58,126 bases of DNA from Hydrogenophilales bacterium. GTDB taxonomy: Bacteria; Pseudomonadota; Gammaproteobacteria; Burkholderiales; Thiobacillaceae. Shown here in pieces: positions 1-58,126 of the stretch. The DNA lies in the NCBI GenBank assembly GCA_024636675.1, contig JAGXGM010000039.1, forward strand, positions 1 through 58,126, given 5' to 3'. Numbering within the stretch: position 1 is the stretch's first letter; every line of letters begins with the position of its first letter. The notes under the pieces are model-generated. The model did no database searches. It was not told where the DNA came from and worked only from the letters and a program-made list of their open reading frames with translations. The position numbers were made by a program, and so were the translations under genes.

Positions 1-239
1 AGCGCAATGGTGACCTGCTCGCCGGTCGACACCATCATGTCCAGTTCGCGCGGGTCGGGGCTGGCCTGAATTTGCCTGGCCAGCGCGATCAGGCGGTTGG
101 TCTCGCCCGACATGGCCGAGAGCACCACCACCACCTGGTGCCCGAGCATTTTGAATTTGGCGACGCGCTCTGCCACCGCGCGGATGCGTTCGACGTTGGC
201 GACCGAGGTGCCGCCGTATTTTTGTACGATGAGTGCCAT
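1..239 (-). CDS. lysC: Aspartate kinase, N-terminal part (truncated by window edge)
   Basis: About 79 N-terminal residues of aspartokinase, which phosphorylates aspartate at the entry to lysine, threonine, methionine and diaminopimelate synthesis. The protein opens with [13 protein letters not shown]; the KYGGTSV motif is the aspartokinase signature for the nucleotide/aspartate site. It continues through [15 protein letters not shown], also typical of the family. The start ATG is the complement of 237-239. The catalytic C-terminal part and ACT regulatory domains lie outside the window. The next gene on the same strand is rlmD, 38 nt upstream. Confidence 0.93.
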
Positions 240-277
240 GATGGTTGAAAGTGAGTTAAGCGGCGGATTTTAATGGA

Positions 278-1576
278 TTAACGCTCGAATAGCGCGATCG
301 ATTCCACATGCGCGGTATGCGGGAACATGTTGGCGACCCCGGCCGCTTCGAGCCGATAGCCCTTGGTGTGCACCAGCACCTCGGCGTCGCGCGCAAGCGT
401 GGCCGGATCGCACGAGACATACACGATGCGATGCGGCGCACCTGATTCGGGCAGGGATTTGACCATTTCGATGGCACCGGAACGCGGCGGGTCGATCAGC
501 AGCTTGTCGAAGGGTCCGAGGGCGGCGAACTTTTCGGGCGTCATTTCGAACAGGTTGTCGAGCGCGAAGCGGGCGTTGGGCAGGTTGTTGTGCAGCGCGT
601 TTTCGCGCGCGCGCGCGACCAGTTCTGCGCTGCCCTCGATGCCCAGCACGTCGGCGCCGCTCCTGGCGAGGGGCAGGGTGAAGTTGCCCAGCCCGCAGAA
701 CAGGTCGGCGATGCGTTCGCCCGGCTGCGGGGCCAGCAGGCGCAGCGCGCGGCTGACCAGGGCACGGTTCATGGCGACATTGACCTGGGTGAAGTCGGTC
801 GGCTTGAAGGGCATCACCAGGCCGAACTCGGGCAGGCTGTAGCTGAGTTCGGGCGCGATGTGGGGCCAGAACGGGCGCACCGTGTCGGGGCCTTTGGCCT
901 GCTCCCAAATCTGTATGTGATGGTGATCGGCGAACGCGCGCACCTTGACGGCATCGTCGTCGCTCCAGGGCGCGAGCAGGCGGAACACCAGCACGGTGAT
1001 GTGTTCGCCGACGGCAACCTCGATCTGCGGTATGCGGTCGGCGTTCGATAGCGTGTTGATGAGTTCGCGCAGCGGCAGCAAAAGCTTTGATACGTCGGGG
1101 GTGAGGACTTCGCAGCTCGCCATGTCGACGATGAAGCTGGAGCGCTTTTCGCGGAAGCCGACCAGCCCGCCGCCTTTCTTGTCGACCCACCGTGCCGACA
1201 GCCGGGCGCGGGTGCGATAGCCCCAGGCCGGGCCGTGCAGGGAGGGCAGCATCACATCGGGTTTGACCTTGCCGATGCGGGCAAGATTGTCTTCCAACAC
1301 GCGCTGCTTGGCGGCCACCTGGGCGCTGACTTCCAGATGCTGTATCGAGCAGCCGCCGCAGCGGCCGAAATATTGGCAGCGCGGCTCGGCGCGCTGCGAG
1401 CTTGCCTTGAGGATGGCGATGGCGTTGGCCGAGTTGTATTTGGCGTGCTCGCGGTATACGGCAATTTCCGCACGCTCGCCTGCCAGTGCACCGTCGACGA
1501 AGGTGACCTTGCCGTCGATGCGGGCGACGCCGTGGCCCTCGTGGTCGAGGGAAAGAATGTCGACGATGGGTTTCAT
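278..1576 (-). CDS. rlmD: 23S rRNA (uracil-1939-C5)-methyltransferase RlmD
   Basis: 432 residues, the normal RlmD length. An N-terminal TRAM-like segment (residues 1-60) leads into the iron-sulfur cysteines ([11 protein letters not shown], about residues 66-76). The C-terminal Rossmann methyltransferase shows [14 protein letters not shown] for SAM binding, IDPPRSG, and [11 protein letters not shown] with the catalytic cysteine. It methylates U1939 of 23S rRNA using SAM. It lies in a minus-strand series with lysC downstream. The ATG at 1574-1576 gives the expected N terminus. Confidence 0.96.
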
Positions 1577-1668
1577 GGTTTTTTAATGCGTTGGCCTGGA
1601 GGCACAGAAAAGCAATTCGGCAAAGCGCATGGCCAGTGTTGACACGGCGCTTCTGCAGTAAAAAAAGT

Positions 1669-2445
1669 TTATCCCCAGGCCGCCAGGAATTCCTGCCAGT
1701 GCGGGGCGGGGTGGTCCTGCACGATGCTGCGCGCAAGTTCGATCTCGGCTGCGTAGGCAGCCTCGGAAAGCGTGCCGCGCATTTTCTGGAAACGCATGTA
1801 TACCAGCCAGGTGTTCATTACGTCGGTTTCGCAGTAGTTGCGAATGGCGTCGATCTCGCCTTGCTGGAAGGCGTCGAGCACCTTCGAGCCGTCCATCCCC
1901 AGCTTGCCGGGAAAGCCGCACAGCTTGGCCATCTGGTCGAGCGGGGCATTGGCGCGCGGCTGGAACATCGCCAGCACGTCCATCAGGTCCAGATGCCGGG
2001 TGTGGTAGCGCGACAGGTAGTTGTTCCACTTGAAATCCTTGTCGTCGTCGCCCCAGTCCCAGTAGCGCGCCGCCGCAATGCCATGGACCAGGCTGCGGTA
2101 GTGCAGCACCGGCAGGTCGAAGCCACCGCCATTCCACGACACCAGCTGCGGGGTGTAGCGCTCGATGCCGTCATAGAAGCGCTGGATCAGCTCGGCCTCG
2201 CTGCTGTCGGCTTCGCCCAGCGACCAGACCTTGAGCTGGTCTCCGCTTCTAAGCACGCAGGAAATGGCGACGATGCGCTGCAGGTGATGCGGCATGAAGT
2301 CGCTGCCGGTTTTCTGGCGTCGGGCGAGCAGCGCCATTTCGGCCAGCTCGGCCTGCGGCAGCGCCGCCGTGTCGATGCCGTTGACAGCGGCGAACCCGGC
2401 GAGGTCGGGAACCGTTTCAATATCGAAAACCAGGGTGGGGTGCAT
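1669..2445 (-). CDS. 3'-5' exonuclease, PolB-like (DNA_pol_B_exo2 family)
   Basis: 258 residues. The DEDD exonuclease motif I is FDIETVPD at the N terminus. Motif II lies around WNGGGFDLPVLHYR (about residue 105), and a late YCETDVMNTWLVYMR gives the final Y-x3-D motif. This is the stand-alone proofreading-like exonuclease family often annotated as a predicted 3'-5' exonuclease related to the polymerase B exonuclease domain. A nucleic-acid substrate is assumed from the family; the cellular role is unknown. The all-acidic active site looks complete. Confidence 0.82.
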   Translation of the reverse strand: MHPTLVFDIETVPDLAGFAAVNGIDTAALPQAELAEMALLARRQKTGSDFMPHHLQRIVAISCVLRSGDQLKVWSLGEADSSEAELIQRFYDGIERYTPQLVSWNGGGFDLPVLHYRSLVHGIAAARYWDWGDDDKDFKWNNYLSRYHTRHLDLMDVLAMFQPRANAPLDQMAKLCGFPGKLGMDGSKVLDAFQQGEIDAIRNYCETDVMNTWLVYMRFQKMRGTLSEAAYAAEIELARSIVQDHPAPHWQEFLAAWG

Positions 2446-2583
2446 AAGGTCAGTGAGCGGGCAAAACCGCCATTTTATGCCAACTCAAAAACAAAACCTG
2501 CTTTGTCGCGTTCGCCGCGTTGTGCTTCAGCACAGTCTGCGGCCCGGCTTTGCGCCATTTCTGAATTGAACCGGCGTGACGCG

Positions 2584-3876
2584 TCAGTGCAGGGCTTCGT
2601 CGAGCGCCGAGGCGGCAATCAGGGCATCCAGATAGGCCACGGAAATCTGGTGCAGTGGAATCTCCAACGCTTGCGCATGCGCTGCCAGCGTGTCGACGTC
2701 ATTTTTTTCGCAGGCGTGCGTCAGCTGCAGCAGGCTGCCTTCGGGTGAGGGATGCGCACTCAATGCGCGCGCACTCGTCGCGGACAGTCCCAGCCTGCGA
2801 ATGAGCGTTTCCACCGGCAGCGACAGCGCATGGGGAACCGCCGACAGCAGGCCGATCTCGAAGGCCCTGGCGGCGTTTTCAGCGGGGCCGCACAGACGGG
2901 TGATCTTGCCCATGAACAGCGCCCGCGTGAGGGCGGTCACCGCATATTGGCGCGCCGCTTCGTCGGGCTGGGCGCCGGTCAGCGCCAGCAGTGCCGCAAT
3001 CCGGCGGGCGCGCTGAGGCCCCAGTATGACCAGCGCATGGGCGGCCGATTCGGCGGGCCGGCTCAGGCCGCCGACCTGGGAGTTGGCGATGGTGAGCAGG
3101 CGCGGCGACATGTCCGGATTCAGCCGGAAAAACTGGACCAGGGTCTCGACCGGCTGGCGCAGTGCGATGGCCAGCAGGTCCAGTTGCATCGCATGGTCGT
3201 GGCTGACTTCGGCGGGTTGGGTGTCGCCGGTGAAGAAGCTGCCCTTGAACCAGGCGTTCCCGGGCCAGCGCGCCTGGGTGTGCGCGTGTCGTACGCCTTC
3301 CACGACCAGGCGTGCAGTAACCGCGGGTGGCGTGTCATCGGCGTGGCAGGAGAGATAGCGCCAGGCAGATACGCTGTCCTGAACGATTTCGCTGTTGCGA
3401 TTGAGCGTGGGGCAGAAGGTCAGGCCGGCATCCTGCAATGCCAGGGCGCGTGCCAGATGCTGTTCGTTGTCGAGCGCCACGCACCAGATCAGTTGGCGTT
3501 GATCGATTTGCTGCGGGATATCGCTGAACAGCACCCCCGTGCTGATCCGCACCAGCAAAGGCAACTTTCCGGTCAGGCCGCCCTGCGTCAATGAATAGAG
3601 ACCCGTCAGCAGCATGTCCTCTTCCATCTGCCGAAGCTCGGGCGGAGCATCGGCAGGCGCGTCGCGGCCGCGCAGAACCAGCTGATGCGCAACCAGGTTG
3701 GAGGCGGCGTCGAACAACGGATCAAACGACAAAAAGCGCGCGCGCAGGGCGTCCTCACGAACCGGTCCGCTGTTGTCGATGTCGAGCATTTTCGTCACGA
3801 CCACGGGCTGTTCGGATTCTCGCGTATTGATGCCGCCACCAACGATGCGTGAGGGATGGGGGTCGTCTGAGCTCAT
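2584..3876 (-). CDS. Degenerate EAL plus HDOD domain signalling protein
   Basis: 430 residues. Roughly residues 45-210 have the layout of an EAL c-di-GMP phosphodiesterase, including an ending like WFKGSFFTGD that matches the G-[FY]-x-x-[SG] end of EAL domains. The EAL, DDFG and ETE catalytic motifs are absent. Residues about 215-400 form an HDOD helical domain (VETLVQFFRLNPDMSPRLL, then the ALVILGPQRARRIAAL helix). This is the YuxH-type architecture, so it is more likely a non-enzymatic signalling adaptor than a phosphodiesterase. An upstream ATG at 3874-3876 is used. Confidence 0.72.
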   Translation of the reverse strand: MSSDDPHPSRIVGGGINTRESEQPVVVTKMLDIDNSGPVREDALRARFLSFDPLFDAASNLVAHQLVLRGRDAPADAPPELRQMEEDMLLTGLYSLTQGGLTGKLPLLVRISTGVLFSDIPQQIDQRQLIWCVALDNEQHLARALALQDAGLTFCPTLNRNSEIVQDSVSAWRYLSCHADDTPPAVTARLVVEGVRHAHTQARWPGNAWFKGSFFTGDTQPAEVSHDHAMQLDLLAIALRQPVETLVQFFRLNPDMSPRLLTIANSQVGGLSRPAESAAHALVILGPQRARRIAALLALTGAQPDEAARQYAVTALTRALFMGKITRLCGPAENAARAFEIGLLSAVPHALSLPVETLIRRLGLSATSARALSAHPSPEGSLLQLTHACEKNDVDTLAAHAQALEIPLHQISVAYLDALIAASALDEALH

Positions 3877-3979
3877 GTTGTTCGCTGCGGGATTTGTTCG
3901 ATCATTCTAGCGCTGTGAGCCATTTTTCGTGTGGTTCGGTCATTATTCAGGTTTGCCGCAAGGCGCGCTGGAGACCCTG

Positions 3980-5422
3980 ATGACGAACAAAAGGCTGCTG
4001 AATACGATGATCGCCGGGCTGCTGGCCGCATCCCACGCCAGCGGGGCCGCGCCACGAGCTGAAATCGTCAGCACCGCATCCGACCAGCAGGGGATGGCGG
4101 TCACTATTTACAACGACGATCTGGCCCTGGTAAAGGATGCGCGGCGGGTCGAGCTGACCCGCGGCGACAACCAGCTCGCGTGGCGCGAAGTGTCGGCGCA
4201 GATGCGACCGGAGACCGCGCAATTGCGCAACGTGTCGAACCCGGCTGGGTTCCGGCTGCAGGAACAGAACTTCGATTTCGACCTGCTGACACCCGAAAAA
4301 CTGCTCGAGAAATACGTGGGACGCGAGGTCGGCGTCATCCGCACCCATCCCACTACCGGCGCAGAAACCCGTGAAGCAGCCACCGTGCTGGCGACCAATG
4401 GCGGCGTGGTGCTGCAGTTTGCCGACCGCATCGAGACCGGCGTGCCGGGGCGGCTGGCATTTTCCGGCGTGCCCGACACGCTGCGCGACAAGCCTACCCT
4501 GGTGGTTTCGCTGGTCAATCCCACGGCGGGGGCCCAGAACCTGGAGTTGTCCTATCTGACCGGCGGGCTGGGGTGGCGCGCCGACTATGTGGCCGAGCTG
4601 AATGCCAGCGACGACCGTCTGGACCTGAACGGCTGGGTGACGCTGACCAACCGGAGCGGTGCTGCTTACCGCAACGCCAGGCTGCAGCTGGTGGCGGGTG
4701 ATCTCAACCGGGTGCGCGACGTCCAGCCGTTGCCGCGAAGCGCGATGGCGATGGCGGCCAAGGCGGCCGATGCCGCTGAGATGCAGCAGGAGTCGCTGTT
4801 TGAATACCATTTGTACACGCTGCAGCGCCCTACCACGCTGGCCGGGAACCAGACCAAGCAGGTGGCGCTTATGTCGGCGGCCCGGGTGCCGGTCAAGAAG
4901 GAATTCCTGCTTGCGGGCGCGGACCATTACTACTCCCGGCAGTACGGCGAACTTGGGCAGAAAATGAAAGTCGGCGTATTCGTCGAGTTCGACAACAAGG
5001 GCGATGGCCTCGGGATTCCCCTGCCCCGCGGCGTGATCCGCATGTACAAGAAGGACAGCGAGGGCAACGCCCAATTCGTCGGCGAGGATCGCATCGACCA
5101 TACGCCCAAGAACGAAACCGTGCGCCTCAAGCTGGGCGAGGCCTTCGACCTGACGGCCGACAAAAAGCAGACCGCCTTCCAGAAACTGGCGGGCACCGGC
5201 CGCTACAACTACGTGTTCGAATCGGCGTATGAAATCGTGCTGAAAAATGCCAAGCCGGAAGCGGTGACTGTCATCGTGCGCGAGCCGATGCCGGGCGACT
5301 GGACCATGCTGAGCGAATCGCAGCCGCACACCAAGGCGGCGTCGGGTACTGCCGAATGGCGGGTGAGGGTGCCCGCCGAGGGCAGGGCGACGCTTGGCTA
5401 CCGCGTCCGCGTCAGGTACTGA
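3980..5422 (+). CDS. DUF4139 domain-containing exported protein
   Basis: 480 residues. The ATG at 3980 is preferred over one at 3929 because the sequence then begins with a signal peptide (MTNKRLLNTMIAGLLAASHASGA, cleavage after AxA). The body matches the DUF4139 / mucoidy-inhibitor-A-like group: an N-terminal VTIYNDDLALVKDAR strand, a central SYLTGGLGWRADYVAEL motif, and a C-terminal beta domain ending in VRVPAEGRATLGYRVRVRY. Probably periplasmic; function unknown in the family. It stands alone between the EAL-HDOD gene, transcribed away from it, and the FKBP gene. Confidence 0.75.
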   Translation: MTNKRLLNTMIAGLLAASHASGAAPRAEIVSTASDQQGMAVTIYNDDLALVKDARRVELTRGDNQLAWREVSAQMRPETAQLRNVSNPAGFRLQEQNFDFDLLTPEKLLEKYVGREVGVIRTHPTTGAETREAATVLATNGGVVLQFADRIETGVPGRLAFSGVPDTLRDKPTLVVSLVNPTAGAQNLELSYLTGGLGWRADYVAELNASDDRLDLNGWVTLTNRSGAAYRNARLQLVAGDLNRVRDVQPLPRSAMAMAAKAADAAEMQQESLFEYHLYTLQRPTTLAGNQTKQVALMSAARVPVKKEFLLAGADHYYSRQYGELGQKMKVGVFVEFDNKGDGLGIPLPRGVIRMYKKDSEGNAQFVGEDRIDHTPKNETVRLKLGEAFDLTADKKQTAFQKLAGTGRYNYVFESAYEIVLKNAKPEAVTVIVREPMPGDWTMLSESQPHTKAASGTAEWRVRVPAEGRATLGYRVRVRY

Positions 5423-5659
5423 GCCCCGCGTTGCCGAGAAGCCGCTACGAGCTACTGATCAGGGCCGCCCGTGAGCGGTGCGCATGTTGGATTGGCGTAT
5501 GGCCCTGCTGTTCAGCGTCCTTCGGGCGGCCAGCTCTATGAGTGGTTTGCGGCCGGACAATATGCGGGGCCGGGCTTCATAGGTATGATTAACGTGTTGG
5601 TGCAGGCGCCTGGCGGGCGCTGGCGCGGCGTTTTCTTCGACGGTTCGGGATGAGACAGC

Positions 5660-6145
5660 ATGACTACCGTGACACAGAACAAGCTCGTATACATTACCTA
5701 TTCCATCCTCGACGCGCGCGGGATGGTCGTCGAGCAGTACGATATTCCGGTGGGCTATGTGCAGGGCGCCAACAGCGGCATTTTGCCGGCGATCGAGTCG
5801 GCGGTGGCTGGTCGCAAGGTGGGCGATCGGGTCGAGATCACGCTGGCACCCGAGGAAGGGTACGGCTTGCGTGACGAGAGTTTGGTGTTTGCGGATGACA
5901 TCGAGAACGTGCCGCCGCAATTCAGGCGCGTCGGCGCCGAGGTCATGTTCGAGAACGAGACGGGCGAGACCAAGGTTTTTTACGTCACCGCGATCGAGGA
6001 CGGCAAGCTCACGCTGGACGGTAACCCCTCTCTGGCTGGGCAGAGCGTCACCTGTCTGGTGAATGTGGTGGATATCCGCGAGGCCACGCCGGAGGAAATC
6101 CGCAACGGCCGGCCGCTTGACGTCAAAACCGGAACAGTTCATTAG
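5660..6145 (+). CDS. FKBP-type peptidyl-prolyl isomerase, SlyD-like
   Basis: 161 residues. The split FKBP fold is visible: VYITYSILDARGMVVEQ, then the isomerase flap GYVQGANSGILPAIESAVAGRKVGDRVEI, with the insert-in-flap domain from about residue 70 to 125 (EEGYGLRDESLV). It catalyses Xaa-Pro isomerisation and acts as a cytosolic folding helper. The C-terminal His/Cys-rich metal tail of E. coli SlyD is missing, so nickel handling is not expected. The flap entry is GYVQGANSG where typical SlyD has a YLHG motif, a moderate divergence. The gene ends just before a strong hairpin terminator. Confidence 0.86.
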   Translation: MTTVTQNKLVYITYSILDARGMVVEQYDIPVGYVQGANSGILPAIESAVAGRKVGDRVEITLAPEEGYGLRDESLVFADDIENVPPQFRRVGAEVMFENETGETKVFYVTAIEDGKLTLDGNPSLAGQSVTCLVNVVDIREATPEEIRNGRPLDVKTGTVH

Positions 6146-6175
6146 CCGGGCAGGGTTCGTTAAAGTCCGGACGGG

Positions 6176-6223
6176 GCACCACGCAAAAAGGCCGGGAGCA
6201 TTCCCGGCCTTTTTGCGTGGTGC
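6176..6223. terminator. Bidirectional intrinsic terminator, 22-bp perfect stem
   Basis: Left arm 6176-6197 and right arm 6202-6223 are exact reverse complements with a 4-nt loop (GCAT). The GC-rich core GGCCGGGA is followed inside the stem by five T, with the mirror A-tract on the other side, so it can stop transcription from both directions. It lies between the convergent FKBP and SCP2-like genes. Confidence 0.9.
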
Positions 6224-6234
6224 GTATCTGCTAC

Positions 6235-6744
6235 TTACTTGGCGGGGCAGGCCTTGTCGCCAGGAATCTTGCCCGGCAACTGCAGGAAGGCCTCGAACGG
6301 ACCCATCACGCTCATGGCTTCCACTTTCGGGCCGGTGAACTTGAGGCGACCGAACATCATGGCCTTCATCGGGCCGTATTCGGCCGCGCCCATTTCGTTC
6401 CAGCGCCCTGTGGTGGCGTGCATGGTGTAGTCGACCGCATGATCCATCTTGGGGTTCTGCACGGCGCCGCCATAGACGCACATGGCTTTGCCATCCTTGT
6501 CCATGATTTTCAGCTCGGTCATGGTGGCTTCGCCGCAATCGGTGCGATACAGGTGAATGATCTTGTAGCCGCGATCATTGTTGTTCTTGATCCATTTTTC
6601 AGCCAGGCCGTTGGTCAGGAGCGGGTCCTTGTTCCAGGCATCGCATGCCTGCGCGGTCCACTCGGCGGACATCATGGCGGGTGCCGCGTGGGCGGTGGTT
6701 GCGAGTACTGCCAGGGCAGCCAGCGCGATTGTCGTGTATTTCAT
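6235..6744 (-). CDS. Periplasmic SCP2 sterol-binding-like protein
   Basis: 169 residues starting at the ATG complement of 6742-6744, preceded by a strong GGAGGAGG ribosome site. A signal peptide (MKYTTIALAALAVLATTAHA) is followed by a domain resembling SCP2-type lipid-binding proteins, with a C-terminal KFTGPKVEAMSVMGPFEAFL segment typical of that family. Three cysteines (ACDAW, TDCGE, CVYGG) plus a terminal KACPAK could form disulfides in the periplasm. Function and ligand are unknown. Possible starts further upstream would lose the signal peptide and are rejected. Confidence 0.62.
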   Translation of the reverse strand: MKYTTIALAALAVLATTAHAAPAMMSAEWTAQACDAWNKDPLLTNGLAEKWIKNNNDRGYKIIHLYRTDCGEATMTELKIMDKDGKAMCVYGGAVQNPKMDHAVDYTMHATTGRWNEMGAAEYGPMKAMMFGRLKFTGPKVEAMSVMGPFEAFLQLPGKIPGDKACPAK

Positions 6745-6993
6745 GGGTACCTCCTCCTTTATTGAATTCTTAAAGTAATGTTCTGGATTGCCGTAATAGA
6801 ATGTTTGCTCGAAAAAATAAACTCTCCGAGGCTGCACGGTAAACATGCGGCGCTGGCTTGTCAATCAGTCAGTTTTTTATTTGTGGATTCATGCAGCCAT
6901 GCGCCTTCCGGGGTGGCCCCTGGTACAACTGTCCTAGCGCTTGGGCTGGCATCCAAGGACCGTTGAATATTCTGCGCGGGGGCGGCTGCAGCG

Positions 6994-7665
6994 TTATGGC
7001 GGGGGCGGTGTAAAGCTCTGCTCAACCAGTCGAATGCGCCGGATAAGCCGTGCCTCTTCCGCGGTATTGCCCAGGGCGCTCGCCTGGCGTTGCTGCAGTT
7101 TGAGGTAGGTCAGCAAGGGTTGCCGCCAGCCCCGCTCAGAGGCGGTTTCCGTGGCCAGCGACAGCGTTGCGGCGTTGGCCTCCCGGCGCATCACCAGCAG
7201 GCTGGCGTCGAGCAGACGCGCCAGCGGGTCGGTGATCCGGCTCAGCGCTTCGGGTCGCTGTGCTGGCGGTGCCCGCACCAGATCGCGGTGCTGACTGGGC
7301 AGGCTGGCGACATCGAGGGCTTCCCATCGCAGCGTGAGAAACCGGTAGTAGGCATGGTCTGCCGCATTCGGCGAGTTGCCGGCGAGTTCGGTGTACTCGG
7401 TGCAGGCATCGTCGATCAGCATGGCGCGGCGGATGGCGCAGCGCACCAGCCACAGGCGCGCGGTCTCAGTGACGCGGCCGGCACCACCGGTGGCGTCGAC
7501 CGCCCGCTGGAAATAGCGCTCGGCCAGAATGTTTTCGCCCAGCAGGGCATGCTTCTGATAACGCTCGATCAGATCGGCCGCATCGGTTTTCCAGTCGGGT
7601 GGCGGCAGGCCGCCGCCGCAGGCCGTGAGCGCAAGCAGACAGGCGAGGGCGAGCAGGGTCTTCAT
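6994..7665 (-). CDS. Lipoprotein of unknown function, last gene of the mla-like operon
   Basis: 223 residues with a lipoprotein signal (LLALTAC, lipobox cysteine near residue 18). The mature part is helical and alanine/arginine-rich, resembling tetratricopeptide-type helices, with a proline-rich end (SFTPPPP). The ATG overlaps the stop codon of the MCE gene by 2 nt, so the two are translationally coupled. The position suggests an outer-membrane or periplasmic partner of the lipid transporter, comparable in place to auxiliary lipoproteins such as PqiC. I see no direct homology that proves this. Confidence 0.6.
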   Translation of the reverse strand: MKTLLALACLLALTACGGGLPPPDWKTDAADLIERYQKHALLGENILAERYFQRAVDATGGAGRVTETARLWLVRCAIRRAMLIDDACTEYTELAGNSPNAADHAYYRFLTLRWEALDVASLPSQHRDLVRAPPAQRPEALSRITDPLARLLDASLLVMRREANAATLSLATETASERGWRQPLLTYLKLQQRQASALGNTAEEARLIRRIRLVEQSFTPPPP

Positions 7666-8609
7666 GGCAGTTCCACCTCGGGCTCGCTCGCAAACGGCCA
7701 CATCTGGTTGATCTTGTTGACCAGCGCGTTGGCCTTGCTCACCGCATCGTCGATTTCGGCGCGCAGCGTGACGATGTCCTGCGTGCCCTCCTTGACGTCG
7801 GCGGAAATGGCCACCGCGTTGGTCATCATGGCGTCCGCTTTTTTCAGGCTGGATTGCGCGTCATTCAGCATCAGCCGTATCTGGGCCAGCGATGCGTCCG
7901 TCTGTTCGGCCACGCCGTCTGGCGCAAACAGCCACTGATCGGCTTTGCCAGCCATGCCGTCCACCTTTAGTGCCAGGCTGTCGAGCCTGCTGATGAGGGC
8001 ACGCGTCTTGTCGAGCGAATCGGTCACCGCACGGGCTTTTTCCGGACTGCCGAGGATGCTCTCCAACATGCCGTATTCGCCGGTCATGCGTCCGGTCACT
8101 GTCTGCAGGTTGGCCAGGGTGGCAGTGATTTCGCCATCCTTGCGGGTGAGGTGCTCGACATTGTCGAGTACCGCCTTGACCCGTTCGACCAGCGCCGGAA
8201 TCTCCTTGCTGATGTCGGAGGTGAGCAGCAGCACGGTGGCATTGTCGGGAAGTGCTGGGGCGTCGAGATCGGGTGTGTCGACGCGGATCTTGGCGCCGCC
8301 GACGATGGGTTTGTCGAGGGTGAAGGTGCTGCTCTCCTTCAGCCATTTTGCATTCCGTTCGAAGAAAGTGGCGTGAATGATGATACCACCCGCTTCATTG
8401 AGCCCCAGCGTGGTGACGCGGCCGATTTCGATGCCTGAAAACACCACCGGCACGCCGGGTGCGACGCCCTCGGCGCTGGCTGCGGCAAGTTGCAGGTGGA
8501 AGGTGTCTTCGAAAAAGCCGCGCGCATGCAGCAGATACACCACGAATGCGCCTGCCAGCAGCAGCGAGGCGGCGGCAAACAATCCGACCTTGAAATGTAG
8601 TTTGTTCAT
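7662..8609 (-). CDS. mlaD: MCE/MlaD-family lipid-transport protein
   Basis: 315 residues. A single N-terminal membrane helix (VGLFAAASLLLAGAFVVYLLHA, residues 8-30) anchors one MCE domain (about 38-115, containing GVAPGVPVVFSGIEIGRVTTLGL). A long alpha-helical C-terminal region (about 150-300) follows. It is likely the periplasmic hexameric tunnel component of a phospholipid ABC transporter. Its ATG overlaps the TGA of the ATPase-like gene. The symbol is by family; this short operon has no mlaC or mlaB nearby. Confidence 0.85.
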   Translation of the reverse strand: MNKLHFKVGLFAAASLLLAGAFVVYLLHARGFFEDTFHLQLAAASAEGVAPGVPVVFSGIEIGRVTTLGLNEAGGIIIHATFFERNAKWLKESSTFTLDKPIVGGAKIRVDTPDLDAPALPDNATVLLLTSDISKEIPALVERVKAVLDNVEHLTRKDGEITATLANLQTVTGRMTGEYGMLESILGSPEKARAVTDSLDKTRALISRLDSLALKVDGMAGKADQWLFAPDGVAEQTDASLAQIRLMLNDAQSSLKKADAMMTNAVAISADVKEGTQDIVTLRAEIDDAVSKANALVNKINQMWPFASEPEVELP

Positions 8610-9037
8610 TCCGAATCAAGTGCCTGTTTATATAGAACCTGGTTCCAGTTGAAGTCGTAAATTTCCCAGGTGCCGGTCATGTCTGCCCGTGCCGCCAGTT
8701 GTCTGATGAGGGCAGGATAGAACTCATCGTAAAGCATGGCACCGGGACGGTCGATCACCAGGCGCGGACGCCTGAGAATGAGCGCCCGCGCCAACTGGGT
8801 GACAAAGCGCTCGGCCGGCGTCATATCGGGGTCGCGCAGCAACGCAATCCCGGCATACCCCAGCTGTTCCAGCATGGCCTGCGCCTGCCTGATCGATTCG
8901 GCAGTGTCGTAATGGCGTTGATACAGCGGAATCAGCGCAATATTGTCGAGTGCAGACAGATTCGCCCGCAGCGGCAGTTCGAGTGCAACGCGCGCCACGT
9001 CGTCGGGCAGGGCTGCAACCGCAGCCATCAGTGCCAT
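8606..9037 (-). CDS. Truncated ABC ATPase-like subunit lacking Walker A
   Basis: 143 residues from the first ATG (9035-9037). It carries only the second half of an MlaF-type ATPase: NLSALDNIALIPLYQ corresponds to the region after the Q-loop, PAERFVTQLARALI is a degenerate signature helix, and RRPRLVIDRP a degenerate Walker B without the usual DEP. No GxxGxGK P-loop is encoded in this frame upstream. Translation could begin slightly earlier at a non-ATG codon overlapping the permease stop at 9055-9057, adding about 7-13 residues but still no P-loop. It sits between permease and MCE genes. Confidence 0.68.
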   Translation of the reverse strand: MALMAAVAALPDDVARVALELPLRANLSALDNIALIPLYQRHYDTAESIRQAQAMLEQLGYAGIALLRDPDMTPAERFVTQLARALILRRPRLVIDRPGAMLYDEFYPALIRQLAARADMTGTWEIYDFNWNQVLYKQALDSE

Positions 9038-9054
9038 GCGGTCGGCAAACGGGA

Positions 9055-9849
9055 TCAGACGTATTTGAGCGCTAATGACACCACCTCGATCGTCACAATG
9101 GCAAAGAACACCCGCATCATGCCGCGCAGCACGGAAACCGGGACCATGAAAAGCTTCTTCGGCGTTTCGAGCCCGGCGGTAACCGGGATCAGGGTGACCG
9201 CCAGCCCGAACAGCGCACACTTGACGATCAGCCCGGCCAGGATGGTGAAGTCGAATATTTTTGCGATGGTTTGGGTATACGGCTCGAAGCCCGCCGTGCT
9301 GATGCCGTAGATAGCGAGATAACCCATCAGCAGGGCGAGCAGCCCTGCCAGACCGGCGAGGAAAACCACTGAGAACACGCCGCCGATCAGCCGCGGCAGA
9401 AACTCGAACTGCATCGGCGGAACCTTGCAGTGCGCCAGCGCATCCAACTCGTTGTTGACCTGCATCAGTGCCACTTCGGTATTGATCGCGCTGCCGGAGC
9501 GCAGGGCGACAAAGAGCGCAGTCAGGAAAGGCAGCAGTTCGAGCACCAGCACGCGAATGGTCATTTCGCTGGCGAATGCGGTGAGGCCGAAGTCGCGTGC
9601 GGTGGACAGGATGATGGTGATGATGAGCCACGAAATGACCAGCGCGTAGCCGAGAAACACATGCAGGATCTGTACGGCGGTAAAGTAAATCTGTTTCACG
9701 ACCACGTCGAAGGTGGCGCGGTTCCAGGTGGTAGGGTCCAGCAGCAGCAAGCCGGCCTTGGCCAGGAATGCAAACATGGCGTAACCGACGGTGAACCAGC
9801 CGACGACTTTGGCGCCGAGCGATTCGATGGAAGCCGCAAGAAAATTCAT
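9055..9849 (-). CDS. mlaE: MlaE-family ABC transporter permease
   Basis: 264 residues with about five to six membrane segments. The family hallmark is present: an LPFLTALFVALRSGSAINTEVALM segment with the conserved acidic residue, and the later EFLPRLIGGVFSVVFLAGLAGLL helix. It is the inner-membrane permease of a phospholipid/retrograde lipid transporter. It is the first gene of a four-gene minus-strand operon (permease, ATPase-like, MCE, lipoprotein) with overlapping junctions. Confidence 0.9.
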   Translation of the reverse strand: MNFLAASIESLGAKVVGWFTVGYAMFAFLAKAGLLLLDPTTWNRATFDVVVKQIYFTAVQILHVFLGYALVISWLIITIILSTARDFGLTAFASEMTIRVLVLELLPFLTALFVALRSGSAINTEVALMQVNNELDALAHCKVPPMQFEFLPRLIGGVFSVVFLAGLAGLLALLMGYLAIYGISTAGFEPYTQTIAKIFDFTILAGLIVKCALFGLAVTLIPVTAGLETPKKLFMVPVSVLRGMMRVFFAIVTIEVVSLALKYV

Positions 9850-9932
9850 CGCGGCATCTTAACGCCATAAAAGCCGCTTGCGCCATAGAATGGCGGTTCA
9901 TGCAGTTCCGCTTCAAATGGAGAAGACCTACG

Positions 9933-10463
9933 ATGAAAACAACACTGATCCCGGCGGCCGCGCTGGTGCTGTGCGTCGCGTCGGCGACTGCCTGGGCCGC
10001 GCCCGGCACGGTCTTGCGCAATGAAAAACTCTATAGCCAGCCCAGTGCAAGCGCCCGCGTGGCGGCCAACGTGCCCAAGGGCGCCCGCGTTGAAATCCTC
10101 GCCAAGCAGGGTGGTTGGTTGCGCGTGAAGGCCGGTAATTCCACCGGCTGGATCCGGCTGCTCTCGGTGCGTGCGGGGGCGGGCGGACTGGGGGGAGCCG
10201 GAGTGGGCGATGTGGTAGGGGCCGCGACCAGGCGGTCCGACCCCAGTCGCGTGGTCGCGGTGGCCGGTCTGCGCGGCCTGAATGACGAAGATCTGAAGCG
10301 GGCCCAGTTCAATGCCGACGAGCTGGCGCGCATGGAAGCCCTGGGCGTGACGGCGGCGCAGGCCAGAAGCTTTGCCCGCCAGTCCGGCGTGGTCGCGGTC
10401 AAGGTGGCGGAATTGCCCAAGCCCCAGCCCGAGCAGTCCTCTTCACCGTGGGGGAACAACTGA
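9933..10463 (+). CDS. Exported bacterial SH3-domain protein (copy 1)
   Basis: 176 residues from the ATG at 9933, which follows a GGAGAAG ribosome site. Signal peptide MKTTLIPAAALVLCVASATAWA. The SH3b domain (residues 24-75: GTVLRNEKLYSQPSASARV...WLRVKAGNSTGWI) is followed by a glycine-rich GGLGGAGVGDVVGAA linker and a helical tail. The latter two parts are nearly identical to the next gene, so the two are tandem duplicates. SH3b domains usually bind cell-wall peptides or act as scaffolds. The stop overlaps a short vestigial open frame. Confidence 0.8.
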   Translation: MKTTLIPAAALVLCVASATAWAAPGTVLRNEKLYSQPSASARVAANVPKGARVEILAKQGGWLRVKAGNSTGWIRLLSVRAGAGGLGGAGVGDVVGAATRRSDPSRVVAVAGLRGLNDEDLKRAQFNADELARMEALGVTAAQARSFARQSGVVAVKVAELPKPQPEQSSSPWGNN

Positions 10464-10510
10464 TGAAGACCAGACTGATGGTGCTGACGGCCAAGCGGTG
10501 GATGCCATGA
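10463..10510 (+). CDS. 15-residue remnant leader, coupling copy 1 to copy 2
   Basis: The frame reads MKTRLMVLTAKRWMP. Its first ten codons match the start of the downstream M48 protease (MKIKLTLLA), and the preceding bases (GAACAACTGATGAAG) match those before the protease start at 11274-11288. It is best explained as the abandoned 5' end of the protease gene left by tandem duplication. Its TGA overlaps the lipoprotein ATG (ATGA), so it could pass ribosomes on. Confidence 0.45.
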   Translation: MKTRLMVLTAKRWMP

Positions 10511-11283
10511 AACCCGAAGCGATGGTGCTCATCGTGTCGCTCGCCGCAGTGCTCGGCGCGTGCGGCGATCGCAGCGAAGAAGCCGGCGCGCCCGTGAGCG
10601 AACCGGCGGCGCCGCGCGTCGGCAGCGCCACGCCGCCCGCCGTCGCGGAAGCGCCTGCGGCGCCGGCGCCCGCGATGCCTGCAAGCGAACCCGCTGCGGA
10701 CGCAGCGCAGGCCCCTATCGCGACGCCTTCTGCCATCGCTAAAGCGCCCCCTCAGGCCGCGCCAGGGCCGGCGGCCGCTGCGGTGTCGCCCCCGGCGGCG
10801 CCGCCCGCCGCGGTATCGTCTACCCCAGGCACGGTCCTGCGCGCGGAAAAACTCTATCGCGAGCCGGCTTCCACGTCGAAGGTGACGGCGAGCGTCGCCA
10901 AGGGCGCGCGCGTCGAAATCCTCGGCAAGCAAGCGGGCTGGCTGCGCGTGAAGGCGGGCAGCCAAAGCGGCTGGATCCGGCTGCTCTCGGTGCGCGCAGG
11001 GTCGGGCGGCCTCGGCGGCGCGGGCGTGGGCGACGTCGTCGGCGCGGCGACGACGCGGTCAGACCCCACTCGAGTCGTCGCCGTCGCAGGTTTGCGCGGT
11101 CTTAACGACGAGGACCTCAGGCAGGCTAAATTCAACGCCGAGGAACTCGCGCGCTTGGACGCGCTGCGCGTGAGCGCGACGCAGGCGAGGACCTTCGCCG
11201 GCCAGGCGCGGCTCGCGGCGGTCAGCGTACCCGACCTTCCGAAACCGCAGGCACAGCAATCGTCGACATGGGAGAGCAACTGA
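10507..11283 (+). CDS. SH3-domain lipoprotein (copy 2)
   Basis: 258 residues from the ATG at 10507. Lipoprotein signal ending LGAC, then a low-complexity Ala/Pro linker (residues about 25-108), then an SH3b domain and tail that repeat copy 1 (GTVLRAEKLYREPASTSKV, GGLGGAGVGDVVGAA, VVAVAGLRGLNDEDL). The likely location is a lipid-anchored envelope protein with a long flexible tether. The stop shares one base with the M48 start (TGATG), so the pair is translationally coupled. Confidence 0.78.
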   Translation: MKPEAMVLIVSLAAVLGACGDRSEEAGAPVSEPAAPRVGSATPPAVAEAPAAPAPAMPASEPAADAAQAPIATPSAIAKAPPQAAPGPAAAAVSPPAAPPAAVSSTPGTVLRAEKLYREPASTSKVTASVAKGARVEILGKQAGWLRVKAGSQSGWIRLLSVRAGSGGLGGAGVGDVVGAATTRSDPTRVVAVAGLRGLNDEDLRQAKFNAEELARLDALRVSATQARTFAGQARLAAVSVPDLPKPQAQQSSTWESN

Positions 11284-12197
11284 TGAAGATCAAACTGACA
11301 CTATTGGCCGTCGCGCTCGCGTCGCTCAGCGGCGCGGCCGCCGCACTCGACTTAGGCAAGATGCTGGAAGACCACATCAAGGAGGAACTGAACAAAGATA
11401 GGCAGACGCAGCCGGCTCCCGAAGCCGCGCCCGATGCTGCCACGCCGCCGCAGAGCAAGCAGAAAGTCGATTTGCGGCAGTTGGGGCAGACGCTGTTGAC
11501 CGGTTACTCGCTCGAAGAGGAAAACCGCATCGGCCAGCAGATTTCCGGCAACCTCCTGGGCGCGGTGCCGCTGGTGCGCGACGACAATCTGCAGAATTAT
11601 GTCAACCTGGTCGGCAACTGGGTGGCGCAGCAGAGCGGGCGTCAGGAAATCACCTGGCGTTTCGGTGTGCTCGATACCGAAGCCATCAATGCCTTTGCCG
11701 CCCCCGGGGGCTATATCTTCGTAACCAAAGGCCTGTATCGCCTGCTCAACAACGAGGCTGAGCTGGCCGGCGTGCTGGGGCATGAAATCGCCCATGTCAC
11801 GGGGAAGCACCATCTCAAGCTGCTCAAACAATCCAGCCTGATCGGGGCGCTGGGACAGGCCGCCAGCAGCAAGGCGAAGGATAGCGACCAGATGGTGCAG
11901 AACCTGATCGGCAACGGCGCCGAGATCATGGCGCGCCGGCTCGACAAGGACGCCGAACATGAGGCCGATCGGGTCGGCATGGTGTTTGCCGCGCGTGCCG
12001 GCTACGACCCGTGGGGGCTGCCCAGCGTGTTGCAGGACATGGCGGCCCTGCCCGCAGGAGACAAGCGCACCAGCCTGCTCTATAAAACCCACCCGCATCC
12101 CGCCGATCGTCTCGCTGCGCTGGGCGAAGCGGTGGATGGACGTCTCGATGCCGTGCGCGGCAAGGAACTGGCCGACCGTTTCTATCGCATCCGGTGA
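11283..12197 (+). CDS. M48-family zinc metalloprotease, exported
   Basis: 304 residues. Signal peptide MKIKLTLLAVALASLSGAAA. The zinc site is intact: GHEIAHVTGKH (HExxH) and the third ligand in DAEHEADRVG. A gly-rich NAFAAPGGYIFVTKGL strand precedes it, as in the BepA/LoiP/Oma1-like peptidases of envelope quality control. No TPR domain follows, so it is closer to the short form. The adjoining SH3 lipoprotein could be a substrate-binding or anchoring partner. The stop overlaps the next gene's GTG start. Confidence 0.87.
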   Translation: MKIKLTLLAVALASLSGAAAALDLGKMLEDHIKEELNKDRQTQPAPEAAPDAATPPQSKQKVDLRQLGQTLLTGYSLEEENRIGQQISGNLLGAVPLVRDDNLQNYVNLVGNWVAQQSGRQEITWRFGVLDTEAINAFAAPGGYIFVTKGLYRLLNNEAELAGVLGHEIAHVTGKHHLKLLKQSSLIGALGQAASSKAKDSDQMVQNLIGNGAEIMARRLDKDAEHEADRVGMVFAARAGYDPWGLPSVLQDMAALPAGDKRTSLLYKTHPHPADRLAALGEAVDGRLDAVRGKELADRFYRIR

Positions 12198-14410
12198 AGC
12201 GCATCGTGTCCAGGCTGGCGCAGGCAGGGCTGTCTGCGCTGTTTGTTGTTCTGATTGCGGCGCACGTTGCGGGGCTGATTCACATGGCCCCGATGCAGCG
12301 CGCCGAGGCCTGGCTGTATGACGCCTGGCTGAGCGGTACTGCGCCGGCGGGGAGGGATGATCGCGTGGCCATCCTCGACATCGACGAAGCCAGCCTGAAA
12401 AGCCTCGGCCGCTGGCCGTGGAGTCGCGACACCCTAACCGTGCTGGTCCAGCAGTTGTTCGACCACTATGGCGTGGCGGCGGTTGGCTTCGACGTGGTGT
12501 TTGCCGAACCGGACACGAGTTCGGGCCTCGATATTCTCAAGCAGTTGGCGTACCGCGATCTGGCGGGCAGCCGCGAGTTCAGGACGGCACTCGAAAAGCT
12601 GGCGCCGCGCCTCGATTACGACGCCCGCTTTGCGCAGGTGCTCGCCGAACGTCCGTTGTCCCTGGGCTTTTACTTCATTCCGCAAGGCTATGGTGATGCC
12701 AAAACCGGTTTGTTGCCGCAGCCGTCGTTGCCCGCCACGGCGTTTGACCCGCTGCAGCCCGGCACGCCGTCGCCCACCGGCTATGGCGCGAATCTGCCCG
12801 CCTTCCAGAAGGCGGCGCAGGGCGCAGGATTTTTCAACATGCGCGCCGACGAGGATGGCACGGCGCGCCAGATGAGTATGGTCAGCCTGTATGGCGCAGG
12901 CTATTACCTGGCGCTATCGGCTTCCACTCTGCGGGTAGCATTCGGTGGCGATCCGGCCAATGCCGGCGTTGACAGGCACTCGGTGCTCGGCCGGCAATAT
13001 CTGTCGCCGTGGCTGGAAGTGGGCGGCATTCGCATGCCCCTGAGCGCGGACGGCAGCGTGCATGTGCCGTATCGCGCCGGCGCGCCATTTCCCTACCTGT
13101 CGGTGGCCGACGTGCTGGTAGCCAAGGTGCCGCTGGAACAGCTGGAAAACCGCATCGTGCTGTTGGGATCGACCGCCCCGGGCCTGACCGACCTGCGGGT
13201 GACGCCGTTATCCAACGCCTTTCCGGGAGTCGAGATCCATGCCCACCTGATCGCCGGCATTCTCGATGGCACCACCCGCGCCACGCCGCCGTGGGCGGAT
13301 GACGCGCGGCTGGCCGCCGTGTTGCTGCTGGGGGCCTTGATGACGGCGGTGCTGCTGCGTTTCGGGCCGACCGTTGGGCTGGCTGCCAGCATAGTAATGC
13401 TGGCCTCGCTGCTGGTCGCTTACGGCGCAGCCTGGTCGCGCTTCATGGTGGTGCCGATGGCGGCGCCGATGCTGACGGTGCTCGGCCTGTATGCGCTCAA
13501 TACCGCTTACGGATTATTTGCCGCGACCCGCAGCAAGCGCCAGATATCCAAACTGTTCGGCCAGTATGTGCCGCCCGAACTTGCCGCCAAAATGAGCCAG
13601 AATCCGGCGCATTACACGATGGAAGGGCAGTCGCGCGACATGAGCGTGCTGTTTTCCGACATCCGCGGCTTTACCAATTTTTCCGAAAAGCTGCCGCCGA
13701 CCGAGCTTGCCGAAGTGCTGAATGCCTACCTGTCGACCATGACGCGCATCATCCAGCAACAGCGCGGCACCATCGACAAGTACATCGGCGACGCCATCAT
13801 GGCATTCTGGAACGCGCCGGTGGATTTGAGCGACCACGCCACCCGCGCGGTGCAGACCGCGCTCGACATGCAGGCGGCGCTCGTGCAGTTGAATCAGGAG
13901 TTCGCCGCGCGCGGCTGGCCCGAGGTGAAGATCGGCGTCGGCGTCAACACCGGGCGCATGAGCGTCGGCAACATGGGCTCGGAATTCCGCATGTCGTACA
14001 CCGTGATGGGCGACGCGGTGAACCTCGGCTCGCGCCTCGAAGGCATCACCAAGCAGTACGGCATCGGCATCCTGGTCACCCAGACCACGGTTGAGGCCGA
14101 TCCTGCTCACGCCTTCATGAAGGTCGACGACGTGCGCGTCAAGGGCAAGGAAACGCCGGTGGCGATCTATGAGCCGCTGGGGCCGAAAGACGGTCTCGCC
14201 GATGCGGTGCGCCAGGATGCCACCGAGTTCGAAGCTGCGTTTGCACGCTATCAGGCGCAGGACTGGGACGCCGCCGAAGCGGCGCTCACAGCGCTCAACG
14301 CCCGCGCGCCGCGCCCGCTGTACGATATCTACCTCGAACGCATCGCGCATTTCCGCGAAGTGCCGCCACCCGCAGACTGGGACGGCGTGTTCGTCTACAC
14401 CACCAAATAG
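12194..14410 (+). CDS. CHASE2-domain class III adenylate cyclase
   Basis: 738 residues from a GTG start overlapping the previous stop. An N-terminal membrane helix, an extracytoplasmic CHASE2 sensor (about 30-340, with DRVAILDIDEASLKSLGRWPW) and three membrane helices (about 370-445) precede the cyclase domain (about 480-660). Metal-binding aspartates are in LFSDIRGFTNF and YIGDAIMAFW. The purine-selecting residues are Lys in DKYIGD and Thr in SYTVMGD, which fits class IIIb adenylate rather than guanylate cyclases. It probably makes cAMP in response to an envelope signal. A phosphodiesterase gene follows 17 nt downstream. Confidence 0.88.
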   Translation: MKRIVSRLAQAGLSALFVVLIAAHVAGLIHMAPMQRAEAWLYDAWLSGTAPAGRDDRVAILDIDEASLKSLGRWPWSRDTLTVLVQQLFDHYGVAAVGFDVVFAEPDTSSGLDILKQLAYRDLAGSREFRTALEKLAPRLDYDARFAQVLAERPLSLGFYFIPQGYGDAKTGLLPQPSLPATAFDPLQPGTPSPTGYGANLPAFQKAAQGAGFFNMRADEDGTARQMSMVSLYGAGYYLALSASTLRVAFGGDPANAGVDRHSVLGRQYLSPWLEVGGIRMPLSADGSVHVPYRAGAPFPYLSVADVLVAKVPLEQLENRIVLLGSTAPGLTDLRVTPLSNAFPGVEIHAHLIAGILDGTTRATPPWADDARLAAVLLLGALMTAVLLRFGPTVGLAASIVMLASLLVAYGAAWSRFMVVPMAAPMLTVLGLYALNTAYGLFAATRSKRQISKLFGQYVPPELAAKMSQNPAHYTMEGQSRDMSVLFSDIRGFTNFSEKLPPTELAEVLNAYLSTMTRIIQQQRGTIDKYIGDAIMAFWNAPVDLSDHATRAVQTALDMQAALVQLNQEFAARGWPEVKIGVGVNTGRMSVGNMGSEFRMSYTVMGDAVNLGSRLEGITKQYGIGILVTQTTVEADPAHAFMKVDDVRVKGKETPVAIYEPLGPKDGLADAVRQDATEFEAAFARYQAQDWDAAEAALTALNARAPRPLYDIYLERIAHFREVPPPADWDGVFVYTTK

Positions 14411-14427
14411 CCACGATAAAAACAGCA

Positions 14428-15195
14428 ATGAAACTCACCATCCTCGGTTGCAGCGGCGGCATCGGCAGCGGGCGCCACACCACCTGCCTCAAGGTCGACG
14501 ACGACGTTCTGATCGACGCCGGCACCGGCATCACCACGCTCGACTTCGAGCAGATGCTGGCGATCGATCACGTTTTCCTCACCCATGCCCACCTCGATCA
14601 CACGCTCGGCCTGCCGTTGCTGCTCGACAGTGTCGGCGACCTGCGCGCCACCCCGCTGACGGTGCATGCGCTGCCCGACGTGCTGGCAGTCTTGTCCACG
14701 CACCTGTTCAACTGGCATTTGTGGCCGGATTTTCGCCAGATTCCAAGTGCGGAATCGCCGTGGCTGCAGTTTGCGCCCCTGGCCCTGGGCGAGGCCTTCA
14801 CCCTGAACGGCCGCACCTTCACCCCGTTGCCGGTGAATCATGTTGTGCCGGCCTGCGGCCTGCATGTGGCAACCTCTGCAGGCAGTCTCGTTTTCAGCGG
14901 CGACACCATGCACAGCGACGCATTCATCCAGGCGCTCAACGCCATTCCCGACTTGCGCCACCTCATCATCGACACTTCGTTCGAGAACGCCCTGATCAGC
15001 ATCGCGCAGGCGTCGAAGCATCACTGGCCGGATTCGCTGGCAGCGGAACTGAAGCAGTTGAACGTGCGCCCCGAAGTCTGGATCACCCACCTGAAGCCGG
15101 GCAACGAATCGGCGATCATGAATGAATTGCGCGAGGCGGCGCCGGACTGGGGCGTGGAGGCTTTGTTGCAGGGGCAGGTGATTGTTCTGGAATGA
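14428..15195 (+). CDS. Metallo-beta-lactamase-fold cyclic-nucleotide phosphodiesterase (class II type)
   Basis: 255 residues. The start MKLTILGCSGGIGSGRHTTC and the motif THAHLDHTLGLP (HxHxDH, about residue 52) are those of class II 3',5'-cyclic-nucleotide phosphodiesterases. NHVVPACG and SGDTMHSD provide further metal ligands, and ITHLKPG follows near the end. It should hydrolyse cAMP in the cytosol. Placement 17 nt after the cyclase gene supports a matched synthesis/degradation pair; the alternative of a general ribonuclease Z-like enzyme is less likely because the sequence is short and the pairing is specific. Confidence 0.8.
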   Translation: MKLTILGCSGGIGSGRHTTCLKVDDDVLIDAGTGITTLDFEQMLAIDHVFLTHAHLDHTLGLPLLLDSVGDLRATPLTVHALPDVLAVLSTHLFNWHLWPDFRQIPSAESPWLQFAPLALGEAFTLNGRTFTPLPVNHVVPACGLHVATSAGSLVFSGDTMHSDAFIQALNAIPDLRHLIIDTSFENALISIAQASKHHWPDSLAAELKQLNVRPEVWITHLKPGNESAIMNELREAAPDWGVEALLQGQVIVLE

Positions 15196-15383
15196 ACGGA
15201 ATGAATTACCCGGGCTATTAAGCCATCCCCGGTCTTGTGCCTTTACGGCCAGGCTGTGCCAATAAGAAAAGCAGCATTGCCATCCGCCCCAGCGTCGCGG
15301 GCTCCGACCCGGTAGACCGGAAAGTTTCCCCGTCCAGACGGCATGTGCCGGAGAGGACTGCAGCCTGCCTGCAGCCGCTTGAA
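15196..15383. other. Convergent intergenic region with back-to-back inverted repeats
   Basis: No gene is supported here. Three short perfect inverted repeats lie almost end to end: 15309-15320 (CCGGT/ACCGG), 15319-15329 (GGAAA/TTTCC) and 15330-15341 (CCGTC/GACGG). A CTGCAG-rich stretch follows to 15373. The structure could be transcribed from either strand; it resembles no riboswitch class I could match with confidence. Read on the minus strand, a short frame begins with MAMLLFLLA but has no other support. Confidence 0.45.
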
Positions 15384-16442
15384 TCAGGCGTGCAGGCGTG
15401 CCGACGTCTCGGGTGCAAAGCTCGCCAGGTCTCTTTCAAATTCCGCCTCGCTCAACGCTTCAAACGCCTCCCGGCTGAACAGCGTGACGGCGCCGGCCAT
15501 TTCGCTCCAGCCATAGCCGCGGCAGCGGGCGTCCAGCCTGATGCTGTCCTGCGGCACGCGGGCAACGAGGTGCAGGCAGTCCTTTCTGTAGACGAGGTTG
15601 TAGGGCGCGTTCTGCCGGTGCAGCCGCTCGAGTTCGAACCAGGCTTCGGCAGGATCGGTGAAGCGCTGGCAGGGCAGCGGGTAGGGCCGGGGGCCGCCGT
15701 TGTGGGCAAAGCGGCGATCCTGCACGGGCAGGGGGCTCGCCGGCACGAAGCTCTGGAAGTGCAGATGGTTGACCGATGCGCCGGCGCCCAGGCTGTTGTA
15801 GCCCAGGCAGAGGCCGGGCACGCCGGAGTGTGCACCGAGGTCCCAGGCCCAGCGATGCAGTGCCGGAGTGAGGCATTGCGGCATTTCGCTTACGGGTTCA
15901 GGCACCAGCAGGCCGTGCAGGCGGGCGAAAGGGAACTTGTTGTAGAGCAGGCGTGCCGGCTTGCCGCCGAGTTCGCCTTCCCAAAGGATTTCCTTGCCGA
16001 GGAAGGACTTGTTGAAATGGAAGCCGGCCGGGTCGAAGGGGCGCAGCAGGCTTTCGAATTTTGCCCCGCTGGCGCGCGGCGGGCGCAGGGCGCGGATGGG
16101 GTTGAACATCACGTCCCAGGGGCCGGTGCGGCGGCTTTCCAGCGTTTTCAGGTGTTCGGGACCAATGGCGTGCAGCTTGAGAAAAACCAGCACGTCGTCG
16201 TCCGGTTCGTCCAGGGTGTGGCCGCGCCTGAGCGCGTCGGTGATGCCGGCGGCGAGGCGGCCATGATGTGCGGCCAATGCCGGCGAGAGGCGCGCCCATA
16301 GGCCGGCATCGTAGGCGGCATTGGCCAGCACGAGGATGTGGACGCCGAGGCGTGCGTGCTTTTCCAGCATGTTGGCAAGTCCGTCGGCAAAGCCTTGTTC
16401 CAGCGCGGCCGGCGAGGTGAACGGGGAGGGAGGCAGGAACAT
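15384..16442 (-). CDS. HIT-like / GalT-superfamily nucleotidyl transferase-like protein
   Basis: 352 residues. The middle contains LLYNKFPFARLHGLLVPEP and the triad-like VNHLHFQSF (H-x-H), patterns of the GalT/Ap4A-phosphorylase branch of the HIT superfamily. GYNSLGAGASVNHLHFQ is especially like the nucleotide-handling loop of plant GDP-galactose phosphorylases and Ap4A phosphorylases. The substrate cannot be told. It is 135 nt downstream of the hybrid kinase on the same strand and may be the last member of that transcript. Confidence 0.6.
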   Translation of the reverse strand: MFLPPSPFTSPAALEQGFADGLANMLEKHARLGVHILVLANAAYDAGLWARLSPALAAHHGRLAAGITDALRRGHTLDEPDDDVLVFLKLHAIGPEHLKTLESRRTGPWDVMFNPIRALRPPRASGAKFESLLRPFDPAGFHFNKSFLGKEILWEGELGGKPARLLYNKFPFARLHGLLVPEPVSEMPQCLTPALHRWAWDLGAHSGVPGLCLGYNSLGAGASVNHLHFQSFVPASPLPVQDRRFAHNGGPRPYPLPCQRFTDPAEAWFELERLHRQNAPYNLVYRKDCLHLVARVPQDSIRLDARCRGYGWSEMAGAVTLFSREAFEALSEAEFERDLASFAPETSARLHA

Positions 16443-16577
16443 GCGGTGGGGGCACGACGGAGGTCAATCCCGTATGGTGCCATCCCGCGGCGGCGGCGGG
16501 CATTCAGGTTTTTTGGGCCGTGCGGGACGCCGCTTATAGCTCGCCCACAGCGCCGGCGCGCTCCGAATCCCCCCCTG

Positions 16578-19151
16578 TCAGGCGTGGGGTGCGAAGAGGC
16601 TTTCCAGCACTGCCAGCTCGGCGGCGGCGCTGGCAAAATCGCCGCCCTGCACGCTGGCCTCGATGCGTGCGGCACCCGCCTGGATTTTGCTGGCCATTAC
16701 GCTGGCCGCAGCGCCCTTGAGGGCATGGGCCTCCTTGCGGCATGACTCGGCCTGACCTTGTTCGATGCACTGTTTCAGCGCGGCCAGGCTGGCCGCGGTG
16801 GTGCTGAGAAAGACCGCTTCCAGTTCCTTCACCAGCCCTGGATTGCCGGGGTAACGGGCTTGCAGGGCCTGCAGGTCGAGCAGCGGAACGCTGCCGGCGG
16901 CTGCCGGCGTGGTCGTCGGCAGCCATTGCAGGAGCAGGGCTGCCAGCGCCGCCTCGGTGTAGGGTTTGCTCAGATAATCGTTGGCCCCGGCCGCAAGGCA
17001 GGCTTCGCGGAAGCCCGCGTTGGCATTCGCGGTCAGCGCAATGATGGGAATGTGACGGATATCGGTCGCCAGGCGGCGAATCAGACGGGTGGCCTCCAGA
17101 CCATCCATTTCCGGCATTTGCCAATCCATCAGCACCAGGTCGAAGTCGTCTTTTTCCAGCAGCGCCAGTGCCTGCGTGCCATCAGTGGCCAGGGCGTACT
17201 GCAGGCCCAGTTCGCGCAGCTGGTGTGCCAGCATTTTCTGGTTCACGGGATGGTCTTCCACGATCAGGATACGTCCCTGCAGTTGCAGGGCCGTCTGTGC
17301 AGGCAGGTCAACCGGCGGCAGCGTGGTGGTCGGCAGATGCAACGCCAGGGTGAAACGGCTGCCTTGGCCGGCGGCGCTCTCGACGGTGAGCTGGCCCCCC
17401 ATCAGGTCGGCCAGCTGGCTGCTGATGGCGAGCCCGAGCCCCGTGCCGCCATGGCGACGCGTGGTCGACGAATCCGCCTGTGAAAAAGCCTGGAACAGGC
17501 GCTCCTGGGTGTCGACGCTAATCCCGATCCCGCTGTCCTGCACGCTGAACAGACAATTGACCATGCCGTCCGTCGCTTCGAATGTTGCCTCTAATCGGAC
17601 CTCGCCCTGAGGGGTGAACTTGATGGCGTTGTCCACCAGATTAAGCAGAATCTGGCGGATACGGGTGGGATCGCCCAGCAGTGCGGTGGGTGGGTCAGCA
17701 GGGAGCTCCAGCGTCAGGCGCAGGCTCCTTTCCATTGCACGTGCCTGGAACAGCGCAACCACGCCCTTCACCAGGGACACCGGCGAGAAGGCAACCTCCT
17801 CGATAGCCAGTTTGCCGGCTTCCATTTTGGAGAAGTCGAGGATGTCGTTGATGATGATGAGCAGACTCTCCGCCGAGCTCTTCAGGGTGGCGGCATATTC
17901 GCGCTGGTGTCCATCGAGCGGCGTTTTCAGCAGCAGCCCGCTCATGCCCAGAATGCCGTGCATCGGGGTGCGGATCTCGTGGCTGACGTTGGCGATGAAC
18001 TGCGACTTGGCTTGTGCCATTTGCAGGGCCGCTTCGCGCGCAGCCTCCTTGGCGGCTTCGGCGGCACGTCGTTCGGAAACGTCGCGCATGATCGCCTGGA
18101 TCACCGGCCGGCCTTCCAGCTGCATTGCATGCATGGCGATTTCGGCCGAGAAAACCGAGCCATCCTGGCGCCGCCCCTCCCAATCCATCACCGTATGCCC
18201 CTGCTTTTTGGCCCGCTCGATCGCCTGCATGGCGTGAGCGTAGGCCGTCAGGCCATTCGCCTGAACCGGCGTGCCAAGTTGTGAAATGGGGATATGCAGA
18301 AAGGTGTCGACCGAGTCCATGCCGAACATCGACAGTGTGGCCGGGTTGCAGTCGGTAAATTCCTTGTCGTCGAGGATGACCACCGCGTCGGAATTGGTTT
18401 CGAACAGGGTCTGGTATTTCTGCCTTTCGGTTTCCAGTTGGCGTGTCTGGGTCAGCAGGCGGCGGCTCACCAGTATGGCGACCAGCGCGGCCAGCAGCGT
18501 GGCGACGATGCCCAGCATCAGCATCAGGTTGCGGGTGGCCTGGTAGGCGGTATAGGTTTTGCCCAGCGCAGCTTCGTTGGCCTTGCGCTGCAGATTGGTC
18601 ATGTTGTCGAGGGCATTGACCAGGAGGTCCTGGAGCGGAATCGCTTCCTGCTGCAGCAGCGTCAATGCGCCGTAATTATTCTCCTCGAGTGCCGCCTCGA
18701 CTACGCTGAGCATGATCGGCTGGTTGCTGAAGGTGATGGCGTCGAGCTCATCCATCAGCTGCTTTTCCTCTGGGGTATTGAGCATCTTGAGCAGTCTGCT
18801 GCGATCGCCGGCGTAGCGCCCGCCATATTCCTGAAACCGGATAAAGAGCGCGTCTTTTTCCCAGGGGTCGATCGATACCACGATATTGTGCATCAGCACC
18901 GCACGGTCGCGCAGGGTATCGCGCATCTGCGAGGCCAGCCGCGTCTTGACGTTGTTGACCGAAACCACGCGTTCCAGTTCGGCATTGAGATGGGCCATCT
19001 GGGTGACCCCAAGCCCGATCACCGCAACCATCAGCAGCATGGCGGCACTGAACCCGATCCCCACATTGAACAGCAGACCGCGCAGCGGAAACCCCGCGGC
19101 TTGCCCACTTGCCGGCCTGGTCGGTCCTTGCGGGGGGGGGATGGATGACAT
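16578..19151 (-). CDS. Hybrid sensor histidine kinase (PAS, HisKA, HATPase, REC, Hpt)
   Basis: 857 residues. Membrane helix (about 27-50), a helical periplasmic sensor resembling four-helix bundle ligand-binding domains (60-205), a second helix (208-230), PAS (240-360), HisKA with VSHEIRTP (His near 389), HATPase (DNAIKF, DSGIGI, GGTGLGLAI), REC with MDWQMPEMDG (Asp near 675) and Hpt with AHALKGAA (His near 808). All phosphorelay residues are present. The start is 4 nt past the fbpC stop. Codons 4-7 contain a run of nine C. No cognate regulator gene is adjacent. Confidence 0.9.
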   Translation of the reverse strand: MSSIPPPQGPTRPASGQAAGFPLRGLLFNVGIGFSAAMLLMVAVIGLGVTQMAHLNAELERVVSVNNVKTRLASQMRDTLRDRAVLMHNIVVSIDPWEKDALFIRFQEYGGRYAGDRSRLLKMLNTPEEKQLMDELDAITFSNQPIMLSVVEAALEENNYGALTLLQQEAIPLQDLLVNALDNMTNLQRKANEAALGKTYTAYQATRNLMLMLGIVATLLAALVAILVSRRLLTQTRQLETERQKYQTLFETNSDAVVILDDKEFTDCNPATLSMFGMDSVDTFLHIPISQLGTPVQANGLTAYAHAMQAIERAKKQGHTVMDWEGRRQDGSVFSAEIAMHAMQLEGRPVIQAIMRDVSERRAAEAAKEAAREAALQMAQAKSQFIANVSHEIRTPMHGILGMSGLLLKTPLDGHQREYAATLKSSAESLLIIINDILDFSKMEAGKLAIEEVAFSPVSLVKGVVALFQARAMERSLRLTLELPADPPTALLGDPTRIRQILLNLVDNAIKFTPQGEVRLEATFEATDGMVNCLFSVQDSGIGISVDTQERLFQAFSQADSSTTRRHGGTGLGLAISSQLADLMGGQLTVESAAGQGSRFTLALHLPTTTLPPVDLPAQTALQLQGRILIVEDHPVNQKMLAHQLRELGLQYALATDGTQALALLEKDDFDLVLMDWQMPEMDGLEATRLIRRLATDIRHIPIIALTANANAGFREACLAAGANDYLSKPYTEAALAALLLQWLPTTTPAAAGSVPLLDLQALQARYPGNPGLVKELEAVFLSTTAASLAALKQCIEQGQAESCRKEAHALKGAAASVMASKIQAGAARIEASVQGGDFASAAAELAVLESLFAPHA
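19132..19140 (-). repeat. Nine-base G:C homopolymer in the kinase start region
   Basis: On the coding strand the sequence is ATG TCA TCC AT followed by nine C, then G. The run lies in codons 4 to 7 of the hybrid kinase, where a one-base slip would shift the frame of the whole protein. Homopolymers this long near a start codon are typical of phase-variable genes, but the sequence alone cannot show variation. Confidence 0.85.
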
Positions 19152-19155
19152 CAGC

Positions 19156-20223
<1,068 letters not shown>

Positions 20224-20228
20224 GGGGG

Positions 20229-21905
20229 TTAGTCGTGCGGGCGCGTGCTGCGCCAGGTCAGGAGAATGATGGGGATGATACCGGCAATGACAATGGCCAG
20301 CGCGGGCAGCGCGGCGCGCTCCCATTCGCCCTCCGAGGTCATCTCGAATATCCGTACCGCCAGCGTGTCCCAGCCGAAGGGGCGGGTCATCAGGGTGATC
20401 GGCATTTCCTTCATGATGTCGACGAAAGCGAACGTTGCCGCGGTCAGCAGGCTGGCGCGCAGCATCGGCAGATGCACCCGCGCCAGCAGCCCGACCGCGC
20501 CGGTGCCGAGGTTTTTCGCGGCCTCGTCGACGTTGCGTGTGATGCGGTGCAGGCCGCTGTCGATGGGGCCGAAGCCGACCGCGAGAAATCGCACCAGATA
20601 GGCCAGCAGCATGATCAGCAAGGTGCCCTTGAGGATCTCGGTGCCTTCGAAGCCGAACCACGTCTGGCCGGCGTCGATCAGCCAGTTGTCCAGCGCCGCC
20701 ACCGGGATGAACAGGCCCACCGCCAACACGGCCCCGGGGAAGGCGTAGCCGAGGGTGGCCAGGCGCTGCGTCCACATCATCGCGCTGCCGGGGCGCTGGC
20801 GTCCGGCATAGGCGAGCAGCAGGGCCACCACCACCACCATCAGCGCGCCGATGCCGGCCAGCAGTACCGAATGCCAGGCGAAGGCCCAGTAGCGGGCGTC
20901 GAGGTCGACATCAACGACCTCGCGCGTCCACAGGATCAATTGCGTGACCGGGATCAGAAAGGCCACCGCCAGCACCGTCCCGGCGTACACGAAGGCCAGT
21001 CCGGCCAGCAGCGGCGACAGCTGGATGCGGCGCTGCGCGGCGCTGCGCCCCACCGTGCTGTAGCGCATCTGCGTGCGCGAGCGCTGCTCGAACACCACCA
21101 CGACCAGCACGAACAGGATCAGGATCGACGCCAGCTGTGCGGCCGCCGCCAGCGAGAACAGGCTGTACCACGCCTTGTAGATGGCAGTGGTGAAAGTGTC
21201 GTAGTTGAAAATCGCCATGGTGCCGAAGTCGGCCAGGGTTTCCATCAGCGCCAGCATCAGTCCGGCGGCGATCCACGGCCGCGCCATCGGCAGCGCTACC
21301 CGGAAAAAGCCCTGCGTACGGGAGAGCCCGAGCGACTGCGCCGCTTCCAGTGCGATTGCCCCCTGCGTCGCGAAGGCGTTCTTGGCGATCAGATACACAT
21401 AGGGGTAGAGCGCCAGCGACATCACCAGGATGACGCCGCCGCGCGAACGGATCTCGGGCAGCCCGGTGATGCCCCAGCTGTCCCGCAGCCAGGTCTGCAG
21501 CGGGCCGGTGAAGTCCAGCAGGCCGATCGCGACAAACGCCGTAACGTAGGCAGGCAGCGCCAGCGGCAGCAGCAGCGCCCAGCCGAACACGCGGCGACCG
21601 GGAAATTCGCACATCGCCGTCAGCCAGGCCAGTGATACGCCGAGCACGCTGACGCCGAGCCCCACGCCCAAAACCAGCCACAACGTATTAACCACCAGTT
21701 GGGGCAGGGCGAACTCGATCAGGTGCGAAAGGATGTCGCGCTCGACCTGGGCGAACGACGAGAAGGTGACGACTACCGGCACCAGCACCAGCGCGGCGAC
21801 GGCGAGGGCAAACAGCATCCAGCCGCTGAAACGGGGACGGTAGCCCGGTACGACAAAAACGCCCGCAAAGGGCGTTTTTGTCGATGCGACAACGGGATCA
21901 GCCAA
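20229..21905 (-). CDS. fbpB: Iron(III) ABC transporter permease
   Basis: 558 residues, the fused double-permease length with about twelve membrane helices. Two EAA-type coupling loops are visible: EAAQSLGLSRTQGFFRVALP (about residue 187) and DEAAKNLGTGAVGLLARVHLP (about residue 464). It imports Fe3+ released from FbpA. The start is uncertain. The open frame reaches a TTG at 21903-21905, but a terminator-like hairpin lies at 21851-21883; the first in-frame ATG is at 21816-21818, after the hairpin, and would remove the positively charged N-terminal stretch. Confidence 0.9.
   Translation of the reverse strand: MADPVVASTKTPFAGVFVVPGYRPRFSGWMLFALAVAALVLVPVVVTFSSFAQVERDILSHLIEFALPQLVVNTLWLVLGVGLGVSVLGVSLAWLTAMCEFPGRRVFGWALLLPLALPAYVTAFVAIGLLDFTGPLQTWLRDSWGITGLPEIRSRGGVILVMSLALYPYVYLIAKNAFATQGAIALEAAQSLGLSRTQGFFRVALPMARPWIAAGLMLALMETLADFGTMAIFNYDTFTTAIYKAWYSLFSLAAAAQLASILILFVLVVVVFEQRSRTQMRYSTVGRSAAQRRIQLSPLLAGLAFVYAGTVLAVAFLIPVTQLILWTREVVDVDLDARYWAFAWHSVLLAGIGALMVVVVALLLAYAGRQRPGSAMMWTQRLATLGYAFPGAVLAVGLFIPVAALDNWLIDAGQTWFGFEGTEILKGTLLIMLLAYLVRFLAVGFGPIDSGLHRITRNVDEAAKNLGTGAVGLLARVHLPMLRASLLTAATFAFVDIMKEMPITLMTRPFGWDTLAVRIFEMTSEGEWERAALPALAIVIAGIIPIILLTWRSTRPHD
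21851..21883 (-). terminator. Terminator-like hairpin between fbpA and fbpB
   Basis: The arms 21851-21864 and 21870-21883 are perfect 14-nt complements around a 5-nt loop. The core ACGCCC/GGGCGT stem is followed in the transcribed direction by five T. It matches a classical intrinsic terminator and would reduce read-through after the binding-protein gene. Confidence 0.7.
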
Positions 21906-21944
21906 GATGAATCATTTCAATTTTCAATAAGTTCTTGAGCGAGC

Positions 21945-22952
21945 TTATTTATAACCGGCGCGATCCATCAATTTTACGGCCTTGACCTGCAGGCTGCCAG
22001 CTTCTTTCACGTTGATGAGGTTTTGCTTGAAGCTGCCCCATGCTGCCACGGTCTTGTCCGGCGCTACTTTCGGATTGACCGGGTATTCCAGGTTGACGTC
22101 GGCGAACAGGTTCTGCGCCTTGTCGGACGACAGCCACTCGATCAGCTTCTGCGCGCCTTCCGGGTTCTTGGCGTGGCGCGTGACGCCGGCGCCGGAGATG
22201 TTGACGTGCACGCCGGCTGCCTGGTTATTCAGGTTCTGGTTGGGCCAGAAGATCGCCAGCGGCAGGTTGGGTTTTTTCGCCATCAGGCGACCGAAGTAAT
22301 AGGTATTGACCAAGGTGACATCACACTGGCCGGCAGCTACCGCTTCCATCGCCTTGGTGTCGTCGGGGAAGGGTGAGGTCGCGAGGTTGGCGACCCAGCC
22401 GCGCACCATGTCCTCGGTTTTGTCTTCGCCGTATTCGGTGATCATCATCGCCACCAGGCTCTGGTTATAGACCTTCTTCGAGGTGCGCAGGCACAGGCGG
22501 CCCTTCCATTTCGGGTGGGTCAGGTCCTCGTAGGTCGACAGTTCGCCGGGTTTGACCTTGCTGGTGTTGTAGACCAGGGTGCGCGCGCGCACCGACAGGC
22601 CGAACCATTCGTTGCCAGGATCGCGCAGATGGGCCGGCACATTGGCCTGCAGGGTTTTCGACTGGATCGGGCGCAGCAGACCTTCTTCGGATGCCTGCCA
22701 CAGGTTGCCTGCGTCGACGGTCAACAGCACGTCGGCCGGGGTGTTTTTGCCTTCGGCTTTGAGGCGCGCCATCAGCGGGCCTTCCTTGTCGGTGATGAAC
22801 TTGATCTGCACCCCTGTGTCGCGGGTGTAGGCATCGAACAGCGGCTTGATCAGCTGTTCGTTGCGCGCGGAATACACCACTACTTCTTCAGCCAGTGCGG
22901 GCAGGGCGGCGGCCGCGAGGGCCAGTGCAGCAAGCAGTTTGGTCATTTTCAT
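21945..22952 (-). CDS. fbpA: Periplasmic Fe(III)-binding protein
   Basis: 335 residues with signal peptide [21 protein letters not shown]. The mature protein starts [21 protein letters not shown], as in ferric-binding proteins, and contains the paired iron-ligand tyrosines in [10 protein letters not shown] (about residue 221). The domain hinge [20 protein letters not shown] is also conserved. It binds ferric iron in the periplasm and delivers it to FbpBC. A Fur-type operator lies 48 bp upstream, so expression is expected to rise under iron limitation. Confidence 0.94.
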
Positions 22953-22999
22953 GTCTGGTTGATCCTCAATGTATTAAGTGTTGCCAATCGTACTGCAAA

Positions 23000-23014
23000 T
23001 GATAACGGTTATCA
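23000..23014. promoter_or_regulatory. Predicted Fur box upstream of fbpA
   Basis: The 15-nt palindrome TGATAACGGTTATCA has perfect 7-1-7 symmetry, matching the core model TGATAATNATTATCA for Fur sites. It lies 48 bp before the fbpA start and is the only such element in the region. The adjoining sequence is AT-rich, as promoters here are. Confidence 0.82.
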
Positions 23015-23068
23015 ATACATTGATAGAAAAATGACAGGGAATAGAAAAATGACAGAGACTGCCGGGAT

Positions 23069-23749
23069 TCATTTCCGCTCGAACTGGATCATGGTCTGCA
23101 ATTCGCCTTCGAACAGCGCCTCCATCCGGATGGCGCCCGGCTGCTCGACGAGGTCCAGTCCAGGTTGCTCCGGCGGAGAAATATCGAGCAGGGTCAGCGT
23201 CTGGGCCGGGTAGTCGACAGCCAGCGAGACCCGCATCGGGTAATAGCCGTCCAGAAACTTGCGCATGTAGGGGCCGTTGGTCAGACTGAAATAGCCGTTT
23301 CCTGTGTTGCGCAGGGCGCGGATTTGCGCAGACAGACACAGCCGGGCCCCCGGTTCGATCTGGCGCAATTGGACGCTTGACCCTTCGATCCAGGCATCCT
23401 TGATGTGGCCAAAAGCGTCCAGCCGGAGATCACGCACGAAACCTTCGCGGAAGGTGATCTGTGCGCTGGGTACTGCGTCGAGATGATCGTGACATTGCGA
23501 CAGGCTGACCCAGCCGGATTCCAGGCTGTCGGGCTCGATGCGGATGCGGTTCTGGTGATGGTGGACCGGTTTGGCGGGCAGGCTGACGAGGAATTGCAAA
23601 TGCCCCTCGTTGACGGCAGTTGCGCTTTCAAAACTGAGATCATCCGCGGCATGCGCCATGCCCGTATACACAATCGCAGCCCCCAGCAGGCCGCACCGGA
23701 TCAGGCGTGCACCGGAACTAATCGGGCACGGGATCGGCGGATGGGCCAT
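23069..23749 (-). CDS. Exported protein of unknown function
   Basis: 226 residues from the ATG at 23747-23749, giving a signal-peptide-like start (ARLIRCGLLGAAIVYTGMAHA). The mature protein is predicted as mainly beta strand and contains HHHQNRIRIEPDSLESGWV and LRLDAFGHIKDAWIEG segments, with two cysteines. I do not recognise a family. The start overlaps the 3' end of the NlpC/P60 gene by 32 nt, so the two are probably co-transcribed. The overlap argues for translational coupling. Confidence 0.62.
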   Translation of the reverse strand: MAHPPIPCPISSGARLIRCGLLGAAIVYTGMAHAADDLSFESATAVNEGHLQFLVSLPAKPVHHHQNRIRIEPDSLESGWVSLSQCHDHLDAVPSAQITFREGFVRDLRLDAFGHIKDAWIEGSSVQLRQIEPGARLCLSAQIRALRNTGNGYFSLTNGPYMRKFLDGYYPMRVSLAVDYPAQTLTLLDISPPEQPGLDLVEQPGAIRMEALFEGELQTMIQFERK

Positions 23750-24197
23750 GGTCGGGTGGGGTGACGCGCCGTGCGCCGTCATACCGTTCGCGCCAGTAGT
23801 GGTTGTTGAGATTGGAGACCATGACTGCACCCGAGCGGCTGCTCGCAGCGTGCACAAAACGGTCATCGCCCAGATAAATGCCGACATGGGAAAACGCGCG
23901 ATTGAGGGTATTGAAGAAGACCAGATCGCCCGGCAGAAGTTCGGTGTGCGCCAGCGGTCGCGTGGCTTCGCTAATCGCGCGGCTGTCGCGCGGCAGCATG
24001 ATGCCGGTTGTCTGCCTGAACACGTGGCCGACGAAGCCGCTGCAATCGAGGCCGGTCCCGGGCGACGTGCCGCCAAGGCGATACGGACTGCCGACCAGGC
24101 TGACGGCATAGATCGGGATGTCTTCAGCCGGGGTGTTGGCATGAGCGGGCAGCACCAGCAGCAACATCAACAGGGATAGCAGCGCGACAGGCTTCAT
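23718..24197 (-). CDS. NlpC/P60-family cell-wall hydrolase
   Basis: 159 residues. Signal peptide (MKPVALLSLLMLLLVLPAHA). The NlpC/P60 catalytic residues are visible: Cys in GLDCSGFVGHVF, His in FSHVGIYLGDDRFVHA, and further FVHAASS. It likely cleaves peptide stems of peptidoglycan in the periplasm. No anchoring or binding domain is seen. The following overlapping gene of unknown function probably belongs to the same transcript. Confidence 0.88.
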   Translation of the reverse strand: MKPVALLSLLMLLLVLPAHANTPAEDIPIYAVSLVGSPYRLGGTSPGTGLDCSGFVGHVFRQTTGIMLPRDSRAISEATRPLAHTELLPGDLVFFNTLNRAFSHVGIYLGDDRFVHAASSRSGAVMVSNLNNHYWRERYDGARRVTPPDHGPSADPVPD

Positions 24198-24276
24198 GGG
24201 ATGGCAATCTGCTCTATAGTTAGTTCAATCGAAAAAACGGCCACATCCGGCGAGTCTTGACCTTGAGGACCACACC

Positions 24277-24969
24277 ATGAATGACGCTCCGTCTCCTGTG
24301 CCTGAAACCAGTATCCTCGAAAATGCGCAGCTCAAGCAATTGCACGATGCTGCCGCGGCTGTGGCGGCTGCGTCCGAACCTGATCTGCACGAGCGGGTGC
24401 GTGAACTGACCGCGCGTGCGCTGCACGAACGTCGCCTGGCGCTGCAAAACATTGGTGAAATCGTCGGCGCGATCACCTCCGGCGTCGGCAGCGGACTCGC
24501 GACGCGCGGCGGCGAGATGAAGGCGGGCCTCAAGCAGGCCTGGGCCGGTATCGACGATGCCGTCGGCAATGCTGCGCAGGCGGCCGCCTATGCCTTGCAG
24601 GAAGCTGCTACGCAAGGGAAGGCTTTCAAGGATAACGAACTGAAGGCCAGCCTGGAGCAGTTGCGCGACCTCGAGGTGCAGCTTTTCGACAGCCTGAAGC
24701 AGACTGCCAACCAGTCCGGGGGCAAGCTGAAAGAGGAGCTCGGTTACCTGAGCGACCACCTCAAACATAGCGGCTCCCGCACCGGCGAGCAGGCACGGGA
24801 GGCTCTGCGGCAGCTGGCGGGCGGCATGAAAGCAGGCAGCGAAGCGGGACGCGCCGGGCTGAGCGAGGCAGTGAGCACGACCGCCGGGCGCCTGTCCCAG
24901 GTGGCGAGCGGCATGCTGGCAGCCTTGTCCGATTCGCTTAAACGGCAAAGCGAGCGCCTGCGTTCCTGA
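24277..24969 (+). CDS. Alanine-rich helical protein, phasin-like (DUF6781-type?)
   Basis: 230 residues, almost entirely helical, with repeated amphipathic segments (for example RVRELTARALHERRLAL and LKASLEQLRDLEVQLFDSL). There is no signal peptide and no cysteine. The composition (Ala, Leu, Glu, Lys) resembles phasins and surface-coating proteins. The assignment to the DUF6781 family is from memory and uncertain. No neighbour on the same strand explains a role. Confidence 0.45.
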   Translation: MNDAPSPVPETSILENAQLKQLHDAAAAVAAASEPDLHERVRELTARALHERRLALQNIGEIVGAITSGVGSGLATRGGEMKAGLKQAWAGIDDAVGNAAQAAAYALQEAATQGKAFKDNELKASLEQLRDLEVQLFDSLKQTANQSGGKLKEELGYLSDHLKHSGSRTGEQAREALRQLAGGMKAGSEAGRAGLSEAVSTTAGRLSQVASGMLAALSDSLKRQSERLRS

Positions 24970-25006
24970 CAGCATTCCATCGAACGCGCCGGTTACTCAA
25001 ACGCGG

Positions 25007-25139
25007 CCGGCGTACCCCTTGCGGGTACCGCGGAGTCGTTGCTGCTTGAGCGGCTTACGAATCCGGCGTGCCCCTTGCGGGTACTGCGGAGTCGTTGCTG
25101 CTTTAGCGGCTTACGAATCCGGCGTGCCCCTTGCGGGTA
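25007..25139. repeat. Tandem 56-bp repeat, two full copies plus a partial one
   Basis: Units at 25007-25062, 25063-25118 and a 21-nt partial at 25119-25139. Each begins CCGGCGTGCCCCTTGCGGGT and ends AGCGGCTTACGAAT, with a few single-base differences. Pieces such as CTTGCGGGT recur in the repeat clusters near 42.7 kb and 55 kb. The array lies between an unknown gene and ubiB; no coding frame is supported. Confidence 0.85.
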
Positions 25140-25178
25140 CACTTCTAGCGTTACTGATTTCAAAAAACAATCATAACG

Positions 25179-26858
25179 ATGCTCTGGGAAACCATTTCCG
25201 TCGTGCGCGATCTGCCGCGCTTGCATGAAATCGCCTCGGTGATGATTCGCTACGGCTGGGGCGATCTGGTACGCGTCCTCGGCATCAGCGGCGCACTGGA
25301 ACGCGCCGGGCGGGTGATGAACTGGCACAGCACCAGTGAGATCAGCCAGCTTGACGCGCCGGTACGCATTCGCCGCGCACTGGAAGAGCTTGGACCGACT
25401 TTCGTCAAGCTGGGCCAATTGCTGGCGACGCGGGTTGACATGTTCCCGCCGCAGTGGATAGCCGAATTCGAAAAGCTGCACAGCCAGGTGCCGGCGGTGC
25501 CCTATGAAATTCTGTACCCCGAGCTGATGGACGCACTCAAGGGCGAGCCCGGCGAGGTGTTCGCCGAGTTCAATGCCCTGCCGCTGGCGGCAGCGTCCAT
25601 TGCGCAGGTACATCGCGCCCGCCTCAAAGATGGTACGCCGGTCATCGTCAAGATCCGTCGCCCCGGCATCGAGGGCGTGATCCGGGCCGACCTGCGCATT
25701 CTGGAGCATGCCGCCAGGTTGCTGGAAAGCGAAATGCCGGATTCGCGGCGCTATGACCCGGTTCATATCGTCTCGCAGTTTCGCCGTTCGCTGAATCGCG
25801 AACTCGACCTGGCCAAGGAAGCGCGCAACCTCGACCAGTTCGCGCGCCGCTTTGCCGACGACCCGCTGGTGGTAATCCCCAGGGTGTATTGGGAATTCAC
25901 CAATGATCGGGTCAATGTTCAGGAGGAAATCGTCGGCCTGGCAGGGGTGGCGCCCGACAGGCTGCGGGCCGCCGGTCTCGATCCCAGGCTGCTGGCGGCG
26001 CGCGGTGCCGACACCGTGCTGCGCATGGTGCTGGAACACGGCTATTTTCATGCCGATCCGCATCCTGGAAATATCCTCTTCCTGCCCGACAACCGCATCG
26101 GCATCATCGATTTCGGCATGGTGGGGATGCTGACGCGTTTCCGCCGCAATCAAATAGTCGACATGCTGCACGCCCTGACGCGCAAGGACGAACAGGCCAT
26201 GCTGCAGCTTCTGCTCGACTGGGGCGGCGATGCGTTGAGCGATGAAGAACGCCTGGCTTTCGACGTCGCGGAACTGATGCAAAACTACGACGACCTGCAG
26301 CTCAAGGATATGAAGCTCGGTGCATTGCTGAACGACGTCGCGACCTTGCTGCGCGACAATAATCTGGTGCTGCCGGCCGACCTGACTTTGCTGTTCAAGA
26401 CGCTGATCACGCTGGAAGGTCTGGGCCAGCAGCTCGACCCCGAATTCGATATGATCGACCACGTGACACCGTTCGTGGAGCGCATCATCAAGCAGCGCTA
26501 CACGCCGCAGGCGTTGCTGGCGCGGGGGCGCAAAAGCATGCGCGAAGCGCTGGAAGTGGTGGCCGATTTGCCGCGCGACCTGCAGCATCTGGTGCGGGAC
26601 ATGCGACGGGGGCGGGTGCGGGTCGATCTCGACCTGAAACGGCTTGATCGTTTCGGCCATCAGTTAGACAGCGCCAGCAACCGGCTGACCATGGGCATTC
26701 TGACCGCCTCGCTGGTGGTGGGCTCCAGCATCATCATGACGGTGGAAGGCGGGCCTCAGCTATTCGGCCTGCCTTTGTTCGGCCTGCTGGGCTTCCTGAT
26801 CGCGTTCTTCAACAGCCTGTGGATCATTTTTTCCATCTGGCGCTCGGGCAAGCACTGA
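25179..26858 (+). CDS. ubiB: UbiB/ABC1-family atypical kinase-like protein
   Basis: 559 residues. The family KxGQ motif appears as FVKLGQLLATR (about residue 78), then the Ala-rich nucleotide loop AAASIAQVHRARL, the catalytic-like EHGYFHADPHPGNILF and IGIIDFGMVG. Two membrane helices at the C terminus (about 507-555) complete the normal UbiB plan. It is needed for ubiquinone synthesis, with ATPase activity implicated in extracting lipid intermediates. Alternative AarF-type ABC1 proteins share this plan; the tail helices favour UbiB. Confidence 0.9.
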   Translation: MLWETISVVRDLPRLHEIASVMIRYGWGDLVRVLGISGALERAGRVMNWHSTSEISQLDAPVRIRRALEELGPTFVKLGQLLATRVDMFPPQWIAEFEKLHSQVPAVPYEILYPELMDALKGEPGEVFAEFNALPLAAASIAQVHRARLKDGTPVIVKIRRPGIEGVIRADLRILEHAARLLESEMPDSRRYDPVHIVSQFRRSLNRELDLAKEARNLDQFARRFADDPLVVIPRVYWEFTNDRVNVQEEIVGLAGVAPDRLRAAGLDPRLLAARGADTVLRMVLEHGYFHADPHPGNILFLPDNRIGIIDFGMVGMLTRFRRNQIVDMLHALTRKDEQAMLQLLLDWGGDALSDEERLAFDVAELMQNYDDLQLKDMKLGALLNDVATLLRDNNLVLPADLTLLFKTLITLEGLGQQLDPEFDMIDHVTPFVERIIKQRYTPQALLARGRKSMREALEVVADLPRDLQHLVRDMRRGRVRVDLDLKRLDRFGHQLDSASNRLTMGILTASLVVGSSIIMTVEGGPQLFGLPLFGLLGFLIAFFNSLWIIFSIWRSGKH

Positions 26859-26868
26859 TACGCTGTCG

Positions 26869-29142
26869 TCAAAGGTTACACGCGGCCTCGACGCCCTCGG
26901 ATGTGAGGCTGGCGGCCAGTTCGGCCAGCGGTATGGGCCGCCCCAGCAAATAACCCTGCGCATGGGCAATGCCCAGGCTTTCGACCTTGCGCAGCACGGC
27001 CTCGGTCTCCACCCCCTCGGCCACCAGCGAATAGCCGACCTCGCTCATCATGCGGGCGAAATCGGCCACCACCTGGCCGGCACGGTTGTCCTGCCCCAGC
27101 TTGTTTACCAGCGAAATGTCGAACTTGACCACATCCACCGGCAAGTCGACCAGATAGCGCAGCGGCGAATATCCGGTGCCGAAGTCATCCATCGCAATGC
27201 GGTAATTCACCGTGCGCAACAAGTCGAGATAGGTGCTCACCTCCACCATTTGCGTGATAAGCGAGGTTTCGGTGATCTCCAGCATCAGGGGATGACGGGC
27301 GTTGTGGCGCGACAGCTCCAGCAGCTGCGAGACGATTTCCGGGTGCGAAATGCTCTGCGCCGACAGGTTGATCGAGATGCCGCATCCTGTCGGAAGCTGG
27401 CCTGAGGACAAGTCGGTGTCAACCTGGTTCAGCACCGCCAGATCGAACTCGGTTTCCAGGCGGCGGCTGCTGACCACCGGCAGAAACGCCTCTGGCTGGA
27501 TGAGGGTGCCGTGATAGCGGATGCGTGCCAGCGCCTCGTAATAGTCCACCTGACGTCCTGGCAGGGCATGAATCGCCTGATAGTGCATTTCGATCATGCC
27601 GGGGGCAGCCAGAGCCTGGAACAAGGCACTGGTTTCGCGGCTGGCCACCAGTGTCTGCGAGGCACGCTCGGTATCTTCGCCATACAGCGCGATACGGGTG
27701 CGCCCGGGCTGCTTGGCGGTATACATGGCGATGTCGGCCTGCTTGGGCAGCTCGTCGACATGCTCAAGCTGATCGGCCGCACAGAAGGCGATGCCGATGC
27801 TGAGTCCAACCGGTTCGATGATTCCGAGATCGCCAAAGCCTGCGGCATCGATCAGGCTCTGGCAGCGTTGCGCGACCTGCTTGGCCTGGGCGGGCGTGGT
27901 GCGCGACAGGAAGGTGGCGAATTCGTCGCCGCCGATTCGATACAGGCGATCGTTGGCGCGCAATGCCATCACCAGCGCATCCGCAATGATGGACAGCACG
28001 CGATCGCCCTTGGCGTGGCCGTAAGTGTCGTTGATGGTCTTGAAACGGTCGCAATCAAAAAGCAGGAAGGCCACGCCCTGCGGTGCAGTTTTCAATTCCT
28101 GGCGGAAGCGTTCCCAGTCTTCTTCATAGGCGCGCCGGTTGTGGCAGCCGGTCAGGGTGTCCTGGCGCGCCTGCGTGTGGAATTCACGGTTCTGGTGTTC
28201 CAGCGAGCCGTGCATCTCGCGCAATTGCAGCTGGTAGTCGTATAGCGAACGCCGGATGCTTTCCAGTTCGCTGATGCGTATGCTCTGCGAACGTGACGGA
28301 CTGGGGCTGAAGCGACCTTGCTGCATGGCATCGATGTCCTGAGATAGTCGCCCAAGCGGACGCACCAGCAGGCGGTTGTACGCCACGAAACCGAACAATG
28401 CCGTGGCCGCCAGCAATATAAACAGCGCGATCAGGGTACGCGACAGGATGGTCTGAAACCGGAGCTGGTCGGGATCGGGGCGGGCGCTGAAGCTCAGGTG
28501 CGAAAGCAGGTCCGCCGCGGCCAGTGTCTCCCCCGGTTTGAGTGCCAGACTGACATTGGAGCTGTCGGTGAAATGGAATGCGTCCTCGCGCAGCAGGGCC
28601 GGCATGAAGTCGACCCGGATCAGCCCGTGGCCGAGCAGGCTTTGTCGCTGTTCGCCGCTGTATACGGGGAAGGCGTTATACAACGCAACTGCGCCTGCCT
28701 CGTTGACCAGCCAGCTGGAATTCTGATGCGGCTGCAAGCTGGCGGGCAGCCTGGCCGGCAGGCTGGTTTTTGCCGGGCCGGATGAAAGCAACAAGCCTGA
28801 TTGGTCATACAACGCGGCCCTGACATAACGGCTGTCCAGCATGCCGCTTTCGTATACCCGCTGGTCGCGCCAGTAGGTGTAATACTCGGGCAGCACCAGC
28901 TGTTGCCGGGTTTCATCCCAGCGTGCCAGCTTGATGGCCTGTTCTTCGGTCCGACTCAATAGCCGCTGCACGGCAGCTTCCAGTTCGGACTGCGCCGCGT
29001 TCACATTCTGCAGCTTCAGGCTGTGCGTGACGACCCGTGTTTGGTAGGCAGCAAAGCTTCCGATCAGGCCCACCAGCACCAGCAGCCCGATGATGAAGGC
29101 GAGTGCGATCTGCTTGATGGAAAAGGAGGCACGCCTTTTCAT
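26869..29142 (-). CDS. CHASE4-GGDEF-EAL membrane c-di-GMP enzyme
   Basis: 757 residues. Helix (about 12-32), periplasmic CHASE4 sensor with KLARWDETRQ (about 72), second helix (235-258) with a short HAMP-like link, GGDEF domain with an intact RIGGDEF site (about 402) and EAL domain with YEALAR (about 525), TETSL, DDFGTGYS and AEGVETE. Both active sites look complete, so the protein could make and degrade c-di-GMP. No RxxD inhibitory motif is obvious before the GGDEF. The stop-start junction with the next gene overlaps. Confidence 0.9.
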   Translation of the reverse strand: MKRRASFSIKQIALAFIIGLLVLVGLIGSFAAYQTRVVTHSLKLQNVNAAQSELEAAVQRLLSRTEEQAIKLARWDETRQQLVLPEYYTYWRDQRVYESGMLDSRYVRAALYDQSGLLLSSGPAKTSLPARLPASLQPHQNSSWLVNEAGAVALYNAFPVYSGEQRQSLLGHGLIRVDFMPALLREDAFHFTDSSNVSLALKPGETLAAADLLSHLSFSARPDPDQLRFQTILSRTLIALFILLAATALFGFVAYNRLLVRPLGRLSQDIDAMQQGRFSPSPSRSQSIRISELESIRRSLYDYQLQLREMHGSLEHQNREFHTQARQDTLTGCHNRRAYEEDWERFRQELKTAPQGVAFLLFDCDRFKTINDTYGHAKGDRVLSIIADALVMALRANDRLYRIGGDEFATFLSRTTPAQAKQVAQRCQSLIDAAGFGDLGIIEPVGLSIGIAFCAADQLEHVDELPKQADIAMYTAKQPGRTRIALYGEDTERASQTLVASRETSALFQALAAPGMIEMHYQAIHALPGRQVDYYEALARIRYHGTLIQPEAFLPVVSSRRLETEFDLAVLNQVDTDLSSGQLPTGCGISINLSAQSISHPEIVSQLLELSRHNARHPLMLEITETSLITQMVEVSTYLDLLRTVNYRIAMDDFGTGYSPLRYLVDLPVDVVKFDISLVNKLGQDNRAGQVVADFARMMSEVGYSLVAEGVETEAVLRKVESLGIAHAQGYLLGRPIPLAELAASLTSEGVEAACNL

Positions 29143-29993
29143 CGGGCTGAAGCCGGGTGTATGTGTCCCAGGAATTTGAGCGTGTACTCCAGCAGATCGA
29201 ACTCATGCGCGCCATCCATGAAATGGTTGGCGCCTTTCACGATCACCATCGGGGTCTGCACATGTTCCAATGCCTTGAGCCAGCCGTGTCCCAACACGTC
29301 GTCCCGGTCGCCCATGATGAGTCTTACACTCACCGGCGATTGCTTCAATGCAACCAGCAGGCGGGCCTGATCCCAGCGTGCATACGACAGCAGTCCTTCC
29401 GGCGTCGATGGATATTTCCGGCAGAAAGACAAGCCTTGATTAACCAGCGCGCGCTGCTTGTTGCGTACGCGGCCTTCCAATTGCGTGAGCAGGGCAGAAC
29501 GCACAGTCGTGCCGATCTGGGCCTCGAGCAGCGAAATGCCGATGTAGCCTTTTACTGCCGCATCCGGCTTGAGTGACAGATAGGCCAGCAACTGCAGGCT
29601 GCCAAAGCTGTGGCCGACCAGCACGATGGAACGGTGGCCTTGTGATTTCAGCCAGCTCACCCAGCGTCCGATTTCGGCCACATCGTCATCCAGACTGTGC
29701 TTGTGCACGGCCTCGCATGCCAGGCTTTGCATGCGATTGGGAATATTCAGACTGAGCGTGGGCGCCAATACCGTATAGCCCGTGTCGTGCAGACCGCGAG
29801 CCAGTATGGCCACGGTGGAAAAATCGCGCGTCTGCAAAAAGCCGTGCAGCAGCAGCACGGCGGGCTTGCCGGGTTCGCCGACCAGATAGTCAGCGTTGGC
29901 CGGAATGGCAGGGCGCATTTCCTGCTGGGCTATTACCGCGTGGGCAGCGGTCGGAAACACCGATATCAGCAAGCAGAACAGGTATAGGCGCAT
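29139..29993 (-). CDS. Alpha/beta hydrolase, exported
   Basis: 284 residues. A signal peptide (MRLYLFCLLISVFPTAAHA) precedes an alpha/beta hydrolase fold. The nucleophile elbow is VLVGHSFGSLQ (Ser near residue 128), the oxyanion region LLLHGFLQTRDFST, and a late GANHFMDGAHEF provides the catalytic His. The substrate is unknown. Its end overlaps the start of the c-di-GMP gene by 4 nt, so it is the first gene of a two-gene unit. Confidence 0.78.
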   Translation of the reverse strand: MRLYLFCLLISVFPTAAHAVIAQQEMRPAIPANADYLVGEPGKPAVLLLHGFLQTRDFSTVAILARGLHDTGYTVLAPTLSLNIPNRMQSLACEAVHKHSLDDDVAEIGRWVSWLKSQGHRSIVLVGHSFGSLQLLAYLSLKPDAAVKGYIGISLLEAQIGTTVRSALLTQLEGRVRNKQRALVNQGLSFCRKYPSTPEGLLSYARWDQARLLVALKQSPVSVRLIMGDRDDVLGHGWLKALEHVQTPMVIVKGANHFMDGAHEFDLLEYTLKFLGHIHPASAR

Positions 29994-30114
29994 GGCTGGG
30001 CTGGATGAACGGAAACTTTAGAACTAACGGCAGCAAACCCGTCAAACTGAAGGGGTATGTAATCGGTCTGGCCGCTGCTGGATGTTACACTCCGCCTCGA
30101 AATCCTGTCCAAAA

Positions 30115-32076
30115 ATGTTTGATCTGAAAAGCATATTTTCCCCCGAAGGCGCGTGTGCCACGGTCCTGCCGGGCTGGCGTTCGCGTCCGCAGCAGCTCGC
30201 CATGGCCGAGGCAGTCGAGCGTGCGATCGCCGACAACAGCGTACTGCTGGCTGAAGCCGGCACCGGCACCGGTAAAACGCTGGCCTATCTGGTCCCCGCC
30301 CTGCTGTCGGGCGGCAAGGTGGTGATCTCCACCGGGACCAAGGCGCTGCAGGATCAGCTGTTTCATCGCGATCTGCCGGCTGCGCGCCGCGCGCTCAAGT
30401 CGCCGGTCAAGGTGGCCTTGCTGAAAGGTCGCGCCAATTACGTCTGCCACCATCACCTGCAACGCAACTTGAGCGACGGCCTTTTCGCCCATCGCGACGA
30501 TGCGGCATGGTTGCAGAAAATCGCCCGCTTTGCCGAAACCAGCAGCAGCGGCGACCGTGCCGAAGCCGAAGGCATCCCCGAGGACGCCACCGCCTGGTTT
30601 TATGCGATCTCCAGCCGCGATACCTGTCTGGGCAGCGAATGCAGCCACTACAAGGACTGTTTCGTGATGGCTGCACGCAAAGCCGCGCTCGACGCCGAGG
30701 TGGTGGTGGTTAATCACCACCTGTTCTTTGCCGACCTGTGGCTGAAGGACGAAGGCGTCGCCGAGCTGCTGCCGGCGTGCAACACCGTGGTTCTCGACGA
30801 AGCGCACCAGCTGGCCGAAACGGCCGCCCAGTTTTTCGGCGAAACGCTCTCTACCGCGCAGCTGCTCGATCTGGCGGGCGACACCAAGCGCCTCGCGGCA
30901 GTGAAGGCAGGCGACTTTCCTGCGCTGCGCCGTGCGGCCGAAGACCTGGGGAAAATGACGCGCGACCTGCGCCTGGCATTTCCGCAGACTCCGGTCAAGT
31001 CGACCCTCGCGGAACTGGCGCGTTACGACAAGTGGCCGGACGCGCTGAAATCCCTGTCGACGGCGCTGGATGAAACGGCAAAGCTGCTGGAAACCCAGGC
31101 CGAGCGCGACGCCGACCTGAAGAACTGCTTCGAGCGGGCGCAGGCGGTGCAGGCCACCCTGGCCAGCTGGCAGCACGCCGACGATCCCGACCATCCCCGC
31201 GTGCGCTGGCTGGAAACCACGCTGAGCTCGCTGCTGCTGCATGCGACCCCCTTGTCGGTCGGCGCGATGTTCGGCGCCAAGCTCACCGAGCGCGCGCAGG
31301 CATGGATCCTGACTTCCGCCACGCTCGCCGTCGGCGGCGACTTCACCCACCTCAAAACGCGCCTGGGCATCGAGACCGCCGAAACCCTGTGCGTCGACAG
31401 CCCCTTCGACTACCCGCGCCAGGGCGTGCTCTACGTGCCACAGGGCTTGCCCGCACCCAATACGCCGGACTTCACCGACGCTGTCGTCAAGGCCGCCCTG
31501 CCGGTGCTGGAAATCAGCCGCGGCCGCGCCTTCATCCTGTTCACCAGCCTGCGCGCGCTGGAAAAAGCGCGCGGCCTGTTGTTTGATGCCTTCAAGGCGC
31601 GCGGCTGGGATTACCCGCTGCTGGTGCAAGGCGATGCGCCGAAGAACGAACTCCTCGCGCGCTTCCAGAAAGCCGGCAACGCCGTGCTGCTGGGCAGCCA
31701 GAGTTTCTGGGAAGGGGTCGACATGCCGGGCGACGCGCTGTCGGTGGTGATCATCGACAAGCTGCCCTTCCAGCCGCCCGACGACCCGGTGGTCGCCGCG
31801 CGCATCGCCCAGGCCGAGAAGAACGGCGGCAAGCCCTTCATGGACTACCAGCTGCCGCACGCGGCGATCAGCCTGAAGCAGGGGGCGGGACGGCTGATCC
31901 GCACCGAGACCGATCGCGGGGTGCTGATGATTTGCGATACGCGACTGGCGGATAAGCCTTATGGGCGCCTGCTGCTGAATGCGTTGCCGGCGATGACGCG
32001 GACGCGGAAGCTGGAAGTGGTGGAGCGGTTCTTTGCGGCGCAGGGGGCAGGGCAGGAGACAGTTGGCGTGGCCTGA
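30115..32076 (+). CDS. DinG/YoaA-family ATP-dependent DNA helicase
   Basis: 653 residues. The ATG at 30115 gives the expected start. Walker A is EAGTGTGKTLAY (about residue 46); the iron-sulfur cysteines are VCHHHL and DTCLGSECSHYKDC (about 180-192); Walker B is VVLDEAHQL. C-terminal helicase motifs include LLGSQSFWEGVDMPGD and GAGRLIRTETDRG. A superfamily 2 XPD-like 5'-3' DNA helicase, involved in repair of replication-blocking structures. It is closer to YoaA than to the longer exonuclease-fused DinG. Confidence 0.88.
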   Translation: MFDLKSIFSPEGACATVLPGWRSRPQQLAMAEAVERAIADNSVLLAEAGTGTGKTLAYLVPALLSGGKVVISTGTKALQDQLFHRDLPAARRALKSPVKVALLKGRANYVCHHHLQRNLSDGLFAHRDDAAWLQKIARFAETSSSGDRAEAEGIPEDATAWFYAISSRDTCLGSECSHYKDCFVMAARKAALDAEVVVVNHHLFFADLWLKDEGVAELLPACNTVVLDEAHQLAETAAQFFGETLSTAQLLDLAGDTKRLAAVKAGDFPALRRAAEDLGKMTRDLRLAFPQTPVKSTLAELARYDKWPDALKSLSTALDETAKLLETQAERDADLKNCFERAQAVQATLASWQHADDPDHPRVRWLETTLSSLLLHATPLSVGAMFGAKLTERAQAWILTSATLAVGGDFTHLKTRLGIETAETLCVDSPFDYPRQGVLYVPQGLPAPNTPDFTDAVVKAALPVLEISRGRAFILFTSLRALEKARGLLFDAFKARGWDYPLLVQGDAPKNELLARFQKAGNAVLLGSQSFWEGVDMPGDALSVVIIDKLPFQPPDDPVVAARIAQAEKNGGKPFMDYQLPHAAISLKQGAGRLIRTETDRGVLMICDTRLADKPYGRLLLNALPAMTRTRKLEVVERFFAAQGAGQETVGVA

Positions 32077-32235
32077 GGCGCGTACCCACTGTTTCGTCAG
32101 GATTCTTTCAGCGTGATGCCGGCAAGCCTCAAGCCTTCAGGAAGGTAAACGCCTCCGCAACGCACGAAAACAGACGCATGGTCTGCCCGTTTGCGATTGC
32201 CCTGATCGAATCTGGCGTAATCGGACCCGCGCAGT

Positions 32236-32661
32236 TCAACTATCCGTCCCCGGCTTCACCGTTCGCAGCTTCTTCGTTTCACCCCGCCGCTGCTTGCTGT
32301 CCAGCCGCCGTTTCTTTGACGCCAGCGTGGGACGGGTGGGACGGCGCGGCTTGTCCACTTCGCAGGCTTCGCGTATCAGTTCGATCAGTCGTTCCAGGGC
32401 GTCGTCGCGGTTGCGCCGCTGGCTGCGATAGCGTTCGGCCTCGATGATCAGCACGCCGTCCTGGGTGATGCGGCGGCCGGCCAGGGCGATGAGGCGGGCG
32501 CGCACCGGGTCGGGCAGCGAGGGGGAGCGGGCAACGTCGAAGCGTAGTTGCACCGCGGTCGACACCTTGTTGACGTTCTGCCCGCCGGGGCCCGAGGCAC
32601 GCACGAAATCCTCCTGGATTTCGCGCTCGTCGAGCTCGATCTGGGCATTGACCCGGATCAT
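32236..32661 (-). CDS. arfB: Alternative ribosome-rescue factor ArfB
   Basis: 141 residues. The class-I release-factor GGQ is in RASGPGGQNVNKVST (about residue 26), the only catalytic part needed for peptidyl-tRNA hydrolysis. The C-terminal tail is very basic (KKRRLDSKQRRGETKK), as required for binding the empty mRNA channel of stalled ribosomes. It rescues ribosomes on truncated mRNA. It lies 16 nt downstream of murI on the same strand, so the two are probably co-transcribed. Confidence 0.93.
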   Translation of the reverse strand: MIRVNAQIELDEREIQEDFVRASGPGGQNVNKVSTAVQLRFDVARSPSLPDPVRARLIALAGRRITQDGVLIIEAERYRSQRRNRDDALERLIELIREACEVDKPRRPTRPTLASKKRRLDSKQRRGETKKLRTVKPGTDS

Positions 32662-32677
32662 GCGTATAGCTGGGTGG

Positions 32678-33475
32678 CTACCACTTCACCACGTGCACGT
32701 TGTTGAGCGTGCGCCCCAGAAAGCGCTCGCCGATGGTCTGGAAGCGCAGCGGCACGTCGGTGACGTAGAAGTCGTAACGCGGCTGGGCCGGCCCCGGGTT
32801 GGCCAGCTTCTTTTCGGCCAGCACCGCGGCGACCTGCTCGGCCATGGCTTCGGCAGAATCGACCAGCGCAACGTCATCGCCCACCACCTGGCGCAGCAGC
32901 GGCTTCAAGAGGGGATAGTGGGTGCAGCCCAGCACCAGGGTGTCGATGTGCTCGCCCAGCAGGGGCTTCAGATAGTCCTGGGCGGTCAGCCGGGTGACTT
33001 CGTGGTCGAGCCAGCCTTCTTCCACCAATGGAACGAACAGCGCACAGGCCTGCGAATGGATGCGCGAATCGGGTGCGTACTTGTGGATGGCGCGTGCGTA
33101 GGTATTGCTGTTGATGGTGGTGGGGGTGCCAATGACGCCGATCTTCTTGCCGCCGCGTGCCGATACGGCGCCGGCGTCGATGACGTCGAGCACCGGCACC
33201 GGCGACAGGTCCTTGACCACCTGCGCCGCCACCGCCGCCATGGTATTGCAGGCGATGACCAGGAGCTTGACGTCCTTTTCCAGCAGGAACTGCGCGATCT
33301 GGGTGGTGAAATGGGCGATGGTCTCGACCGACTTCACGCCATAGGGCACGCGCGCGGTGTCGCCGAAATAGACGATGTTCTCGTAGGGCAAACGCTCCAT
33401 CAGGGCACGCACCACGGTCAATCCACCAATGCCGGAATCGAATACGCCAATAGGGGAATTTGCATTCGTGGACAT
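32678..33475 (-). CDS. murI: Glutamate racemase
   Basis: 265 residues. Catalytic cysteines are in VIACNTMAAV (about residue 76) and VLGCTHYPLL (about residue 186), each with its partner acid in the typical positions; FDSGIGGLTVVRAL starts the fold. It interconverts L- and D-glutamate for peptidoglycan synthesis. It belongs to the minus-strand pair murI-arfB. The cation transporter gene on the plus strand begins 83 nt beyond the murI start, leaving a short divergent promoter region. Confidence 0.95.
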   Translation of the reverse strand: MSTNANSPIGVFDSGIGGLTVVRALMERLPYENIVYFGDTARVPYGVKSVETIAHFTTQIAQFLLEKDVKLLVIACNTMAAVAAQVVKDLSPVPVLDVIDAGAVSARGGKKIGVIGTPTTINSNTYARAIHKYAPDSRIHSQACALFVPLVEEGWLDHEVTRLTAQDYLKPLLGEHIDTLVLGCTHYPLLKPLLRQVVGDDVALVDSAEAMAEQVAAVLAEKKLANPGPAQPRYDFYVTDVPLRFQTIGERFLGRTLNNVHVVKW

Positions 33476-33558
33476 GGGTGGCAGGATGGCGGGATGGAAA
33501 AGACGATATTTTACCCGCAGGGTTCCCGGGCATCACAAACGGCGGGGCGGTATTCGGC

Positions 33559-34176
33559 ATGAGCGGCTGCGGTTGCGATTCGGTGTGCAACGCGGCGGCG
33601 CCCGATCCGCGCTACCGGCGTGCGCTGTGGATCGCGCTGGTGCTGAATATGGTGATGTTCGGCGTCGAAATCGTCGCCAGCCTGCAGTCGCAGTCGGTGT
33701 CGCTGCTGGCCGATGCGGTCGACTTCCTGGGCGATGCGGCCAACTACAGTGTTGCGCTATTTGTCCTGGGGCTGGCGCCGGTGTGGCGCTCGCGCACCGC
33801 GCTGTGGAAAGGCTGGCTGATGGTCGGCTTCGGCGTATTTGTGCTCGGAAAATCGGCCTGGCAGTGGTCGGCCGGCATCGTGCCGGAACCGTTCATCATG
33901 GGCTGGGTGAGTCTCCTGGCGCTGACGGTTAACTTCGGCGTTGCGGCGCTGTTGTATGCGTATCGCCAGGGCGACGCGCAGGCGCGTTCGGTGTGGTTGT
34001 GCTCGCGCAACGACGCGCTCGGCAATATCGCGGTGATGGGCGCAGCGGTCGGGGTGTGGGCGACCGCGCACGGCTGGCCGGACATCGCGGTGGCGCTGGT
34101 GCTGGCGGGACTGGCGCTGACGTCGGGCGCATCGGTGATCCGTCACGCGCGGGAAGAATTGCGCACGGGGGTGTAG
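33559..34176 (+). CDS. Cation-efflux-like membrane protein (CDF-related, short)
   Basis: 205 residues, with five to six membrane helices. The metal-binding helix pattern SLLADAVDFLGDAANY and a later SRNDALGN match cation diffusion facilitators. The usual cytoplasmic domain at the C terminus is missing. The N terminus, MSGCGCDSVC, is rich in cysteine, possibly a metal-sensing arm. Probable export of a divalent metal ion; identity unknown. Confidence 0.72.
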   Translation: MSGCGCDSVCNAAAPDPRYRRALWIALVLNMVMFGVEIVASLQSQSVSLLADAVDFLGDAANYSVALFVLGLAPVWRSRTALWKGWLMVGFGVFVLGKSAWQWSAGIVPEPFIMGWVSLLALTVNFGVAALLYAYRQGDAQARSVWLCSRNDALGNIAVMGAAVGVWATAHGWPDIAVALVLAGLALTSGASVIRHAREELRTGV

Positions 34177-34189
34177 ATACCGCCTCTGC

Positions 34190-34295
34190 AGTCGATGCTC
34201 AGGCCGGCGGTCGCCGCCCAGGCAATCGCGCCTTGAAAGGCGCTCCCACGTAGACGCGGCGTCCTCGCCGCGGATGCCGTGGTCATTGCGTGAAA
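34190..34295. repeat. Isolated REP-like palindromic element
   Basis: The stretch contains AATCGCGCCTTGAAAGGCGCTC, followed by GACGCGGCGTCCTCGCCGCGGATGCCGTGGT; both parts recur in the arrays at 42.7-42.9 kb and 54.7-55.3 kb. It sits between the cation transporter and queG (34177-34349), where I see no gene. A second hairpin, GGGGCGCCCC, lies just after it. Confidence 0.6.
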
Positions 34296-34349
34296 GGCAA
34301 ATCGGGACGGGGGCGCCCCTCTTCAGAATGGGGCGCGGAAAAATGTGGC

Positions 34350-35408
34350 CTAGACCTTTTGCTGCCGCGCCAGCGCCCACGCGACATGCTCGCGCACCAA
34401 TTCGGACGGATGCTCCAGCCGCGCGCCCAGCGCCGCTTCCATTTCAGGCGAAGGCGGCGCATTGCCCAGCGCGACTGCAATGTTCCTCAGCCAGCGCTCA
34501 TGTCCGATGCGGCGGATCGGCGAGCCTGCCAGCCGTTCGTTGAAATCGGCTTCGCTCCACATGAACAGGTCCACCAGTTGCGCGCTGTCGAGTCCGTTTC
34601 GCACTTCGAAATCCGGCAGTGCGGCGGTCTGCGCAAAGCGGTTCCACGGGCACATCAGCTGGCAGTCGTCGCAGCCGTAGATGCGGTTGCCCAGCAACGG
34701 GCGCAGTTCGGTCGGAATGCTGCCCTTGAGTTCGATGGTGAGGTAGGAAATGCAGCGCCGCGCATCGAGCGTGTAGGGCGCGACAATGGCCTGGGTCGGG
34801 CAGACGTCGATGCAGGCAGCGCAGGTACCGCAGTGGCCGGCTTCGGGGGCGTCCACCGGCAGCGGCAAATCGGTGTAGATCTCGCCGATGAAGAACCACG
34901 AGCCGTGCTGCCGGTTCAGCAGCAACGTGTGCTTGCCGCGCCAGCCGAGGCCGGATTTGGTGGCGAGTTCGACTTCCAGCACCGGCGCACTGTCGGTGAA
35001 AACGCGAAAATGGTGTTCGCCGACTTCCGCGCCGATTTTTTCGGCCAGGCTCTGCAGGCGGTTGCGTAACACCTTGTGGTAGTCGCGTCCCAGGGCATAG
35101 CGAGAGACATAGGCGGCGTCGGGGTCGTTCAGCACCGCATGCGGGTCGGCCGACGCCGGCGGAAAATAGTCCAGCCGCGCGCTGATGATACGGACGGTTC
35201 CCGGCACCAGTTCGGCGGGCCGGCTGCGTTTGGTGCCGTGCGCGGCCATATAATCCATCTCGCCATGAAAGCCCTGATCCAGCCATTCCTGCAAGCCCGC
35301 TTCGGCCGCACTCAGGTCGCCGTCGGTAATGCCCACCGCGGCAAAGCCGAGCTCGCGCCCCCATTGCTTGATTTTCTGCGCCAATCGGCTTAAATCCTGC
35401 TCATGCAT
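34350..35408 (-). CDS. queG: Epoxyqueuosine reductase
   Basis: 352 residues from the ATG complement of 35406-35408, which matches the expected start (MHEQDLSRLAQKIKQWG). Two [4Fe-4S] clusters are marked by CGTCAACIDVCPTQAI and CDDCQLMCPWN; the cobalamin-binding part is N-terminal and a HEAT-like tail ends the protein. It performs the last step of queuosine synthesis in tRNA. Its start codon lies in the same ATGCAT hexamer as that of tsaE on the other strand. Confidence 0.94.
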   Translation of the reverse strand: MHEQDLSRLAQKIKQWGRELGFAAVGITDGDLSAAEAGLQEWLDQGFHGEMDYMAAHGTKRSRPAELVPGTVRIISARLDYFPPASADPHAVLNDPDAAYVSRYALGRDYHKVLRNRLQSLAEKIGAEVGEHHFRVFTDSAPVLEVELATKSGLGWRGKHTLLLNRQHGSWFFIGEIYTDLPLPVDAPEAGHCGTCAACIDVCPTQAIVAPYTLDARRCISYLTIELKGSIPTELRPLLGNRIYGCDDCQLMCPWNRFAQTAALPDFEVRNGLDSAQLVDLFMWSEADFNERLAGSPIRRIGHERWLRNIAVALGNAPPSPEMEAALGARLEHPSELVREHVAWALARQQKV

Positions 35409-35888
35409 ACAGTCGATGATACAGCGCGTTGCCGCCGCCATTTGCCCGACGAGGCGGCAACCCTGGCATTCGGCGCACAGCTGGCACGGGAACTAATGCC
35501 CGGCCTGACCTTCTACCTTGAGGGCGATCTGGGCGCAGGCAAGACGACGCTGGTGCGCGGACTGCTGCGCGCGCTGGGACATGAGGGACGGGTCAAGAGC
35601 CCGACTTACACCCTGGCCGAGATCTACAGCCTGCCCGCGTTTGAGCTATATCACTTTGACCTGTATCGTATGCACGACCCGCGCGAGTGGCTGGATGCCG
35701 GGTTTCGCGACATCAGCGACGGTCAGGCGGTGAGCCTGATCGAATGGCCCGAAAAGGCCGCGGGCTGGCTGCCGCCGCCGGACGTGATCGTCCGGCTGGC
35801 GATTGCGGACGAGGCGCGCGAAATCGAATGCGAAGCCGCCAGTCCGCGCGGTGCACATTATCTGGAGTCATTTTGCACGCTCTGCTGA
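35403..35888 (+). CDS. tsaE: tRNA threonylcarbamoyladenosine synthesis ATPase TsaE
   Basis: 161 residues. Walker A is EGDLGAGKTTLVRGLL (about residue 40), and the typical SPTYTLAEIY and HFDLYRM motifs follow. It is an ATPase subunit of the complex that modifies A37 of ANN-decoding tRNAs. The ATG at 35403 is the only in-frame ATG; a TTG at 35442 is an alternative. The stop (35886-35888) overlaps the start of amiC by 16 nt, as in many betaproteobacterial tsaE-amiC-mutL clusters. Confidence 0.92.
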   Translation: MHTVDDTARCRRHLPDEAATLAFGAQLARELMPGLTFYLEGDLGAGKTTLVRGLLRALGHEGRVKSPTYTLAEIYSLPAFELYHFDLYRMHDPREWLDAGFRDISDGQAVSLIEWPEKAAGWLPPPDVIVRLAIADEAREIECEAASPRGAHYLESFCTLC

Positions 35889-37081
35889 AAATTTTCCTGC
35901 TATGCAGTGTGCTGGCGTCGGGCTGGGCCCATGCGCTTCAGCTGTCTGCCACGCGTCTGTGGCCGTCGCCCGATTACACCCGGATCACCCTTGAAGCTGC
36001 GCAGCCGGTCGCGCACAAATACTTCATCCTGTCGAATCCGGAGCGCCTGGTGATCGACCTTGAAGGTGTCGAGGCAGGCACCGCGCTCAACGCACTGGCC
36101 GCACAACTTTCCGCAGACGATCCTTACATCGGCGCAATCCGCGTGGGCGTCAACCGTCCCGGCGTGATGCGGGTGGTGCTGGACCTGAAAGCCGCCATCA
36201 GGCCGTCCGTGTTCCAGCTGCCACCGCTGGGAGCGTATGGCCACCGGCTGGTGCTCGACCTGCATCCGGCACGGGCGGGCGATATCACATGGAACCCTGC
36301 CGTTCCCCAGCCGGCGATCGCCGAACTGCAGCGTCCTGCCAAACCGGGCGTTCCGCAATACGCGCGGCTGATCACCGTGGCGATCGACGCCGGCCATGGC
36401 GGTGAAGATCCCGGCGCCATCGGCGCCAAGGGTTCGTACGAAAAACACATTACGCTGGCGCTGGCGAAAAAGCTCAAGCAGAAGATAGACGCACAGGCAA
36501 ATATGCATGCCGTGCTGATTCGTGACGGCGACTATTTCGTGCCCTTGGTACAGCGTGTCATCAAGGCGCGTGCGGTAAAGGCCGACCTGTTTATATCGAT
36601 TCACGCTGATGCCTTCATCAAGCCGCATGCGCACGGATCGTCCGTCTTCGCGCTGTCCGAGAATGGTGCAACCTCGGTCGCCGCGCGCTGGCTGGCCAAG
36701 AAGGAAAACGAGGCCGACCTGGTGGGCGGCGTCAACATCGACGTCAAGGATCCCTTCCTCAAGCGCACCCTGATTGACCTCTCGCAGACCGCGACCATCA
36801 ACGACAGCCTGAAGCTGGGAACCTCTGTGCTGAAGGAAATCGGTGGTGTCAACAGATTGCACAAGCCGCACGTCGAACAGGCCGGATTCGCGGTGCTGAA
36901 AGCACCCGACATTCCGTCGATCCTGATCGAGACTGCGTTCATTTCCAATCCGGAAGAGGAACGGCGCCTGAACGATGCTGCCTACCAGGACAAACTGGTC
37001 GATGCCATCGTCGTCGGCGTCAGGAATTACTTCGACAAGCATCCGCTGACCGCGCCGTCGCGGCTGACACTCAATCAATGA
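35873..37081 (+). CDS. amiC: N-acetylmuramoyl-L-alanine amidase with AMIN domain
   Basis: 402 residues from a TTG start at 35873, which has a GGAG ribosome site upstream and gives a signal peptide (MHALLKIFLLCSVLASGWAHA). The AMIN domain is at about 30-130, then the amidase_3 catalytic domain: Zn ligands in AIDAGHGGEDPGA and SIHADAF, and the catalytic Glu in LIETAFISNPEEE. It splits daughter-cell peptidoglycan. Earlier starts run inside tsaE and are rejected. Confidence 0.92.
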   Translation: MHALLKIFLLCSVLASGWAHALQLSATRLWPSPDYTRITLEAAQPVAHKYFILSNPERLVIDLEGVEAGTALNALAAQLSADDPYIGAIRVGVNRPGVMRVVLDLKAAIRPSVFQLPPLGAYGHRLVLDLHPARAGDITWNPAVPQPAIAELQRPAKPGVPQYARLITVAIDAGHGGEDPGAIGAKGSYEKHITLALAKKLKQKIDAQANMHAVLIRDGDYFVPLVQRVIKARAVKADLFISIHADAFIKPHAHGSSVFALSENGATSVAARWLAKKENEADLVGGVNIDVKDPFLKRTLIDLSQTATINDSLKLGTSVLKEIGGVNRLHKPHVEQAGFAVLKAPDIPSILIETAFISNPEEERRLNDAAYQDKLVDAIVVGVRNYFDKHPLTAPSRLTLNQ

Positions 37082-37611
37082 GCGTCAGCCTGCTGGGCGC
37101 GGCGGCCCCGGGTTTCGACCGGCCGCTGGCGGTGCTGGAAGCCTGTCACGGCCGCATCGCCAAACAGTGCGACACCCTGGATAAATTGCTGGCACACCTG
37201 CCCGTGAACGGTGCCGATGCGCAGGCGCAGCAGGCGGCGCGCGCGGTGCTGGCCTATTTCGACACCGCGGCGGTGCATCACCACGACGACGAGGAGCGCA
37301 ACCTGTTTCCGCTGCTGGAACAGGCCGGCGCCCCCGGTGCCTGCGATCTGGTCGAGGCCCTGACCCTGGAACACGACGAACTGGCGCTGCTGTGGCGGCG
37401 CCTGCGCGGGGAGCTGCAGCAGATCGAGTCAGGCGCGGCGCCCGCACTGGACGCGCCGCTGACTCAGCGCTTCATTGCCCTCAATCGCAGTCATCTCGAA
37501 TTCGAAAACACCCATGTATTGCCGCTGGCGCGCCAGGTGCTCGGTGCGGCCGAGATCGAACGCCTCGGCCGCGCCATGGCGGCGCGCCGCGGCGTGACGT
37601 TTGTGGTCTGA
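37078..37611 (+). CDS. Hemerythrin HHE-domain protein
   Basis: 177 residues. A full set of candidate di-iron ligands is visible: His in LEACHGRI, HHHDDEERNLFP, LEHDELALLW and the H-x3-E-x2-H of RSHLEFENTHVLPLA. It is expected to carry a non-heme diiron site and to bind or sense oxygen or nitric oxide, or to store iron. It overlaps the amiC stop by 4 nt and precedes mutL by 1 nt, so it is co-transcribed with cell-wall and repair genes, an uncommon setting. Confidence 0.88.
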   Translation: MSVSLLGAAAPGFDRPLAVLEACHGRIAKQCDTLDKLLAHLPVNGADAQAQQAARAVLAYFDTAAVHHHDDEERNLFPLLEQAGAPGACDLVEALTLEHDELALLWRRLRGELQQIESGAAPALDAPLTQRFIALNRSHLEFENTHVLPLARQVLGAAEIERLGRAMAARRGVTFVV

Positions 37612-37612
37612 C

Positions 37613-39385
37613 ATGTCGATTTGCGTATTGCCCGATGTACTGATTTCGCAAATCGCCGCCGGCGAGGTGGTCGAACGCCCCGCTGCGGCCTTGAAAGAAA
37701 TTCTCGAAAACAGCCTCGACGCCGGTGCCACCGATATCCAGGTTGATCTCGAGCAGGGCGGCATCAAGCGTATCCGGGTCGCCGACAATGGCAGCGGCAT
37801 CGCGCGCGACGAGCTTGCGCTGGCCCTGACCCGTCACGCCACCAGCAAGATCGCCAGTCTGGCCGACCTCGAACAGGTGGCGAGCCTGGGCTTTCGCGGC
37901 GAGGCGCTGGCGTCGATCGCCGCCATTGCGCGGGTGCAGCTCGACAGCCGTGGCGTCGACGCCGAGCATGCCTGGGCGGTGCGGGTCGAAGGCGGGCGTC
38001 TGAGCGAGCCCATGCCGGCGGCGCGCGCCGCCGGCACCACGATCGATATCCAGGATCTGTTCTTCAATACGCCGGCGCGGCGCAAATTTCTCAAGACCGA
38101 GACCACCGAATACGCCCACTGCGCCGAAACCGTGCGTCGGCTGGCACTGGCGAATCCGGAGACGGCTTTCACCCTTTCCCACAACGGCCGGGTACAGCTT
38201 CGCCTCAACGCCGACTCCGCCGCCGCGCGGGTGCGCCAGGTGCTGGGCGAGGCATTCGAGCGCAACACCATAGCGGTCGATGCCGTCGCAGGGGCCTTGA
38301 GCGTGTCCGGCTGGGTGATCCGTCCTGGTGCCGCGACGGCGAGCCGCGACAGCCAGCATGTGTTCGTCAATGGTCGCTACGTGCGCGACAAGCTGATCGT
38401 CCACGCCCTGAAGGAAGCCTACCGCGACGTGCTGCACCACCAGCTGAATCCGGCGTACTGCCTGTTTATCAGCCTGCCGCCGGATCTGGTCGACGTCAAT
38501 GTGCACCCGGCCAAGACCGAAATCCGCTTTCGCGACAGCCGCGGCGTGCACCAGTTTCTGTTTCACGCGGTTGAGCGCTTGCTGTCGGCGCCGGTGACGG
38601 GCGGCACAATCCCCGAGGCAGCCAGTACGCCAGCACCAGGGTTCAGACCGGGGTTTGCGGCGCAATGGCAGGCGTCGATGCCGCTGCAGGTGAACGAGGC
38701 GATGGCGTTCTATGCGCCGCTTCAGGGGCCAAGGGGCCGGGCTTCAGGCGACCTGGCTGCGCCTGCGGCACAGCATCTGCCTCTGCCCGAAGATGTCGAC
38801 GCGCCGCCGCTCGGCTACGCGCTGGGTCAGTTGCACGGCGTTTATGTGCTGGCGCAGAACGCCCAGGGACTGGTGCTGGTCGACATGCATGCCGCGCACG
38901 AACGGGTCGTCTACGAGAAGCTCAAGGCCGCGCTCGACAGTCGTGCGGTGCCAGCGCAGACCCTGCTGATTCCGGTCGCGCTGACGGTCGATGCGCGCGA
39001 CGCGGCGGAAATCAGCCCGCATCTGGCGTCATTGCGGGAAATCGGTTTCGAGCTGTCGGTCACCTCGCCGACCTCGGTTGCGGTGCGCTCGGTGCCGTGG
39101 CTGCTGAAAAATGCCGACCCGGTCGAGCTGACCCGGGCCGTATTGCGCGAAGTCGCCGAATTCGGCGTCGCGCGGCTTTTGGCCGAACGCCGCAATGAAC
39201 TGCTGGCGACGCTCGCCTGCCACGGCGCGGTGCGCGCCAACCGCCACCTGACGCTGCCCGAAATGAACGCGCTGCTGCGCGAGATGGAGGCCACCGAGCG
39301 GGCAGGGCAGTGCAACCACGGTCGTCCCACCTGGTTCCAGGTCGGCCTGAGGGAGCTCGACGCCATGTTCATGCGCGGTCGTTGA
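37613..39385 (+). CDS. mutL: DNA mismatch repair protein MutL, endonuclease type
   Basis: 590 residues from the ATG at 37613. The GHKL ATPase is complete: ENSLDAGA, DNGSGI, RHATSKI and GFRGEALASIA. The C-terminal part has VDMHAAHERVVYEKLK, a version of DQHAx2Ex4E with Met for Gln, and the zinc-site motifs ACHGAVRA and CNHGRP. This is the endonuclease form found where MutH is absent. It acts after MutS recognises a mismatch. Weakly conserved linker at about 340-410. Confidence 0.96.
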   Translation: MSICVLPDVLISQIAAGEVVERPAAALKEILENSLDAGATDIQVDLEQGGIKRIRVADNGSGIARDELALALTRHATSKIASLADLEQVASLGFRGEALASIAAIARVQLDSRGVDAEHAWAVRVEGGRLSEPMPAARAAGTTIDIQDLFFNTPARRKFLKTETTEYAHCAETVRRLALANPETAFTLSHNGRVQLRLNADSAAARVRQVLGEAFERNTIAVDAVAGALSVSGWVIRPGAATASRDSQHVFVNGRYVRDKLIVHALKEAYRDVLHHQLNPAYCLFISLPPDLVDVNVHPAKTEIRFRDSRGVHQFLFHAVERLLSAPVTGGTIPEAASTPAPGFRPGFAAQWQASMPLQVNEAMAFYAPLQGPRGRASGDLAAPAAQHLPLPEDVDAPPLGYALGQLHGVYVLAQNAQGLVLVDMHAAHERVVYEKLKAALDSRAVPAQTLLIPVALTVDARDAAEISPHLASLREIGFELSVTSPTSVAVRSVPWLLKNADPVELTRAVLREVAEFGVARLLAERRNELLATLACHGAVRANRHLTLPEMNALLREMEATERAGQCNHGRPTWFQVGLRELDAMFMRGR

Positions 39386-39387
39386 TT

Positions 39388-39414
39388 TTGACACCTGGCG
39401 CTTTTAGCTATAAT
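39388..39414 (+). promoter_or_regulatory. Sigma-70 promoter of the S24-like gene
   Basis: A perfect -35 TTGACA (39388-39393) and a perfect -10 TATAAT (39409-39414) with a 15-nt spacer, shorter than the optimum of 17. It precedes the S24-like gene and overlaps the candidate Rrf2/IscR operator just downstream. Confidence 0.72.
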
Positions 39415-39436
39415 CCCGAGTTAATTAGTCAGGTAT
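39412..39436 (+). promoter_or_regulatory. IscR/Rrf2 type-1-like operator, S24-like gene
   Basis: Matches 21 of 25 positions of the IscR type-1 consensus as I remember it (ATASYYGACTRWWWYAGTCRRSTAT). The stretch GAGTTAATTAGTCAGGTAT at 39418-39436 holds the perfect right half AGTCAGGTAT. It covers the -10 box and transcription start, where a repressor would block initiation. Confidence 0.5.
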
Positions 39437-39449
39437 TGATGAGGCCATC

Positions 39450-39812
39450 ATGAACGAACGCAGCGAACACAAGACCATACCGATCCAGGAACTCAATGAG
39501 GCCAGCAACTGCTCCAGCGCCGAACCCTATGCCTTGATGGTGCTGGGGGATTCCATGATGCCGGAATTCGAGCAGGGCGAGATCATCGTCGTCGAGCCCT
39601 CCGGCCTGGTCAAGGACGGCTCTTTTGTGGTCGCTTTCGTAAATGATGAGTTTATCTTTCGCCAACTCGTGCAGCATGAAGATGGCTGGATGCTGAAGCC
39701 GCTCAACCCGATGTACGAGAACATTCCTGTCGCGGATATCGATGTGGCCAAGGGTGTGGTCATCATGAAAAAACGCCCCGGCAAGCGCAGTGAGCAGAAG
39801 AGCTATGTCTAA
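39450..39812 (+). CDS. Stand-alone LexA/S24-fold protein, catalytic Lys replaced by Arg
   Basis: 120 residues. The serine motif VLGDSMMPEFEQGEIIVVEP (Ser35) and the GSFVVAFVNDEF strand are those of the S24 peptidase domain of LexA and UmuD. At the lysine position of LexA (VTVKRL) it has IFRQL (Arg71), so self-cleavage is not expected. There is no helix-turn-helix. L-x-P-L-N-P-M-Y at about residue 84 fits the family end. It may act as a partner or sensor rather than a protease. Confidence 0.78.
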   Translation: MNERSEHKTIPIQELNEASNCSSAEPYALMVLGDSMMPEFEQGEIIVVEPSGLVKDGSFVVAFVNDEFIFRQLVQHEDGWMLKPLNPMYENIPVADIDVAKGVVIMKKRPGKRSEQKSYV

Positions 39813-39869
39813 ACAGGCTGAGAGGTGTCATCCAAGCAATTGATTGAGCAGTTGTATTGGAGGATGTGA

Positions 39870-39884
39870 TCGCTATATTAGCGA
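39870..39884. promoter_or_regulatory. Inverted repeat upstream of the SOR-like gene
   Basis: TCGCTATATTAGCGA has perfect 6-bp arms around three bases. It is 78 bp before the SOR-like start and 11 bp before the IscR/Rrf2-like site. It may be a second operator, but no regulator is known. Confidence 0.5.
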
Positions 39885-39894
39885 ATTGAATATA

Positions 39895-39919
39895 GTAGTT
39901 GACTAATTCACTCAGGTAT
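39895..39919 (+). promoter_or_regulatory. IscR/Rrf2 type-1-like operator, SOR-like gene
   Basis: Matches 23 of 25 positions of the type-1 consensus; the differences are the first base and one base of AGTC (here ACTC, which also occurs in the iscR promoter of E. coli as I recall it). The operator covers a -35 TTGACT (39899-39904) whose -10 would be TAAACT (39921-39926). Confidence 0.58.
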
Positions 39920-39961
39920 ATAAACTGAAACCTGTTCAACCCTTCCAACAGGAGATAAACC

Positions 39962-40417
39962 ATGAGTGGACTGATCGCTAATTTCCCATCCGACGGCGTC
40001 GTGACCGTCAACCGTGTAGTGCTGAAGCTGGAGTACTCGGTGGATGACCTGCAGGAACGGGTGGCGTTTCTGTGTGAAAACGTCAAGACCTACCATTCCG
40101 ACACCGGCTTCGTTGGCGGCTTCGTCGCGTTGAACTCCGGCATGGTGTCCAACGAAGGCTCGACCATTGGCCAGGCGGTTGAAAGTCCGATGAAGGGCAA
40201 GGAGGCGCTGATCGTGACCTTCTGGACCACCTTCGAGAACCACGAGAAATCACATCAGTCGGAAACCTTCCAGCCCTTGTTCCAGAAAGTGCTGGATCTG
40301 TGTGAGAACGGCAACGAGGAAATTGCCTACGAGATGCTGTGGTCCGGCAAGGCCTACGGTCCCGACGAGATCGCAGCGGCGCGCCAGGCCAAGGCGCAAT
40401 ACGCCGACGCGGTCTGA
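39962..40417 (+). CDS. Single-domain protein resembling sulfur oxygenase reductase (SOR)
   Basis: 151 residues with an AGGAGA ribosome site. The sequence TFWTTFENHEKSH (residues 86-98) matches TFWKDWKDHEEMH of archaeal SOR as I recall it, placing His94 and His98 at the iron ligands His86 and His90. A later AYEMLWSG (Glu124) matches YEIIYA with ligand Glu114. GFVGG (49-53) matches GFVGF, and Cys38 lies near the essential Cys31. SOR is about 310 residues with two ferredoxin-like halves; this is one half. It probably binds mononuclear iron; sulfur chemistry is inference. Confidence 0.68.
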   Translation: MSGLIANFPSDGVVTVNRVVLKLEYSVDDLQERVAFLCENVKTYHSDTGFVGGFVALNSGMVSNEGSTIGQAVESPMKGKEALIVTFWTTFENHEKSHQSETFQPLFQKVLDLCENGNEEIAYEMLWSGKAYGPDEIAAARQAKAQYADAV

Positions 40418-40440
40418 TCGCCGCAGCAAGCGAAGCCAGG

Positions 40441-40470
40441 GCGGCGGGGGAAACCCCGCCGCTTTTTTTT
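40441..40470 (+). terminator. Intrinsic terminator after the SOR-like gene
   Basis: Nine-bp GC stem (GCGGCGGGG at 40441-40449, CCCCGCCGC at 40454-40462), GAAA loop, then eight T. It ends the SOR-like transcript 53 nt after its stop codon. Confidence 0.93.
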
Positions 40471-40582
40471 AGCCGACTGCGCGGAGAAGATGAGGCTCAG
40501 TAGGGGCGCATATAGCGAGGCCGATATGGTCCAGGCCCTCGTTCTCGCCACCGATGATCCACTTGTGCGACATGTGGATCAT
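40469..40582 (-). CDS. Possible 37-residue small protein after the aldolase
   Basis: The frame reads MIHMSHKWIIGGENEG... and ends at 40469. Its ATG overlaps the aldolase stop (ATGA at 40579-40582), which suggests translational coupling. No homology is recognised. The stop falls at the edge of the converging terminator's T run, which would also serve the minus-strand transcript poorly. Chance remains possible for so short a frame. Confidence 0.3.
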   Translation of the reverse strand: MIHMSHKWIIGGENEGLDHIGLAICAPTEPHLLRAVG

Positions 40583-41601
40583 GCGGCGCCCTCCATGGTG
40601 CGGGCATATTTGCCGGCGCGGGCCAGGCCATTCAGATGGCAGCGGTTCAACAGCGCAATCTGCGCGGCGACGACGTTGTCTTCCTGCCCCTGCCAGGCGG
40701 CCAGCACGGGCGCCTGCAGCGCCCGCCCATAGGAGAAGCTGACTTCCCATGGCTGCGACTCCATTGCATTCATGGCGTTCAGGTGGTCGGTCGCGTCCTC
40801 GGCACTCTGGCCGCCGGACAGGAACACGATGCCCGGGACTGCCGCCGGCACGTAGCGCCGTAGGCAGCGCAGCGTAGCCGCGGCGACCTCCAGCACGCTG
40901 GCCTGCTGCGCACACTGCTTGCCGGCAATCACCATGTTCGGCTTCAGCAGCATGCCCTCGAACAGCACCCCGTGGGCGTCGAGTTCGGCGAACACCGCCT
41001 GCAGCACCTGCGCCGTCACCGCCTCGCAGCGCTCGATGCCATGGGCGCCGTCCATCAGCACTTCTGGTTCAACGATCGGCACCAGGCCGGCCTCCTGACA
41101 CAGCGCGGCATAGCGCGCCAGCGCATGGGCGTTGGCGCGGATGCCGAATGGCGACGGGATGTCGCGCTCATCGATCTCGATCACCGCCCGCCACTTGGCG
41201 AACTGAGCGCCCAGCTGCTTGTACTCGGCCAGCCGCTCGCGCAATCCACCGAGGCCTTCGGTCACCTTTTCGCCGGGATGGAGTGCCAGCGCCTTGGCGC
41301 CCTGATCGACCTTGATGCCGGGGATGATTCCCCGGCTTGACAGCAGCTGGGGGAAGGGAATGCCGTCGCGCGTGCTCTGGCGCAGGGTTTCATCGAAGAG
41401 GATGACGCCGCCGATATAGCGCTCGATGTCGTCGGTGGTGAACAGGGTTTCGCGATAGTGTCGCCGGTTTTCCTCGGTGGATTCCACCTGGATCGAAGCA
41501 AACCGCTTCTTGATGGTGGGGTTGCTTTCGTCCGCGGCCAGCACCCCTTTTTGCATCGCGACGATGGCCTTGGCCACGGACTTGAGTTCGTCGATGTTCA
41601 T
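40579..41601 (-). CDS. Class I fructose-bisphosphate aldolase
   Basis: 340 residues. Typical class I motifs: GVLAADESNPTIKKRF (N-terminal), KWRAVIEIDERD, VPIVEPEVLMDG, and the Schiff-base lysine in MLLKPNMVIAGK (about residue 222). PGIVFLSGGQSAEDAT follows. It cleaves fructose-1,6-bisphosphate to two triose phosphates without metal ions. The start is the ATG complement of 41599-41601. It ends ...KYARTMEGAA, lacking the C-terminal Tyr of animal enzymes. Confidence 0.94.
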   Translation of the reverse strand: MNIDELKSVAKAIVAMQKGVLAADESNPTIKKRFASIQVESTEENRRHYRETLFTTDDIERYIGGVILFDETLRQSTRDGIPFPQLLSSRGIIPGIKVDQGAKALALHPGEKVTEGLGGLRERLAEYKQLGAQFAKWRAVIEIDERDIPSPFGIRANAHALARYAALCQEAGLVPIVEPEVLMDGAHGIERCEAVTAQVLQAVFAELDAHGVLFEGMLLKPNMVIAGKQCAQQASVLEVAAATLRCLRRYVPAAVPGIVFLSGGQSAEDATDHLNAMNAMESQPWEVSFSYGRALQAPVLAAWQGQEDNVVAAQIALLNRCHLNGLARAGKYARTMEGAA

Positions 41602-41749
41602 GGTCTGCGACCCTCCGGTAAGGATAGATAGGCGGGCAGTTCGTCGATGCCCGTTTCTATACTGTAGACCCTGATTTTTTCGCTTCGCCGGGCAGGGCGG
41701 CGCCGAAGCGCCAGCCGGCATCGCCGGGCTTGGGGGATAATCGCCCTCC

Positions 41750-42691
41750 ATGTCAGCCCCCAGCCATCCCCCCGCCATTTTCCTCATGGGTCCGACTGCC
41801 TCGGGCAAGACCGCGCTGGCGGTCAGCCTGGTCGAACGCTACCCGCTCGAAATCATCAGCGTCGATTCGGCACTGGTGTATCGCGGAATGAACATCGGCA
41901 CCGCCAAGCCCGACGCCGCCACCCTCGCGCGTGCGCCGCACCATCTGCTCGACATTCGCGACCCCACCGAAGCTTATTCCGCCGCGGCGTTTTGCGACGA
42001 TGCGCGCGGGCTGATGGCCGACATCGTCGCGCGCGGCCGCGTGCCGCTCCTGGTCGGCGGCACCATGTTGTATTTCCGTGCGCTGCTGCAGGGGCTCGAC
42101 GATCTGCCGCGCGCCGATGCGGCGCTGCGCAAACAGCAGGAGGCGGAGGCGGCGGCGCGCGGCTGGCCCGCGCTGCACGCCGAACTGGCAGCGGTCGATC
42201 CGGTGACCGCGGCCAGGCTGGCACCCAACGACTCCCAGCGCATCGGCCGCGCGCTGGAAGTTTTCCGGCTCACCGGCACGCCGATGTCGGCGCTGCTCGA
42301 TAGGACGCAGTCCGAATTGCCCTACCGCGTGCTGCAGCTCGCCCTGATTCCGTCCGATCGCGCCGTGCTGCATCAGCGCATCGCCGCGCGCTTCGACGCC
42401 ATGCTCGCCGAAGGCCTGCTCGATGAAGTGGAAAGCCTGCGCCGGACCTTTGCGCTCACCCCCGACCTGCCGACCATGCGTGCGGTCGGCTACCGGCAGG
42501 CATGGGCCTATTTAGAAGGTGAAATCGATTTCAACGCACTGCGCGAAACCGGAATCGCAGCCACCCGCCAGCTCGCCAAGCGCCAGCTCACCTGGCTGCG
42601 CTCGTGGCCCGATGCGGTGCTGCTGGATGGCCTGGCGGAAGACCTGGAGGCGCAGGCGACAGCCTTGGTGGCGCGTCATTTAAGGCTGTAG
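41750..42691 (+). CDS. miaA: tRNA dimethylallyltransferase
   Basis: 313 residues. P-loop [14 protein letters not shown] (about residue 13), then [19 protein letters not shown] and [16 protein letters not shown], all MiaA signatures. It transfers a dimethylallyl group to A37 of tRNAs reading UNN codons. The start ATG is at 41750. It is transcribed away from the aldolase gene, with a 148-bp shared promoter region; no hfq gene follows, unlike the common miaA-hfq order. Confidence 0.95.
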
Positions 42692-42700
42692 CAGCGCGGC

Positions 42701-42893
42701 AGGAGCACCCGCAAGGGATAGGCCGTGGTGACCCCGCAAGGAGGAGGCCATGACTGTAGAGCGGCTAAAGCAGCAACATTCATGCACTAAGCCGCTGAAA
42801 CGGTAACCACCACGCACTGGCGTTTTCGCCGTGATGCCGTGTGGTTGGCACGGCGCGGGAAATCGCGCCTTGGAAGGCGCTCCTACAGCAACG
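42701..42893. repeat. REP-like interspersed repeat cluster
   Basis: Contains GGAGCACCCGCAAGG, GAGCGGCTAAAGCAGCAAC, GTGATGCCGTGTGGTTGG and AATCGCGCCTTGGAAGGCGCTCCTACAG. The same blocks occur, in other orders and orientations, at 25.0, 34.2 and 54.7-55.4 kb. It fills the gap between miaA and xseA (42692-42907), which holds no gene that I can support. Confidence 0.72.
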
Positions 42894-42907
42894 TCGGCAA
42901 TCCGGAG

Positions 42908-44260
42908 TTATTCCTCGCTCGTCGACTCGATTTTCGCGTGCGCCTGCCCGCGGTGAAAGCGGATACCGATCTTGTCGCCCGCGTTGAGCGTCGCGGCATC
43001 CTGCACCACCGCGCCGTTTTCGTGCTGGACGATGCTGTAGCCGCGCGCCAGCACGCCTTCCGGGTTGAGGTGGGCGAGGCTGCTGGCGAGCCGTGCCAGG
43101 GTGAGCTGACGCTGTCCGAAACCGCCTTCGACCGAGCGCCGGGCGCGCATGCCCAGCGCGTCCAGTCGCTGCTGTTCGCGCTGGATGACATGAATCGGCG
43201 TCACCAGCCGCTGGCTCAGCCGTGCGATGCGCAGGTGCTCGCTCATCAGGCGGGTGCCGCCGGCTTGGCGCAGGCGCTGCGCCAGCTGGTAAAGATTGGT
43301 CTGCTGGCGGCGCAGCTGTTCGGCCGGATGAACCAGACGGCGTGCCAGATAGTCCAGCCGCTGCATGTCGCTGTGCTGTTTGCGGGCGATGTTCTGCTGC
43401 AACTGGCGGCCCAGATGGCCCAGCTGTTGCAGCAGTTCCTGACGCGCCGGGCTGGCGAGTTCGGCCGCGGCAGTGGGGGTGGGCGCGCGCAGGTCGGCGG
43501 CGAAGTCGGCCAGGGTGAAATCGGTTTCGTGGCCGACCCCGCTGACCACCGGCATCGGGCTGGCCGCAATCGCCCGCACCACCGCCTCGTCATTGAACGC
43601 CCACAGGTCCTCCAGCGAGCCGCCGCCGCGGCACACCAGCAGCACGTCGCACTCGGCACGTGCGCCGGCCGTGCGGATCGCCGCGGCGATCTGCACGCCG
43701 GCGCCGGCGCCCTGCACCGGGGTTGGGTAGAGGATCACCGGCAACCCCGGCATGCGGCGCGAAAGCGCAGTCAGCACGTCATGCAGCGCCGCCGCCTGTG
43801 GCGAAGTGACGATGCCCAGCGTGCGCGGAAAGCGCGGCAGGGCGCGCTTTTTCGCCGGATCGAACAGCCCTTCGGCGTCCAGTTTGGCTTTCAGTTTGAG
43901 GAAGGTTTCGTACAGTCGCCCGGCACCGGCGCGGCGGATTGCCTCGGCGCCCAGCTGGAACTCGCCGCGTGCCTCGTACAGCGAGGGCAGGGCGCGAATT
44001 TCGACGTGGTCGCCATTGGCCGGGGTGAAGCCGGCAAACTGGTTGCGCCCGCGGAACATCACGCAGCGCACCTGTGCGCTGGCATCCTTGAGTGAAAAAT
44101 ACCAGTGGCCGGAGGCGGCGCGCATGAAGTTGGACACTTCGCCTTCCACCCACAACAGCGGCAGCTGCGATTCCAGCGCGCGGCGCGCCATGCGGTTGAG
44201 TTCGCTCACGGTGAGCACGGGCAGGCCCGTGCTGTCGGAAATGTCGTCCAGAAGATCCAT
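42908..44260 (-). CDS. xseA: Exodeoxyribonuclease VII large subunit
   Basis: 450 residues. N-terminal OB-fold (about 12-110, with [13 protein letters not shown]), catalytic domain with [18 protein letters not shown] (about 143), and the conserved [21 protein letters not shown] (about 200), then [13 protein letters not shown]. The coiled-coil region at about 280-390 is present. With XseB it degrades single-stranded DNA from both ends; xseB is not in the window. The start ATG is the complement of 44258-44260. Confidence 0.95.
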
Positions 44261-44597
44261 GGCGTGCAGGATAACGGCTTACGCCCGGCACGGTTCATGC
44301 ACAGTCATCAGCGTTTCATAAATTTTTTTCGATAACCCTATTGACGACAGAAGGTTTATATAACTCTTTGATATAAATGATGTAAGTGGAATGGCTACTT
44401 TTTGTGCCGTGAGGCTTTTCCCTTTGTGGGCGGGTATTTAGGGGGGGTGGCAGGCAGTTCCTAACAGACTTATCCACACCAATTGTGGAGAACTCGCGAG
44501 AAGCCGGCAAAATCACCGCTCTGCGCAATTGGTGCTTGCCGAAACCCGCATGCGGGGGCTACATTTCGCCTGGTGTTTTCATTTGGAGTGGTATTCA
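44261..44597. other. 337-bp divergent xseA/exbB promoter region with AT-rich block and DnaA box
   Basis: No gene is supported. The stretch 44310-44400 is clearly AT-rich compared with its neighbours. A consensus DnaA box, TTATCCACA, is at 44470-44478, with an imperfect inverted partner TGTGGAGAA at 44485-44493. A run of seven G lies nearby at 44440-44446. The exbB promoter is expected in this region, but I could not identify a clear -35/-10. Confidence 0.55.
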
Positions 44598-45203
44598 GTG
44601 TTTGCGATTATTGAGGCGGCCGGTTGGCCGATATGGCCGTTGATCCTGGCGTCGGTTGTCGCCGTGGCCATCATCATCGAACGCGTTTACAGCCTGCGCA
44701 CCCAGGAAGTCGCACCCCCCAGTCTGCTGCTGGAGACGATCCAGAGCTACCAGGAACACGGCGTGACGCAGGAACTCGTTACGCGGCTGGCCGACGGTTC
44801 GGCAATGGGCCGGGTTTTTGCCACCGCGCTGAAAAATGCCCATAACTCGCGCGAGATCATGAAGGAGTCGATCGAGGAAGCCGGGCGCGCCGTCACCCAC
44901 GATCTCGACCGTTTCCTGACCTCGCTCGGCACCATCGCCAGCATGGCGCCGTTGCTGGGCCTGCTGGGCACGGTGATCGGCATGATCGAAATCTTCGGCG
45001 CCCAGACCGGCGGCGGCACCAACCCCGGCCAACTGGCGCACGGCATTTCGATCGCGCTGTACAACACGGCGTTCGGCCTGATCGTGGCGATCCCGGCGAT
45101 GATCTTCTATCGCTACTTCCGCAACAAGGTGGAATCGCTGGTGGTCGACATGGAGCAGCAGGCGATCAAACTGGTGGAAATCGTCCACGGCGAAAGGAAG
45201 TAA
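44598..45203 (+). CDS. exbB: ExbB/TolQ/MotA-type proton channel
   Basis: 201 residues from a GTG at 44598, which has a GGAG ribosome site and gives the usual short start (MFAIIEAAGWPIWPLIL). Three membrane helices are visible, at about 10-29, 110-135 and 155-175. The pore-lining region has TIASMAPLLGLLGTVIGMIEIF. It converts proton-motive force to energy for outer-membrane transport with ExbD. Starts further upstream are not preceded by a ribosome site. Confidence 0.9.
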   Translation: MFAIIEAAGWPIWPLILASVVAVAIIIERVYSLRTQEVAPPSLLLETIQSYQEHGVTQELVTRLADGSAMGRVFATALKNAHNSREIMKESIEEAGRAVTHDLDRFLTSLGTIASMAPLLGLLGTVIGMIEIFGAQTGGGTNPGQLAHGISIALYNTAFGLIVAIPAMIFYRYFRNKVESLVVDMEQQAIKLVEIVHGERK

Positions 45204-45210
45204 GCCTGTC

Positions 45211-45627
45211 ATGAACTTTCGTAGAGGCCGCCGTGAGGACTATCCGGAAATCAACCTGATTCCGTTCATCGACATCCTGCTCGTCATCGTGATTTTCCTG
45301 GCGGTGACCACCACCTACACGCGTTTTGCCGAACTCAAGATCAATCTGCCGACCAGCAGCGCCGAGCAGACGCCGACCCCGCCCAAGCAGATCGAGGTGG
45401 CAGTGGGCGAAAGCGGCCGCTACCAGGTCGACGATACTGCGGTCGGCGAGGCGTCGGTCGACGAGCTGGCCGCCGCGCTGAAAAAAGCTGCCGGCGACCA
45501 GTCCGAACCGGTGATCGTGATCAACGCCGATGCCCGGGCCGAGCATCAATCGGTGGTGAACGTGATGGAAGCGGCGCGCCGGGTCGGCCTCACCCGCATC
45601 ACTTTCGTCACCCAGACCGCCCCTTAA
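45211..45627 (+). CDS. exbD: ExbD/TolR-family energy-transducing protein
   Basis: 138 residues. The short N-terminal cytoplasmic segment contains INLIPFIDILLVIVIFLAVTT, with the functional aspartate (Asp near residue 24) in the single membrane helix. The periplasmic part ends VVNVMEAARRVGLTRITFVTQTAP, typical of ExbD. It lies 7 nt after exbB and feeds directly into lpxK, a conserved betaproteobacterial order. Confidence 0.92.
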   Translation: MNFRRGRREDYPEINLIPFIDILLVIVIFLAVTTTYTRFAELKINLPTSSAEQTPTPPKQIEVAVGESGRYQVDDTAVGEASVDELAAALKKAAGDQSEPVIVINADARAEHQSVVNVMEAARRVGLTRITFVTQTAP

Positions 45628-45639
45628 GCGGGCGGCTCC

Positions 45640-46623
45640 TTGGTTTCCCTTCAGCATCTCTGGGCACGCAGCAGCGTGTTCACGCTGCTGCTCTCGCCCC
45701 TTGCCCTGCTGTTTTCTGCCGTGTCCGGCCTGCGTCGTCTGGCGTATCGGCGCGGCTGGCTGACGGCTGTTTCCGTCGGCGTGCCGGTGATCATCGTCGG
45801 CAACATCACCGCCGGCGGCAGCGGCAAGACGCCGCTGGTGATCTGGCTGGTGAACTGGCTGCGCGCCCAGGGCTATCGGCCGGGCGTGGTCAGCCGCGGT
45901 TATGGCGGCGCGGCGCGCGGCTGCGTCGAGGTGCAGCCCGACAGTGCGCCGGCCGAGGTGGGCGACGAACCCTTGCTGATCCATCTCAAAACGGCTGCCC
46001 CGGTGGTGGTCGGGCGCGACCGGGTGGCGGCGGCGCGCGCCCTGATGGCGCGCCATCCGGGGGTGGACGTGATCGTCTCCGACGATGGCCTGCAGCATTA
46101 CCGCCTGCAGCGTGACATCGAACTGGCCGTGATCGACGCGGCGAGCGGGCTGGGCAATGGCTGGCCGCTGCCGGCCGGGCCCTTGCGCGAACCCCGCAGC
46201 CGGCTCGACAGCGTGGATGCGGTGATCCAGGTGGTGCGGGGCGCGGTGCAGCCGCAGGATCTGCCGCGCGCATGGCGTGCCGACTACCGCGCCGGGCAGG
46301 CCTGGCGCCTGCGCGCGCCACAGGAAAAAATGGCGCTACGCGCGCTGCCGCAGCGTGACTGGCTCGCGGCGACTGGCATCGGCCGGCCGCAGGGCTTTTT
46401 CGACATGCTCGACGCGCACGGCATCCGCTTCAGCCCGCGCGCCTTCGCCGACCATCACGCATTCGGTCCGCAGGACCTGCCGCCCGCCGCCGCCGTGCTG
46501 ATGACCGAAAAGGACGCGGTAAAATGCGCGGGTTTTGCTGGAGAAGAATGGTGGGCGATGGAGCTGGTCGTCGCCCCCGAAAGCGGGTTCATCGACTGGC
46601 TCAGCACACGCCTCAAACAATAA
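45640..46623 (+). CDS. lpxK: Tetraacyldisaccharide 4'-kinase
   Basis: 327 residues from a TTG at 45640. P-loop VGNITAGGSGKTPLV (about residue 53) and SDDGLQHYRL (about 147) are LpxK signatures. It phosphorylates lipid A precursor to give lipid IVA at the inner membrane. No ATG start is available at the right place; the TTG start has only a weak ribosome site, so a start slightly further on is possible. It follows exbD by 12 nt. Confidence 0.94.
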   Translation: MVSLQHLWARSSVFTLLLSPLALLFSAVSGLRRLAYRRGWLTAVSVGVPVIIVGNITAGGSGKTPLVIWLVNWLRAQGYRPGVVSRGYGGAARGCVEVQPDSAPAEVGDEPLLIHLKTAAPVVVGRDRVAAARALMARHPGVDVIVSDDGLQHYRLQRDIELAVIDAASGLGNGWPLPAGPLREPRSRLDSVDAVIQVVRGAVQPQDLPRAWRADYRAGQAWRLRAPQEKMALRALPQRDWLAATGIGRPQGFFDMLDAHGIRFSPRAFADHHAFGPQDLPPAAAVLMTEKDAVKCAGFAGEEWWAMELVVAPESGFIDWLSTRLKQ

Positions 46624-46658
46624 CGACAAGCAACGCTTGCACATCAGGGGGAGAGGAA

Positions 46659-47774
46659 ATGGGTATGCAGAATTCTGATTGGGGCGATCGCCGTCATCCC
46701 TGCCGCTGGGAAGCCGAAACCGGAGATGCCGGTTTCTGGGTGCCCGACCGTTCCGAAATCGTCACCCAGTTCTTTACCCGCTACCTGTTCTTTTCGCTGG
46801 CGGTCATTTATTTCTCCACCCTTGAATCCGTATCCCCGGCGCTGTTCAGCATTGAATACCTGCTGATCGCGCTCGGCGTTTATTTTTTCTTCAACAGCTG
46901 GTTTTTTTATCAGGCGCTGCAGGGCGTCACGCTGTTGAAGATCCGCAGCGCCATGAGCGCCGATCTGCTGATCGTCACCCTGTGCGTGATTCACGATCCC
47001 AATCTGATTCCGCCGTCGGCGCTGGCCTTCCTGATGGTGCTGCTGGGCAACGGCATGCGTTACGGCATGCGCCTGTTCGCGGAGGTGATGGGCGGAGCGT
47101 TTCTCGGCATGGCGATCGCCTTCGCCTTGCGTTACCGGCTCGGCGGATTCGAGGTCGGTGCGGGCGATGTGTTTTTCGGCGTGTTCTGGATCACTCTGGC
47201 CCTGTACACCTACATCCTGATGGGCCGCATCGAGGAGCAGCGCCGCCAGCTCGACTACCGCAGCCGCTTCGATGCGCTGACTGGCCTGCTCAACCGCCAC
47301 GGCCTGCTGGCGGCAGCAGACTGTGTCTTCGACAAAGCGAATGCAGACATCCCGGCCACCGTCCTGTTTGCCGATCTCAACCAGTTCAAGGCGGTCAACG
47401 ACCGCTACGGCCATGGCGTGGGCGATCGCGTGCTGGCCGAGTTCGCGCAGATTTTCGGCGAATCTGCCGAAATGGGCGTATGTGGGCGCTGGGGCGGCGA
47501 CGAGTTTGTTGCTATCCTGCCGCAGCGCGATGATGTCGTCATCCGCCGGATTTTCGAGCGAATCGAATCCCGCACCGCGGCCTGGAGCAGCAGCAACGGC
47601 CTGCCCATGGCGGTGAGCCTGGGCGTCAGTCATGCCCCGCGCGATGGCCGGGATCTGAAAACGCTGTTGTCGGTCGCCGACATCCATCTTTATCAAAGCA
47701 AGTCGCAGCTCGCCGACATGGCCGGCACGGCTTCGAACCACAGGGCACTGATCAATGAACCCCAAGCTTCTTGA
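46659..47774 (+). CDS. Membrane diguanylate cyclase (GGDEF)
   Basis: 371 residues from the ATG at 46659, with a GGGAGAGG ribosome site. Five to six membrane helices (about 38-195) form an uncharacterised N-terminal sensor. The GGDEF domain follows, with an intact WGGDEF site, [13 protein letters not shown] and GHGVGDRVL. It should synthesise c-di-GMP. It interrupts the usual lpxK-Trm112-kdsB order, and its end overlaps the Trm112 gene by 20 nt, so it is expressed with the lipid A operon. Confidence 0.87.
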
Positions 47775-47940
47775 AATTCTCGTCTGCCCGGTTTGCAAGG
47801 GCCCGCTCCAGTGGAAAAAGTCCGTGAACGAGCTGGTCTGCCGGGCGTGTCGCCTGGCCTATCCCATTCGGGACGACATTCCGGTGATGCTGCCGGAAGA
47901 GGCGCGCGCGCTGCATCCCGACGAAATCGACAAACGCTGA
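47755..47940 (+). CDS. Trm112-family small zinc protein (YcaR type)
   Basis: 61 residues. The two Cys pairs, VCPVCKGPL and VCRACRLAY, form a zinc ribbon. [16 protein letters not shown] is a Trm112 hallmark. Its role in bacteria is unclear; the gene lies between lpxK and kdsB in many proteobacteria. It overlaps the end of the diguanylate cyclase gene by 20 nt in another frame, with kdsB starting 5 nt after it. Confidence 0.9.
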
Positions 47941-47945
47941 ACACC

Positions 47946-48698
47946 ATGCATTTTCGCGTTGTGATTCCCGCGCGCTATGCGTCCAGCCGCCTGCCGGGCA
48001 AGCCGCTGGCAGACATCGGCGGGCGGCCGATGGTGCTGCATGTGCTGGAGCGCGCGCTGCAGGCAGGCGCCGAATCGGTCGTCGTCGCCACTGACGACGC
48101 GCGGGTGCAGCAGGCGGTCGAGGCCGCCGGCCATCAGGCCCTGATGACCTCGCCGGACCATCAGTCCGGCACCGAGCGCCTGGTCGAAGTCGCCGAAACC
48201 CTGGGCTGGGGCGACGACACCCTGGTGGTCAACGTGCAGGGCGACGAACCCCTGATCGATCCCCTGCTGATCCGCGAGGCCGCGCGCCAGCTGGTGTTGC
48301 ACGACGACGCGGTGATGGCCACGCTGGCCCATCCGATCCACGATCACGCCGATTTCATCAACCCCAACGTCGTCAAAGTGGTCGCCGACGAAGCCGGCTA
48401 CGCGTTGTACTTCAGCCGTGCGCCGATCCCCTGGCCGCGCGATGCTTTCGCTGCGCAGCAGGCGATGCCGCACGAACTCGGCGCGTTGCGCCACATCGGC
48501 CTGTATGCCTACCGCGCCGGGTTTCTGCGCATCTATGCCGGCCTGATCAGCTCGCCGCTGGAGCGCTACGAAATGCTGGAACAGCTGCGCGTGCTCGGGC
48601 ACGGCTACCGCATCAGCCTCGGCATCACCCCCAGCGCGCCGGCGCCCGGCGTGGATACGCCGGAAGACCTGGCGCGGGTGCGGGCGCTGTTTGCCTGA
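47946..48698 (+). CDS. kdsB: 3-deoxy-manno-octulosonate cytidylyltransferase
   Basis: 250 residues. [21 protein letters not shown] carries the nucleotide-binding motif, with [18 protein letters not shown] and [10 protein letters not shown] as KDO-transferase signatures. It activates KDO with CTP for lipopolysaccharide core synthesis. The ATG at 47946 is chosen; upstream in-frame starts would run into the Trm112 gene. It belongs to the exbB-adk cluster. Confidence 0.96.
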
Positions 48699-48831
48699 GC
48701 GCGAAGCATCGCGGCCGTGTGCGATCACGGCAGGCGGTCCGCCCCGGGCCGATGGGGCGAAGGCTGCTTTGTAGCCGCTTGAATCCGCCAATAAAAAATT
48801 TTAAGTGTTGCGCGAACGAGCCTTGCCTTAG

Positions 48832-49527
<696 letters not shown>

Positions 49528-49545
49528 ATCGGGATCCCGCCCGCG

Positions 49546-49911
49546 ATGCCGCAGCAGATTGCCCCGCTGACCGATACCGAGCGCTGGATCGTTGCCAGCG
49601 CAGTGAAGGAGCGTTACGGCAGGGATGTCGAGATCCAGGATGTCGAAACCGAAATCCGCCTGCACATCGACGACCGCGAACTGACGCTGTGCCCGGGCCT
49701 TTACTGGAACGAGCGCGGCTGCCATTTCGTGCTGTCGAAAACCGGCGATTCGCGCTATCGCAGCATGTTCTTCTATCGCATCCGCGATCGCTTTTCGACC
49801 GGGCGCGAGGAATACGACGACATTGGCGACTGCGTCACCACCCTGATGAAAATGCAGGCCGACGAGGAAGCCAAGCGCCTGGCCGAGGGCGAGGCATCCG
49901 GCAGCAGCTGA
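49546..49911 (+). CDS. Conserved-looking protein of unknown function
   Basis: 121 residues, soluble, acidic at the end (DEEAKRLAEGEASGSS). The first half has VEIQDVETEIRLHIDDRELTLCPGLYW, which suggests a compact beta structure; the second has RYRSMFFYRIRDRFSTG. One pair of cysteines (TLCPG, RGCHF). It starts 18 nt after adk and ends before a terminator, so it is the last gene of the exbB-adk operon. I do not recognise a family. Confidence 0.55.
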   Translation: MPQQIAPLTDTERWIVASAVKERYGRDVEIQDVETEIRLHIDDRELTLCPGLYWNERGCHFVLSKTGDSRYRSMFFYRIRDRFSTGREEYDDIGDCVTTLMKMQADEEAKRLAEGEASGSS

Positions 49912-49921
49912 ATGATTCAAG

Positions 49922-49958
49922 CCAGCCCCGTGTTTAATTAAACCGGCTGGTTTTTTTT
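49922..49958 (+). terminator. Intrinsic terminator after the adk operon
   Basis: Six-bp stem CCAGCC (49922-49927) with GGCTGG (49945-49950) around a 17-nt loop that itself contains TTTAATTAAA, followed by eight T. It separates adk and the unknown gene from the PPi-phosphofructokinase gene. Confidence 0.78.
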
Positions 49959-49999
49959 GCAATTGACCACCCCGAAAATAACGAGGAGACAACACCATC

Positions 50000-51256
50000 A
50001 TGGCGAAAAAAATGAACGCCTTCTACGCACAGTCCGGCGGCGTGACCGCCGTCATCAACGCGTCGGCCTGCGGCGTGATCGAGACCGCGCGCAAGCACAA
50101 GGACAAGATCGGCAAGGTCTACGCCGGCCGCAACGGCATCATCGGCGCGCTGACCGAAGAGTTGATCGACACCACCAAGGAAACCGACGCCGCCATCGCC
50201 GCGCTGCGTTCCACGCCGTCGGGCGCCTTCGGCTCCTGCCGCTTCAAGCTCAAGTCGCTGGAAGCCAACAAGCGCGAATACGCACGCCTGATCGACGTAT
50301 TCAAGGCACACAACATCGGCTATTTCTTCTACAACGGCGGCGGCGATTCGGCCGATACCTGCTTCAAGATCAGCCAGTTGTCCGAGCAGATGGGCTATCC
50401 GATCCAGGCGATCCATGTGCCGAAGACCGTCGACAACGACCTGCCGATCACCGACTGCTGCCCCGGCTTCGGCTCGGTCGCCAAGTACATCGCCGTCTCC
50501 ACGCTGGAAGCCAGCTACGACGTGCGCTCGATGGCCAAGACCTCGACCAAGGTATTCGTCCTCGAAGTGATGGGCCGTCACGCCGGCTGGATCGCCGCTG
50601 CCGGCGGGCTGGTCGAGGACCACGGCATTCCGGTCGTCATCCTGTTCCCGGAAATTGAATTCGACCAGAAGAAATTCCTCGCCCGCGTCAACAAGCTGGT
50701 GAAGGAACACGGCTACTGCACCGTGGTGGTGTCCGAAGGCTGCCACTACCCGGACGGCACCTTCCTTGCCGAGCAGGGCACGCGCGACGCCTTCGGCCAC
50801 GCGCAACTGGGCGGCGCCGCGCCGGTGGTTGCCAACATGATCAAGGACGCGCTCGGCCACAAGTTCCATTGGGCCGTCGCTGACTACCTGCAGCGCGCCG
50901 CGCGCCACATCGCCTCCAAGACCGACGTCAAGCAGGCCTACGAACTCGGCAAGAAAGCCGTCGAGCTCGCGCTCGCGGGCCACAACTCGGTGATGCCGAC
51001 GGTCGACCGCATCTCCGACGAGCCCTACAAGTACAAGATCGGCATGGCCGACCTGAAGGACGTCGCCAACGTCGAGAAATTCATGCCGCGTAATTTCATC
51101 ACCAAGGATGGCTTCGGCATCACCGACAAGTGCAAGCGTTACCTGACGCCGCTGATCCAGGGCGAGGACTATCCCAAGTACAAGGACGGTCTGCCGGTGT
51201 ATGTGACGCTGAAGAACGTCGCGGTCGCGAAGAAGCTGGCCGCGTTCAAGCTTTGA
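50000..51256 (+). CDS. pfp: Pyrophosphate-dependent 6-phosphofructokinase
   Basis: 418 residues. The active site has GGGDSADT and PKTVDNDLP; the Asp after GG and the Lys in PKT are the residues that mark pyrophosphate rather than ATP as phosphoryl donor. EVMGRHAGWIAAAGG, VSEGCHYPDG and the late SGAFGSCRF fit the longer PPi-PFK group. It is reversible, so serves both glycolysis and the Calvin-cycle or gluconeogenic direction. It lies upstream of the pyrophosphatase gene, separated by one small ORF. Confidence 0.94.
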   Translation: MAKKMNAFYAQSGGVTAVINASACGVIETARKHKDKIGKVYAGRNGIIGALTEELIDTTKETDAAIAALRSTPSGAFGSCRFKLKSLEANKREYARLIDVFKAHNIGYFFYNGGGDSADTCFKISQLSEQMGYPIQAIHVPKTVDNDLPITDCCPGFGSVAKYIAVSTLEASYDVRSMAKTSTKVFVLEVMGRHAGWIAAAGGLVEDHGIPVVILFPEIEFDQKKFLARVNKLVKEHGYCTVVVSEGCHYPDGTFLAEQGTRDAFGHAQLGGAAPVVANMIKDALGHKFHWAVADYLQRAARHIASKTDVKQAYELGKKAVELALAGHNSVMPTVDRISDEPYKYKIGMADLKDVANVEKFMPRNFITKDGFGITDKCKRYLTPLIQGEDYPKYKDGLPVYVTLKNVAVAKKLAAFKL

Positions 51257-51344
51257 TCGGGCGGAGAGTGGAGGGTCGGGAGTCGAGAGTGAAAGGCGGG
51301 GGCATCGTGCTTCCAGCCGCCAACTCCAGGCTCTCGACTAACCC

Positions 51345-51557
51345 ATGACACTCGACCGCGCCAGACAACTGCTCAAAGTCCAGGCCGATTTCGGCGGCTT
51401 CTACAACGGCAATTCAGCCAAGCTGATCTTGTCCGAGGTGATGCGCGAGCACGGGCAGGATGCGGTCGATCAACTCATAAGGGAATTGGAGCTCGACCGG
51501 ATTTTCGGGTTCGAGCCGGGCACCCGGTTCGAAGGCGGGCTCGCGATGGGCAGGTAG
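51345..51557 (+). CDS. Small protein of unknown function between PPi-PFK and H+-PPase
   Basis: 70 residues: MTLDRARQLLKVQADFGGFYNGN, then a helix LILSEVMREHGQDAVDQLIRELEL. No cysteines, no signal peptide. It is predicted as two helices. It is placed 88 nt after pfp and before a terminator, and may be a regulator or subunit of one of its neighbours. I could not identify a family. Confidence 0.6.
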   Translation: MTLDRARQLLKVQADFGGFYNGNSAKLILSEVMREHGQDAVDQLIRELELDRIFGFEPGTRFEGGLAMGR

Positions 51558-51565
51558 TGATGGGG

Positions 51566-51594
51566 AACGGTGGCGCAAGCTGCCGTTTTTTTTT
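51566..51594 (+). terminator. Hairpin with T run between the small ORF and hppA
   Basis: AACGGTGGC (51566-51574), loop GCAA, GCTGCCGTT (51579-51587). The stem includes two G-U pairs. T run 51586-51594 follows. It may be a partial terminator that lowers read-through into hppA, which starts 24 nt later. Confidence 0.72.
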
Positions 51595-51617
51595 GGGGTT
51601 TTTGAGGAGACAATAAA

Positions 51618-53675
51618 ATGAATGAAGGTCTGCTGTTCGCCCTCGTGGCGGCGGTACTCGCGCTGCTCTACGGAATCATCTCGATCAAATGGATTCTGGG
51701 CCTGCCCACCGGCAACGACCGCATGCGCGAAATCGCGGCGGCCGTGCAGGAAGGCGCCTCCGCCTACCTGAACCGGCAATACACCACCATCAGCATCGTC
51801 GGCGTGATTCTGCTGATCGCGATTTTCTTCGCTCTGGGCTGGCAAACCGCCGTCGGCTTCCTGCTCGGCGCCGTGCTTTCCGGACTGACCGGCTATATCG
51901 GCATGAACGTCTCGGTGCGCGCCAACGTGCGCACCGCCGAAGCGGCATCGAAAGGCCTCAACGCCGCCCTCAACGTCGCCTTCAAAGGCGGCGCCATCAC
52001 CGGCATGCTGGTGGTCGGTCTGGGCTTGCTTGGCGTGGCCGGCTACTACGCCTTTCTTACTCTGGGAATGGGCGAGAGCACCGAGCAGGCGACCCACGCA
52101 CTGGTCGGCCTGGCCTTCGGCGGTTCGCTGATTTCCATCTTCGCCCGGCTCGGCGGCGGCATCTTCACCAAGGGCGCCGACGTCGGCGCCGACCTGGTGG
52201 GCAAGGTCGAAGCCGGCATCCCCGAGGACGATCCGCGCAACCCCGCGGTGATTGCCGACAACGTCGGCGACAACGTCGGCGACTGCGCCGGCATGGCGGC
52301 CGACCTGTTCGAGACCTACGCCGTGACCATCATCGCCACCATGCTGCTGGGCGGCCTGTTGATCACCGGCTCCCCCGAAGCGGTGATCTATCCGCTGGTG
52401 CTGGGCGGTTTCTCCATCATCGCCTCCATCATCGGCAGCTACTTCGTCAAGGCGCGCGAGGGCGGCAAGATCATGAACGCGCTGTATCGCGGCCTGATCG
52501 TGTCGGGCGTGCTGGCCGCGGTCGCGTTCTATCCCATCACCACCTGGATGCTGGGCGAGGGCGTGATGATCGAGGGCGAACTGGTGACTTCGCTGAACCT
52601 GTACTTTGCCACGCTGATCGGCCTCGGTCTGACCGCCGCCATGGTGTGGATCACCGAGTACTACACCGCGACCGAGTTCAATCCGGTGCGCCACATCGCG
52701 CAGGCGTCCACCACCGGCCACGGCACCAACGTCATCGCCGGCCTCGGCGTGTCGATGAAGTCCACCGCCGCCCCCGTGCTTGCCGTGTGTCTGGCGATCT
52801 GGAGCTCGTATGAACTGGCCGGCCTGTACGGCATCGCCATCGCCGCCACCTCGATGCTGTCGATGGCCGGCATCATCGTCGCGCTCGACGCCTACGGTCC
52901 GATCACCGACAACGCCGGTGGCATTGCCGAAATGGCCGGTCTGCCGGACAACATCCGCAACATCACCGACCCGCTCGACGCCGTCGGCAACACCACCAAG
53001 GCCGTCACCAAGGGCTACGCCATCGGCTCCGCCGGCCTCGCCGCCCTGGTGCTGTTTGCCGACTACACCCACGCCCTGAATGCCCAGGCCTTGGCGCTTG
53101 ACGCCACCGCACTCCCCCTGACCTTCGACCTGTCCAACCACATGGTCATCATCGGCCTGTTCATCGGCGGCATGGTGCCCTACCTGTTTGCGGCAATGGG
53201 AATGGAAGCGGTCGGCCGCGCCGCCGGTTCCGTGGTGGTGGAAGTGCGCCGCCAGTTCAAGTCGATCCCCGGCATCATGGCCGGCACGGCCAAACCGGAA
53301 TACGGCACCTGCGTCGACATGCTGACCAAGGCCGCGATCAAGGAAATGATCCTGCCCTCGCTGCTGCCGGTTGCGGTTCCCGTGATCGTTGGTCTCACCC
53401 TCGGCGCACAGGCCCTGGGCGGCGTGCTGGTCGGCACCATCGTCACCGGCATCTTCGTGGCGATTTCCATGACCACCGGCGGCGGTGCGTGGGACAACGC
53501 CAAGAAATACATCGAGGAAGGCAACTACGGCGGCAAGGGTTCAGAAGCGCACAAGGCTGCCGTTACTGGGGATACCGTCGGCGATCCCTACAAGGATACC
53601 GCCGGCCCGGCCGTCAACCCGCTGATCAAGATCATCAACATCGTGGCACTGCTCATCGTGCCGCTGATCGGCTAA
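51618..53675 (+). CDS. hppA: Membrane-bound proton-translocating pyrophosphatase (K+-independent type)
   Basis: 685 residues with about sixteen membrane helices. The pyrophosphate site is in [23 protein letters not shown] (about residues 190-212), followed by [20 protein letters not shown]. The residue that separates K+-dependent from K+-independent pumps reads [10 protein letters not shown], and Lys here marks the K+-independent class. It couples hydrolysis of pyrophosphate to proton pumping. The companion PPi-PFK produces or consumes the same metabolite. Confidence 0.96.
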
Positions 53676-53733
53676 GCGGCTGGGTAAAGCCTGGTTGGTT
53701 AAACCAGCCAGGTCCTTTAATGCGTTAAGCTCG

Positions 53734-53757
53734 AGCCGGGATAATCCCCGGCTTTTT
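53734..53757 (+). terminator. Intrinsic terminator after hppA
   Basis: Stem AGCCGGG (53734-53740) with CCCGGCT (53747-53753), six-base loop, then five T. A second, weaker inverted repeat, CTGGTTGGTTAAACCAGCCAG, lies just before it. Confidence 0.85.
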
Positions 53758-53795
53758 CATAAAAACGCATAAACCAACCGAGAGAGGAAGAGACA

Positions 53796-53993
53796 ATGGC
53801 AAGAAATGTTTGTGGTATAGATCGCGCAGTGCGCGCAGTGGCTGGCCTCGGGCTTATCGCCTGGGCCATGCTCGATCCCGAAAGCCCGATGCTGATCGCA
53901 GGTCCGATCGGCTTTGTGCTGTTATTGACCTCGGCCTTCGCTTGGTGTCCGGTTTATCTGCCGTTCGGCTTCAAAAGCTGCAAGGCGAGGTAA
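53796..53993 (+). CDS. Small inner-membrane protein, DUF2892-like
   Basis: 65 residues with two membrane helices: VRAVAGLGLIAWAML and MLIAGPIGFVLLLTSAFAW. NVCGIDRAVRAVAG at the start and CPVYLPFGFKSC at the end are typical of DUF2892 proteins, which often follow rhodanese-like sulfur-transfer proteins. Function unknown. A ribosome site GAGAGGAAGAG precedes it, and the gene has its own terminator before lolA. Confidence 0.82.
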   Translation: MARNVCGIDRAVRAVAGLGLIAWAMLDPESPMLIAGPIGFVLLLTSAFAWCPVYLPFGFKSCKAR

Positions 53994-54021
53994 ACTTTCG
54001 CCGTATTGCAGGGTCAAGCAC

Positions 54022-54048
54022 AGTGCGCCCGCCGGGCGCACTTTTTTT
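54022..54048 (+). terminator. Intrinsic terminator between the DUF2892 gene and lolA
   Basis: Nine-bp GC stem (AGTGCGCCC at 54022-54030 and GGGCGCACT at 54034-54042), three-base loop, then a run of seven T. It ends 12 nt before the lolA start. Confidence 0.92.
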
Positions 54049-54059
54049 CGGGAAACATC

Positions 54060-54677
54060 ATGCGATTCATGCGATTCATTCCTGTACTCCTGGCGCTCGC
54101 CCTCACCGGCGCAGCCCATGCCGGTGGCGTCGATCGTCTGAAAGCCTTTATTGCCGGCGCCAAGACCGCCGAGGCAGACTTCACCCAGACCGTCGCCGAC
54201 AAGACCGGCCGCATCACCCAGCAGGCCAGCGGCAAAATGGCGTTTGCCCGCCCCGGGAAGTTTCGCTGGGATTACACCGCGCCGTACGAACAGGTGATCG
54301 TCGGCGACGGCGTCAAACTGTGGCTGTATGACGTCGACCTCGAACAGGTCACCGTCAAAGCGCTCGGCGACGTCATCGCCGGCACCCCCGCGGCGCTGCT
54401 GGCCGGCGACAACTCGATCGAGAAATACTTCAGTCTGAAAAATGCCGGCGTGGCGGGCGGCCTGGAATGGCTGGAAGCCACCCCGACCACCCGCGACACC
54501 ACCTTCGAGCGCATCCGCATGGGCTTCAAGGGCGACATCCTGGCGCAGATGGAGCTGTTCGACTTCTTCGGCCAGCGCACCACGCTCAAGCTGTCGCACT
54601 TCGTGCGCAACCCGAGCATCCCGCCGTCGCGCTTCACCTTCACCCCGCCCAAGGGCGCCGACGTCATCGGCGAGTGA
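54060..54677 (+). CDS. lolA: Outer-membrane lipoprotein carrier protein LolA
   Basis: 205 residues from the ATG at 54060, giving a signal peptide ([21 protein letters not shown]). LolA fold: a strand series with [32 protein letters not shown] and the end [25 protein letters not shown]. It carries lipoproteins across the periplasm from LolCDE to LolB. It lies upstream of rarA, as in many proteobacteria, but here a repeat array separates the two. Confidence 0.92.
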
Positions 54678-54698
54678 TTTGTAGGAGCGGCCGGGTTT

Positions 54699-55320
54699 TG
54701 CGGATGATCGGTAAGTCCCACGCGACGTTGACCGAACACCAGCAATCCCCATGACTGATCGATCCACCCGTAGGAGCGGCGTCCACGCCGCGATGCCGTG
54801 GTGGTAGCGACGGTGCGAAATCGCGGCGTGGACGCCGCTCCTACAAGGGCGGCCTGGTTCTGCGGATGATCGGTAAGCCTCACGCGACGTTGACCGAACG
54901 CCAGCAATCCCCACGCGTGATCGATCCACCCGTAGGAGCGGCGTCCACGCTGCGATGCCGTGGTGGTCGCGGGGGTACGTAAATCGCGGCGAGGACGCCG
55001 GTGCGTGGTTGTTGCCGCCTCAGCGGCTATGCAACCACGGCCTACTCCTTGCGGGTGCTCCTACAAGGGCGGCTGGGTTCTGCGGATGATCGGTAAGCCT
55101 CACGCGACGTTGACCGAACGCCGGCAATTCCCACGAGCGATCGATCCACCCGTAGGAGCGGCGTCCACGCCGCGATGCCGTGGTGGTTGCGAGGGTGCGT
55201 AAATCGCGGCGAGGACGCCGGTGCGTGGTTGTTGCCGCTTCAGCGGCTATGCACAACCGCGGCCTACTCCTTGCGGGTGCTCCTACAGGGGCAACCTCGT
55301 TCTGCGGATGATCGGTAGCT
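54699..55320. repeat. Tandem REP-like repeat array between lolA and rarA
   Basis: TGCGGATGATCGGTAAG starts at 54699, 54861, 55081 and, altered, at 55303, giving units of 162, 220 and 222 bp; the longer ones carry an added block with GTGCGTGGTTGTTGCCGC. Each unit contains GTAGGAGCGGCGTCCACGC and CGCGATGCCGTGGTGG. The sequence 54678-55403 has no other plausible gene. Blocks of it recur at 34.2, 42.7 and 25.0 kb. Confidence 0.86.
54770..54844. repeat. Perfect 25-bp inverted pair (BIME-like)
   Basis: 54770-54794 and 54820-54844 are exact reverse complements (GTAGGAGCGGCG... and ...CGCCGCTCCTAC) with 25 bases between. The GTAGGAGCGGC head resembles REP elements of pseudomonads, which are mobilised by RAYT transposases. 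No such transposase gene is in this window. Confidence 0.85.
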
Positions 55321-55403
55321 CCTCAGCGGCTGCAACCACGGCCCACTCCTTGCGGGTGCGCCCGCAAGGACGGCACCGCGGTTCTGACGGATAATTAACG
55401 CCA

Positions 55404-56735
55404 ATGTCCACCCAAGACCTTTTCCAATCCGACACCCCCGAGCCTGCGCGCGACGATCCCAACGCGCCGCTGGCCGAGCGTCTACGCCCGCGCACCCTGG
55501 CCGACGTCGTCGGGCAGACGCATCTGCTCGGTCCCGGCAAGCCGCTGCGCCTGGCGTTCGATTCCGGCAAGCTGCATTCGATGATCCTGTGGGGGCCGCC
55601 GGGCGTTGGCAAGACCACGTTGGCGCGGCTCACCGCACAGGCCTTCGGCGCCGACTTCATCGCCATCTCCGCCGTACTCTCCGGGGTCAAGGACATCCGC
55701 GAAGCGGTCGAGCGCGCGCGCATGAACCAGACCCTGGCCCGCACCACCATCCTGTTCGTCGACGAAGTCCACCGCTTCAACAAGGCGCAGCAGGACGCGT
55801 TTTTGCCGCACGTCGAATCGGGGCTGTTCACCTTCATCGGCGCCACCACCGAAAACCCCTCGTTCGAAGTCGTCGGCGCGCTCCTGTCGCGCGCCCAGGT
55901 CTACGTGCTGAAGTCGCTCACCCCCGACGAGCTCGGCCAGCTGATGCAGCGCGCGTTGAAGGAACTGCCGGACCTGACGCTGGGGGAGGGCGTCGACAAG
56001 CTGCTGGCCGCCTACGCCGATGGCGACGCCCGCAAACTGCTCAACCTGCTGGAGCAGCTCGACATCGCCGCGCGCACCTCGCAGGTGAAGGAAGTCGACG
56101 CCGCCTTCGTCGAGAACGCGCTGGCGCAATCGTTGCGCCGCTTCGACAAGGGCGGCGAAGCCTTCTACGACCAGATTTCCGCGCTGCACAAAAGCGTGCG
56201 TGGCTCCGACCCCGACGCCTCGCTCTACTGGCTGGTGCGCATGCTCGACGGCGGCGCCGACCCGCGCTATCTCGGCCGGCGGCTGATCCGCATGGCTTCC
56301 GAGGACATCGGCCTGGCCGACCCGCGTGCGCTCGGCATCACGCTCGACGCCGTCGCCACCTACGAACGCCTCGGCAGCCCCGAAGGCGAACTCGCGCTGG
56401 CCGAAGCCTGCATTTATCTGGCCTGCGCGCCCAAGAGCAACGCCGCGTACGTCGCCTACAACGCCGCCCGCGCCTTCGTCCAGTCCAACCCCTCCAACGA
56501 CGTCCCCATCCACCTGCGCAACGCCCCCACCAAGCTGATGAAGGAACTGGGCTACGGCCGCGCCTACCGCTACGCCCACGACGAGCCCGAAGCCTACGCC
56601 GCCGGCGAACGCTACTTCCCCGACGACATCGAAGAACAGCACTGGTACCGGCCCACCCCGCGCGGGCTCGAAGGCAAGATCGCCGACAAGCTGGCGCATC
56701 TGAAGAAGCTGGATGAGGACGCGGGGAAGGGGTAG
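55404..56735 (+). CDS. rarA: Replication-associated recombination ATPase RarA
   Basis: 443 residues. Walker A is [13 protein letters not shown] (about residue 63), Walker [22 protein letters not shown], sensor GATTENPSF, and the C-terminal tetramerisation domain has [20 protein letters not shown]. An AAA+ clamp-loader-like protein acting at stalled replication forks. The start ATG at 55404 is close to the end of the repeat array. Confidence 0.95.
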
Positions 56736-57045
56736 GGGCCTGCGGACGCTGAATTCGTCATTGCGAGGCGCGCAGCAACAAAGCAACCCGGTGTCTTATT
56801 GAACCTGCCCAAACAGGGCATCTACATACCCAAACCGGGCACGGCGTGCGCGCCGCCAGCCTGGAATGCCACTGCAACGGCCGCGCAGCAGATACCGTGT
56901 TCGACGTCGCCCGGTTGCAGTGAATCCGCGCACACGGAACAATGAAGCGGCAATCCCGCTCAAATTTCCACGCGTAAGGAATCGGCCGCTTGTCGGACCA
57001 AGCACATACAGGTACCGTCTTCTTTGCCCCAACCGGAGATCCACC
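56736..57045. other. 310-bp gap with a fragment of a common dispersed repeat
   Basis: No gene is supported. 56757-56791 reads GTCATTGCGAGGCGCGCAGC followed by AACAAAGCAACCCGG, a truncated copy of the ATTGCGAGG...CGAAGCAATC repeat that occurs in many bacterial genomes. The rest, including an inverted CCCGGTGT/GCCCGGGT-like stretch, has no clear signal. The downstream DsrE-like gene's promoter should lie near 56990-57040. Confidence 0.5.
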
Positions 57046-57516
57046 ATGCTCAAACGCCTCCTCATCGTCGCCGCTCTTGTCCTTAGCCAGCCCTTGCTGG
57101 CCGCCAGCAACGCCCCCTGGGGCAGCTCCATAGACCTGGACATCGAGTATTCCAAGCAGAAAGTGGTCTACGACACCGCCGTCAAAACCGTTGAAGCCCT
57201 GACCAGCGTGCTCGACCGCGCCAGCTATCTGAGCGTGCTCAACGGCGCCGACCCCTTCGACAACAAGATCGTCATCGTCTTGCACGGCAATGAAATCGAC
57301 TACTTCGCCATCAAGAACTACCCCAAATACAAAGACCTGATGACGCGCGCCCAGAGCCTGACCGTGGGCGGCACCATCGAGTTCAGGATGTGCAAGGTCG
57401 CCGCCCAAGGCCACGGCTACCAGCCCAAGGACATCCACGGCTTCGTGGCCATGGTGCCGATGGGCGACGCCGAGATCGTCCGCCTGCAGCACGAGGGCTA
57501 TTCCTACATGCGCTGA
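57046..57516 (+). CDS. Periplasmic DsrE-family protein
   Basis: 156 residues from the ATG at 57046, with a signal peptide (MLKRLLIVAALVLSQPLLAAS). The body has the DsrE/F fold pattern: KIVIVLHGNEIDYFAI, RAQSLTVGGTIEFRMCKVAA with one cysteine, and HGFVAMVPMGDAEIVRLQHEGYSYMR. Intracellular DsrE relatives carry persulfide sulfur in oxidation pathways; a periplasmic form with a single cysteine suggests a sulfur-handling or sensing role. Upstream starts lack a signal peptide. Confidence 0.75.
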   Translation: MLKRLLIVAALVLSQPLLAASNAPWGSSIDLDIEYSKQKVVYDTAVKTVEALTSVLDRASYLSVLNGADPFDNKIVIVLHGNEIDYFAIKNYPKYKDLMTRAQSLTVGGTIEFRMCKVAAQGHGYQPKDIHGFVAMVPMGDAEIVRLQHEGYSYMR

Positions 57517-57599
57517 CGCGCGGCGGTTATGACAGGCTCTTGAATTGCGGCCAAGCTGATGAAGGTCCACGCCAGCCGCGGCAGTGACAGGCGAAAACG

Positions 57600-57684
57600 A
57601 CATGTTGATGAAATTAATTTTCATCGACATATTTCGTTGACGTGTCGATGACATCGACCTATCCTAATGACATGTCGATTAAAT
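57600..57684 (+). promoter_or_regulatory. Phased operator-like repeats before the Fic-type gene
   Basis: Direct repeats of the pattern ACRTGTYGATKA begin at 57600, 57640 and 57670, spaced by 40 and 30 bp, so they face the same side of the helix. The first two have inverted partners (TTTCATCGACA at 57620-57630 and CATCGAC at 57651-57658). The third overlaps the first possible ATG (57672). Confidence 0.62.
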
Positions 57685-58126
57685 CGCAAAACGTAAACAT
57701 GAGCGTCGCCCCAAGCTGGAAACCGGATCAGCCCTACAACGACCTGCCGCGCTTGCCGCCGGCCGTCGAGCTCGACACCAAAACCGTGCTCAAGCAGTGC
57801 ATCAAGTCCAACATCGCGCTGGCTGAATTGAAGCAGGCCGCCGAATTGATCCCCAATCAGGCCATGCTCATCAACACCCTGCCGCTGCTGGAAGCGCGTG
57901 CCAGTTCCGAAATCGAAAACATCGTCACCACCACCGACAAGCTGTTCCAGCACATCCAGGCAGACACCACAGCCGACCCCGCCACCAAGGAAGCCCTGCG
58001 CTACCGTCGCGCCCTGTTCGAAGGATTCCAGTCTTTGCAGGACAGGCCGCTGACCACCCGCACCGCCGAAGCCATTTGCAGCCAGATCAAGGGCCGCGAA
58101 ATGGGCGTGCGCAAAGTGCCCGGCAC
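57672..58126 (+). CDS. Fic/DOC-type protein, N-terminal part (truncated by window edge)
   Basis: At least 151 residues. [28 protein letters not shown] is the typical Fic_N domain start, and [14 protein letters not shown] carries the (S/T)xxxE(G/N)-like inhibitory motif SSEIENI. The HPFx catalytic motif of Fic lies beyond the window. Fic proteins attach AMP or related groups to proteins. ATGs at 57672 and 57699 are both possible; the later one avoids the operator-like repeat. Confidence 0.82.

Follow-up and report, generated by a model that had tools for sequence, protein, structure and literature searches.

We describe a half-size protein for which profile comparison supports homology to the N-terminal, metal-bearing half of sulfur oxygenase reductase (SOR), and whose gene carries an IscR-like promoter site. 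It is encoded on a contig stretch of 58,126 nucleotides from a Hydrogenophilales genome, hereafter the window. At roughly even odds (a probability of about 0.5), we read it as a single-domain relative of the SOR N-half, an IscR-controlled mononuclear-iron protein that handles sulfane sulfur, or iron, for the assembly or repair of iron-sulfur clusters.

The gene occupies 39962..40417 on the forward strand, and its translation confirms the 151 residues given in an earlier note on this DNA; the source assembly (2.54 Mb in 90 contigs, 81% complete) has a single copy. A ribosome binding site AGGAG, read from the sequence, stands at 39950..39954 (+), 7 bases 5' of the ATG. Promoter-like hexamers, TTGACT-16-TAAACT, were placed by a consensus scan at 39899..39926 (+); they are weak alone, because one such pair was found where 0.7 are expected in shuffles. 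Likewise, the terminator-like stem at 40438..40465 (+), with 12 pairs and then a T run, is by itself little proof of a terminator, since the scanned region holds two terminator-like sites where 1.2 are expected.

Relation to sulfur oxygenase reductase

The protein belongs to a large family without an established name: at E<=0.001, a search with the 151-residue sequence returns 4359 relatives. Those listed, 120 in number, are at least 81% identical to it; few are named, as 'ligand-binding protein SH3' or hypothetical, and they include Tbd_1515 of Thiobacillus denitrificans. The nearest named relatives, 97% identical, belong to a Hydrogenophilales bacterium and to Thiobacillus denitrificans RG. 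We call these proteins type A. A sister type B of 129 residues, about 33-39% identical to type A, turned up when 60 related genomes were searched. A profile of type B matches 4928 proteins, a number that may overlap with the 4359 of the first search, and some of the 120 listed carry the UniProt name 'ABM domain-containing protein'. None of the 240 relatives listed, 120 from each search, has a precomputed Pfam domain.

Taken singly, the protein has SOR (PF07682) as its top Pfam match, aligning residues 46-117 to positions 34-102 of the 300 in the profile, at 12.7 bits against a curated cut-off of 25 (E 0.057). It has no match in NCBIfam, and a single-sequence search of PDB sequences, at E up to 10, gave no SOR among 7 matches. 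The family profile, searched against the same PDB sequences, places SOR 6m35 first at E 0.002 (0.029 for the best stretch alone), and SORs make up 10 of its 39 matches; the triosephosphate isomerases that follow at E 0.02-0.12 look like chance, and an ABM protein appears at E 0.88. When 66 members were compared with Pfam at E<=1, SOR was matched by 43 (best 5.3e-4), YagK_YfjJ_C by 11 (best 0.023) and ABM by 9 (best 0.025). In the reverse direction, an SOR profile was run on 274 genomes of the class, and the best 11 sub-threshold places fetched (L114-L124) comprise eight type-A genes and three other proteins (L117, L119 and L122).

The most direct comparison used hhalign to align 44 type-A and 22 type-B sequences with 11 SORs, nine genomic and two from the PDB. 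The probability is 77 and the score 41.1, as against a maximum of 26.7 in 200 column shuffles and 14.6 for the reversed alignment, and either type alone scores about as high (A 39.5, B 39.8). Separated into halves, the SOR N-half gives a probability of 85.5 and the C-half one of 2.6 (score 20.9); as a scale for these scores, the two halves of SOR compared with each other reach 39.1. Because the score lies far above the column shuffles and is confined to the N-half, the profile comparison supports homology of the half-size protein with the metal-bearing half of SOR.

Structure prediction, made for the monomer, gives one ferredoxin-like domain of the dimeric alpha+beta-barrel type, which is consistent with a cavity that would be built from homo-oligomers. 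Its nearest structural matches in Foldseek and VIA-align are ABM proteins. Where SOR was aligned structurally, the range fell in or ran into the C-half and not cleanly in the N-half, and the two programs do not separate SOR and ABM folds. These matches, the weak ABM Pfam hits in 9 of 66 members and the UniProt name on some type-B proteins would suit an ordinary member of the ABM type, a metal-free oxygenase or isomerase that acts on small organic compounds, its likeness to SOR being superfamily background. We consider this very improbable, as SOR is the Pfam match of far more members and with a better E-value, precedes ABM in the PDB profile search, and is matched by hhalign in one half and hardly in the other. 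For the earlier note, which had suggested a one-domain SOR relative to be checked by profile and structure, the outcome is mixed: profile-level similarity, kept residues and a distribution among sulfur oxidisers speak for the relationship, and the monomer fold is of the expected dimeric barrel type, but the single sequence stays below the Pfam cut-off and the structural comparison does not single out SOR.

The residues of the SOR active site can be followed into the half-size family. The protein contains the motif TFWTTFENHEKSH with His94 and His98, and Cys38 lies before GFVG (residues 49-52). In the hhalign register SOR His86 and His90 are matched by His94 and His98, and SOR Cys101 by Cys114; all four runs that cover Cys38 pair it with SOR Cys31. 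Conservation was counted over 369 distinct sequences, many of them closely related (238 of type A and 131 of type B, five of the latter from phage contigs). Cys38, His94, Glu95, His98 and Glu120 are invariant (369/369), and Cys114 is kept in 368. The type-B protein of phage contig L156 has Ser at this position. SOR Cys104 has no equivalent in the hhalign alignment. In StSOR, the exchanges C31A, H86A, H90A and E114A are reported to abolish both activities, while C101A and C104A each lower activity about tenfold (PMC7398979).

The earlier note had matched the histidine pair and the upstream cysteine with these same SOR residues, and both assignments hold. Its third ligand does not: Glu124, proposed as the counterpart of SOR Glu114, is present in the protein but kept in just 200 of the 369 sequences (198/238 in type A, 2/131 in type B), and was rejected in favour of the invariant Glu120. 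Glu120 (GNEEIAYEMLWS) aligns with Glu114 of SOR (GPYEPLYEIVYA) in five of six trimmed hhalign runs; the sixth was run globally on a short slice and placed its gaps in this stretch differently. The spacing is similar, with Glu120 22 residues past His98 and SOR Glu114 24 past His90. The invariance counts and the hhalign register thus leave the pair and the cysteine in place and support, at the level of sequence, a predicted iron triad of His94, His98 and Glu120.

Distribution and genomic surroundings

The spread among sulfur oxidisers that the earlier note had raised is indeed observed. GTDB genomes contain 373 confirmed stretches, and the best 80 of the 373 come mostly from Thiobacillus and its relatives, Thioalkalivibrio, Sedimenticola and Chromatiales, with Thiohalophilus and Sulfuriferula also present. 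Type A or B occurs in 55 of the 274 class genomes, own genome included (40 with A, 18 with B, 3 with both; two of the type-A matches, G417 and G539, are fragments), and in 8 of 299 genomes of a phylum-wide draw that also counts the own genome. A dsrA match at E<=1e-30 is found in 94 of the 274 and soxY in 146. Carriers have dsrA in 49 of 55 cases, non-carriers in 45 of 219 (Fisher p 2e-21, for related and hence non-independent genomes), and 54 of the 55 have dsrA or soxY. Two carriers with both genes have genomes of just 1.0 Mb (96% complete) and 1.1 Mb (99% complete). Phototrophy was considered as a guide to an oxygen requirement: reaction-centre genes occur in five of the 274 genomes, a sample too small for a judgement, and none of the five has the family. 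No type-A gene was found on plasmids, and none was confirmed in viral contigs.

A full SOR is present in 9 of the 274 genomes, five of which also have type A or B, and none was found in the own genome at E<=10. Among the full-length SORs, those of four loci (L110-L113) are divergent, with 31-33% identity to L105, and three of these four genomes have type A.

In the host loci examined we saw no conserved operon around the half-size gene, no adjoining iron-sulfur gene and no sox or dsr operon as neighbour. Its upstream neighbour in the window is a gene for an S24 (LexA-like) peptidase of 120 residues at 39450..39812 (+; PF00717, E 2.9e-19), found in 37 of 88 loci, the window counted. This tie to the half-size protein is one of position, and the S24 neighbourhood is synteny of Thiobacillus and relatives. 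Several local arrangements are recorded here as observations. An ArsR-type HTH and rhodanese fusion gene lies divergently upstream in one Thioalkalivibrio locus (L059:7138-7866, minus strand, by Pfam) and in nine more. In locus L002, positions 2013-2066 hold a partial second copy (residues ~114-150) directly 3' of the type-A gene. Some Thiobacillus genomes have a second type-A copy elsewhere (L042, L047, L050 and L052), without the promoter site (scores 15-16).

Such a distribution could also be expected of a half-size sulfur oxygenase that serves energy metabolism, which would convert cytoplasmic sulfane sulfur and O2 to sulfite beside rDsr, the IscR site only tuning it to sulfur oxidation as a process with a high iron-sulfur requirement. 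The kept SOR residues, dsrA or soxY in nearly every carrier, retention in the two small genomes and the lack of a full SOR in the own genome fit this idea, as does an ATP sulfurylase gene that follows downstream in the same direction in three loci (L053 by Pfam; L055 and L084 by clustering). We nevertheless regard it as unlikely: no sox or dsr operon adjoins the gene in the loci examined, and both IscR-like control and iron-sulfur neighbours in phages would be unexpected for a bulk energy enzyme.

IscR-like promoter site and phage copies

The Thiobacillus copies of the half-size gene have a block of upstream sequence in common. In the window it includes GTAGTTGACTAATTCACTCAGGTAT at 39895..39919 (+), which overlaps the -35-like hexamer and fits the type-I consensus at 23 of 25 positions. 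This consensus is that of E. coli IscR, given as ATASYYGACTRWWWYAGTCRRSTAT (PMC4521836). Among 88 loci, window included, 86 upstream regions were usable: 47 of them score at least 21, compared with none of 1720 mononucleotide shuffles (maximum 20). At a score of at least 22 the same loci yield 80 strand-wise counts, corresponding to 40 palindromic sites, all of them within 200 bp upstream of the half-size gene, and no such site elsewhere in their 1.13 Mb. The 728 upstream regions of other groups of open reading frames reach at most 21, and all 11 that score 20-21 precede the S24 peptidase gene. The inverted repeat CGCTATATTAGCG at 39871-39883 was also considered and taken as chance, as just three of the 85 remaining regions contain it with up to 3 mismatches.

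Beyond Thiobacillus, high scores are found in Chromatiales (L053, L055 and L079), Sedimenticola (L056), Sulfuriferula (L045), a Thioalkalivibrio metagenome genome (L069) and a gammaproteobacterium (L081). A further ten loci from Thioalkalivibrio score 17-20 near -100, values that single shuffles also reach. In a second set of 44 type-A loci, seven of them shared with the 88, 12 score at least 21, or nine when identical sites are counted once. No site was seen upstream of type B in six host and five phage loci (scores 13-17).

The same pattern leads to the genes of iron-sulfur cluster assembly. When up to 3 mismatches are allowed, the own genome has four matches to it, one of them at the half-size gene, and none to the reversed pattern. 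Two of the four stand in tandem ahead of iscR, at distances of ~35 and 63 bp; this gene scores above the TIGR02010 cut-off, and iscS, iscU, iscA and hscA come after it. IscR-like sites were found in 38 of 40 genomes of the same genus, with the reversed-pattern control at 0 in all 40. The site lies within 200 bp upstream of 27 of the 32 type-A genes in this genus, a number that excludes one fragment at a contig edge and the type-B matches; four of the five genes without it are second copies, and in each case the other copy has the site. Together, these sequence patterns hint at a half-size gene under IscR control.

Two further sites may be noted on their own account. The S24 peptidase gene has its own weaker IscR-like site at 39412..39436 (+; 21 of 25 positions, site and gene spanning 39412-39812), and in 11 loci such a site matches 20-21 of 25. 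IscR would be an odd regulator for a LexA-like peptidase. The fourth site of the own genome (G000:C76:16836-16860, L164) precedes TrpD/YbiB-like and Rieske-type ferredoxin-like genes, both below curated cut-offs, which makes them a further candidate target.

Type B, in turn, is found in six IMG/VR contigs, two of which show no difference in the genes compared. PHROGs, applied to the genes of two contigs, gave ribonucleotide reductase, exonuclease and tail-fibre-like matches in L156 and a phage ATPase family in L154. In four contigs the type-B gene has an IscU-type gene next to it, separated by 4, 6, 6 and 182 bases, and a relative of the A-type carriers lies within ~2.3 kb in all six (weakest tblastn E 6e-7); Pfam confirms both kinds of gene in L154 and L156. 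Glutaredoxin-like genes in L160 and L161 and a Rieske-oxygenase-like gene in L161 were named by eye. The stretches, L154:8262-9211, L155:9610-10393, L156:10001-12009, L160:9678-10369 and L161:8509-10716, could represent a phage iron-sulfur cassette of a new kind. Genes for A-type carriers and scaffolds are known from phages in general. The type-B protein of L156 was not found in named phage records, and the terms 'sulfur oxygenase' and 'iscU' are absent from the main text of PMC8190135.

Since the host promoter belongs to type A and the phage neighbours to type B, and since carriers and scaffolds are general phage cargo, each line alone is just suggestive in tying the family to iron-sulfur assembly. 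Both could also be read as signs of a non-catalytic binder of iron or persulfide, be it an iron donor, a sulfur carrier or a sensor, in which the SOR site is kept for binding only. The IscR-like site and the phage cassettes with IscU-type genes, A-type carriers and a glutaredoxin-like gene (by eye) would agree with such a protein, and a single domain may fail to form the SOR cavity. The joint invariance of Cys38, His94, His98 and Glu120 over 369 sequences is more enzyme-like, and we judge a mere binder quite unlikely.

Proposed role and comparison with known systems

The half-size protein resembles SOR in its similarity to the N-half profile, in its equivalents of Cys31, His86, His90, Cys101 and Glu114 in register, and in its sulfur-oxidiser hosts. 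It differs in having 151 residues instead of ~310, with no second half, in lacking a Cys104 equivalent, in remaining below the PF07682 cut-off and in the IscR-like site of its gene. As size, Cys104 and Pfam cut-off fail, we do not file it as an SOR. SOR itself forms a hollow sphere of 24 subunits and disproportionates sulfur in an O2-dependent reaction. With the ABM/dimeric alpha+beta barrel superfamily it has the predicted ferredoxin-like monomer fold in common, but its His94, His98, Glu120 and Cys38 align with SOR, and its profile match to ABM is weaker than that to SOR. With the IscR regulon (iscRSUA-hscBA and others) it is linked by a promoter motif common to the iscR promoter of its own genome. 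We know of no SOR-like member of this regulon (the literature search was not aimed at IscR, and absence from print is not established). No description of the family was found in open-access literature, including passages of PMC5461723, PMC4835899, PMC7398979, PMC8190135 and PMC4521836, which does not establish that it is unpublished.

Our preferred explanation draws on the profile homology signal, the invariant residues, the predicted monomer fold, the promoter motif shared with iscR, the co-occurrence with dsrA and the phage neighbours. Two copies would probably pair into an alpha+beta barrel, and His94, His98 and Glu120 of each copy would hold one iron. Cys38 may carry sulfane sulfur as a persulfide, which the iron would oxidise, disproportionate or release. 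IscR, if it binds the site with the sign that we infer, would govern the gene, and the protein would therefore be made when iron-sulfur clusters are short. In cells of heavy sulfur flux it would then handle sulfane sulfur, or iron, so that clusters can be assembled or repaired. Counted against this explanation are the Pfam score below cut-off, the single-sequence PDB search without an SOR, the ABM-like folds, the absent Cys104, the lack of an iron-sulfur neighbour in the host loci examined, and the type-B, phage and second copies without a site.

In this explanation the residues tie the family to SOR chemistry and the distribution ties it to sulfur oxidation, as far as sequence comparison can tell, and promoter and phage neighbours point to iron-sulfur assembly, a role that the earlier note, which had offered a sulfur or iron enzyme or a sensor, did not anticipate. 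Most simply, the protein would bind a single iron, handle persulfide and be expressed under cluster shortage, and it may work like half an SOR. A bolder version, which we hold to be doubtful, would make the widespread one-domain SOR branch the dedicated sulfur or iron supply enzyme of iron-sulfur assembly: signalled by IscR, it would use a mononuclear iron to turn sulfane sulfur, which sulfur oxidisers have to spare, into sulfide close to the ISC machinery. It would thereby back up the cysteine desulfurase, and phages would carry it in iron-sulfur cassettes.

SOR is regarded as a two-domain enzyme, and a common relative with one domain and the same active-site residues would illustrate what one half of such an enzyme can be. 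The findings hint that a protein handling sulfur or iron has gone unrecognised, and SOR-type chemistry would extend to Thiobacillus, Thioalkalivibrio, Sedimenticola and sulfur oxidisers with genomes of 1.0-1.1 Mb. The IscR-like site and the phage neighbours lead to a sharp, testable hypothesis on the way in which sulfur oxidisers may link the flux of sulfane sulfur with the assembly of iron-sulfur clusters.
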